Origin: a virus
IMG/VR virus record: IMGVR_UViG_3300032242_000388
Location: 1 to 33,562 of that record
Direction: 5' to 3' (one strand)
DNA length: 33,562 nt
Part shown: positions 1 through 33,562 of the stretch, one piece after another
How positions within the stretch are numbered: the stretch's first letter is position 1
Layout: every line of letters begins with the position of its first letter
The notes under the pieces: generated by a model
Database searches by the model: none
What the model was told of the DNA's origin: nothing
Seen by the model: the letters and a program-made list of their open reading frames with translations, nothing else
Program-made: the position numbers and the translations under genes

Positions 1-19
1 ACACGCAATAGCTTGTCAT
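1..19 (-). CDS. Start of a leftward gene cut by the window edge
   Basis: Only the first six codons lie in the window (M-T-S-Y-C-V). The ATG overlaps the stop of the next upstream gene as ATGA. It is preceded by a strong ribosome binding site, AAGGGG, about five bases before the ATG, inside the end of that gene. The leftward operon therefore continues beyond the window. Nothing can be said about the product. Confidence 0.55.
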
Positions 20-285
20 GCTTGTCCCCTTGCTCGGATGGCTTTAGCCACAACAGTCCCATAAATTTTTACGCCTGTCGGTATGTGCGTATCACAAACA
101 GTGGCTGCTGCCAATTTTGCACACGCCTCACGCTCATCAGCGCGGGCTGCTGCTTCTACCAATACAGCAAACCTTTCAAGGAACCACACAAAAACATCAT
201 GATTCATTCCTTGCGGAAGTTTTTTGTCTAACAGTAATGCGGTTACTGGATCAACTTTACGGGCCATGTTTATCGTGTCTCTCAT
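16..285 (-). CDS. Small phage protein, 89 aa, with C-terminal AIRARG motif
   Basis: I do not recognise a function. The protein has a central acidic/basic helix (around residues 45-58, with EREACAKLA) and ends in KAIRARGQA. The pairing of an EREA helix with a terminal A-I-R-A-R-G is common in short phage proteins of unknown role, and the next upstream gene carries the same two elements. The start at 285 is favoured over the in-frame ATG at 267: AGGGGAGA lies just upstream of 285, and the ATG overlaps the previous stop as ATGA, so it is probably translationally coupled. It is soluble, with no membrane segment or signal peptide. Confidence 0.75.
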   Translation of the reverse strand: MRDTINMARKVDPVTALLLDKKLPQGMNHDVFVWFLERFAVLVEAAARADEREACAKLAAATVCDTHIPTGVKIYGTVVAKAIRARGQA

Positions 286-521
286 TTAGTTTCTCCCCTT
301 GCTCGAATGGCCTCTTGGAAATGCCACGGCGCTCCATGTAAAGCAGACAGATGAAGCATTGCTTCACGCTCGGCTTGTACGGCTTCTCGCACAGCTACGC
401 AAATAGGTTGGGTGCAAAACGGGCTGCACGAATGGATGTCATAGTCCAGCCCCAATTCACGCGCATTCTCAGCCTTTTTATCCAAAGCAATCTGACGTTT
501 GCGCCAGCCTGAATCGTTCAT
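282..521 (-). CDS. Small phage protein, 79 aa, paralogous C-terminus to its neighbour
   Basis: Unknown function. The start is placed at 521 rather than the in-frame ATG at 563. The 521 codon overlaps the preceding stop as ATGA and has GAGAGG upstream, while 563 would run deep into the neighbouring gene. The protein begins MNDSGWRKRQ, has a cluster of cysteines near the middle (C-S-P-F-C-T-Q-P-I-C, about residues 37-46), then an AEREA helix and the ending EAIRARGETK. The end matches the ending of the next gene (KAIRARGQA), so the two are probably diverged duplicates or share a terminal module. The three close cysteines could bind a metal; this is inference. Confidence 0.75.
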   Translation of the reverse strand: MNDSGWRKRQIALDKKAENARELGLDYDIHSCSPFCTQPICVAVREAVQAEREAMLHLSALHGAPWHFQEAIRARGETK

Positions 522-670
522 ATCGTGCCTCTCAGTTCCCAGCCAAGTAAAAAATATTTCCAACGTGTTTGAAGCGAAGGAACGGCATAACGTCCATTTT
601 TTGCTTTGGTAAAATCATCATGACCATTAGCCATCATGATTGACTCAAAGGTTTTTTGGGCTTGCGTCAT
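518..670 (-). CDS. Small conserved-type phage protein, 50 aa
   Basis: Starts MTQAQKTFES and ends W-E-L-R-G-T-I. The pattern FES...F...NGRY......QTRW..F..GW resembles a widespread short phage family of unknown function with a conserved N-G-R-Y, a Q and a run of aromatic residues. The start at 670 (not 700) is chosen because AAGGGGAAG sits directly upstream and the ATG overlaps the stop of the previous gene. Its stop in turn overlaps the next start (ATGA). No catalytic motif is visible. Confidence 0.75.
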   Translation of the reverse strand: MTQAQKTFESIMMANGHDDFTKAKNGRYAVPSLQTRWKYFLLGWELRGTI

Positions 671-798
671 ATCTTCCCCTTTGGTACTGCTAACAGCCAT
701 TTGTCACCAAGATGGCGAAGGCTGCGCGCCCACTGGCGCTGATACGCGCGTCGGCCGGGGAATAGGGCGCGCGCTTGGGTTAGTCGGACTGTGTTCAT
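667..798 (-). CDS. Small basic phage protein, 43 aa
   Basis: A 43-codon gene below most length cut-offs. It is supported by ATGA overlaps at both ends (with the gene ending at 795 and the gene starting at 670) and an upstream GAGAGAAG. It starts MNTVRLTQARALFPG and ends W-L-L-A-V-P-K-G-K-I. The segment QRQWARSLRHLGDKWLLA looks like a known type of tiny phage protein with a Q-R-x-W-x-R-S-x-R-x-L-G-D-x-W-L-L-A core. The protein is strongly basic, so nucleic acid binding is possible. Function is unknown. Confidence 0.75.
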   Translation of the reverse strand: MNTVRLTQARALFPGRRAYQRQWARSLRHLGDKWLLAVPKGKI

Positions 799-980
799 TT
801 GGTTGCTTCTCTCAAAAGTTCTACGCGCTCTCTAGCCACACGCAGAGTGTTGTAACGCTGGTGCAGACGCTCCAGCACGGTGACGCGCTTGTGGGATGCG
901 CGCTCTTGGTTTAATAAATCCAAAACCTCGTCCTCAGTTTTTACGCTCAGGTCACTGTTTAGTTTTCGCCATGTAATCAT
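795..980 (-). CDS. Small helical phage protein, 61 aa
   Basis: Begins MITWRKLNSDLSVKTEDEV and consists almost entirely of charged helices. The second half (VLERLHQRYNTLRVARERVE) has heptad-like leucine/valine spacing, suggesting a helical hairpin or coiled coil. The start at 980 is preferred to an in-frame ATG at 1013: a full GGAGG lies nine bases before 980, inside the end of the upstream gene. The gene overlaps its upstream neighbour by 29 bases and the next start by four. Function is unknown. Confidence 0.75.
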   Translation of the reverse strand: MITWRKLNSDLSVKTEDEVLDLLNQERASHKRVTVLERLHQRYNTLRVARERVELLREATK

Positions 981-1119
981 TGATCTGTTCCTCCAACTTT
1001 TGCACTTCACCATCGGTGCGCATATAACTGCGAATGGCCGAGTTCATCTGTCTTTCTTTGTGCTTGGCCTCAGACCTTGCGGCCTTCAACTTGGCTTTCC
1101 ATAAATCAATGCGTTTCAT
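952..1119 (-). CDS. Small charged helical protein, 55 aa
   Basis: Starts MKRIDLWKAKLKAARSEAKH and ends Y-M-A-K-T-K-Q. It is lysine/glutamate rich and probably all helix, with no recognised domain. GGAGG lies eight bases before the ATG, and the ATG overlaps the helicase stop as ATGA. Its last 29 bases overlap the next gene in another frame. The close coupling to the helicase upstream makes an accessory role possible, but nothing in the sequence shows it. Confidence 0.7.
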   Translation of the reverse strand: MKRIDLWKAKLKAARSEAKHKERQMNSAIRSYMRTDGEVQKLEEQINDYMAKTKQ

Positions 1120-2432
1120 TTAAGCGCCTCCAGTGCAATTTCAGATACGGCCTGCTTAGTGTGCAGCGCCGCCCATATTTTCTCGTCTACAGTTTTCTCA
1201 GTCATCAGTACATAGACCCACACGTCATGCCGCTGGCCGCTACGATGCAGCCTTCCGACGGTTTGCTCGAATAACTCAAGACTCCACGGCAAGGACAAAA
1301 ATACCATGTGTTGCCCGCCATGTTGTAAGTTAAGGCCGTGACCTGCGGATTTAGGATGCACGGCAAGGATTCGTACCTGACCTGCATTCCATCGAGCGAT
1401 TGCATCATCGTCATCAAGTGTTGTGATGGTGAATCGTCGCTGGAGTTCGGCAAGTTCTTCTTTGTACGTGTAAACAATGATGGTGTTGGCATTTTGGTTC
1501 TCCTCAAGTAATTCAGTCAATCGGTCAAATTTATGACTGCTAAACCATATGGGGGTCTGTGTTACAGTGAACTTACCGGGTGTTTCGGAGGCCACTGATT
1601 TGGTGTCGTAAACAAAGCCCGACGCCAGTTGTTGCAACTTGCCAGTGACGACGCCTGCGTTAACCGCCGTGATGGTGTCCAGCACAAAGTCTTTTTTCAG
1701 CTTGTTGTACGGTGTCAAGTCCATCTTGCATTTAAGTTCAACCGTATGGCAGGGCGGCAGTTTGTCCTTGTACACGCCAGGCTCCAGCACAAACGTCGCC
1801 GGTTTAATCTTGGCCATGACACGATCCAGCGCGCCGGGGCGCGGCATCCACTCGCCAAACTCAGGGTTTATCAGCACAAAATACTGCTGCATAAACGCGC
1901 CTTTGGCCCGGCCTAACAGCGCCTGGTCTACGATCTTGCACTGGCCAAACACGTCCTCAAGTCCGTTGCTGGTGAATGAGCCGGTCAAACCCCACCGCAC
2001 GCGCATTGGGTCCATGATCTTCAGCAGCGCTTTAAAGCGTGTTCCCGACGGGTTCTTGAGGCGCGTCAGTTCGTCAAACACAATGCCGTCAAAGTTCAGT
2101 TGCTGCGCCGCCAACCATTGGATGTTGTCGTAGTTGGTAACCACGATCTTGGCATTGCTCTTAAGCGCGGCTAGACGTTCTTTCGGTGTGCCTACGGCGA
2201 CCGCCAGTGAAACCATTGGTGCCCACTTGGGCTGCTCGACTGGCCACACGTCGGTGCAGACGCGCTTAGGCGCCAGCACAAGAAAGCGCTTAACGTGTTC
2301 GTCGCGCAACATCTCCCACATGCCCGTCAACGTGATGGCGGTCTTGCCCGCGCCCACTGGCGCAAGAACCATCGCACGGTCATGCTCGTAGATGAAGTCG
2401 GCGGCCAACTCCTGATAGGGTCTTAACTCCAT
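1116..2432 (-). CDS. SNF2/DEAD-type helicase (superfamily 2 ATPase)
   Basis: A 438-residue SF2 helicase of the compact SNF2-like type found in phage replication modules. Visible motifs in order: Q-like R-P-Y-Q at 4-7; Walker A PVGAGKT at 25-31; Walker B FDEL with D120-E121; motif III L-T-G-S at 149-152; then a C-terminal RecA lobe with SAGHGLNLQ (motif V) and Q-T-V-G-R-L-H-R-S-G-Q (motif VI, arginine fingers). ATP-driven remodelling or unwinding of DNA during replication or recombination is the expected role. In many phages this gene lies beside VRR-NUC, DUF2800 and polA genes, as here. It starts ten bases inside the upstream methyltransferase-like gene, and its stop overlaps the next start. 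Confidence 0.93.
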   Translation of the reverse strand: MELRPYQELAADFIYEHDRAMVLAPVGAGKTAITLTGMWEMLRDEHVKRFLVLAPKRVCTDVWPVEQPKWAPMVSLAVAVGTPKERLAALKSNAKIVVTNYDNIQWLAAQQLNFDGIVFDELTRLKNPSGTRFKALLKIMDPMRVRWGLTGSFTSNGLEDVFGQCKIVDQALLGRAKGAFMQQYFVLINPEFGEWMPRPGALDRVMAKIKPATFVLEPGVYKDKLPPCHTVELKCKMDLTPYNKLKKDFVLDTITAVNAGVVTGKLQQLASGFVYDTKSVASETPGKFTVTQTPIWFSSHKFDRLTELLEENQNANTIIVYTYKEELAELQRRFTITTLDDDDAIARWNAGQVRILAVHPKSAGHGLNLQHGGQHMVFLSLPWSLELFEQTVGRLHRSGQRHDVWVYVLMTEKTVDEKIWAALHTKQAVSEIALEALK

Positions 2433-2974
2433 TGCGCTGCCATCGCGTCAGCGATACCTTGATAAGTTGTACTGCGCAGTTTCCAACGATCGGGCGATGG
2501 TGGCATACGATGCACTTTAGCTTCGCGCCCGTCCACAATGTTAGTAGGTACTAACAACGGCAAACCTTTGAGCCAAAGGCACGTCGCTTTAGTTTCGCCG
2601 TGGCCAAACTGCCAAGGCTGAATGATTTGGTCAGGCTTGCGGATGCGGCTGCTAATGATACTGATTGGATTCTCAAGCGCAATCTTGGCAACGGGCGCGT
2701 CAAGCAGGCGCTGAACAAACGCCAAGGCTTCTTGCTGTACGCCGCTGGCTTGCTTAGCCGCAAAGTGCCGAGCGCCGCTGACTGCCAAGTGCGTGCAAGG
2801 TGGATGCGCAATCATTAAATCCCAACCGTCATTAACGACATCAAACACGTCGCCTTGATAGTGTGGCCCTGCCACGTCAGTTGGCAGTAGGTCGCAAGAC
2901 ATAGCGATGTGACCGCGCGCAATAAATGCATCGCGTACACGGCCGCTGTATTCACAAGCAACAAGAACTCTCAC
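2423..2974 (-). CDS. C5-methyltransferase-like protein without target recognition domain
   Basis: A 183-residue Rossmann-like protein. It starts at GTG (2974), which overlaps the preceding stop as GTGA, with GGAG eight bases upstream. The N-terminus VLVACEYSG resembles the SAM-binding loop, HPPC at 57-60 resembles the catalytic PPC of cytosine-C5 methyltransferases, and ALENP at 99-103 resembles their ENV motif. It is about half the length of a normal C5 enzyme, and no target recognition domain or motif X can be placed. Phage homologues are usually labelled DNA cytosine methyltransferase; whether this one methylates DNA is not settled by sequence. It could instead act on a small substrate or need a partner. 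Confidence 0.7.
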   Translation of the reverse strand: MRVLVACEYSGRVRDAFIARGHIAMSCDLLPTDVAGPHYQGDVFDVVNDGWDLMIAHPPCTHLAVSGARHFAAKQASGVQQEALAFVQRLLDAPVAKIALENPISIISSRIRKPDQIIQPWQFGHGETKATCLWLKGLPLLVPTNIVDGREAKVHRMPPSPDRWKLRSTTYQGIADAMAAQWS

Positions 2975-3180
2975 TTGCGTGACTCCAAGTCGATCAGCAA
3001 CTCGATGTAATGCTTGGCTTTCTCAAGGTCAGCAATGCCGTTCTTGTTGCGCCAGCGGCTGACGTACTTGACGACGTTGCCTTCCAAGTACCCCATCGCG
3101 TTGGCGTGGATGTACTGGACTGGCTGGATTGGCATGTCCTTGTAGTGGCTACCGTCAACTTGTTTGTCTAGCGAATTCAT
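2971..3180 (-). CDS. DUF3310-type phage protein, 69 aa
   Basis: Matches the short DUF3310 family by its pattern: VDGSHYKDMPIQPVQYI near the start, then EGNVVKYVSRW and DLEKAKHYIELLIDL. The family is common in phages of many hosts, often beside nucleotide or DNA metabolism genes, and is sometimes labelled nucleotide kinase-like without firm proof. The start at 3180 is used because it overlaps the upstream stop (ATGA) and has TGGAAC ahead; an in-frame ATG at 3192 would add four residues. It overlaps the methyltransferase-like gene by four bases. Confidence 0.85.
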   Translation of the reverse strand: MNSLDKQVDGSHYKDMPIQPVQYIHANAMGYLEGNVVKYVSRWRNKNGIADLEKAKHYIELLIDLESRK

Positions 3181-3368
3181 TCTTTGTTCCATTCATCCGC
3201 AATTTGTTTTGCGCGATCTTCAGTTGTCACGACAGCGCCGGGCTTGTCGGGAAACGTCAAACAGTTAAAACCGTTCTTGTTCATCACGCCCCACCAACCG
3301 TATGGGCCGCCAAGGTCTTCGGCGCGGTACGGGGGGAACGCAAAGTATTTAGCGGGTACTCCATTCAT
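3177..3368 (-). CDS. Small phage protein, 63 aa
   Basis: Starts MNGVPAKYFAFPPYRAEDLG and is rich in Gly, Pro and aromatic residues (GGPYGWWGVMNKNGFNCLTF). It has a short C-terminal helix (RAKQIADEWNKE). I do not recognise the family. The start at 3368 is preferred to 3398 because AAGGAG lies eight bases before it. It begins 20 bases inside the end of the VRR-NUC gene and ends overlapping the DUF3310 gene. The even spread of aromatic and Gly residues suggests a small beta fold; function is unknown. Confidence 0.72.
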   Translation of the reverse strand: MNGVPAKYFAFPPYRAEDLGGPYGWWGVMNKNGFNCLTFPDKPGAVVTTEDRAKQIADEWNKE

Positions 3369-3618
3369 CAATCTGCTCCTTAGTCCATAAACATACATAT
3401 CGTTGACGCAACAGCGTCATGTCAACCGCAAACATTTTCTGCAAGGGTGACAGCCTGCCGCCTTTTGTCTTGAGTTCCACAAACCACGTCTGCCCATCGG
3501 GCAGGCAAGCGATCCGGTCGGCTACGCCTTTGCGTCCTGGTGACGTAAACTTCCACGTCTTGCCGCCAGCGCGCTCGACGGCCCAAACAAAGTGTCGTTC
3601 AACTTCTGATTCTTTCAT
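3349..3618 (-). CDS. VRR-NUC domain nuclease
   Basis: An 89-residue single-domain VRR-NUC protein of the PD-(D/E)XK superfamily. The signature residues are visible: E5 in the first helix, K-G-V-A-D-R-I at 30-36 (active-site Asp34), E-L-K at 48-50, and a following S-P-L-Q with Q60. Stand-alone phage VRR-NUC proteins are thought to cut branched DNA structures and usually sit with a SNF2 helicase and polA, as in this window. This is the first gene of the leftward operon. There is hardly any leader: candidate -10 boxes lie about 7-13 bases before the ATG and no good ribosome binding site is present, so the mRNA could be leaderless. Confidence 0.9.
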   Translation of the reverse strand: MKESEVERHFVWAVERAGGKTWKFTSPGRKGVADRIACLPDGQTWFVELKTKGGRLSPLQKMFAVDMTLLRQRYVCLWTKEQIDEWSTR

Positions 3619-3625
3619 GGCCTAA

Positions 3626-3654
3626 AATATATCATGTAAAAAAGTTTTGCACAA
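3626..3654 (-). promoter_or_regulatory. Candidate sigma70-type promoter for the leftward operon
   Basis: Read leftward, TTGTGC (3654-3649) and TATATT (3631-3626) are separated by 17 bases. An alternative pair, TTGTTG with TGATAT, lies three bases further upstream. Transcription would start at about 3619-3622, nearly on the VRR-NUC ATG. The match is by eye. Confidence 0.45.
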
Positions 3655-3675
3655 CAATTATTTTTGATGTACACT
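3647..3675 (+). promoter_or_regulatory. Candidate sigma70-type promoter for the rightward replication operon
   Basis: TTGCAC (3647-3652) and TACACT (3670-3675) are spaced by 17 bases, giving a start about 24 bases before the ATG at 3706. Its -35 overlaps the -35 of the leftward promoter, so the two could compete for polymerase. AAAGGACAG at 3693-3700 supplies a ribosome binding site for the first gene. Confidence 0.45.
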
Positions 3676-3705
3676 GGCTTTCCCATCAACTAAAGGACAG
3701 TACAC

Positions 3706-3852
3706 ATGAAAATAGAATTCACCCGCGCTGAGATTGAGCGCATCATCTTGGACCATCTTCGTGATGAAGTTGCGCCCTACGTTAAATTTCAGCATCCCGT
3801 GGCCAACGAATGGGGCTTGCCCGCCATCATCATTGTGGAGTCAGCAGAATGA
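3706..3852 (+). CDS. Small protein, 48 aa, first gene of the rightward operon
   Basis: Starts MKIEFTRAEIERIILDHLRD and ends I-I-I-V-E-S-A-E. An N-terminal amphipathic helix is followed by a short hydrophobic strand. No family is recognised. Support comes from AAAGGACAG upstream, a candidate promoter at the right distance, and an ATGA overlap with the next gene. As the first gene after a divergent promoter it might be regulatory, but it has no helix-turn-helix that I can see. Confidence 0.7.
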   Translation: MKIEFTRAEIERIILDHLRDEVAPYVKFQHPVANEWGLPAIIIVESAE

Positions 3853-4082
3853 AAGACCCTGAATTCAAATACGTAGAGGTAACGGTTAAATTTGTTGGCG
3901 ACAACTATCAAGAGACGCGTGAGATGTACTCTCAGCGCATCAACTTTGTGTGGGCGTTTTTAAACCGTCCAATGCTTATCCAACAAATTGTGGCAGTCGT
4001 TAACGAGTTGGCGTTGCCTGACCTTGTTCACCGGTCGCCTACCCCCGGCTCTCAAATGGAGAAAAAAGATGCAGCACAGTAA
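3849..4082 (+). CDS. Small protein, 77 aa, unknown
   Basis: Starts MKDPEFKYVEVTVKFVGDNY. Beta-strand-like segments (YVEVTVKFV) are followed by helices rich in hydrophobics (MLIQQIVAVVNELALP). The start at 3849 overlaps the preceding stop as ATGA, with GGAG upstream; an in-frame ATG at 3810 would run inside the previous gene and is less likely. The last 14 bases overlap the start of the nuclease gene. Function is unknown. Confidence 0.7.
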   Translation: MKDPEFKYVEVTVKFVGDNYQETREMYSQRINFVWAFLNRPMLIQQIVAVVNELALPDLVHRSPTPGSQMEKKDAAQ

Positions 4083-5181
4083 TATCGTCGGCGGCTCGAC
4101 CGCCAAGCGCGTCATCAACTGCCCCGGCTCCGTAGTGCTGGTGCAAAAGATGCCTACCAAGCCATCCAGCGAACACGCTGACCGTGGCACGCTGTTGCAC
4201 AACGCCATTAGCGCCATCTTGGAAGACATGAACGTCGATGTGATCGGCATGAAGTACAAAGACCAAGTGCTGACGCAAGACTTGTACGACGAGAAGATCA
4301 TGACGGCGCTGGAGCTGTTAGATGAAGTAGACCCAAACAAGGAGATGATGTATGAAGTTGAAACCCGTGTTGGCTTCGGTGATCTCTTGCCTGGGGTATT
4401 TGGCAGCACTGACTTGGTTGGCCGTATTGGTACTCGTGCCATTGTTCTTGATTGGAAGTTTGGTGACGGCGTTGTCGTCGATGCTGAAGAAAATGATCAG
4501 TTGATGTTCTACGCGGCTGCGGCCATGCGCACGCCAGAGGCAGCGTGGGCGTTTGATGGCGCAACCGAGATCGAGTGCGTCATCGTGCAGCCGCCTATGA
4601 TGAAGCGCTGGGTCACCACAAGAGAGCGCATTGCGCAGTTTGAGCGCGATCTGGTCAAGGCCGTGAAGGCTGCACAGTTACCCAACGCCAAGCTGGCCGT
4701 GGGCGACCATTGCCGTTGGTGCGCCGCCAAGCCGGTGTGCCCCAAGATGACCGGCGCTGTGGACCGTGCGCTGCAAGTGCAACTGAAAGAAATAGACGTT
4801 GACACGCTGGGCAAATACCTGAAGAATGCAGACCTCTTAGAGGACTGGATCAAAGACCTGCGTGGTCTGGCGATGCAGTTGCTTGAGAAGTCTATGCCCG
4901 TGCCGGGCTACAAACTGGTCGCCAAGCGCGGTACAAGACAATGGGTTGATGAAGACGAAGCCGTGGCTATCTTAGGCGTTGCAGGCATTGACCCATACAA
5001 AGAACGTGAAGTGATTTCGCCTGCGCAGGCAGAGAAGTTACTTAAAAAGAGCAAGTTGACTTTGCCACCGGAATTAACGGTGTCATTGTCTTCAGGCACA
5101 ACACTGGCAAGCGAGGATGACCCCCGCCCAGCAGTGTTGCAGTTGAGTGGCCTGACGGCTGCTCTTTCTAAAATCCAATGA
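4069..5181 (+). CDS. Cas4/RecB-like PD-(D/E)XK nuclease with Fe-S cysteines (DUF2800 type)
   Basis: A 370-residue nuclease of the phage DUF2800 type. Visible features in order: C18 (INCPGS); E-H-A-D-R-G-T-L-L-H at 35-44, the helix with a conserved His; D115 in G-S-T-D-L-V-G; the catalytic V-L-D-W-K at 126-130; Q144 in the motif IV helix; and C215, C218 and C224. One N-terminal and three C-terminal cysteines is the arrangement that holds a 4Fe-4S cluster in Cas4 and AddB-like nucleases. The expected role is DNA end resection or recombination during replication. ATG 4069 has GGAG seven bases upstream; the in-frame ATG at 3988 would overlap the previous gene by nearly 100 bases. The ssDNA-binding candidate follows after nine bases. 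Confidence 0.88.
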   Translation: MQHSNIVGGSTAKRVINCPGSVVLVQKMPTKPSSEHADRGTLLHNAISAILEDMNVDVIGMKYKDQVLTQDLYDEKIMTALELLDEVDPNKEMMYEVETRVGFGDLLPGVFGSTDLVGRIGTRAIVLDWKFGDGVVVDAEENDQLMFYAAAAMRTPEAAWAFDGATEIECVIVQPPMMKRWVTTRERIAQFERDLVKAVKAAQLPNAKLAVGDHCRWCAAKPVCPKMTGAVDRALQVQLKEIDVDTLGKYLKNADLLEDWIKDLRGLAMQLLEKSMPVPGYKLVAKRGTRQWVDEDEAVAILGVAGIDPYKEREVISPAQAEKLLKKSKLTLPPELTVSLSSGTTLASEDDPRPAVLQLSGLTAALSKIQ

Positions 5182-5190
5182 AAGTTTAAA

Positions 5191-5835
5191 ATGCAATTGA
5201 CTACTTTTTCTTCGGCAAATCTGCCAGCGGTTTCTTCTTTGTCTACCTCACTGCGCGCGCTTGAAAAAGACGTTGGCCCGGCCGGTACTGTCATCCTCAA
5301 AATGGACAAGACAGGTCACTGGGTCTTTGGTGCAGACCAGACAGAAGCCGAGCCTGACTCCCTTTGGGCCATTAATCCTTTCTCGTTTATCCACGGCTTT
5401 ATTGCTTGGGGTGATGGTGAAGTGTTGGGCGAGAAGATGGTCGGCGTATCTGAGCCACTGCCCGAACTTGAAAGCGCTCACAAGGACGCCAAGCGCGGTT
5501 GGGAAACTCAAATCGGTATGTCGCTCAAGTGCACCACTGGCGAGGACAAGGACATGGAAGCACGCTTTACAACCACTTCAGTGGGCGGCAAGCGCGCGGT
5601 TCAGACCCTTGGTGTCGCCATTGCGACGCAGGTCGAAAAAGACCAATCTAAGCCTGTGCCAGTTGTGCGTTTGAAGAAGGACCACTATCAGCACAAGTCT
5701 TACGGCAAAATCTACACGCCAGTGTTTGAGATTGTTGAGTGGGTTGGTTTGGACGGCGCTGCTGAAGAAGCCGCGCCCGTTGCTGAGGTAGAACCAGAAG
5801 CGCCTGCTGCTGGTCGCCGTCGCCGTAGCGTTTAA
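5191..5835 (+). CDS. Probable phage ssDNA-binding protein (by position)
   Basis: A 214-residue protein lying between the DUF2800-type nuclease and the DNA polymerase. In many phage replication modules that place is held by DUF2815, a predicted ssDNA-binding protein. The body is beta-rich (TVILKMDKTGHWVFGAD; WAINPFSFIHGFIAWGDG; YGKIYTPVFEIVEWVGL), which suits an OB-like fold. The tail is low in complexity: acidic/Ala/Pro-rich (about 190-207), then R-R-R-R. Classical SSB tails end acidic, so the basic end is unusual. I do not see a diagnostic family motif, so the function rests on context. The ribosome binding site is weak (AAAG). Confidence 0.6.
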   Translation: MQLTTFSSANLPAVSSLSTSLRALEKDVGPAGTVILKMDKTGHWVFGADQTEAEPDSLWAINPFSFIHGFIAWGDGEVLGEKMVGVSEPLPELESAHKDAKRGWETQIGMSLKCTTGEDKDMEARFTTTSVGGKRAVQTLGVAIATQVEKDQSKPVPVVRLKKDHYQHKSYGKIYTPVFEIVEWVGLDGAAEEAAPVAEVEPEAPAAGRRRRSV

Positions 5836-5842
5836 GTAAATC

Positions 5843-5930
5843 GGGGGCTGTTAAGCCAGCGTTCGAGGATGTTTCTGTAGGGATTTTCTGGCTTTCTCCC
5901 CTACCTAGACGAGACCAAATCGAAGCCCCC
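5843..5930 (+). other. Possible structured RNA leader with interlocked stems
   Basis: In the gap between the ssDNA-binding candidate and the polymerase, an outer stem GGGGGCT (5843-5849) / AGCCCCC (5924-5930) encloses two stems that cross each other. AAGCCAG (5853-5859) pairs with CTGGCTT (5888-5894), and GTAGGG (5877-5882) pairs with CCCTAC (5899-5904). Crossing stems are the layout of an H-type pseudoknot or of two alternative folds. It could control polymerase translation, act as a processing site, or be chance. Confidence 0.35.
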
Positions 5931-5933
5931 ACC

Positions 5934-5946
5934 TATAAAGTACAGT
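5934..5946 (+). promoter_or_regulatory. TATAAA box directly before the polymerase ATG
   Basis: TATAAA at 5934-5939 is followed by seven bases and then the ATG at 5947, the spacing expected if transcription begins at the start codon. The matching -35 (GAGACC, 5911-5916) is poor. No Shine-Dalgarno sequence precedes the ATG. This may be a weak promoter giving a leaderless message, or chance. Confidence 0.25.
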
Positions 5947-7863
5947 ATGGTTTATATCGATTTTGAGACCCGCAGCCGGTGCGATCTGAAGGCCAAGGGC
6001 GTCTACAACTACGCGCAAGACGCCAACACCGGTGTGCTGTGTATGTCCTACGCTTTTGACGATGGTGAAGTGCAGACGTGGACAGAAGGCCCGCTGCCCG
6101 ACTTCACAGGGCACATGATCTACGCCCACAACGCCGCCTTTGAGCGGTTAATTTTTTGGTATGTGCTGCAACAGAATTACCCGCTTGAGTCGTTCTACTG
6201 CACCGCAGCACAAGCCCGGTCTAATTGCGCGCCTGGTAGCCTTGAAGATGTGGGTCGCTTCAGTGGGGCCAGCATGAAGAAGGACCACCGGGGCAGTCAA
6301 CTGATCCGGCTGCTGTCCGTGCCCCGCGCTGATGGCACCTTCAACAACGACCCGACCTTGATGGCCGAGATGATCGCTTACTGCGAACAAGACGTGCGGG
6401 CCATGCGTGCCGTCAGCAAGGCCATGCGGCCACTGTCCGACGATGAGTTGGCCGATTACCACGCCAACGAGCGCATCAACGACCGTGGCGTCTTGGTGGA
6501 CGTGCCCTTGTGCGAAGCCGCTGTGCGTTACGCTGGCGCTGAGATGGACGAGATACAAAAGATCGTCGCCGAAGTGACAGACGGCGTGATCACCAGCGTG
6601 CGCTCGCCCAAGATGCGTGAGTGGGTGTTGGAGCGTGTTGGCCCTGAAGCCAAAAAGCTGATGTGGACCGGCGAAAAATATTCTATTGACAAGACCGTGC
6701 GGGCTAACTTGCTTGCGATGGAGAACCATGATGAAGTCCCAGCCGATGTGGCCGAGGTTATACAGTGCGCCGATGACCTTTGGGCGTCGTCGGTTGCGAA
6801 GTTCAGCCGCCTTAAAAGTTTGGCAGACGAGGAAGACGGCCGAGTTAGAGGTGCCTTTGTTTTTGCTGGAGGCAGTGCAACAGGGCGCGCTTCGTCGTAC
6901 GGCGCTCAAGTCCATAATTTCCCGCGTAAAAGCGCTCAAGACCCCGAAGCCGTCCGCACAGCAATGGTTCGAGGCCATGAAATCGTGCCACGATTCGAAA
7001 AACGCATTACAGACGTTCTGAAGAAAATGCTGCGCCCGGCCATCGTCGCCAAGCCTGGGCACGTCCTGATTGCTTACGACTGGTCGGCCATCGAAGGGCG
7101 CGTGCACCCGTGGCTGTCCAACTGCCCGGCAGGTGAGACTAAGCTAGATGTGTTCCGGTCGGGCCTTGACCCATACAAGGTCAACGCCTCTGCAACCTTT
7201 CGCGTGGCTTACGATGACGTCACGGGCGATCAGCGTCAGGTGGGTAAGGTGCAAGAGTTGGCGCTGGGTTTCTTAGGTGGTGCTGGCGCGTTCGAGGTGT
7301 TCGGCCGCGCCTACGGCATCCACTTGTCTGCTGGCGAAGTCGCCCGCGCTGTTGAGGGCTGGCGTAGGGCAAACTCTTGGGCGCAAGACCACGGCCGACG
7401 CTTAGAAGATGCGTACCTGCGCGCCATGAGAAACAAAGGGCATGAATTTGCCGCTGGAAGAATTGTGTACTTGTTTGATGGTCAAACCCTCTGGTACAGT
7501 CTGCCTTCCGGCCGGGTGCTTTGCTACCCCAACGCCAAGTTTGATGAAGAAGGCAACGTGACGTACACCAAAGCAGCTTGGAAGCCAGCAGCCGATGCAA
7601 CCGAGTGGCCGCGCGCCCGTCTGTGGCGCGGTCTGGCTTGTGAGAACGTCACCCAGGCGGCTGCGCATGATGTGCTGCGCCATTCACTGCGCCAGCTTGA
7701 TGACATCGTGCTGCACGTCCATGATGAGATCGTTGTCGAGTGCCCCGAGTCAACCGCCGAGGCTACGGCCGTCCACATCCACAAGATCATGTGTACACCG
7801 CCTGCATGGGCTGAGGGTTTACCCTTGGCCGCTGAGGGCGTGACCACTAAGCGGTATAGCTAA
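5947..7863 (+). CDS. Family A DNA polymerase with 3'-5' exonuclease domain
   Basis: A 638-residue replicative polymerase of the Pol I family. Proofreading domain: Exo I YIDFETRS (D5, E7), Exo II Y-A-H-N-A-A-F-E around 59-66, Exo III Y-C-E-Q-D-V at 145-150 (Y145, D149). Polymerase domain: motif A Y-D-W-S-A-I-E-G-R at 377-385 (D378, E383), motif B R430...K434...L-G-F-L-G-G (O-helix), motif C V-H-D-E at 591-594. It is somewhat shorter than T7 polymerase (704 residues), and no thioredoxin-binding insert is obvious. Motif A has W-S-A where many family members have Y-S-Q, as in other phage enzymes of this clade. The start is fixed by Exo I lying at residue 5, although no ribosome binding site precedes it. 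Confidence 0.95.
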   Translation: MVYIDFETRSRCDLKAKGVYNYAQDANTGVLCMSYAFDDGEVQTWTEGPLPDFTGHMIYAHNAAFERLIFWYVLQQNYPLESFYCTAAQARSNCAPGSLEDVGRFSGASMKKDHRGSQLIRLLSVPRADGTFNNDPTLMAEMIAYCEQDVRAMRAVSKAMRPLSDDELADYHANERINDRGVLVDVPLCEAAVRYAGAEMDEIQKIVAEVTDGVITSVRSPKMREWVLERVGPEAKKLMWTGEKYSIDKTVRANLLAMENHDEVPADVAEVIQCADDLWASSVAKFSRLKSLADEEDGRVRGAFVFAGGSATGRASSYGAQVHNFPRKSAQDPEAVRTAMVRGHEIVPRFEKRITDVLKKMLRPAIVAKPGHVLIAYDWSAIEGRVHPWLSNCPAGETKLDVFRSGLDPYKVNASATFRVAYDDVTGDQRQVGKVQELALGFLGGAGAFEVFGRAYGIHLSAGEVARAVEGWRRANSWAQDHGRRLEDAYLRAMRNKGHEFAAGRIVYLFDGQTLWYSLPSGRVLCYPNAKFDEEGNVTYTKAAWKPAADATEWPRARLWRGLACENVTQAAAHDVLRHSLRQLDDIVLHVHDEIVVECPESTAEATAVHIHKIMCTPPAWAEGLPLAAEGVTTKRYS

Positions 7864-7868
7864 AAGAA

Positions 7869-7893
7869 AGCCCCTGCGGATTAGGCAGGGGCT
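7869..7893. terminator. Stable hairpin after the polymerase gene
   Basis: AGCCCCTGC (7869-7877) and GCAGGGGCT (7885-7893) form a perfect nine-base-pair stem with a seven-base loop. It is followed by AAATCCC, not a T run, so it is more likely a partial terminator or mRNA-stabilising hairpin than a strong stop. Read leftward it would be followed by CTTTCTTTT. Confidence 0.55.
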
Positions 7894-7918
7894 AAATCCC
7901 AACTAAGGAGAGAGAACC

Positions 7919-10210
7919 ATGTCCGATTTTATAGAGTTTTTGACAGAGTTAGCGCCAGAAGGCGAAACTTTTTTGATGGTGCGCCAAAAGCCACAGCTTA
8001 AAGACAACCAATACCAATACCACGCCGATGGCGCGATCAAATGCACATGGCCTGCCATGCTGCCCGACGCCAAGGTCAAGCCCTCTTGGGCGATCTACGG
8101 CAACACCGCCAGTTTTATCGTTGACCGCTTTAAAGACGGCTATCCCGGCGCGCAGGCTGCCAACTGCGAATATGTGCTGGTCATGGTGCTGGATGACGTG
8201 GGCACCAAGGCCACCATCCCACCGCTTGAGCCGACGTGGAAGATGGAGACATCGCCCGGTTCGTTCCAATGGGGGTATGTCTTCAGCGAGCAGCCGACCA
8301 AAGCCGAGTTCAGCGCCGCCATCGTCGCCATTGCTGAAGCCGGTTACACCGACAAAGGCGCGATCAACGCCGTTCGTAATTTCCGCCTGCCTGGTAGCGT
8401 GAACCTCAAGCCCGGCCGTGATGAGTTCAAGTCGGTGCTGGTCGAGTTTCACGCCCACCGTGACTTCACATTGCATGAAATATGCACAGCGCTTAACGTG
8501 ACGCCCGGCGTGGCCACCGACGCATACAAGCCCATTCGCATTAGCGACGATGGCACCGATGACGTGATGGTTTGGCTGTCAGAGAACGGTCTGCTGCTAT
8601 CCAAACCCAATCAGGAGGGCTGGGCTGGCGTGATCTGCCCCAACAGCACCTCACATAGCGACGGCAACCCCGAAGGCCGTTATCTGCCCGCAAACCGGGC
8701 TTATTGCTGCCTGCACTCGCACTGCCTTGACTTCACATCATCGGTGTTCCTGCAATGGGTGGCCGACAATGGTGGCCCCAAGCACACGCCCGGCCTGCGT
8801 GAGGAACTGTTAACGACTGCGATGGAGTCTGCATTAGCCAAACTGACGCCCACCGCTGAATTCCCCGACGTGGTGGCCGACGTGGTGGCAGAGGTTGAGC
8901 GCAAGGAACTGGGACGGCTTGAGAAAGACGGCTGGTATGAACGCTTTGCATACCTGCAAGACGATGACGCCTTTTTCGATCTGGTTGAGCGCCATGAGGT
9001 GGCCCGGTATTCGTTTAACGCGATCTATCGGCACGTCCCTTGCAACAGCATCCACGGCAAGCGCCCCAAGATTGAAGCGGGCACCTGTTTTGACGAGAAT
9101 CGCCAAGCCAAGGGCGCGCGCATCTTGAAGGGCGTCACCTATGCCGCCGGTGAGACTATTCTTTGCTCACGCGATGGCATCGTGTACGGCAACCGCTGGC
9201 GCGATGCTCGGCCGGTGCCCGTGGCCGGTAACGTGAAGCCGTGGCTAGACCATGTGGAGCGCATGATCCCAGACGCTAAAGAGCGCACGCACATTTTGAA
9301 CGTGATGGCGTTTAAGGTTCAGCATCCGAACCGCAAAATCAACCACGCCGTACTGCATGGGGGCAACCCTGGGTCGGGCAAAGACACCATGTGGGCACCG
9401 TTTTTCTACGCGATCGGTGGGCAGTCGCTGCGTAACGTGTCGCTGGTGCGTAACGAGGAAGTGACTTCACAATGGGGCTATGCCCTTGAGACCGAAGTGC
9501 TGGTCATCAATGAATTGCGCCAGTCTGAGGCCAAGGACCGCCGGGCGCTTGAGAACACCCTAAAGCCCCTAATCGCTGCGCCGCCTGAATTCTTGGCCGT
9601 CCAACGCAAGGGCTTGGCCCCATATGATATGGTGAACCGCCTGCTGGTCGTGTCGTTTTCTAACGAGCGCGTGGCGATCAATCTGCCCTCAGACGACCGC
9701 CGGTGGTTTGTGGCGTGGTCTGACGCGCCGCGCATGAGTGACGCTGAGGGTGAGGTGATCTGGGCGTGGCTTGAATCGGGCGGCAAATCAGCCGTGGCGG
9801 CCTGGCTGCACCAGCGTGACGTGTCCGCATTTGCGCCTGGTGCCACCCCAATGATGACCGAGGCTAAGGCCATCATGGTTGAGGCCGGTATGTCGGGCGC
9901 TGAATCTTTCCTGGTTGACCTTATGCGCTCGCGTATCGGTGAGTTTAGCCGGGGCGTGGTGGGCGCGCCGTGGCACGCGCTGTGCGACCGTTTGCAGGGC
10001 ACTGCACAGGGTAGCGTCAAAGTCGTGCAACCGGCGCTCCTACATGCCTTTAAAGAGGCCGGGTGGGTTGACATGGGCCGGTTGAAGTCTCGCCGGTTCG
10101 ACAATAAAAAACACATTTTCTGCGCGCCTGAGATGGCCGGGGTGAGCCGGTCCGAATTGCGCGACATGGTGGAAGACCCGCCGCCAGTGTCGGTTCGATT
10201 GGTCAAGTAA
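7919..10210 (+). CDS. Primase-helicase: AEP/RepB-like primase with SF3-type (D5/DUF5906-like) helicase
   Basis: A 763-residue fusion protein that would open and prime the phage replication fork. The N-terminal half has the look of an archaeo-eukaryotic primase: VLVMVLDDVG with D92-D93, then N-F-R-L-P-G-S-V-N-L-K (154-164), the R..G..N.K signature of RepB-type primases. A Cys/His-rich segment (C240, H246, C263, C264, H266, H268, C269) may bind zinc. The C-terminal half is a phage SF3-like helicase: Walker A GGNPGSGKDT at 481-490, Walker B VLVINE ending at E532, and further conserved polar motifs (NTLKPLI). AAGGAGAGAG lies ahead of the ATG. It is the last gene of the rightward replication operon and ends at a strong terminator. 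Confidence 0.88.
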   Translation: MSDFIEFLTELAPEGETFLMVRQKPQLKDNQYQYHADGAIKCTWPAMLPDAKVKPSWAIYGNTASFIVDRFKDGYPGAQAANCEYVLVMVLDDVGTKATIPPLEPTWKMETSPGSFQWGYVFSEQPTKAEFSAAIVAIAEAGYTDKGAINAVRNFRLPGSVNLKPGRDEFKSVLVEFHAHRDFTLHEICTALNVTPGVATDAYKPIRISDDGTDDVMVWLSENGLLLSKPNQEGWAGVICPNSTSHSDGNPEGRYLPANRAYCCLHSHCLDFTSSVFLQWVADNGGPKHTPGLREELLTTAMESALAKLTPTAEFPDVVADVVAEVERKELGRLEKDGWYERFAYLQDDDAFFDLVERHEVARYSFNAIYRHVPCNSIHGKRPKIEAGTCFDENRQAKGARILKGVTYAAGETILCSRDGIVYGNRWRDARPVPVAGNVKPWLDHVERMIPDAKERTHILNVMAFKVQHPNRKINHAVLHGGNPGSGKDTMWAPFFYAIGGQSLRNVSLVRNEEVTSQWGYALETEVLVINELRQSEAKDRRALENTLKPLIAAPPEFLAVQRKGLAPYDMVNRLLVVSFSNERVAINLPSDDRRWFVAWSDAPRMSDAEGEVIWAWLESGGKSAVAAWLHQRDVSAFAPGATPMMTEAKAIMVEAGMSGAESFLVDLMRSRIGEFSRGVVGAPWHALCDRLQGTAQGSVKVVQPALLHAFKEAGWVDMGRLKSRRFDNKKHIFCAPEMAGVSRSELRDMVEDPPPVSVRLVK

Positions 10211-10215
10211 AAAAG

Positions 10216-10238
10216 AAGCCCCGTTAAGGGGCTTTTTT
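10216..10238. terminator. Bidirectional intrinsic terminator between convergent operons
   Basis: AAGCCCC (10216-10222), loop GTTAA, GGGGCTT (10228-10234), then T to 10238. An A-rich stretch on the other side makes it equally good leftward. It would end both the rightward replication operon and the leftward small-gene operon. Confidence 0.88.
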
Positions 10239-10296
10239 ATAGGTCAAGCAAGATGGCCAGCAAGGCCGCGATTAAAAGGCTAACTAGAACGAGCAT
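10237..10296 (-). CDS. Candidate 19-residue hydrophobic micropeptide
   Basis: The frame reads M-L-V-L-V-S-L-L-I-A-A-L-L-A-I-L-L-D-L and stops in the terminator T run. Every residue but one Ser and one Asp is hydrophobic, enough for one membrane span. AAAGG lies about eight bases before the ATG. It starts inside the end of the 59-residue gene in another frame, at the very end of the leftward operon. The peptide would sit in the inner membrane. It may be chance, since it is short and I cannot check conservation. Confidence 0.35.
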   Translation of the reverse strand: MLVLVSLLIAALLAILLDL

Positions 10297-10459
10297 CCGC
10301 GCGGCCTTTCTCGATCAGCGTGCGCGCGTAAGTTTGATCCTCTGGCCGTTCGCTGGAAAGCATTGCGCGCAACTTGTACGCGATCGCCTGGGCCCGGTCT
10401 GGACTGGCGCGTTCGTACGCGGCGCCAGCGTTAATATAGTCCGATTCAGTATGATTCAT
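10280..10459 (-). CDS. Small helical protein, 59 aa
   Basis: Starts MNHTESDYINAGAAYERASP and ends R-A-D-A-R-S-S. It is a short Ala/Arg-rich helical protein with no recognised family. GGAGAGG before the ATG is a strong ribosome binding site. The gene overlaps the end of its upstream neighbour by 14 bases, as expected in this leftward operon. The final 17 bases overlap the candidate hydrophobic micropeptide. Function is unknown. Confidence 0.7.
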   Translation of the reverse strand: MNHTESDYINAGAAYERASPDRAQAIAYKLRAMLSSERPEDQTYARTLIEKGRADARSS

Positions 10460-10769
10460 ATAAATCCTCTCCAGTGTATAGGGTAGCTGGCGCGTCGTTT
10501 AAAGGCTCAAATAGCGCGTTAACGTCCACGTCGGGACCGTATGGCATATTATGGGGCGCGCGTCGTCCTGGCTGGTACGTGTTCAATTCAAAGTACAGCC
10601 CCACATATTCCCGCGTGCTCATGCCGTCGTAAAACACCGGGTAGCGTCGTTTTTCCGCGCCCTTAGATTTAACAATTTTATGCTTGCCGGTGCACTTAGC
10701 GTGCGCCGCGTAAATGTCGCGCGCGTCGTTTACCCGGTACGTGGTCCGGTTGATTTTAATGGTTTGCAT
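10446..10769 (-). CDS. Unknown phage protein, 107 aa
   Basis: Starts MQTIKINRTTYRVNDARDIYA and ends E-D-L-Y-E-S-Y. The first half is basic (KHKIVKSKGAEKRRY) and the second acidic with many aromatic residues. Tyr and Arg are frequent and there is a single Cys at 26. It could be a small DNA-mimic or nucleic-acid-binding protein, but nothing specific is visible. AAGGGTAAACC precedes the ATG, a variant of the leader used by several genes in this operon. Confidence 0.72.
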   Translation of the reverse strand: MQTIKINRTTYRVNDARDIYAAHAKCTGKHKIVKSKGAEKRRYPVFYDGMSTREYVGLYFELNTYQPGRRAPHNMPYGPDVDVNALFEPLNDAPATLYTGEDLYESY

Positions 10770-10778
10770 GGTTTACCC

Positions 10779-10916
10779 TTAAAACGTAAGAATATCAAAG
10801 TAAGCTAGTGCCAGGACCGTGAGCGCGCCAGCGACAGCTAGCACGGTTAAAAAGTCCATAGCGGCCGCGCGTCGTTTTTCAATAGCTTCACGCGATGGGG
10901 AATAAGTGTATTTCAT
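10779..10916 (-). CDS. Small single-span membrane protein, 45 aa
   Basis: Starts MKYTYSPSREAIEKRRAAAM, a basic N-terminal segment. One hydrophobic span follows, about residues 21-41 (DFLTVLAVAGALTVLALAYF), and it ends D-I-L-T-F. Basic residues before the span predict a cytoplasmic N-terminus. AAGGTAAACA precedes the ATG. Single-span peptides of this size in phages can act in lysis control, superinfection exclusion or host membrane modulation. None of these is shown here, and the gene is far from the lysis region. Confidence 0.68.
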   Translation of the reverse strand: MKYTYSPSREAIEKRRAAAMDFLTVLAVAGALTVLALAYFDILTF

Positions 10917-10982
10917 TGTTTACCTTACTGTTACCGGATCAAATTGTCCGCGCATGGCCACCGCATGGCCATACACTGAAAA
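10917..10982. other. Short spacer inside the leftward operon
   Basis: A 66-base gap that holds the ribosome binding site of the 45-residue membrane protein and a direct repeat of GCATGGCCA (10953 and 10964 region). No convincing promoter or terminator is seen. It is the longest non-coding gap in this operon. Confidence 0.4.
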
Positions 10983-11207
10983 TTAAATCGTACAGCACCC
11001 ACAACATGGCGCATCTTCGCATCGGCCGCGCGAATTACGATAAAACGTCGTCGGACCGGTTTCCCCATAAAACGTGATTGTGTCGCTGTCGGGCTGCAGA
11101 CTGGCGCGCCGGGTAGCTGTATCGTATAGGATGACGTCGCCGGGGTTTATAGGCGCGCCGGACCGGCTACAACGGCCGGGAAACTTAGCTGTCATCGTTT
11201 TGATCAT
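10983..11207 (-). CDS. Cys-rich small protein, 74 aa, with terminal CCxCC cluster
   Basis: Starts MIKTMTAKFPGRCSRSGAPI. The segment K-F-x-G-x-C-x-x-(S/T)-G-x-x-I-x-x-G-D is like a half zinc ribbon or treble-clef knuckle: C13, then turn G23-D24. The C-terminus carries C63, C68, C69, C71 and C72 (PCCGCC), giving enough thiols for a metal site. The start at 11207 overlaps the upstream stop as ATGA, with AAGGTAACAGC before it. It is one of three consecutive Cys-rich, coupled genes. Possible roles are DNA binding or metal handling; function is unknown. Confidence 0.75.
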   Translation of the reverse strand: MIKTMTAKFPGRCSRSGAPINPGDVILYDTATRRASLQPDSDTITFYGETGPTTFYRNSRGRCEDAPCCGCCTI

Positions 11208-11380
11208 GCTGTTACCTTAAAATCAAAAAATGTAAACATGTCACATGTGCTGCAATATGCGCGCCATTGACCGCGCGCCGGTGGGTTTTCTACCGGCGTC
11301 GGTTGACCGGTTAATGGCCGGTTACAGCTAAAACAAGGGACCGGTTGACCGGCCGCGATAGTAGGAAATAATTTATTCAT
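11204..11380 (-). CDS. Zinc-ribbon-like small protein, 58 aa
   Basis: Starts MNKLFPTIAAGQPVPCFSCN. Two CxxC knuckles (C16-F-S-C19 and C43-S-T-C46) about 24 residues apart have the spacing of a zinc ribbon. The loop between them is Pro-rich (LTGQPTPVENPP), and the end is aromatic (FTFFDF). The ATG overlaps the stop of the 251-residue gene (ATGA), its own stop overlaps the next ATG, and GGGGTAGCAGC precedes the start. Zinc ribbons of this size often bind nucleic acid or RNA polymerase; which applies here is not visible. Confidence 0.78.
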   Translation of the reverse strand: MNKLFPTIAAGQPVPCFSCNRPLTGQPTPVENPPARGQWRAYCSTCDMFTFFDFKVTA

Positions 11381-12132
11381 GCTGCTACCCCAATTGAAAT
11401 GACGCGGCGCGCAAACCCGGCCGCATGGTCTGCAATGACAATGTCTTTAGCAGCGTTTGACGTACCGGCGCATAACATGCAATTGACGCATGTCGTTTTG
11501 CGGCCACCTTCGGCCGATGCGGGACAAGCTATTTCACCGGCTTGTTTATCAACACCGACGGAAACCCGGAAAACCCGCATACCGTACAAGTTAGCTTGCG
11601 CGGCTTCGTCAATAGTGTCCGCGCTTGCCATAACAAGCGGCGACCATGCTGCATGATCAAACCGGGTATCTTGCCACTGGTGGCTGTAACCGGCATGTCC
11701 GGCCGTAAATTGTGTTAATGCTTGCCATGTGGCCACTGGCGCGGCGAATGGATCGCCGTACGTACCGATGCGCAAGCGCTTACCCGCGATAACGCGCGCG
11801 ATTGTCGCCGGGTCCGCTTTCACGTACCGGCCGCGCTTGTATGCGTTAAAAACCGACAACACTGATTTTGCTACTTGAACATAGCATGGCACGTCGCCAG
11901 TCTCTTTAGCTAACACCGGCCGGTGCACGCACATGCCACACACTGAAACGTCGTCGCCGGTCTGCAGCGCTTGAACCGGGTTGACGTCGGACCGGATAAT
12001 AAAAGTCTGCACCAGCGCGCCGGTTTTGTCGTTTTTTGATGCGTCGTTGATCTTATTGACAATGACGACAATCGGCGCGCCGTCAATTTCCGACGGACCT
12101 TCGTACGCGATATAACCTAAAATTTTGCTCAT
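11377..12132 (-). CDS. Cys-cluster phage protein, 251 aa, unknown role
   Basis: Starts MSKILGYIAYEGPSEIDGAP. The N-terminal pattern G-Y-x-x-Y-E-G-P-S-x-I-D-G-A-P-I-V-V-I, followed by K-T-G-x-x-x-Q-T-x-I-(I/L)-R-x-D, recalls a conserved but uncharacterised phage protein. Eight Cys/His ligand candidates fall in two clusters: C65-x2-C68-x-H70 with C83, and C203, C215-x2-C218-x2-C221 (CVNCMLC). The second has the CxxCxxC spacing of Fe-S proteins, though a zinc site is also possible. It is not a radical SAM enzyme, since no CxxxCxxC is present. AAAGGTACAGT precedes the ATG, and its stop overlaps the zinc-ribbon gene. A redox or nucleic acid-modifying role is open. Confidence 0.75.
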   Translation of the reverse strand: MSKILGYIAYEGPSEIDGAPIVVIVNKINDASKNDKTGALVQTFIIRSDVNPVQALQTGDDVSVCGMCVHRPVLAKETGDVPCYVQVAKSVLSVFNAYKRGRYVKADPATIARVIAGKRLRIGTYGDPFAAPVATWQALTQFTAGHAGYSHQWQDTRFDHAAWSPLVMASADTIDEAAQANLYGMRVFRVSVGVDKQAGEIACPASAEGGRKTTCVNCMLCAGTSNAAKDIVIADHAAGFARRVISIGVAA

Positions 12133-12158
12133 ACTGTACCTTTACTTTAGTGAATGAT

Positions 12159-12176
12159 GACCGGCTTGCGCCGGTC
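12159..12176 (-). promoter_or_regulatory. Hairpin with GCAA tetraloop in the leader of the 251-aa gene
   Basis: Read leftward, GACCGGC, loop GCAA, GCCGGTC: a perfect seven-base-pair stem closed by a GNRA tetraloop. No T run follows, so it is not a classic terminator. It lies between the 69-residue gene and the 251-residue gene, about 27 bases before the latter's ATG, and may be a processing or stability element. Confidence 0.45.
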
Positions 12177-12186
12177 CGGGTTTGAT

Positions 12187-12396
12187 TTAATAAGCTACTA
12201 AACAATGATTTTCAGTGTAGAACTTATGCGACAGCTTGCGATCCTTAATGATCGCCAGGATCATTTTTTGGTCTGACGCTGTACCGACGCGCTGCAGCGT
12301 CGCCAAAATTCGGCAAGCATGATCAATATACGGGCTGTCCTTAATTTCAAGTAATGACAGCGCTAAGCTCAATTCGCGGGTATTTGCTTTGTTCAT
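12187..12396 (-). CDS. Small helical protein, 69 aa, first gene of the leftward operon
   Basis: Starts MNKANTRELSLALSLLEIKD and ends E-N-H-C-L-V-A-Y. Its helices have regular leucines (ELSLALSLLEI; ACRILATLQRV), followed by a basic stretch (KDRKLSHKF). It resembles small phage helical-bundle proteins but has no diagnostic motif. The start at 12396 is preferred to 12465 because GGAG lies upstream. It is the gene nearest the repeat array, so binding there is conceivable, but no helix-turn-helix is obvious. Confidence 0.7.
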   Translation of the reverse strand: MNKANTRELSLALSLLEIKDSPYIDHACRILATLQRVGTASDQKMILAIIKDRKLSHKFYTENHCLVAY

Positions 12397-12506
12397 TTGG
12401 TAGCTCCGTTGTTGTGTGAGACTACAGTGTAAGCGATTTCCGTACATAAAACGATGTCCACGCAAAATAGCGTAAAGAAATATGTAACAGAGTGTAACAG
12501 CGCAAA

Positions 12507-12552
12507 TTGTGGCTGATTGTGGCCGATTGTGGACATTGTGGAGCGGTTGTGG
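12507..12552 (+). repeat. Five TTGTGG repeats at helical spacing
   Basis: TTGTGG starts at 12507, 12517, 12527, 12536 and 12547, spacings of 10, 10, 9 and 11 bases. This places all five copies on one face of the helix. Two of them (12527 and 12547) extend to TTGTGGAC. Confidence 0.75.
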
Positions 12553-12718
12553 ACTGGTGATTTGGCGCGAGATTGTCCACGCTCTAAGCCCCTAGATTCA
12601 AGGCTTTGAGCATTTTGTGGACATTGTGGATAGTGTTTTTCTTATAGTGGGTAAAGGATAAGTACTATGTATATAAACACAGTAATACTCAATATGGGGT
12701 AGACCAACTGAAAACGCA

Positions 12719-12744
12719 TTGTCCACATGTCCACATTGTCCACA
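12719..12744 (-). repeat. Three tandem (T/A)TGTCCACA boxes
   Basis: TTGTCCACA at 12719-12727, ATGTCCACA at 12727-12735 and TTGTCCACA at 12736-12744, packed head to tail in opposite orientation to the 12507-12552 group. The first two share one base. Confidence 0.75.
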
Positions 12745-12795
12745 CTTTAGATCGGCGCATTTTGCTGGCGCGCGTACATGTGGGCATTGTGGACC

Positions 12796-12839
12796 ATGCA
12801 TTAATGCATCGTGTTGGTCCGCATGTGGACTGTCCACAT
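12796..12839. repeat. Two perfect palindromes in the repeat array
   Basis: ATGCATTAATGCAT (12796-12809) is a 14-base perfect palindrome. ATGTGGACTGTCCACAT (12823-12839) is two boxes facing each other around a single T. A third, GTGGACAGTCCAC, lies at 12873-12885. Inverted pairs one base apart suit binding by a dimer. Confidence 0.7.
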
Positions 12840-12885
12840 TGTCCACAATCTAAGGGGGCTATGCGACCTGGTGTGGACAGTCCAC

Positions 12886-13094
12886 TTGACCCACAGCCAT
12901 TCCGGATTCGGCATGAGGGGGAGGGGGTAGGGCCGACGGCATAGGGCCTGCTGCAACGGAGCGTCTGCGAACAATTTTTTTGCAATGAAATTTTTTATTT
13001 TTTAAAAACCAACCGTCAAGTAATCCTTGACAGTTGGCGGCTAATTAAAAAATGCTTTATCATTCATGCACGCATCTACGCGGCCATACAACAT
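12886..13094. promoter_or_regulatory. Leader region of the structural operon with AT tracts, hairpin and candidate -35
   Basis: After a G-rich stretch (12914-12935), T tracts at 12975-12981, 12991-12996 and 12998-13003 make the DNA AT-rich and possibly bent. Next comes an inverted repeat (13009-13037) that contains a consensus TTGACA (13027-13032). The -10 is uncertain: AAAAAT after 15 bases, or TTTATC within TGCTTTATC after 23. No good ribosome binding site precedes the ATG at 13095. The region probably drives the late genes. Confidence 0.4.
13009..13037. repeat. Inverted repeat overlapping a TTGACA box
   Basis: CCAAC-C-GTCAAG, loop TAATC, CTTGAC-A-GTTGG: eleven of twelve positions pair. 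Read leftward it is followed by TTTTT, so it could terminate leftward transcription entering the repeat array. Read rightward the TTGACA of a possible promoter lies inside the right arm, which would suit an operator. Confidence 0.55.
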
Positions 13095-13553
13095 ATGAGT
13101 TTTTATTCACTGCCACTCGTCATCAATGAAGTGCGCGCCACGGAGGCGGTGCTTAACCGTATCTACGACGCGGCCAAGCTGGGCTTGAAGGGCGACAACC
13201 TGGCGCTGGCCGCAGGGCTGCTGCCCAAGGCGTACCGCCAACTGTGCGAGTTGGACCCGATCGCTGAGATGGCCGAACAGAAGGGCCGCGCTGAAGGCGA
13301 GATGACCGCATCCAAGCAACTGCACCAAGCAGCCGCCGAAGGCGACGCCAAAGCGGCGCTGGCCATTCTCCAGAACGTCCACGGCTGGGTAGCCAAGCAG
13401 TCCATCACTGTCGATGTGGACCAGCGCATATCTATCATCGGCGCACTGGCCGAGGCCGAACGACGCGCAGCGGATGTAATCGACGTCATAGCGCACGAAC
13501 CCACGCCGACGCTAAAGGCCCGGTTGGCCCCTGCGCGGCAGAGGGCTGAATAA
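13095..13553 (+). CDS. Probable terminase small subunit, 152 aa
   Basis: Starts MSFYSLPLVINEVRATEAVL. It is almost all helix, with a central acidic/basic segment (AEMAEQKGRAEGEM) and a C-terminal helix rich in Ala, Glu and Arg. No helix-turn-helix is clear, and the assignment rests mainly on position. It directly precedes the large terminase, and its stop overlaps that ATG (TAATG), as terS-terL pairs often do. Small terminases recognise the packaging site, which may lie in the repeat region just upstream. No Shine-Dalgarno sequence precedes the ATG, and no better in-frame start is seen. Confidence 0.62.
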   Translation: MSFYSLPLVINEVRATEAVLNRIYDAAKLGLKGDNLALAAGLLPKAYRQLCELDPIAEMAEQKGRAEGEMTASKQLHQAAAEGDAKAALAILQNVHGWVAKQSITVDVDQRISIIGALAEAERRAADVIDVIAHEPTPTLKARLAPARQRAE

Positions 13554-15082
13554 TGCAAACCACACGCTACTCGGCCGAAGACGAACAAGAATTGATGGCG
13601 CGGCTATGGTCGCCGCAGTACAAAGACAACCCGCTGGCGTTTGTAAAGTTTACGTTCCCGTGGGGCGTCAAGGGTACGCCACTGGAGAACTTTGACGGGC
13701 CGCGCAAATGGCAGCGCGAAGTGCTGCAAGAAATCACCACCCAGATACAAGCAAACAAAGGCTTGGTTGACTTCAACACCCTACGGCACACGGTCTCGTC
13801 TGGCCGGGGTATCGGCAAGTCCGCGCTGGTCTCGTGGATCGTGCTGTGGATGCTAACCACGCGGATTGGCTCAACGACCATCGTGTCGGCTAACTCGGAA
13901 AGCCAGCTGAGAAGTGTCACATGGGCCGAGATTACCAAGTGGCTGGCTATGTCACTTAACAGCCACTGGTTTGAAGTCTCGGCCACCAGGTTGATGCCCG
14001 CCAAGTGGCTGACCGAACTGGTTGAGCGCGATCTGAAGAAGGGCACACGCTACTGGGGCGTTGAGGGGCGGCTGTGGTCGGCTGAGAACCCGGACGCCTA
14101 CGCGGGTGTGCACAACTTTGACGGCGTGATGGTGATCTTTGATGAGGCCAGCGGTATAGACGACGCCATCTGGGCGGTGACGTCAGGCTTCTTTACGGAG
14201 AACACACCCAATCGGTTCTGGCTGGCGTTTAGCAACCCTCGGCGCAACAGCGGGTACTTCTACGAGACGTTCCACAGCAAGCGTGAGTTCTGGGTGACCA
14301 AGGTAGTGGACGCCCGCACTGTTGAGGGCACGGACAAGCAGGTCTATCAACAGATCATTGACGAATACGGGCCGGACTCTAGCCAAGCGCACGTTGAGGT
14401 GTACGGCGAGTTTCCCAACGCCGGGGACGATCAGTTTATCTCCAGCATGGTGGTCGATGACGCCATGAAACGGCCTAAGTATCAAGACCCGTCAGCGCCT
14501 ATAGTGATCGGCGTGGACCCGGCGCGGTTTGGTGCGGACGCCACGGTGCTGGCGATCCGGCAGGGCCGGGATATTGTCAAGATCATGCGGCACAGGGGCG
14601 ACGACACCATGACGGTAGTCGGGCATGTGATCGAAGCCATTGAGGAATGGAAGCCCGCGATGGTGTTTATTGACGAAGGCGGGCTGGGCGCTGGGATTGT
14701 GGACCGGCTCAAAGAGCAGCGGTACAAAATCAAGGGCGTTAACTTTGGCTGGAAGTCCAAAAACCCGGCGATGTACGGCAATATGCGCGCGCAGATTTGG
14801 GGCGATATGCGCGAATGGCTTAAAAGCGCCAGCATTCCAAACGACAGGTTCTTGAAATCTGATTTGATTTCGCCTATGATGAAGCCAGATTCCAAAGGCT
14901 CAATATTTTTGGAGTCTAAGAAAGACATGAAGGCGCGCGGTTTAGCGTCGCCGGATGCTGCGGATGCGATAGCGCTGACGTTCTCGTATCCAGTAGCCAG
15001 TCGTGGGGACTTGAGTGCCCGCACCGAGCGGCGCACGGTTTCTGAGCGCGGCGCAGTTGCAACTTCTTGGATGGGATTTTGA
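13553..15082 (+). CDS. terL: Terminase large subunit
   Basis: A 509-residue DNA packaging motor. The ATPase domain shows Walker A SGRGIGKS at 83-90 and Walker B M-V-I-F-D-E at 193-198, with catalytic Glu198. The nuclease domain shows G-V-D-P-A-R-F-G at 320-327 (D322), V-F-I-D-E-G-G at 371-377 (D374), and S-P-D-A-A-D-A at 466-472 (D468, D471), the RNase H-like metal ligands. It cuts and pumps concatemeric DNA through the portal into the prohead. Its length is typical. It overlaps the terS-like gene by one base. The headful or cos mode cannot be told from the protein alone; P22-like head genes suggest headful packaging. Confidence 0.95.
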   Translation: MQTTRYSAEDEQELMARLWSPQYKDNPLAFVKFTFPWGVKGTPLENFDGPRKWQREVLQEITTQIQANKGLVDFNTLRHTVSSGRGIGKSALVSWIVLWMLTTRIGSTTIVSANSESQLRSVTWAEITKWLAMSLNSHWFEVSATRLMPAKWLTELVERDLKKGTRYWGVEGRLWSAENPDAYAGVHNFDGVMVIFDEASGIDDAIWAVTSGFFTENTPNRFWLAFSNPRRNSGYFYETFHSKREFWVTKVVDARTVEGTDKQVYQQIIDEYGPDSSQAHVEVYGEFPNAGDDQFISSMVVDDAMKRPKYQDPSAPIVIGVDPARFGADATVLAIRQGRDIVKIMRHRGDDTMTVVGHVIEAIEEWKPAMVFIDEGGLGAGIVDRLKEQRYKIKGVNFGWKSKNPAMYGNMRAQIWGDMREWLKSASIPNDRFLKSDLISPMMKPDSKGSIFLESKKDMKARGLASPDAADAIALTFSYPVASRGDLSARTERRTVSERGAVATSWMGF

Positions 15083-15083
15083 T

Positions 15084-15344
15084 ATGGCGACTAAGAAAAG
15101 TGTTTCTTTATCCGTTGGCCGAGGCGAGAAGTTGCCAGTGTCTAAGGGCGCAGGCTTGACAGCCAAGGGCCGCGAGAAGTACAACGCAGCTACGGGGTCA
15201 AACCTCAAAGCGCCAGCGCCTAACCCCAAGACTAAAGCAGATCAGGGACGCAAAGATTCATTTTGCGCGCGAATGGGTGCCGTTGCGGCTAACGCCAAAG
15301 ACGGCGAACGCGCCAAAGCGGCGCTCAAACGATGGAAGTGTTGA
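15084..15344 (+). CDS. Small basic phage protein, 86 aa (DUF6321-like)
   Basis: Starts MATKKSVSLSVGRGEKLPVS. The patterns GLTAKGREKYNAATGSNLK and D-S-F-C-A-R-M-x(n)-R-A-K-A-A-L-K-R-W-K-C look like the phage family I know as DUF6321, often found near terminase genes. The protein is strongly basic, with conserved cysteines at S-F-C-A-R-M and the last residue. The ATG at 15084 starts one base after the terminase stop. Function is unknown; a head-assembly or DNA-binding role is guessed from charge and position. Confidence 0.75.
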   Translation: MATKKSVSLSVGRGEKLPVSKGAGLTAKGREKYNAATGSNLKAPAPNPKTKADQGRKDSFCARMGAVAANAKDGERAKAALKRWKC

Positions 15345-15345
15345 T

Positions 15346-15501
15346 ATGGCTACCAAACCTGGCTTGTATGCCAATATCCATGCTAAACAGGCCCGCATCA
15401 AAGCTGGCTCTGGCGAGAAAATGAACAAAGTGGGCAGCAAAGCTGCACCTACGGCTAAAGATTTTAAAGACTCTGCCAAGACGGCAAAGAAAGGCAAATG
15501 A
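15346..15501 (+). CDS. Small basic phage protein, 51 aa (GLYANIHAKQ type)
   Basis: Starts MATKPGLYANIHAKQARIKA and continues with GSGEKMNKVGSKAAPTAKDF. The sequence GLYANI..K..RI..GSGEKM is a recurrent short phage protein type, often next to the families found on either side of it here. It is Lys-rich and probably disordered at the end (DSAKTAKKGK). It starts one base after the previous stop, and its stop overlaps the next ATG (TGATG). The role is unknown. Confidence 0.75.
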   Translation: MATKPGLYANIHAKQARIKAGSGEKMNKVGSKAAPTAKDFKDSAKTAKKGK

Positions 15502-15653
15502 TGGCTACTAAAATGTCCCCCAAAATGAAGATGTTTGAAAAGTCCAGCATGGACAAAGAAAAAGGCATGAAAGAAGGCAGCAAAAAAGACATGGCTGGCG
15601 ATAAAAAGCAAATGCCTAAGATGGTCGTGACTGTCGCCAAAAAAAGGAAGTAA
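15501..15653 (+). CDS. Met/Lys-rich small protein, 50 aa
   Basis: Starts MATKMSPKMKMFEKSSMDKE and ends V-A-K-K-R-K. Of 50 residues 9 are Met and 15 are Lys, with a net charge near +10, and it is very likely disordered. The start overlaps the previous stop and the next gene begins one base after its stop, so it lies in an unbroken coding chain despite its odd composition. It may bind DNA or the head interior; that is inference. Confidence 0.68.
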   Translation: MATKMSPKMKMFEKSSMDKEKGMKEGSKKDMAGDKKQMPKMVVTVAKKRK

Positions 15654-15654
15654 C

Positions 15655-15792
15655 ATGCCACTCGTTAAATCTAAATCGCCCGAGGCGTTCCGCAAGAACG
15701 TCAAAGCTGAGATCAAAGCTGGCAAGCCAGTGAAACAAGCCGTGGCAATCGCGTATGCGGTTAAACGTGCAACGCCGCCAAAGAAAAAATGA
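15655..15792 (+). CDS. Small basic phage protein, 45 aa (KQAVAIAYAVKR type)
   Basis: Starts MPLVKSKSPEAFRKNVKAEI and contains GKPVKQAVAIAYAVKR before a Lys tail. This is a widespread tiny phage protein with the pattern (S)-P-x-A-F-x-x-N-x-x-x-E-x-x-x-G-K-P-x-K-Q-A-V-A-I-A-Y. Its role is unknown. The stop overlaps the start of the Cpn10-like gene (ATGA). Confidence 0.78.
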   Translation: MPLVKSKSPEAFRKNVKAEIKAGKPVKQAVAIAYAVKRATPPKKK

Positions 15793-16031
15793 CCCCAAAA
15801 GCCCTGCAAAACTGCATAATCATGGACCGTGATGTTGAGACTCACGCATTGTTTGTGCTGCCCCCCGGTGAAAAACTTCCAACGGGTGTGATAGTATCCG
15901 CTGGACCTGACTGCAAAGAACTCAAAGTCGGCGACCGGGTATACTTCGATGTAGGGCAAGAATTTACGCACATGGGCAAAGAGTATGTCCTGATGCGCGA
16001 ACCTCACGTTTTAGGGGTCTTTAATGGCTGA
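15789..16031 (+). CDS. GroES/Cpn10-like co-chaperonin, 80 aa
   Basis: Starts MTPKALQNCIIMDRDVETHA. The GroES-like features are GVIVSAGPDCKELKVGDRVY, then F-D-V-G-Q-E-F and G-K-E-Y-V-L-M-R-E-P-H-V-L-G-V, matching the Cpn10 pattern v-G-D-x-V-x-F...eY-x-v-m-r-E...iLgv. Phage Cpn10-like proteins may replace host GroES so that GroEL can fold the coat protein, as T4 gp31 does. At 80 residues it is slightly shorter than GroES (97). It starts on the previous stop (ATGA), and its end overlaps the portal start by eight bases. Confidence 0.75.
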   Translation: MTPKALQNCIIMDRDVETHALFVLPPGEKLPTGVIVSAGPDCKELKVGDRVYFDVGQEFTHMGKEYVLMREPHVLGVFNG

Positions 16032-18174
16032 TCCAACCGGAATGGCCGCTGTGGCTAACGTAGCTGCTGGCGGCAAACCACTGAAAAGCGACTCAGACAT
16101 TCTGACCGTTGCGCGCAGCCGTCTGGATATGGCCATTTCCTCGCTGTCTGAGAGCCGTGAGGACGAGATCGACGACCTGCGGTTCTACGCCGGTTCTCCA
16201 GACAACTGCTGGCAGTGGCCAGCGGACATTTTGGCCACTCGCGGCGCGGTCCAAGGCCAAGCGATCAACGCCCGGCCTACGCTGACCATCAACAAGCTGC
16301 CCCAGCACGTTCGCCAAGTCACCAACGACATGCGGCAAAACCGCCCAGGCGCTAAAGTCATTCCCGTGGATGACAACGCTGACATTGAAGTGGCGCAGAT
16401 TTTTAATGGCATGATTCGGCACATTGAGTACATTTCTGACGCTGACGTGGCCTACGACACCGCCTGCGAGAACCAAGTTTCCTACGGCGAAGGGTACATC
16501 ACCCTGATGACCGAGTATTGCGACGACAACACGTTTGATCAAGACATCAAGATCGGCCGTGTGCGCAACTCGTTCAGCGTTTACATGGACCCGATGATCC
16601 AAGACCCCACTGGCGCAGACGCCAAGTGGTGTTTTATCACCGAGGACTACACTAAAGCCGAATACGAACGCATGTATCCCGATGCGTCGCCCGTTTCTAC
16701 GTTGCAGTCGCTGGGTGTGGGCGATCAGTCGATCAGCAACTGGCTGAACGAAGACACTGTACGCATCGCCAGCTACTACTACGTTGACTACGACAAGACC
16801 ACGCTTAATTTGTACCCCGGCAACCAGTCTGCGTTTGTAAACACGCCCGAAGACAAGATGCTCAAGGGCATGTTTGGCAAGCCGGTCAAGTCTCGCGTGT
16901 CCGAGCGCCCCCGGGTTAAGTACTGCAAGATCAACGGTTACGAAATTCTTGAAGAAAAAGAGTGGGCAGGCAAGTGGATTCCCGTTATCCGCGTTGTCGG
17001 CAACGAATTTGAGGTTGACGGTCGTTTGTACGTGTCTGGCTTGGTGCGTAACGCCAAAGACGCCCAGCGGATGTACAACTACTGGGTATCCCAAGAAGCT
17101 GAGATGCTGGCGCTTGCGCCAAAAGCACCGTTTATCGGCTACGGCGGGCAGTTTGAAGGCTACGAAGACAAGTGGAAGACCGCTAACACCCAAAATTGGC
17201 CTTATTTGGAGGTCAATCCAGACGTTACAGACGGTCAAGGCGCTGTCTTGCCACTACCCCAGCGGGCACAGCCTCCAATGGCCTCTAGCGGCCTTCTGCA
17301 AGCCAAGGCGGGCGCTGCTGAAGACATCAAGTCCACCACTGGGCAATATAACGCTTCTTTGGGCATGGGTTCCAACGAGCGTTCGGGCAAAGCCATCTTG
17401 GCACGCCAGCGAGAAGGCGACGTGGGCACCTATCACTACGGTGACAACCTCACCCGCGCCGTGCGTCACGTGGCCCGTCAGTTGGTGGACTTGATTCCTA
17501 AAATTTACGACACACAGCGCATTGCTCGGATCATCGGTGAGGATGGCGAGACCAAGATGGTCAAGATCAACCCCGAGCAGGCCGAGCCAGTCAACAAGAT
17601 CGTTGACCAAAACGGCATCGTAATTGAGAAAATCTACAATCCAGGCGTCGGCAAGTACGACGTAGTGGCGACCACCGGCCCAGGCTACGCGACTAAGCGT
17701 CAAGAGGCACTTGAAGCAATGGCACAACTGTTGCAGGGTAACCCTCAACTGTGGACTGTGGCCGGTGACCTGTTTGTCAAGAACATGGATTGGCCTGGCG
17801 CTCAAGAGATGGCTGAACGGTTTAAGAAAACTATGGACCCCAAACTGTTGTCCGATGCGGATGAAAATCCAGCATTGCAAGCTGCTCAGCAGCAGATGCA
17901 GGCAATGGGCCAAGAGTTGCAGCAGATGCATCAGATGCTGCAAGACGTTGGCAAGACCGTTGAAGTGCAAGACATGCACCGCAAAGACTTTGAAGCGCAA
18001 GTCAAGGCGTTTGATGCCGAGACTAAGCGTTTGACTGCTGTGCAAGCGTCTATGTCGCCCGAGCAGATTCAAGACATTGTTATGGGCACGGTCCACGGCA
18101 TGATCACCTCGGGCGATCTGGTGGGTGAGATGCCCGGCCGTGATATGAATATGGAACAAGGGATGCCACAATGA
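16024..18174 (+). CDS. P22-like portal protein
   Basis: A 716-residue portal, close in length to P22 gp1 (725). It starts MADPTGMAAVANVAAGG. Family-like features are E-D-E-I-D-D-L-R-F-Y-A-G near 45-57, NARPTLTINKLPQHVRQVTND, and YDTACENQVSYGEGYITL. The C-terminal region (about 610-680) is Gln/Met-rich coiled coil (QQQMQAMGQELQQMHQMLQD), like the barrel helix of P22 portals. It forms the dodecameric ring through which DNA is packaged and on which gp4-like protein assembles. AGGGG precedes the ATG inside the Cpn10-like gene. Its last four bases overlap the next start (ATGA). Confidence 0.92.
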   Translation: MADPTGMAAVANVAAGGKPLKSDSDILTVARSRLDMAISSLSESREDEIDDLRFYAGSPDNCWQWPADILATRGAVQGQAINARPTLTINKLPQHVRQVTNDMRQNRPGAKVIPVDDNADIEVAQIFNGMIRHIEYISDADVAYDTACENQVSYGEGYITLMTEYCDDNTFDQDIKIGRVRNSFSVYMDPMIQDPTGADAKWCFITEDYTKAEYERMYPDASPVSTLQSLGVGDQSISNWLNEDTVRIASYYYVDYDKTTLNLYPGNQSAFVNTPEDKMLKGMFGKPVKSRVSERPRVKYCKINGYEILEEKEWAGKWIPVIRVVGNEFEVDGRLYVSGLVRNAKDAQRMYNYWVSQEAEMLALAPKAPFIGYGGQFEGYEDKWKTANTQNWPYLEVNPDVTDGQGAVLPLPQRAQPPMASSGLLQAKAGAAEDIKSTTGQYNASLGMGSNERSGKAILARQREGDVGTYHYGDNLTRAVRHVARQLVDLIPKIYDTQRIARIIGEDGETKMVKINPEQAEPVNKIVDQNGIVIEKIYNPGVGKYDVVATTGPGYATKRQEALEAMAQLLQGNPQLWTVAGDLFVKNMDWPGAQEMAERFKKTMDPKLLSDADENPALQAAQQQMQAMGQELQQMHQMLQDVGKTVEVQDMHRKDFEAQVKAFDAETKRLTAVQASMSPEQIQDIVMGTVHGMITSGDLVGEMPGRDMNMEQGMPQ

Positions 18175-18533
18175 AAGCCTGTGATTTTTTAGGTCTGTTG
18201 TTTTTGGCCCGTGATGTAGCGCACAGTGTTCACCTGAATACTCGCAGCTTTAGCAAGCACACGGCGCTCAACATTTTCTATGACCGCATTATTGATGCGG
18301 CTGATGATTTTGCTGAGTCCTACCAAGGCCGTCATGGTTTAATTGGACCAATTACGCTACACTCTGCAAAGAAAACAGCCAACATCATTGAATTTTTGGA
18401 AGACTCACTCGCAGAGATTGAGGCGGCCAGATATGAGGTGGTTGACAAAACCGATATGTCGTTGCAACAATTGATTGACAACATCATTGAAATTTATCTG
18501 CGCACGTTGTACAAGTTAAAATTCTTGGCATAA
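18171..18533 (+). CDS. Dps/ferritin-like helical phage protein, 120 aa (DUF5856-like)
   Basis: Starts MKACDFLGLLFLARDVAHSV. The first two helices carry H18, H21 and H30, then D42, D45, D46 and E49 (RIIDAADDFAESYQG), a layout like the Dps pattern H-W-N...D-x-I-A-E-R. It resembles the short phage family DUF5856; I am fairly but not fully sure. If it binds iron it could protect DNA, but a purely structural helical bundle is equally possible. It is coupled to the portal gene by ATGA. Confidence 0.6.
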   Translation: MKACDFLGLLFLARDVAHSVHLNTRSFSKHTALNIFYDRIIDAADDFAESYQGRHGLIGPITLHSAKKTANIIEFLEDSLAEIEAARYEVVDKTDMSLQQLIDNIIEIYLRTLYKLKFLA

Positions 18534-18541
18534 GGATCATC

Positions 18542-18844
18542 ATGGAATTGCTCAACCCCCTATCTAAAGTCGATTACCCTGGTCGCACTGCTTCATATAC
18601 TGGCACTGCAGGTAACACTGCTGACTGGAGTCCAGGTCCAGAGGGCGTGGTGATCTGGTCTACCACTCCTTGTTATGTTGAGATTGGTCCCGGCGCTGTG
18701 GCGACCACTGCCAGCACCCCAATCCCTGCATTCACACCGATTCCGTTCTACGTGGCTATGGGCACCGGCGCACCTTTTCGCGTGAGCGCAATCCAAGTGA
18801 CTGACGCTGGTTCGATTTACTGCAAGCCAATCAATAAATCATGA
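18542..18844 (+). CDS. Beta-rich virion-type protein, 100 aa
   Basis: Starts MELLNPLSKVDYPGRTASYT. It is rich in Thr, Gly, Pro and Ala, with strands such as GVVIWSTTPCYVEIG and Y-V-A-M-G-T-G. It resembles small phage structural proteins without a named family. AAGGATCATC precedes the ATG, and the stop overlaps the next start (ATGA). It is probably a minor virion or fibre-associated component. Confidence 0.68.
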   Translation: MELLNPLSKVDYPGRTASYTGTAGNTADWSPGPEGVVIWSTTPCYVEIGPGAVATTASTPIPAFTPIPFYVAMGTGAPFRVSAIQVTDAGSIYCKPINKS

Positions 18845-19008
18845 GCTTTGGTGTCGCCCTCCGCAACGCACTAGGTCTTGGCCTTGGCGGCATCGCTACG
18901 CTGCTTTCAGGCACACGCGATAACGGTGCTTCGGTGGGCAATTTGCTTACTGAATCTGGCGACAACCTCGTCCAAGAAGACGGCGGTCAAATTCTTTTGG
19001 AGCCTTAA
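18841..19008 (+). CDS. Small protein, 55 aa, with LTESGDNLVQEDGGQILLE tail
   Basis: Starts MSFGVALRNALGLGLGGIAT. A Gly/Leu-rich N-terminal segment could touch a membrane. The C-terminal part has the short repeat pattern LLTESGDNL...EDGGQILLE, seen in phage tail-region proteins where it forms beta strands. It overlaps the previous gene by four bases and ends one base before the next ATG. Function is unknown. Confidence 0.68.
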   Translation: MSFGVALRNALGLGLGGIATLLSGTRDNGASVGNLLTESGDNLVQEDGGQILLEP

Positions 19009-19009
19009 C

Positions 19010-19516
19010 ATGACGGTTCTTCTCTCTCCTGCCGCCGGTGTTGCTGCTCAGTTCTTCACCAATACCGGCGCGGTCCTGACCGGCGGTAAGCTGTACACCT
19101 ACAACGCAGGCACGACAACACCCGCGCCTACGTACACCACTGTGGCTGGCAGTACGTACCATCCTAATCCGATTGTGCTGAATGCAGCAGGGCGCGTGCC
19201 CAACAGCGGTGAAGTTTGGTTAGACAACAACTTGCAGTACAAGTTTGTGCTGAAGGACTCCGCCGATGTCCTGATTGCCACTTACGACAATATCTCGGGC
19301 GCGTTTAATCCCGCAAACATTCAAGTTGTAAATGGTACTGGCAACGGCGTGCTAAGAACTTATAGTATGCCTACTGCGCCAGCAAGCATCTATCAGACAA
19401 ACATTTATATCAACGGCGTGTATCAAATTAAAAACTCATACACTCTTGCGGGGACAACATTTACGTTCTCTGAAGCACCGCCTCCGACTTCGGTCATTGA
19501 GTTTCAATACTATTAA
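19010..19516 (+). CDS. Tail spike/fibre adaptor with head-binding-like domain, 168 aa
   Basis: Starts MTVLLSPAAGVAAQFFTNTG. The pattern GGKLYTYNAGTTTPAPTYT...PNPIVLNAAGR...WLDN..YKFVLKDS.......YDNI is that of the N-terminal virion-attachment domain of podovirus tail spikes. A second module (YINGVYQIKNSYT...F-S-E-A-P-P) follows. The enzyme or receptor-binding part is absent; the next gene supplies a beta-helix. So the spike may be split into adaptor and depolymerase subunits. The start at 19010 is chosen over 18878, which would run inside the previous gene. Confidence 0.78.
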   Translation: MTVLLSPAAGVAAQFFTNTGAVLTGGKLYTYNAGTTTPAPTYTTVAGSTYHPNPIVLNAAGRVPNSGEVWLDNNLQYKFVLKDSADVLIATYDNISGAFNPANIQVVNGTGNGVLRTYSMPTAPASIYQTNIYINGVYQIKNSYTLAGTTFTFSEAPPPTSVIEFQYY

Positions 19517-19524
19517 GGACAAAT

Positions 19525-21081
19525 ATGGCACTGACTAAAGTCTCATATTCAATGATCACTGGAGCGCCAGTTAACGTCAAAGATTTTGGCGCTGTCGGAA
19601 ATGGCGTTGCAAATGACAGCGTTGCAATTCAAGCTGCTTTAGATACAGGTAACTCTGTTTTCTTTCCAGAAGGCACATATTTAATTGGTACAGCATTACA
19701 GTTAAAAACAACAAACCAAAATTTGTTTGGCATCGGAAGTAAGTCAGTTTTGCTTACGGCTACTGACATTGAAACGATGTATTCATCTACGTCTGTTTTT
19801 GGCGTTGTAATTTCTAATTTGTTCTTTTCAAACACTGTTTCAGAAGGTTCTGGTGGCCCAACAAAGTTTCAAATTCACTTTGGACCCGGCGCATCTGGAT
19901 GTATCGTTCGTGAGTGCAATTTTTTAACTGCATTGACTGGATCAGTTGTAAGAACAACACACCATGCGGGTATTTGGTATGAGGGTGCAAACCTAAATAG
20001 CATTTTGGATTGTACTTTTGGTCAAGCGCAAATTTTGATGGGAAGCACCGACTCCACTATTCGTGGCGGGTATATTTATTCTTTTTGTTTTGAGTATGCA
20101 ATTAAAATTGTTAGCGCGGGTGATGTGCTTGTAGATGGTGTTCGCGGAATTCTTGGTGGCCCATCTAAAGGTTGCATTTGGATTCCTAACCCCAGCTACA
20201 TGAACAAGATTGTCAATAATTATTTTGGCGGTTCATATTCATATTTAAATATTGGTAATGGCATTACTGCGGATAAGCAGCAAGCAATGCACATTGGGGG
20301 GAACACTTTTCACGAAGTTGATGGGATTGGTATTTATTTAAGCGATTCTATTGGCGGCGTATCAATAACCAGCAATTCTTTTTTTGCAGGCAACCCAAAG
20401 CAAAATGACCCAACTTTTGCAACGCCAGGCAAGCAAGATATTTTGATTGAAAGTAATACATACCAAACCACTGGCGTTGTTATTACTAACAATACAATGG
20501 ATAGGTTTAACGGGCCTATTGAAGATGGAATGCCTGGTATTGGTAAATCGTATTCAATTCAATTTAGTGGTGCTTTTACCGCCATAAATAATGTTGTTTC
20601 TGATAATACATTTGCTCAATCAACTCGCTATTATTCACCCGCAATCATAGGTGTTGCGGCTCCAAACACAAAAGTTGGAAACATCGGCATTGGTTCTGAA
20701 TTCATTAACCAAATTGTTGGTGATTTAAATCTTGGGGCAAGCGGAAAATTTGTTAACGTATCAAATACCGCAGAAGTTGCGCCAGCTGGGGCAATTACAT
20801 TGTCAATTAATCCTACCGCTGGTTTTGTTGGTGTTTTGTGCGTTGGAAACGTGTTGACAGGCACACTTGGTTTTAGCACCAAAACAATATTCGGGGTATC
20901 AAGCACTGGAACTGCTTTGGTTGCAACGTCACTTGCGTCACAAAACGGCGCAACTGCTGGTCGGTCGTTTACCGTGACCCAAGCTAGTGCTGGAATTATC
21001 ACAATCACTGACACATCTGGTTCTGGTGCAAACTTACAACTGTCTGCCTCCTTTTCAGGCATGGCAACATTTGCTGGTTAA
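19525..21081 (+). CDS. Tail spike with pectate-lyase-type beta-helix, 518 aa
   Basis: Starts MALTKVSYSMITGAPVNVKD. The segment VKDFGAVGNGVANDSVAIQA at about 18-37, then F-F-P-E-G-T-Y, is the entry to a pectate lyase 3-type right-handed beta-helix. Repeated G/N/S-rich rungs continue to about residue 400. The last 110 residues form a different Thr/Ser/Gly-rich domain, probably for trimerisation or receptor contact. It would bind and possibly cleave a host surface polysaccharide; catalytic residues cannot be assigned by eye. AAGGAC precedes the ATG. Base composition is clearly more AT-rich than the portal and coat genes, which suggests exchange between phages. Confidence 0.82.
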   Translation: MALTKVSYSMITGAPVNVKDFGAVGNGVANDSVAIQAALDTGNSVFFPEGTYLIGTALQLKTTNQNLFGIGSKSVLLTATDIETMYSSTSVFGVVISNLFFSNTVSEGSGGPTKFQIHFGPGASGCIVRECNFLTALTGSVVRTTHHAGIWYEGANLNSILDCTFGQAQILMGSTDSTIRGGYIYSFCFEYAIKIVSAGDVLVDGVRGILGGPSKGCIWIPNPSYMNKIVNNYFGGSYSYLNIGNGITADKQQAMHIGGNTFHEVDGIGIYLSDSIGGVSITSNSFFAGNPKQNDPTFATPGKQDILIESNTYQTTGVVITNNTMDRFNGPIEDGMPGIGKSYSIQFSGAFTAINNVVSDNTFAQSTRYYSPAIIGVAAPNTKVGNIGIGSEFINQIVGDLNLGASGKFVNVSNTAEVAPAGAITLSINPTAGFVGVLCVGNVLTGTLGFSTKTIFGVSSTGTALVATSLASQNGATAGRSFTVTQASAGIITITDTSGSGANLQLSASFSGMATFAG

Positions 21082-21093
21082 TAGGAGAAAATT

Positions 21094-21357
21094 ATGGCGA
21101 TTAAAAAAGACATGACGTTGGTAGACAATTTTGGCATTGAAGTTACTATCAAAGACGCTTACACACGAATTGCGACCATTGAAGGAAGCAAAAGTTCAAT
21201 GTGGGCTGTTGTTGAAACGTGGAACGCAGATAAATCACATGGCGTAACGGTAGAGAAAATTGATTTTCAACCCTTGCTTGATGGCAAGAATTTTATTGCT
21301 CAAGCATACGACCATTTGAAAACAATGGAAAAGTTTGCTGGCGCTGTTGATTGTTAA
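21094..21357 (+). CDS. Small protein in the fibre cassette, 87 aa
   Basis: Starts MAIKKDMTLVDNFGIEVTIK and ends E-K-F-A-G-A-V-D-C. Predicted strands (EVTIKDAYTRIATIEG) lead to a C-terminal helix with A-Y-x-x-L-K. Short proteins of this type occur beside phage tail fibre genes. AGGAGAAAATT precedes the ATG. It is AT-rich like the adjacent spike gene. Function is unknown; a fibre chaperone or minor tail part is possible. Confidence 0.68.
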   Translation: MAIKKDMTLVDNFGIEVTIKDAYTRIATIEGSKSSMWAVVETWNADKSHGVTVEKIDFQPLLDGKNFIAQAYDHLKTMEKFAGAVDC

Positions 21358-21368
21358 TAGGATATATC

Positions 21369-21917
21369 ATGGCAGATAAAAAGATTTCAGCACTAACCGC
21401 AGCAACCACGCCACTGGCAGGAACTGAGGTTCTCCCAATTGTTCAATCGGGATCAACTGTTAAAGTTTCAGTAGCAAACCTTACATCTTATGCGCCAGCA
21501 TTTAGTGCTTATGCCAGTGGTTCTACTCAAGCACTATCCCCAGCAACTGATACAAAAATTCAGTTGCCAAGTGAAACTTTTGATACAAACAACAATTTTG
21601 ACAACGTAACAAATTACAGGTTTACGCCGACAGTTGCTGGTTATTACCAAATTAATGCAGCTGTTACTGTAACTTCTGCCTCAGCTTTAGCAGGTATAGC
21701 GCCTGCCATTAAAAAAAATGGCACTGGAGTTGCTTCGGGAAGCGCGGTTGGTAACGCAGGGGTATACCCAACAGCATTTGTTGCTTCTGTTATTTATTTT
21801 AATGGGTCAACTGACTATGTAGAGTTGTTTGTTTATAACGGCTCGTCCACCATTGTAAGCACTAGCCTTGGGCAGTCACAAACATATATGAATGGTTCTT
21901 TGGTAAGGAGTGCATAA
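21369..21917 (+). CDS. Fibre protein with C1q/TNF-like receptor-binding domain, 182 aa
   Basis: Starts MADKKISALTAATTPLAGTE, a common attachment module of phage fibres (K-I-S-A-L-T...G-x-E-x-L-P-I-V-Q-x-G). The rest (AFSAYASGSTQALSPATDTK; YRFTPTVAGYYQINAAVTVT; Y-V-E-L-F-V-Y-N-G) fits the C1q-like jelly-roll with F-x-P...G-Y-Y. Such domains trimerise and bind receptors. ATG 21369 with AGGATATATC upstream is preferred to 21351, which would overlap the previous gene. It shares the AT-rich composition of the cassette. Confidence 0.75.
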   Translation: MADKKISALTAATTPLAGTEVLPIVQSGSTVKVSVANLTSYAPAFSAYASGSTQALSPATDTKIQLPSETFDTNNNFDNVTNYRFTPTVAGYYQINAAVTVTSASALAGIAPAIKKNGTGVASGSAVGNAGVYPTAFVASVIYFNGSTDYVELFVYNGSSTIVSTSLGQSQTYMNGSLVRSA

Positions 21918-22081
21918 TGAATATTTACGAAAAAATCAAATCTATTTATCCAGAGATTAAATTGGAAGATTTTATACCATCAGAAAACATAATTGTTTTG
22001 CAAAACGATGGTTATGGGGATTACATTAAAGAATGGAATCATCCAATTTTTTCTAAACCAACTGATGAGCAACTTGCTTAA
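21917..22081 (+). CDS. Small tail protein, 54 aa (XkdW/fibre-assembly-like)
   Basis: Starts MNIYEKIKSIYPEIKLEDFI and ends S-K-P-T-D-E-Q-L-A. The pattern YPEI...DF........Q.DG.GDYI.EWN.P...KPT.EQL is frequent in short phage tail-fibre-associated proteins. The ATG overlaps the stop of the C1q-like fibre gene (TAATG). It probably aids fibre assembly; a minor structural role is equally possible. It is the last gene of the AT-rich cassette. Confidence 0.72.
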   Translation: MNIYEKIKSIYPEIKLEDFIPSENIIVLQNDGYGDYIKEWNHPIFSKPTDEQLA

Positions 22082-22156
22082 TTTCAAGGAATTCCAGCAT
22101 AATGCTGAAAACACCGTATCGGCCAGGTTGACCGAGGAATCTTAGGATTCGTTTAA
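22082..22156. repeat. Spacer with two hairpins between fibre cassette and scaffold
   Basis: CAGCAT-A-ATGCTG (22095-22107) is a perfect inverted repeat. GAATC-TTAG-GATTC (22137-22150) is a second small hairpin whose loop and arm hold the AGGA used by the scaffold gene. No T run follows. It marks the edge where AT-rich cassette DNA ends. Confidence 0.4.
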
Positions 22157-22945
22157 ATGACTGAAGAAGTCCAAGCCCTAGCGGAAGTAGACTCCGCGCC
22201 AACCACGGATGTGACGGCCACACCTGAAGTTGCTGAAAGTACGCCGGAAGTCGCTGAGAATCAAGTTGAACAAGCCGAGGAAAAAAAATACTCCCAGGCT
22301 GAAATTGACGCGATGATTGGCAAACGCCTTGCAAGAGAGCAACGTAAGTGGGAACGAGATCAAGCGCAGCGCCAGTCTGAACAACAGACGCTGAGAGCCG
22401 CCCCAACAGCATCCGCTGACCAGTTCGAGTCTACTGAAGCCTATGCGGAAGCACTGGCTCTCCAGAAAGCCGAAGAACTGATCGCCAAACGTGAAGCTGC
22501 CAAGCAGCAGTCGCAAGTTCTTGAGAGCTACCACGATCTTGAGGAAGAAGCACGGACGAAGTACGACGACTTTGAACAAGTTGCCTACAACCCCAAACTT
22601 CCAGTCACGAACGTGATGGCTGAAGCGATCCAGTCTTCTGAGATTGGGCCTGAGTTAGCGTACTACCTCGGCTCCAACCCAAAGGAAGCGGAACGTATCT
22701 CGCGTATGACGCCGCTCGGTCAGGCGAAAGAGATTGGGAAAATTGAGGCCAAATTGGTTTCAGCGCCCCCAGTCAAAAAAACAACTTCTGCACCAGCGCC
22801 AATTTCGCCGGTGACTGCGCGATCCTCTGGATCGCCAGCGTATGACACTACTGATCCTCGGTCTACCAAGACCATGAGTGATTCGCAGTGGATTGAAGCT
22901 GAACGCCGTCGCCAGCAAAAGAAGTGGGAAGCGCAGAACCGCTAA
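22157..22945 (+). CDS. Scaffolding protein
   Basis: A 262-residue acidic, Gln/Glu/Ala-rich, largely helical protein directly before the coat gene, as in P22-like phages (gp8). It has an acidic disordered N-terminus (to about 45), a long helix with coiled-coil character (YSQAEIDAMIGKRLAREQRK onward), then KYDDFEQVAYNPKLPVTNVM and LAYYLGSNPKEAERI. These last patterns are seen in many phage scaffolds. The basic C-terminal helix (WIEAERRRQQKKWEAQNR) would bind the coat, as in P22. It guides prohead assembly and leaves before DNA packaging. AGGA lies before the ATG. Confidence 0.87.
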   Translation: MTEEVQALAEVDSAPTTDVTATPEVAESTPEVAENQVEQAEEKKYSQAEIDAMIGKRLAREQRKWERDQAQRQSEQQTLRAAPTASADQFESTEAYAEALALQKAEELIAKREAAKQQSQVLESYHDLEEEARTKYDDFEQVAYNPKLPVTNVMAEAIQSSEIGPELAYYLGSNPKEAERISRMTPLGQAKEIGKIEAKLVSAPPVKKTTSAPAPISPVTARSSGSPAYDTTDPRSTKTMSDSQWIEAERRRQQKKWEAQNR

Positions 22946-22964
22946 ACTTTTTTAGGAATTTGAA

Positions 22965-24173
22965 ATGTCTAACAGTATTCTGACCATTGACATGATCACA
23001 CGAAAGAGTCTCGAAATCCTCGAGAACAACCTTGTGATCACCCGTAACGTGAACCGCCAGTATGACGATTCTTTTGCCGTTAACGGCGCTAAGATCGGCT
23101 CCACACTGCGTATCCGTTTGCCCGACCGCGCTTTGGTAACTGACGGTGCCGCCCTGCAAGTTCAGGACGACAACGAACAGTTCACCACTTTGACCGTTGC
23201 TAGCCAAAAACACATCGGTGTCAACTTCACATCTGCTGAATTGACCATGCAGTTGGACGACTTCGCTGAGCGTGTCTTGAAGCCACGTATTAGCCAGTTG
23301 GCCTCCAGCATTGACGCTGACGTTGCTAACAGCTACAAGTACATCGGTAACACCGTTGGTACACCCGGCACCACTCCCGCCACTTCTTTGGTGCTGTTGC
23401 AAGCCCAGCAGAAGTTGAACGAGAACGCTGCCGTGATGACCCCACGTTACGCTACCGTGAACCCTGCCGCTAACGCTGGTTTGGTTGAAGGCTTGAAAGG
23501 TCTGTTCAACCCAACAGACACTATCAGCCGTCAATTCAAGAACGGCATGATGGGCGTCGGCGTGTTGGGTTTTGACGAGATCAACATGTCTCAGTCGATC
23601 AAGCAGTTCACAACCGGTTCGCGTACTGCTACTGGCGGTACAACTTCTGCTGCTGTGACCGCTGAAGGTGCAACCACCATCGCCATCACTGGTGCTGGCG
23701 CTAGCGCAACCATTGCTTTGGGCGACGTGTTTACTGTTGCTGACTGCTACGCTGTGAACCCACAAACCCGTGAATCCACCGGTTCGTTGTTCCAGTTTGT
23801 TGCTGTCGCACCTGTGACATTGAACGGCTCCGGCGCTGGTAGCGTGACTGTTGCTCCTATCTACTCGGCCGCTAACGCTTTGGCCACTGTGGATGCTTTG
23901 CCTGGTAACAGCAAAGCCGTCGTGTTTGTTGGCGCTGCTTCAACTCAGTACCCACAAAACATGGTTTACCACAAAGATGCCATCACCTTTGCAACTGCTG
24001 ATTTGCTGTTGCCACAGGGTGTTGACATGGCTGCTCGCGCCGTCCACAACGGTATCAGCTTGCGTGTTGTGCGCCAGTACGACATCAACAACGACCGCCT
24101 GCCTTGCCGTATCGACGTTTTGTACGGTTACAGCGTGATTCGTCCACAGATGGCCGTCCGCATGTGGGGCTAA
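22965..24173 (+). CDS. Major capsid protein, P22 coat-like (HK97 fold)
   Basis: A 402-residue coat, a little shorter than P22 gp5 (430). It starts MSNSILTIDMITRKSLEILE. P22-coat-like features are ILENNLVITRNVNRQYDD, K-I-G-S-T-L-R-I-R-L-P, and the spine-helix region LDDFAERVLKPRISQLASSI. Residues of about 222-318 are Thr/Gly/Ala-rich beta strands and fit the insertion domain typical of P22-type coats. The C-terminus Y-G-Y-S-V-I-R-P-Q-M-A-V-R-M-W-G completes the P-domain. AGGAATTTGAA precedes the ATG. A hairpin terminator follows directly, suggesting a coat-rich transcript. Confidence 0.93.
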   Translation: MSNSILTIDMITRKSLEILENNLVITRNVNRQYDDSFAVNGAKIGSTLRIRLPDRALVTDGAALQVQDDNEQFTTLTVASQKHIGVNFTSAELTMQLDDFAERVLKPRISQLASSIDADVANSYKYIGNTVGTPGTTPATSLVLLQAQQKLNENAAVMTPRYATVNPAANAGLVEGLKGLFNPTDTISRQFKNGMMGVGVLGFDEINMSQSIKQFTTGSRTATGGTTSAAVTAEGATTIAITGAGASATIALGDVFTVADCYAVNPQTRESTGSLFQFVAVAPVTLNGSGAGSVTVAPIYSAANALATVDALPGNSKAVVFVGAASTQYPQNMVYHKDAITFATADLLLPQGVDMAARAVHNGISLRVVRQYDINNDRLPCRIDVLYGYSVIRPQMAVRMWG

Positions 24174-24180
24174 TTTGAAC

Positions 24181-24199
24181 GGGGACTTCGGTCCCCTTT
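24181..24199 (+). terminator. UUCG-loop terminator after the coat gene
   Basis: GGGGAC, loop TTCG, GTCCCC, then TTT: a compact stem with the very stable C(UUCG)G tetraloop. The T run is short, so readthrough to the next gene is expected. Confidence 0.75.
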
Positions 24200-24230
24200 C
24201 ATTCGTTTTAATCTTTTTAAGGAAATTATC

Positions 24231-24626
24231 ATGGCATTACCTAATGGTTCTGGCGGCTATCAGTTTACGGATGGCAACCTCAATGAAATCGTTATGGGCA
24301 CTCAAGCTGCCCCAATCGCTAAGACAGCAGCGGCCACTTTGACCACCGCTGAATTGGCAAACGGCATCATTACTTACAACGGCGCAGTTGCAAACTTGAC
24401 CACGCCTACCGGCGTGGAAATGGACGCAGCTTTCTCTAGCATGAAAGTCAATAGCTGTTTTGACATTTTCATCAACAACATCGGTTCAACTAACACTGTC
24501 ACCTTGGCTGGTGGAACTGGCGTTACTTTGAATGGCGTTGGAACTGTTGTTGCTGGCGCTGCTTGCAACTTCCGCGCTCGTAAATCCGGTGACGGCACTT
24601 ACGTGTTTAACCGTATTGCTGGCTAA
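24231..24626 (+). CDS. Virion structural protein, 131 aa, possible decoration protein
   Basis: Starts MALPNGSGGYQFTDGNLNEI. It is all-beta, Thr/Gly/Ala/Asn-rich (TVTLAGGTGVTLNGVGTVVA; F-R-A-R-K-S-G-D-G-T-Y-V-F-N-R). It sits behind the coat gene in its own terminator-bounded unit with AAGGAAATT upstream. This is the usual place for a capsid decoration or head-fibre protein, which I favour. The family is not recognised by name. Its C-terminal pattern (G-x-G-x-x-V-x-A-G-A-x-x-x-F-x-x-R) also occurs in phage fibre domains. Confidence 0.7.
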   Translation: MALPNGSGGYQFTDGNLNEIVMGTQAAPIAKTAAATLTTAELANGIITYNGAVANLTTPTGVEMDAAFSSMKVNSCFDIFINNIGSTNTVTLAGGTGVTLNGVGTVVAGAACNFRARKSGDGTYVFNRIAG

Positions 24627-24631
24627 ATTAA

Positions 24632-24655
24632 ATGGGGGCTTCGGCCCCCATTTTT
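24632..24655 (+). terminator. UUCG-loop terminator after the first small structural gene
   Basis: ATGGGGGC (24632-24639), loop TTCG, GCCCCCAT (24644-24651) and a T run to 24655: a strong intrinsic terminator. The next ribosome binding site (AAAGGAAC) follows at once. Confidence 0.88.
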
Positions 24656-24666
24656 AAAGGAACATC

Positions 24667-25071
24667 ATGTCTAATAGTCAATCAACTGGCGTCGCGTATA
24701 GCGACCCTGAATTTACTACCTGCTATGCAAGCCAAGAAATTGGTTACAGCGCAGCAGCACAAGGCACTGTGACTCAATTAACAGACAAGTCCACAGCGGT
24801 AACGCTGAACAAGTCTGCTGGTCGTATCACCATGAACGCCGCGTCTTTGACTACGGCCACTAACGCTACATTCACCTTGAACAACTCGTTGATTAGCGCG
24901 AACGACACCGTGATTTTGACCATCTCTGGCGGTCAAACTACGCCCGGTTCGTACAACGCATTTGCCAACGCGCTTGCCAATGGTTCTGTCAGCATTACGT
25001 TGCGTAACATTTCGGGCGGTACACTGTCTGAAGCCGTTATCATCAATTTCTGCATCATCCACGGCGCATAA
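24667..25071 (+). CDS. Virion structural protein, 134 aa, possible second decoration protein
   Basis: Starts MSNSQSTGVAYSDPEFTTCY. It is beta-rich, with T-A-V-T-L-N-K-S-A-G-R-I-T-M-N near the middle and TVILTISGGQTTPGSYNAFA later, a pattern that resembles phage head or fibre decoration proteins. Like the gene before it, it lies alone between two terminators with its own AAAGGAAC ribosome binding site. The two are alike in size and composition but not clearly paralogous by eye. It is probably a capsid surface protein. Confidence 0.7.
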   Translation: MSNSQSTGVAYSDPEFTTCYASQEIGYSAAAQGTVTQLTDKSTAVTLNKSAGRITMNAASLTTATNATFTLNNSLISANDTVILTISGGQTTPGSYNAFANALANGSVSITLRNISGGTLSEAVIINFCIIHGA

Positions 25072-25074
25072 ACC

Positions 25075-25100
25075 AAATGGGGGCTAATCACCCCCATTTT
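25075..25100 (+). terminator. Terminator after the second small structural gene
   Basis: AAATGGGGG (25075-25083), loop CTAATCA, CCCCCATTT (25091-25099), with Ts to 25101. This is an intrinsic terminator, with A/T-rich arms that may work in both directions. The next ATG is only five bases on. Confidence 0.85.
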
Positions 25101-25105
25101 TAAGT

Positions 25106-25294
25106 ATGAACATTGTCATGACCCATCCCATCCACGGCGCTAAAGTTGCCACGATGGAAGCTGAAGCCGAAGCAGATGAGCAAAATGGCTGGATACGCTA
25201 CAATCCAGATACGCCTTCAGACTCTGAAGAAGCGGCCAACACACTTGTTGTAAAGCGCAAATACACCCGTAAGGTGGAAACTGAAGGAGTCTGA
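25106..25294 (+). CDS. Small acidic/basic neck-region protein, 62 aa
   Basis: Starts MNIVMTHPIHGAKVATMEAE and ends with RKYTRKVETEGV. The pattern M-x-H-P-x-H-G...A-E-x-D-E-x-N-G-W...R-K-Y-T-R-K is common in short phage proteins between capsid and neck genes, of unknown role. It has no usable ribosome binding site and begins five bases after the terminator T run, so translation must depend on readthrough and on an unusual start. Its stop is followed after two bases by the gp4-like gene. Confidence 0.7.
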   Translation: MNIVMTHPIHGAKVATMEAEAEADEQNGWIRYNPDTPSDSEEAANTLVVKRKYTRKVETEGV

Positions 25295-25296
25295 GC

Positions 25297-26010
25297 ATGA
25301 CCACGTACACCGCTGGCCAACAAATTGAACGAGCGCTTAGGCTGCTCGGCGTGCTTGCCGAAGGTGAAACACCGTCTGCTGCTACTTCTCAAGACGCTTT
25401 GATGGCGCTTAACCAGATGATTGATAGCTGGTCAACTGAGCGATTGGCTGTCTTCTCTACCCAAGATCAAGTATTTACATGGCCGTCTGGCCTGATTAGC
25501 CGCACGCTTGGCCCGTCCGGTGACTTTGTGGGCAATCGTCCCGTCACGCTTGATGACGCCACTTATTTCGTAGCACCCAACGGCGTGTCGTATGGCATTA
25601 AATTTATCAACCAGCAGCAGTACGATGGCATTGCGGTTAAGACCGTGACATCCACGTATCCGCAGGTCCTGTTTACCAACATGTCGTTTCCCAACATCGA
25701 GATGTTTCTATACCCTCGTCCTACTCAGGACATGGTATGGCACTTTATCTCAGTTGATGAATTAGATAAACCCGCCGATCTGTCTACGGTCTTGTACTAC
25801 CCACCAGGTTATTTGCGTGCGTTCACGTACAACTTAGCGATGGAGTTCGCGCCTGAGTTTGGTGTTGAGCCAAGCCCACAAGTGCAGCGCATCGCCATGA
25901 CCAGCAAACGCGATCTGAAGCGCATCAACAACCCTGACGATGTGATGGCAATGCCGTACTCCATGATCGCCACTCGCCAGCGCTTTAACGTCTACGCCGG
26001 TAACTACTGA
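25297..26010 (+). CDS. P22 gp4-like tail accessory factor (head completion)
   Basis: A 237-residue protein starting MTTYTAGQQIERALRLLGVL. Residues A-L-R-L-L-G-V-L-A-E-G-E-T-P-S, then DALMALNQMIDSWSTERL, are the helical head-completion pattern shared with P22 gp4 and its relatives. In P22 it binds the underside of the portal and gives the platform for gp10. GGAG precedes the ATG, and the stop overlaps the next start (TGATG). Its length is greater than P22 gp4 (166), as in many phages of this lineage. Confidence 0.85.
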   Translation: MTTYTAGQQIERALRLLGVLAEGETPSAATSQDALMALNQMIDSWSTERLAVFSTQDQVFTWPSGLISRTLGPSGDFVGNRPVTLDDATYFVAPNGVSYGIKFINQQQYDGIAVKTVTSTYPQVLFTNMSFPNIEMFLYPRPTQDMVWHFISVDELDKPADLSTVLYYPPGYLRAFTYNLAMEFAPEFGVEPSPQVQRIAMTSKRDLKRINNPDDVMAMPYSMIATRQRFNVYAGNY

Positions 26011-27476
26011 TGAAGTCGCCCATTCTCGGTTCGGCCTATGTAGCCCGGTCTGTCAATGCGGCAGACAACCGGATGATCAATCTGTTCCCTGAGATTATTC
26101 CCGAGGGTGGCACTGAGCCTGCGTTTCTAAACCGCGCTCCAGGGTTAAAGTTTCTTCAGCTTGTTGGCACTGGCCCTATCCGCGCGCTGTGGGCGCATCA
26201 GACCAATGGCAGCGACTTTTACATAGTGTCGGGCTATGAGGTCTACAAAATGACCGGCCTGACCGCCACGCCCGTCAAGATCGGCGACGTGTCGGGCACT
26301 GGGCCTGTCTCAATCGCCGATAACGGCGCTGTAATCTTCTTTGCTTGCAACGGCCCCAGCTACACGTATTACGAGCCTACGGGCGAGTTTAATCAGATCA
26401 CAGACCCCAATTTCCCTGGCGCTGTGACCGTGGCCTACATCGACAACCTGTTTGTGTTCAACGAACCCAACAGCCAGCGTATCTGGAGCGTGGATACGGT
26501 CAACCCAAACAACGGCGACTACATCTACCCTCTGGTGTTTAACGCACTGGATTTCGCCTCGGCCGACGGATCGCCCGATGGTGTGGTAGCCATCAACGTA
26601 GACCACCGCCAGATGTGGGTGTTTGGTACTGACTCGGTTGAAGTCTGGTACAACGCTGGGCTTGCCAACTTCCCGCTGACCAACATTCAAGGCGCGTTTA
26701 ACGAGATCGGTTGCGTAGCGCCATTCTCTGTTGCCAAGCTGGATAACACGCTGTGGTGGCTGGGCACAGACGCCCGTGGTCAAGGCATCGTCTATCGGGC
26801 GCAGGGCTACGGCGCGGCTCGTGTGTCTACGCACGCTATTGAGTACGCTATCGCGCAGTACGGCAACATTGCCGACGCGCTGGCGTACACGTACCAACAA
26901 GAAGGCCACTCGTTTTACGTACTGACCTTTCCATCGGCTAACGCCACTTGGGTCTACGATGTGGCCACGCAAGCCTGGCATGAGCGTGCCGGATGGTTTA
27001 ACGGCGAGTTTATGCGTCACCGTAGTAACTGCCAGTGCAACTTTGGTGGCAACATCATTGTGGGCGACTTTGAAAACGGTATTATTTACACGTTTGATTT
27101 GGAAGTTTACGCTGACAACAGTCGGCCCCAAAAGTGGCTGCGTTCTTGGCGTGCGCTGCCCACTGGGCAGAACAATCTTAAGCGCACTGCCCAGCACACG
27201 TTGCAGCTTGAATGCGAGTCCGGTACGGGCCTGAATGATGGCCAGGGTAGTGACCCTGCCGTCATGCTGCGTTTCTCGGACGATGGTGGCCATACGTGGT
27301 CTAACGAGCATTGGTCTTACATGGGCAAGATTGGTCAATACTACAAGCGCGTCTTTTGGCGTCGCTTGGGAATGACGCTTAAGCTGCGCGACCGAGTGTA
27401 TGAAATCTCGGGCACTGATCCCATTAAAATTGACATCATGGGCGCTGAAATTATTGCTTCACCAACGAACGCATAA
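26010..27476 (+). CDS. P22 gp10-like packaged DNA stabilisation protein (tail hub)
   Basis: A 488-residue beta-propeller-like protein. The start, S-P-I-L-G-S-A-Y-V-A-R-S-V-N-A-A-D-N-R then N-L-F-P-E, is characteristic of the phage stabilisation family (P22 gp10), followed by A-P-G-L and repeated G-x-D-F-Y-I-V-S-G strands. It forms the hexameric hub that closes the portal channel and carries the needle and spikes. Its size is close to P22 gp10 (472). It overlaps the gp4-like gene by one base and ends on the next start (TAATG). Confidence 0.9.
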   Translation: MKSPILGSAYVARSVNAADNRMINLFPEIIPEGGTEPAFLNRAPGLKFLQLVGTGPIRALWAHQTNGSDFYIVSGYEVYKMTGLTATPVKIGDVSGTGPVSIADNGAVIFFACNGPSYTYYEPTGEFNQITDPNFPGAVTVAYIDNLFVFNEPNSQRIWSVDTVNPNNGDYIYPLVFNALDFASADGSPDGVVAINVDHRQMWVFGTDSVEVWYNAGLANFPLTNIQGAFNEIGCVAPFSVAKLDNTLWWLGTDARGQGIVYRAQGYGAARVSTHAIEYAIAQYGNIADALAYTYQQEGHSFYVLTFPSANATWVYDVATQAWHERAGWFNGEFMRHRSNCQCNFGGNIIVGDFENGIIYTFDLEVYADNSRPQKWLRSWRALPTGQNNLKRTAQHTLQLECESGTGLNDGQGSDPAVMLRFSDDGGHTWSNEHWSYMGKIGQYYKRVFWRRLGMTLKLRDRVYEISGTDPIKIDIMGAEIIASPTNA

Positions 27477-28222
27477 TGGCCGCATCCAACAACCAAATCA
27501 CCGCGCCCCGTGTTGACTTCTTAAATCAAGAAGGGAAGATTTCGCGCGAGTGGTACATGTTTTTGTACAACCTGTATGCAATTACAGGCGCGGGTTCTGG
27601 CGTTACGCCAATCACTAATGGCGGTACAGGTTTAAGCACGCTGCCCACCGATGGCCAGCTATTGATTGGTAAAGCTGGCGAATACGTTCTGAATACGCTA
27701 ACCGCAGGTCTTGGCATTTCGGTTACCAACGGACCAGGCACAATTTCAATTGCCAACACGGGTGTCCGGTCGGTGACAGGTACAGCGCCGGTGGTGTCAT
27801 CTGGTGGGCAAACACCTGCTATTAGTATGCCTGCGGCCAGCGCCACGGTAAACGGGTATCTGACCTCGGCTGACTGGATTGTGTTTAACAGCAAGGCAGC
27901 GGGCAGCACAGCGCCGGTGACCAAGACGGCTGACTTCACGGTTGCAACAACTGACTACTGGCTGATCAACAACAAGTCGGGATCGACTTGTACCGTGACG
28001 CTACCCGCGCCAGCAACTTACTCTGGCCGCCAGTTGACGTTTAAAAACATGCAGCCTCAATTGCTGGTGTCAGCGTCTTCTAATGTAGTGCCATTAGACA
28101 GCACAACAGCCGGTACGGCTATCCTCTTGAATGTAGTTGGCAATTGGGCGACAATGGTGTCTGACGGCACTAATTGGGTAATCATGCAAGCTGCATCGAA
28201 CAACAATCTGCTACTGGAGTAA
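27476..28222 (+). CDS. Tail fibre or needle-type protein, 248 aa
   Basis: Starts MAASNNQITAPRVDFLNQEG. A short helical N-terminus (S-R-E-W-Y-M-F-L-Y-N-L) is seen in phage fibre attachment domains. It is followed by NGGTGLSTLPTDGQLLIGKA, the N-G-G-T-G...G-Q-L-L-I-G motif of many tail-fibre proteins, and a beta-rich end. It lies where P22 encodes the tail needle gp26, but it lacks the long coiled coil of a needle, so a short fibre is more likely. The start overlaps the previous stop (TAATG). Confidence 0.75.
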   Translation: MAASNNQITAPRVDFLNQEGKISREWYMFLYNLYAITGAGSGVTPITNGGTGLSTLPTDGQLLIGKAGEYVLNTLTAGLGISVTNGPGTISIANTGVRSVTGTAPVVSSGGQTPAISMPAASATVNGYLTSADWIVFNSKAAGSTAPVTKTADFTVATTDYWLINNKSGSTCTVTLPAPATYSGRQLTFKNMQPQLLVSASSNVVPLDSTTAGTAILLNVVGNWATMVSDGTNWVIMQAASNNNLLLE

Positions 28223-28225
28223 TGG

Positions 28226-28690
28226 ATGCAAGTGACTTACGGTAAAGGATTTGAGGTTGCGCCAGCAAATTCAATGGTCGATAAGGTTAAAGCCTTGCAG
28301 ACCGAAGTGTCAAAATTGCCGCAATACGAACCTGCGACAAAACATTATTTTCATGGCGGCATGTATTGCCGCGAAGTGTTCCGTCATGCCGGTGTTTTAG
28401 TGGTTGGGGCTGTCCACAAAAAAGAACATTTTTATTTGATTGTGTCGGGCACTGTGGCAATTACCACTGATGACGGCGCTCAAGAGGTTACTGGGCCTCA
28501 CTTGTTTTCAAGTAAACTAGGCACAAAACGCGCGGTCTATGCAATGACTGACGCGCTTTGTATGACTTTTCACGCAATCGAGGCAAAAACTGTTGAGGAA
28601 GCCGAAGCCGAATTGGTTGAAGCAGAACCCGATAACATGTATAGTCCCGGTAATCAAATTAAACACCAACCATTAGAGGTGCTGCCATGA
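28226..28690 (+). CDS. Cupin-fold phage protein, 154 aa
   Basis: Starts MQVTYGKGFEVAPANSMVDK. A cupin core is visible: G-V-L-V-V-G-A-V-H-K-K-E-H-F-Y-L-I-V-S-G (H64, E67, H68), then T-V-A-I-T-T-D-D-G and a later H116 that may complete the metal site. The C-terminus is acidic and probably disordered. Cupins of this sort are found in the structural region of several phages without a known function; they may bind a metal or sugar. The gene ends on the next ATG (ATGA). GGAG precedes its start. Confidence 0.72.
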   Translation: MQVTYGKGFEVAPANSMVDKVKALQTEVSKLPQYEPATKHYFHGGMYCREVFRHAGVLVVGAVHKKEHFYLIVSGTVAITTDDGAQEVTGPHLFSSKLGTKRAVYAMTDALCMTFHAIEAKTVEEAEAELVEAEPDNMYSPGNQIKHQPLEVLP

Positions 28691-29415
28691 CATTTTGGGT
28701 AGCTGGAGCCGTAGTCGGCAGCGCATTAATTGGCGGTAATGCTGCAAGCAGTGCTGCGTCTACGCAAGCAAACGCTGCAAATAACGCCGCGCAACTTTCA
28801 AATGCTCAGTATCAGCAAACACGGCAAGACCAAATGCCGTGGATGCAAGCCGGCCAAACAGCGCTTAACGCGCTGACGCCCTTGGCGACGAATTATCAAA
28901 AATTCGGTATGGATCAGTTTCAGCAAGACCCTGGTTATCAGTTTCGATTGTCTGAAGGCCAGCGTGCGATGGGGCATCAAGCAGGTGCCCGTGGCGGTTT
29001 AGTGTCGGGCACATCGCTTAAAGCGATGCAAGATTACGCGCAAAATTCAGCGTCTAATGAATATCAAAACGCGTTTAATCGCTATCAAACTGAACGTGCC
29101 GCTCAATTAAATCCGTTGCAATCATTGGCTGGCGTAGGTCAAACGACTGCTGCTCAACTGGGCCAAACAGGCGCGGCTAACGCAGCCAATATGGGCAACT
29201 ATTTGACTGGCGGCGCTGCGGCGCAGGCTGCTGGACAAGTGGGCAGCGCAAATGCATTGACTAGCGGTTTGGGGACTTATCTAAACTATAACCAAGGTAA
29301 TAATTTGGTGAACGCGTTAAGCAATCGTAATTTAATTAGCCAATATGGCGCGGGCAATGTGTATACACCTCAAGGTGGTGGCAACACAAATCTTAGCTGG
29401 AATGGATTGGAATAA
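28687..29415 (+). CDS. DNA ejection protein, gp7-like, 242 aa
   Basis: Starts MTFWVAGAVVGSALIGGNAA. A Gly/Ala-rich N-terminal segment that could insert in membrane is followed by Gln/Asn/Ala-rich helices (ANNAAQLSNAQYQQTRQDQM; D-Q-F-Q-Q-D-P-G-Y-Q-F-R-L-S-E-G). The last motif, G-Y-x-F-R-L-x-E-G, is common in podovirus ejection proteins and in P22 gp7-like proteins. Such proteins leave the virion before the DNA and help form the channel across the envelope. It is first of three consecutive ejection-type genes. Confidence 0.8.
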   Translation: MTFWVAGAVVGSALIGGNAASSAASTQANAANNAAQLSNAQYQQTRQDQMPWMQAGQTALNALTPLATNYQKFGMDQFQQDPGYQFRLSEGQRAMGHQAGARGGLVSGTSLKAMQDYAQNSASNEYQNAFNRYQTERAAQLNPLQSLAGVGQTTAAQLGQTGAANAANMGNYLTGGAAAQAAGQVGSANALTSGLGTYLNYNQGNNLVNALSNRNLISQYGAGNVYTPQGGGNTNLSWNGLE

Positions 29416-29417
29416 AA

Positions 29418-30731
29418 ATGGCAATTGATCCAAATATCGCCCTTGGCGTTCGGCCCATTGAAATTGCTAATCCTTTAGCGCAGTACGGTCAAGTCGCGCA
29501 GCTTCAAGCCGCACAAAATCAAAATCAATTGGCGCAATACCAACTTGGCGCGGCTCAACGTCAAGATTTAGCCCAAAACGCTTTGTCTGAAGCGTACAAA
29601 TCTGCGTTTAACCCTGAAACTGGCGCGGTCAACAACGCAATGGTTTTGAAAAGTTTGGCGAACGCTGGCGCGGGGCACATGATTCCGGATGTGCAAGCCA
29701 AGTTATTTAAAGCCGAACAAGAAAAAGCCGCGCTTAAAAAAACAACAACCGAAACATCCGGCATGGAGTTTAAACAGCGGATTGACAAAGCCACTAAAGC
29801 TATATCTGACATTGCCGCGCTGAACAATCCACAAGAAGCTATTGCTAGCATCGACCAACATTTGGCCAATGGGGACATCGACCAACAAAAAGCTGACATG
29901 TTAAAAGGTCAACTAGCTCAAGCGCCGTCGTTTAATGCTTGGCAAAAAGGAATGTTGACAAACATCCTAGATGCTAAAGAACGGTTGACAATGACTGCGC
30001 CCAAACCAACCGCAACAAATTTGGGTGGCAAGATTGTATTTTTGGATTTGAATCCAAACAGCCCAACATTCCAAACAGAAGTTGTACCCGCGCAAACTAC
30101 CACAATGACGCCAGGCGAAATTGCGTCTAACCGCATTGCTCAAGGTAACTTGGCGGTTAATCAAAGTCAATTGGCTTTGGCGCAATCTAACGCGGCTAAA
30201 CCTGTGTTTAACGCTGCGGCCGGTGGGTTTGTTTCGCCGCCAAGTAAAGAAAATCCGCAAGGCGGTTTTACCCCGGTTACAAATATTCAAGAAACAAAAG
30301 ATCAACAAGCGGCTATTAAGGCTTTGAAATCTGCGGGGTATGATCCCGTAACTGGCGAAGATAATATTTCCAAGTTAATTTCAAAATCAACTAGCGGTGG
30401 TTTGCAAGCTGGGACAGCGGCTACGCTTGCTTTCTTTGGTAAAACTACCGAAGGGCGTAAAGCAATTGCCGCACTAGAAGGCACGGCTAATCAAATTGCC
30501 ACCGATTTGGCGGGCGGCAAACTGGGCGCGGGTATATCTAACACCGACCGCGAATTTATTGTAGGCGCGTTGGGCGACGTTTCTAACCCAATGAAGACGT
30601 CGGCTGAACGACTGGCTGGCTGGACCGCAGCAAAGAACCGCATGATGAGCGCGGGGGTTATTCCTGCGCCCGCTGGCGTGGCCAATACGCCTGCACCTAA
30701 CATCGACGCTTTACTTAACAAGTACAAATAA
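29418..30731 (+). CDS. DNA ejection protein, gp20-like, 437 aa
   Basis: Starts MAIDPNIALGVRPIEIANPL. The N-terminus ALGVRPIEI..PL..YGQ...LQAAQ is typical of the second ejection protein in P22-like and related phages. The rest is Gln/Ala/Lys-rich helix, with a less regular central part (200-300) and a C-terminal A-P-N-I-D-A-L-L-N-K-Y-K. No enzyme motif is seen. It is expected inside the virion near the portal and to be ejected into the host envelope. It begins two bases after the gp7-like gene. Confidence 0.78.
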   Translation: MAIDPNIALGVRPIEIANPLAQYGQVAQLQAAQNQNQLAQYQLGAAQRQDLAQNALSEAYKSAFNPETGAVNNAMVLKSLANAGAGHMIPDVQAKLFKAEQEKAALKKTTTETSGMEFKQRIDKATKAISDIAALNNPQEAIASIDQHLANGDIDQQKADMLKGQLAQAPSFNAWQKGMLTNILDAKERLTMTAPKPTATNLGGKIVFLDLNPNSPTFQTEVVPAQTTTMTPGEIASNRIAQGNLAVNQSQLALAQSNAAKPVFNAAAGGFVSPPSKENPQGGFTPVTNIQETKDQQAAIKALKSAGYDPVTGEDNISKLISKSTSGGLQAGTAATLAFFGKTTEGRKAIAALEGTANQIATDLAGGKLGAGISNTDREFIVGALGDVSNPMKTSAERLAGWTAAKNRMMSAGVIPAPAGVANTPAPNIDALLNKYK

Positions 30732-30733
30732 CT

Positions 30734-32743
30734 ATGGCAACACTTGAACAACTTAGCGCGGCGTTGATCAAGGCTGACGCTGCGGGTAATACCGCAGATG
30801 CCAAAGCATTTGCTGACGCTATACGCCAAATGCAAACCGCGCCAACAAGCACCGGTATACCCGGCCCCCGCGAGCCATCGTTTTACCAAAAAGCGCGTGA
30901 AATGGTTTCACCCACCGTTGAAGCCTTGGGCGCGGTGGGTGGCGGTGCTTTGGGTTCAATGGGCGGCCCGTTAGGCACTGTTGCTGGTGCTGGGCTGGGT
31001 TACGCAGGCGCTAAAGAATTATTGAAGTTTGCAGACACTATGGCTGGCCAAGGTGGCCCTAAAGAAACAATGGGGCAGGCAGCTACCCGGCAAGCTCAAA
31101 CAGCGCTTGAAGGCGCTACTATGGAAGCCGGTGGCCGTGTCATTGCACCGCTGATTGGTAAAGCCGCTGGCGCAATCGCGGACTTACGCCAGATTCCCGC
31201 TCAAAAAGCTGCAACAATTGCCCGTAACGCGCTTGGCCCTGACATGCCTGAAGTGTTGAACGCGCTCAAATCTGCGCAAGGCCAAAACGTAACCGCAGGT
31301 CAAGCGGCTGCCAACATTAACAGCCCTACTTTTCAAGCGTTGCTTGACCGGGCGGCGCAGCGCGACCCTCGTTTTCTTGAAGCCCTCAAGGCGTCGCAAG
31401 GCGATGTGTCGTTAAACGCGTTGGCCAAGCTGGCTGGTGGCACTACGGCAACTGAAATTCGTGCGGGCACAGAAGCCAACAAACTTAACGTCACCAAAGT
31501 TTTGGAGCCAATGAAAGAGAGCGCTCTTAAGCGCGCTAACTTGGGCCAGACTACCGCGCAATACGCAAACGACGCTGAACGCTTGGCTGCTGAAGCTGCG
31601 CAAAAAGTACAAGACGTGCGCCGCTTTGAAGGTGTCCTTGAAAAAGGCCGTGGCCCCGCGCTTGCCCGAACTGCGTTGATTGAAAAAGGTCAACCAGTTG
31701 GCGCAACAAAATACACTTACCTTGGCGGCGATCTGCCCGCGTTAGCTGAAAAAGCATCGGCTGATGCAGCGCAAGGTTCACTGCAACTGGGCGACGCTGC
31801 GCGGTTTGCGCAAAGCGCGGCAGACGCGCTGGCGCAAAATGGTATCAAACCATTAAATACCACGCCGCTGTTGCAAAGCCTGCAAGGCCGTGTCACCAAA
31901 GAATACGCGGGCAACGACGTAATGAAGGCTGCGGTTAATAACGTCAGCCGCGACATTGCAGAATGGACTAACAACGGCGGCGTCATTGACGCGTTTGCTT
32001 TGGATGCTATTCGTAAGAACTCTGTTAACGCCGCCGTTCGCGATCTGCTTGCAGGCCAAGACCCAAGCATTCAAAAGAAAGCCGCTGCTGAAGTTATGGG
32101 CAACATTCGTCCATTGATTGTTAAGGCAGTTGAAGACGCTGGCGGTAAAGGCTACGCTCAATACTTGGGCAATTACAGCAAAGCCATGCAAGGGATCGCA
32201 GAAAAGAAACTTGGCGGCGAAGCGTTGGCGATGTACAAGACAAACCCCGATTCGTTTGTCAAACTTGTGCAAGGTGAAGCGCCAGACGTTGTAGAGAAAA
32301 TCTTAGGCCCCGGCAAGTACGACATTGCCAAGGAACTGAGCGACAACACTGTGGCGTCGCTGCAAGAACAAGCGGCCAAAGTTATTCGCGACACCAAAGT
32401 TGCAAGCCAAACTGCCGCAGGCCAAGACGCACTTAAAGAACTGCTGCTCCAGCAAATCTCAAAGCTGCGCGTTCCGTCTTACCTAAGTGCAGTGGCCGCG
32501 ACAACCAACAAAGCGCTGTCTATTTTGGAAAACCGCATTGGCACGCGAACAATGGACGCGCTGACAAAAGCGTCGCAAACACCTGGCGGCGCGGTTAAAT
32601 TGTTGGAGACGTTGCCAGCCACTGAGCGCAACCGCGTTATCAACATACTGTCTAATCCACAGCAATGGAAACCCGGCGCGTCCGCTGCGGTAACTAACGC
32701 TCTTATGCCAGAATCCGAAAATCAAAACGCATTGGTGAAGTAA
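30734..32743 (+). CDS. DNA ejection protein, gp16-like, 669 aa
   Basis: Starts MATLEQLSAALIKADAAGNT. A Gly-rich hydrophobic stretch, about residues 62-95 (GAVGGGALGSMGGPLGTVAG), could span or permeate a membrane. The remainder is long Ala/Gln/Lys-rich helix. Size and position match P22 gp16 (609), which is needed for DNA passage into the cytoplasm. No transglycosylase motif was found by eye. The helicity and small-residue bias are the same as in the two ejection genes upstream. It ends on the next start (TAATG). Confidence 0.78.
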   Translation: MATLEQLSAALIKADAAGNTADAKAFADAIRQMQTAPTSTGIPGPREPSFYQKAREMVSPTVEALGAVGGGALGSMGGPLGTVAGAGLGYAGAKELLKFADTMAGQGGPKETMGQAATRQAQTALEGATMEAGGRVIAPLIGKAAGAIADLRQIPAQKAATIARNALGPDMPEVLNALKSAQGQNVTAGQAAANINSPTFQALLDRAAQRDPRFLEALKASQGDVSLNALAKLAGGTTATEIRAGTEANKLNVTKVLEPMKESALKRANLGQTTAQYANDAERLAAEAAQKVQDVRRFEGVLEKGRGPALARTALIEKGQPVGATKYTYLGGDLPALAEKASADAAQGSLQLGDAARFAQSAADALAQNGIKPLNTTPLLQSLQGRVTKEYAGNDVMKAAVNNVSRDIAEWTNNGGVIDAFALDAIRKNSVNAAVRDLLAGQDPSIQKKAAAEVMGNIRPLIVKAVEDAGGKGYAQYLGNYSKAMQGIAEKKLGGEALAMYKTNPDSFVKLVQGEAPDVVEKILGPGKYDIAKELSDNTVASLQEQAAKVIRDTKVASQTAAGQDALKELLLQQISKLRVPSYLSAVAATTNKALSILENRIGTRTMDALTKASQTPGGAVKLLETLPATERNRVINILSNPQQWKPGASAAVTNALMPESENQNALVK

Positions 32744-32964
32744 TGGAAGTTCAACAGTTATTCAATATCGCGCTGGGTCTGGCTGCTTTCTTTGGCGGCT
32801 GGGTACTGAACAACATCACGCGCACTTTAGAGCGTTTGGATACCGACATACGGGCAATGCCAAGTACATACGTATCAAAAGATGATTACCGCCGCGACAT
32901 TGATGACATCAAAGAAATGCTTGGCAAAATCTTTGATAAGTTGGACAACAAAGTGGACAAGTAA
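32743..32964 (+). CDS. Small membrane-anchored coiled-coil protein, 73 aa
   Basis: Starts MEVQQLFNIALGLAAFFGGW. One N-terminal hydrophobic span (about 6-24) is followed by a charged helix with heptads (RTLERLDTDIRAM; DDIKEMLGKIFDKLDNKVDK). The N-terminal anchor plus coiled coil is usual for small proteins at the head of phage lysis regions. Similar sequences with Y-V-x-K-D-D-Y-x-x-D-I occur in many podoviruses. A holin-modulating or spanin-like role is possible but no lipobox is present. It overlaps both neighbours by one base. Confidence 0.75.
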   Translation: MEVQQLFNIALGLAAFFGGWVLNNITRTLERLDTDIRAMPSTYVSKDDYRRDIDDIKEMLGKIFDKLDNKVDK

Positions 32965-33452
32965 TGTTGGACCCCATAACGATCAGTGCGGCGTTTGCTT
33001 TAGCCAAAAGCACTATCGCGGGGGTTCAAGAAGCCATCCAGATGGGCAAGGACTTGCAGGAATGCAGCGGCGACCTGATTAAGTTTTTTGAGATGCGCGA
33101 CACGGTGGCTAAAGCAGCCACACAAGATAAGGGCAAGAAACGCTCAGAGATGGGCCAAGCCCTTGATACGGTGATGCAGGCCAAGGCGCTCAGAGATGCA
33201 GAAAAAAAGCTAAAAGAACAATTGATCTATTCAGGCCAAGGTGATGTTTGGGAAGCAATACAGGCTGAATATAATCTGATTCAGGCTAACCGTAGGCGTG
33301 AAGAACGCGAAGCCGAGGCAACTGCAAAGCATAAGCGCGAACAGATGGCCGAGATGGTTGAAGGCGTGTTCTACGGATTGGCTGGGTGCATCGTCGGTGG
33401 CCTAATTTGCTGGGGCACTGTCGAGTTTATTATTTACAAGATGAGGCTTTAA
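32964..33452 (+). CDS. Conserved phage protein with C-terminal membrane span, 162 aa
   Basis: Starts MLDPITISAAFALAKSTIAG. A hydrophobic amphipathic N-terminal helix is followed by a long charged helix (RDAEKKLKEQLIYSGQGDVW; R-R-R-E-E-R-E-A-E-A) and a C-terminal span, about 137-157 (YGLAGCIVGGLICWGTVEFI). The type (D-P-I-T-I...F-A-x-A-K-S...I-Y-x-G-x-G-D-x-W) recurs near the ends of podovirus structural operons. It may join the virion or the lysis complex. The function is unknown. Confidence 0.75.
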   Translation: MLDPITISAAFALAKSTIAGVQEAIQMGKDLQECSGDLIKFFEMRDTVAKAATQDKGKKRSEMGQALDTVMQAKALRDAEKKLKEQLIYSGQGDVWEAIQAEYNLIQANRRREEREAEATAKHKREQMAEMVEGVFYGLAGCIVGGLICWGTVEFIIYKMRL

Positions 33453-33562
33453 ATGAATGAACTACTTTCTCTCCTCAAAGGCTTTGCGCCTGCCCTTGCT
33501 ACCGCTGTTGCTGGCCCTCTGGGTGGCGCTGCTGTGTCTGCTATTGCCTCTAAATTTGGCGT
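33453..33562 (+). CDS. Holin-like protein, N-terminal part (cut by window edge)
   Basis: The first 36 codons are present. It starts MNELLSLLKGFAPALATAVA and continues G-P-L-G-G-A-A-V-S-A-I-A-S-K-F-G. The sequence L-K-x-x-A-P-A-L-A-T-A-V-A-G-P-L-G-G-A is the hallmark of a phage holin family that makes lethal pores in the inner membrane and releases the endolysin. The endolysin itself would lie beyond the window. It starts directly after the previous stop. Confidence 0.78.
   Translation, partial: MNELLSLLKGFAPALATAVAGPLGGAAVSAIASKFG

Follow-up and report, generated by a model that had tools for sequence, protein, structure and literature searches.

The Box Array and Its Surroundings

The window, as we call the whole stretch of DNA analyzed here, is a 33,562-base IMG/VR virus record whose gene content includes a P22-like portal, a family-A DNA polymerase, a DUF2800 exonuclease and a primase-helicase. 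The primase-helicase gene (7919–10210, + strand) encodes a 763-aa protein, the putative initiator, with an N-terminal AEP-like primase, an SF3-type helicase (DUF5906) and a predicted C-terminal winged helix. A dense array of short boxes starts ~2.2 kb past its stop codon, between leftward ORFs (11377–12465) and the rightward terS and terL genes (13095–15082), a placement between two operons that agrees with a first-pass annotation of this DNA. The same annotation had counted 14 copies of GTGGAC/GTCCAC in 430 bp with ~0.2 expected, and an exact count (14 at 12456–12885; 0.19 expected per 430 bp) together with dinucleotide shuffles reproduced this figure. The motif occurred 36 times in the whole window, and the shuffles gave a mean of 14.5 per window. 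A position weight matrix (PWM) of the full box found 12 sites of ≥12 bits within 12440–12980 and two in the remaining 33 kb, with no second array elsewhere in the window; the proposed check of box density in the rest of the genome thus favored a single array. The region had also been called the only long gene-free stretch, but the interval 10211–11376 likewise holds small ORFs only.

The boxes lie in both orientations and have the consensus TGTGGACA(A)TG, or TGTGGACAATG in the frame shared with relatives. The exact 9-mer TTGTCCACA, earlier described as present in many copies, was counted just three times, and the E. coli-type TTATCCACA was absent from the array. By PWM scan, the left arm (12508–12635, + strand) carries boxes mostly on the + strand, among them TGTGGCTGATT at 12508, TGTGGCCGATT at 12518, TGTGGACATTG at 12528 and TGTGGACTGGT at 12548, followed by an inverted box, CGTGGACAATC (12571–12581, − strand), and a tandem pair at 12616/12625; an outlier box lies at 12452–12462 (− strand). 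The AT profile places next to this arm a core of ~70% AT without strong boxes (12636–12716), the presumed melting site. Beyond the core, the right arm (12717–12895, − strand) has boxes at 12717(−), 12725(−), 12734(−), 12779(+), 12788(+), 12828(−), 12837(−) and 12872(+), with a weaker one at 12885(−); same-strand neighbors in this arm are spaced 8–9 bp apart, and a palindrome, TGTGGACTGTCCACA, occupies 12824–12838. No RNA family was found in an Rfam search of the window, and a blastn comparison with phage records returned no match to the array.

Between the array and terS (small terminase subunit; 13095–13553, + strand) lies a G-rich element consisting of GGGGGAGGGGGTAGGGCC, a conserved stretch and AACAATTTTTTT (12914–12985, + strand). 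It was found in 85 of 115 relatives, with all main box types, at a median of 558 bp upstream of terL, and is a candidate packaging (cos/pac) site outside the box system. On the other side, the gene for p251 (251 aa, PHROG 2554; 11377–12132, − strand) adjoins the array in only about one-quarter of relatives. The phage also encodes a GroES-like co-chaperonin (PHROG 3188; 15789–16031), just upstream of the portal gene.

Arrays and Box Types in Related Phages

Two scans of viral contigs with TerL and the primase-helicase yielded 156 relatives. Where the contig extends upstream of terL, nearly all carry an array there, not always of GTGGAC, and in more than 110 distinct relatives 10–30 boxes surround an AT-rich core at this same site immediately before the terminase genes. 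Per-locus motif discovery returned 10–29 boxes of 11 bp with EM scores of 67–199, compared with 39–54 when 15 of the regions were shuffled. The arms are inverted in relatives as well: across 114 distinct arrays, boxes to the left of the AT-richest 50 bp numbered 653 on the + strand and 276 on the − strand, and those to the right 379 and 876, respectively. Same-strand neighbors were most commonly spaced 9 bp apart (417 neighbors), while neighbors passing from − to + were most often 45 bp apart.

The box types, written in a common frame, are TGTGGACAATG (the window), TGTTGGCTATG, TGTGRGTCATT, TTTGGGTCATT, TGTAAGTCATG and TGTGGGCTATG, and phages whose TerL proteins are >90% identical can differ in box. 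The earlier suggestion to look for the array in close relatives therefore had a divided outcome, since the position is retained and the box sequence is not. Several box types occur within the same lake samples (e.g., L010 and L022 in IMG 3300042465), which is compatible with selection against cross-firing. Among bacterial genomes, the only close match was a Rhodoferax-binned contig with a primase 80% identical, the wing residues KSRRHD (see below) and 12 GTGGAC per 500 bp.

Some arrays had additional features. Locus L150, with a Q-type wing, has 27 Q boxes plus ~10 copies of GTGGAC, possibly a transitional or chimeric array. In one lineage, a second array of GTTAGTG/CACTAAC palindromes lies between the boxes and terS whatever box type adjoins (L081, L079, L028, L056, L059, L073 and L080; also L288 and L308–L310). 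Phage DSL-LC05 (L159; OR003940) has an array of TGACCCACTGGGTCA palindromes at 3500–4290, in the same place upstream of terS; its primase gene sits elsewhere in the genome, outside the primase comparison.

The first-pass annotation had proposed an origin with DnaA-like boxes. The host protein DnaA might be expected to bind such an array, as TTGTCCACA differs from the E. coli DnaA box by one base; TGTGGAC-type arrays also contain more TTWTNCACA than expected (28 vs. 3.3), an excess that follows from the shared core. None of the 24 loci of type Q (13), N (6) or K (5) contains this DnaA motif, however. Among relatives whose TerL proteins are up to 100% identical and whose primase bodies are nearly the same, the boxes are quite different, and because the sequence differs between such close relatives, host DnaA could not be the reader; moreover, the box tracks a phage protein, as described below. 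We consider a DnaA-type origin very improbable. The candidate origin itself stood, on the strength of the conserved array, its inverted arms around an AT-rich core and covariation with the primase-helicase.

Covariation of the Boxes With the Primase-Helicase

In a sliding-window test of eight proteins, residues 705–749 of the primase-helicase separated same-box from different-box pairs with AUC values of 0.94, 0.92 and 0.85, whereas no window of the other tested proteins exceeded 0.75. A label-free test compared box-PWM distance with protein-window distance, corrected for TerL distance, over 410 windows of 12 phage proteins. The top three windows were all from the primase, namely 715–734 (partial r 0.64), 725–744 and 705–724; the best value for any other protein was 0.32. 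The class of the wing, a short loop within these windows, equaled the box class in 86 of 88 distinct loci, the classes having been assigned by the analyst, with the weakly assigned L038, L039 and L041 grouped with L033, which shares their wing and boxes. The minimum number of changes over which this agreement holds is ~12 on the primase tree and 31 on the TerL tree. Only two loci deviated: L056, with a second motif also present in its array, and L080, which combines an unusual wing (KSSLHD) with TATGGAC boxes. The iteron origin read by a phage protein, offered earlier as the alternative to DnaA, is supported by these results.

Other candidate readers were rejected. PolA, the DUF2800 exonuclease, the product of the 5191–5835 gene, the VRR nuclease, the DEAD helicase, TerL and the portal showed no covariation with the boxes, and p251 is missing from most relatives and is ~94–95% identical in L002 and L099 despite their different boxes. 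Small terminase requires closer attention, since the array could be a packaging site (pac/cos) bound by TerS: it lies directly upstream of terS in 122 of 122 loci compared, and, of the other genes in the primase–terL interval, terS alone is common to all of them. Yet the first 130 residues of TerS are identical in L051 (TGTGGAC), L152 (TTTGGGT) and L155 (TGTGAGT), that is, across G, Q and S boxes, which rules TerS out as the box reader, and its windows reached a partial r of ≤0.11 in the label-free test. The separate G-rich element, kept across box types, is a better packaging candidate, and a packaging role for the array is thus highly unlikely.

DUF5906 was detected in 57 of 57 primase-helicases and a weak RepB_primase match in 31 of the 57. 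The helicase core (residues 459–661; 9293–9901, + strand) resembles the C-terminal region (CTR) of the NrS-1 primase-polymerase (PDB 6k9c, 6lrb), the closest solved relative, in an hmmsearch of PDB (E 6e-10) and in Foldseek, where the full-length model matched the NrS-1 CTR (E 3.6e-12) and PriRep1 with dsDNA (E 1.2e-6); except in the helicase and the C-terminal domain, this model is poor. An AlphaFold2 model of residues 641–763 had a mean pLDDT of 83.6, mostly >90 in the 659–735 core (9893–10123, + strand), and its H-b-H-H-b-b topology fits a winged helix. Foldseek of the C-terminal domain against PDB gave no significant match (best E 0.25), so that we use the name winged helix on the basis of the predicted topology. 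In the model, the variable residues fall in the loop between strands 717–723 and 730–735, which in the window reads K723-S-R-R-F-D-N729 (10085–10105, + strand) and covaries with the box sequence. The helix before this wing (704–714; QPALLHAFKEA in the window) is nearly invariant.

Pairing of Wing Loops and Boxes

Wings of the form K-S-R-x-[FYH]-D were paired with TGTGGAC boxes, A-S-R-[AG]-[YH]-[QG] with TGTTGGC, V-A-S-[GSA]-D-x-[QP] with TTTGGGT, L-L-K-S-R-A-[HN]-[TP] with TGTGRGT and A-S-R-D-Y-L with TGTAAGT. In most types R725 accompanies G2 of the box; K, A or S at residue 723 occurs with G, T or C, respectively, at box base 4. We do not claim a strict single-residue code; E728 pairs with TGTGGgC in L047 and with TGTGGaC in L294.

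A near-isogenic switch is seen in L010 and L011, which have 100% identical TerL proteins and primases that are 98.8% identical over residues 1–640 and 99% over 641–715. Their wings are ASRGYQ and KSRRHD, and their boxes TGTTGGC and TGTGGAC, respectively. The two arrays align, with the AT core in common and successive boxes rewritten at matching positions. Mismatches climb sharply at the 3′ end of the primase gene, a pattern suggesting acquisition of the wing by recombination.

Two further scans with distant primases as queries provided ~150 more loci. Three core types could be tested, and in 49 of 49 further loci where an array of one of them was detectable, the core predicted from the wing ranked top. 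In 33 of 81 further relatives whose wing was identical to a known one at ≥11 of 13 positions, the density of each of the three cores fell below 6 per 500 bp; some of these 33 carry variant boxes (TGTGGGC, TGTCGGC). At least 12 loci with the wing ASREYQ showed no matching array in the sequence searched. New wings were accompanied by new boxes: SSREFQ by TGTCGGC, MSRDY[PT] by TGTTAGTCATG and ASRAHS by TGTAGGCAAT. The Manatee Spring phage, with a primase ~49% identical, has TGTAAAC boxes. In L171 and L173, the wing HSRDFP occurs with a dense array of GCCGTAGCCGT, outside the usual TGT frame and ~1.5 kb after the primase.

A Candidate Origin and Its Putative Reader

Taken together, the sequence comparisons suggest that the array is very probably an origin of replication, and we are fairly confident of the fuller reading in which the primase-helicase binds the boxes as iterons through its C-terminal winged helix. 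Cumulative GC skew, put forward earlier as a check, has its minimum at ~3.5–4 kb, away from the array, and so gives this site no support as an origin. In the mechanism we propose, two helicase rings facing each other would be seated on box pairs with 9-bp spacing, which lie in inverted arms to the left and right of the AT-rich core, and unwinding driven by ATP would open the core. The AEP-type primase part would then prime, and the phage family-A DNA polymerase would extend. A six- to seven-residue wing loop (K723–N729 in the window) may read most of the box bases.

The evidence for binding would fit regulation as well as initiation, and the array might instead be an operator or copy-control region at which the primase-helicase regulates replication or transcription, as at P4 crr, which exists besides ori. 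Its location between divergent leftward and rightward genes would suit such a role. Against it, the window yielded no other array, an AT-rich core separates the two arms, and a promoter and terminator scan of the array region detected nothing above chance. A purely regulatory array thus appears unlikely, if slightly less so than DnaA binding or packaging.

If the array is the origin, initiator and array would form a matched pair whose specificity has been switched repeatedly among close relatives. We lean, with some reservation, toward viewing the pair as a recognition locus whose many specificities exclude one another, in which the ~7-residue wing loop rather than the recognition helix picks the box, entire arrays are rewritten when the wing changes, and close relatives from the same lake cannot fire each other's origins. 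Diversification may possibly serve to prevent co-infecting relatives or satellites from cross-replicating. What is new here is the phage family, the number of its specificities and the link from specificity to the wing loop. A likely origin and its likely reader are hereby identified in an abundant, little-studied group of freshwater podoviruses, which constitute a natural data set, with near-isogenic switch pairs, linking wing residues to DNA bases. How the wing of a winged helix encodes base specificity, and why phage initiators switch origin specificity so often, become testable questions.

Comparison With Known Systems

The array likely fits the kind of iteron origin served by a self-loading primase-helicase, as with P4 alpha and the Rep proteins of SaPIs and PICIs. 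The C-terminal domain of SaPI Rep recognizes origin iterons (PMC7581432), and PICI origins have two iteron sets on either side of an AT-rich region (PMC6092414). SaPI/PICI Rep or PriRep proteins (PriRep1, PDB 7pds; SCCmec Cch2) likewise combine a primase, a helicase and a C-terminal dsDNA-binding domain that reads iterons, and the helicase fold of PriRep1 matches that of the phage protein. As in the SaPI/PICI/P4 kind, the phage array has its short repeats divided into two sets by an AT-rich core, and the putative initiator has SF3/D5-type helicase and primase parts; that its C-terminal domain sets iteron specificity is indicated by the covariation. Position differs, as the SaPI origin is directly 3′ of rep whereas the phage array is ~2.2 kb from the initiator gene, beside terS. 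Furthermore, SaPIs and PICIs are satellite islands, while the phage system spans a whole podovirus lineage with 10–30 boxes, and its relatives show at least eight box specificities, mapped to the wing.

P4 alpha unites a primase and a helicase in one protein and binds origin repeats through a C-terminal winged helix (PMC4234260), a make-up like that predicted for the phage protein. Its primase is of the bacterial TOPRIM type, unlike the AEP-like N terminus of the phage protein, and its origin-binding domain was not among the 50 best fold matches of the phage C-terminal domain. NrS-1 uses its N-terminal part to prime at 5′-TTTGGTTA-3′ and GTG on the template (PMC8718748), and this 8-mer occurs just twice in its genome (PMC7102993). 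The 8-mer resembles the Q box, but we rejected it as a direct precedent: the N-terminal part is the reader in NrS-1, and no box array has been described there, in contrast to the phages studied here.

Finally, pRN1 ORF904 and the replication protein of Bordetella phage BIP-1 have the architecture predicted for the phage protein, namely an AEP primase, an SF3 helicase and a C-terminal winged helix. Proteins of this kind have been proposed to assemble at a stem-loop rather than at iterons (PMC4234260). The phages described here have a box array instead, and would be a counter-example to this view of AEP-SF3-winged-helix replication proteins.
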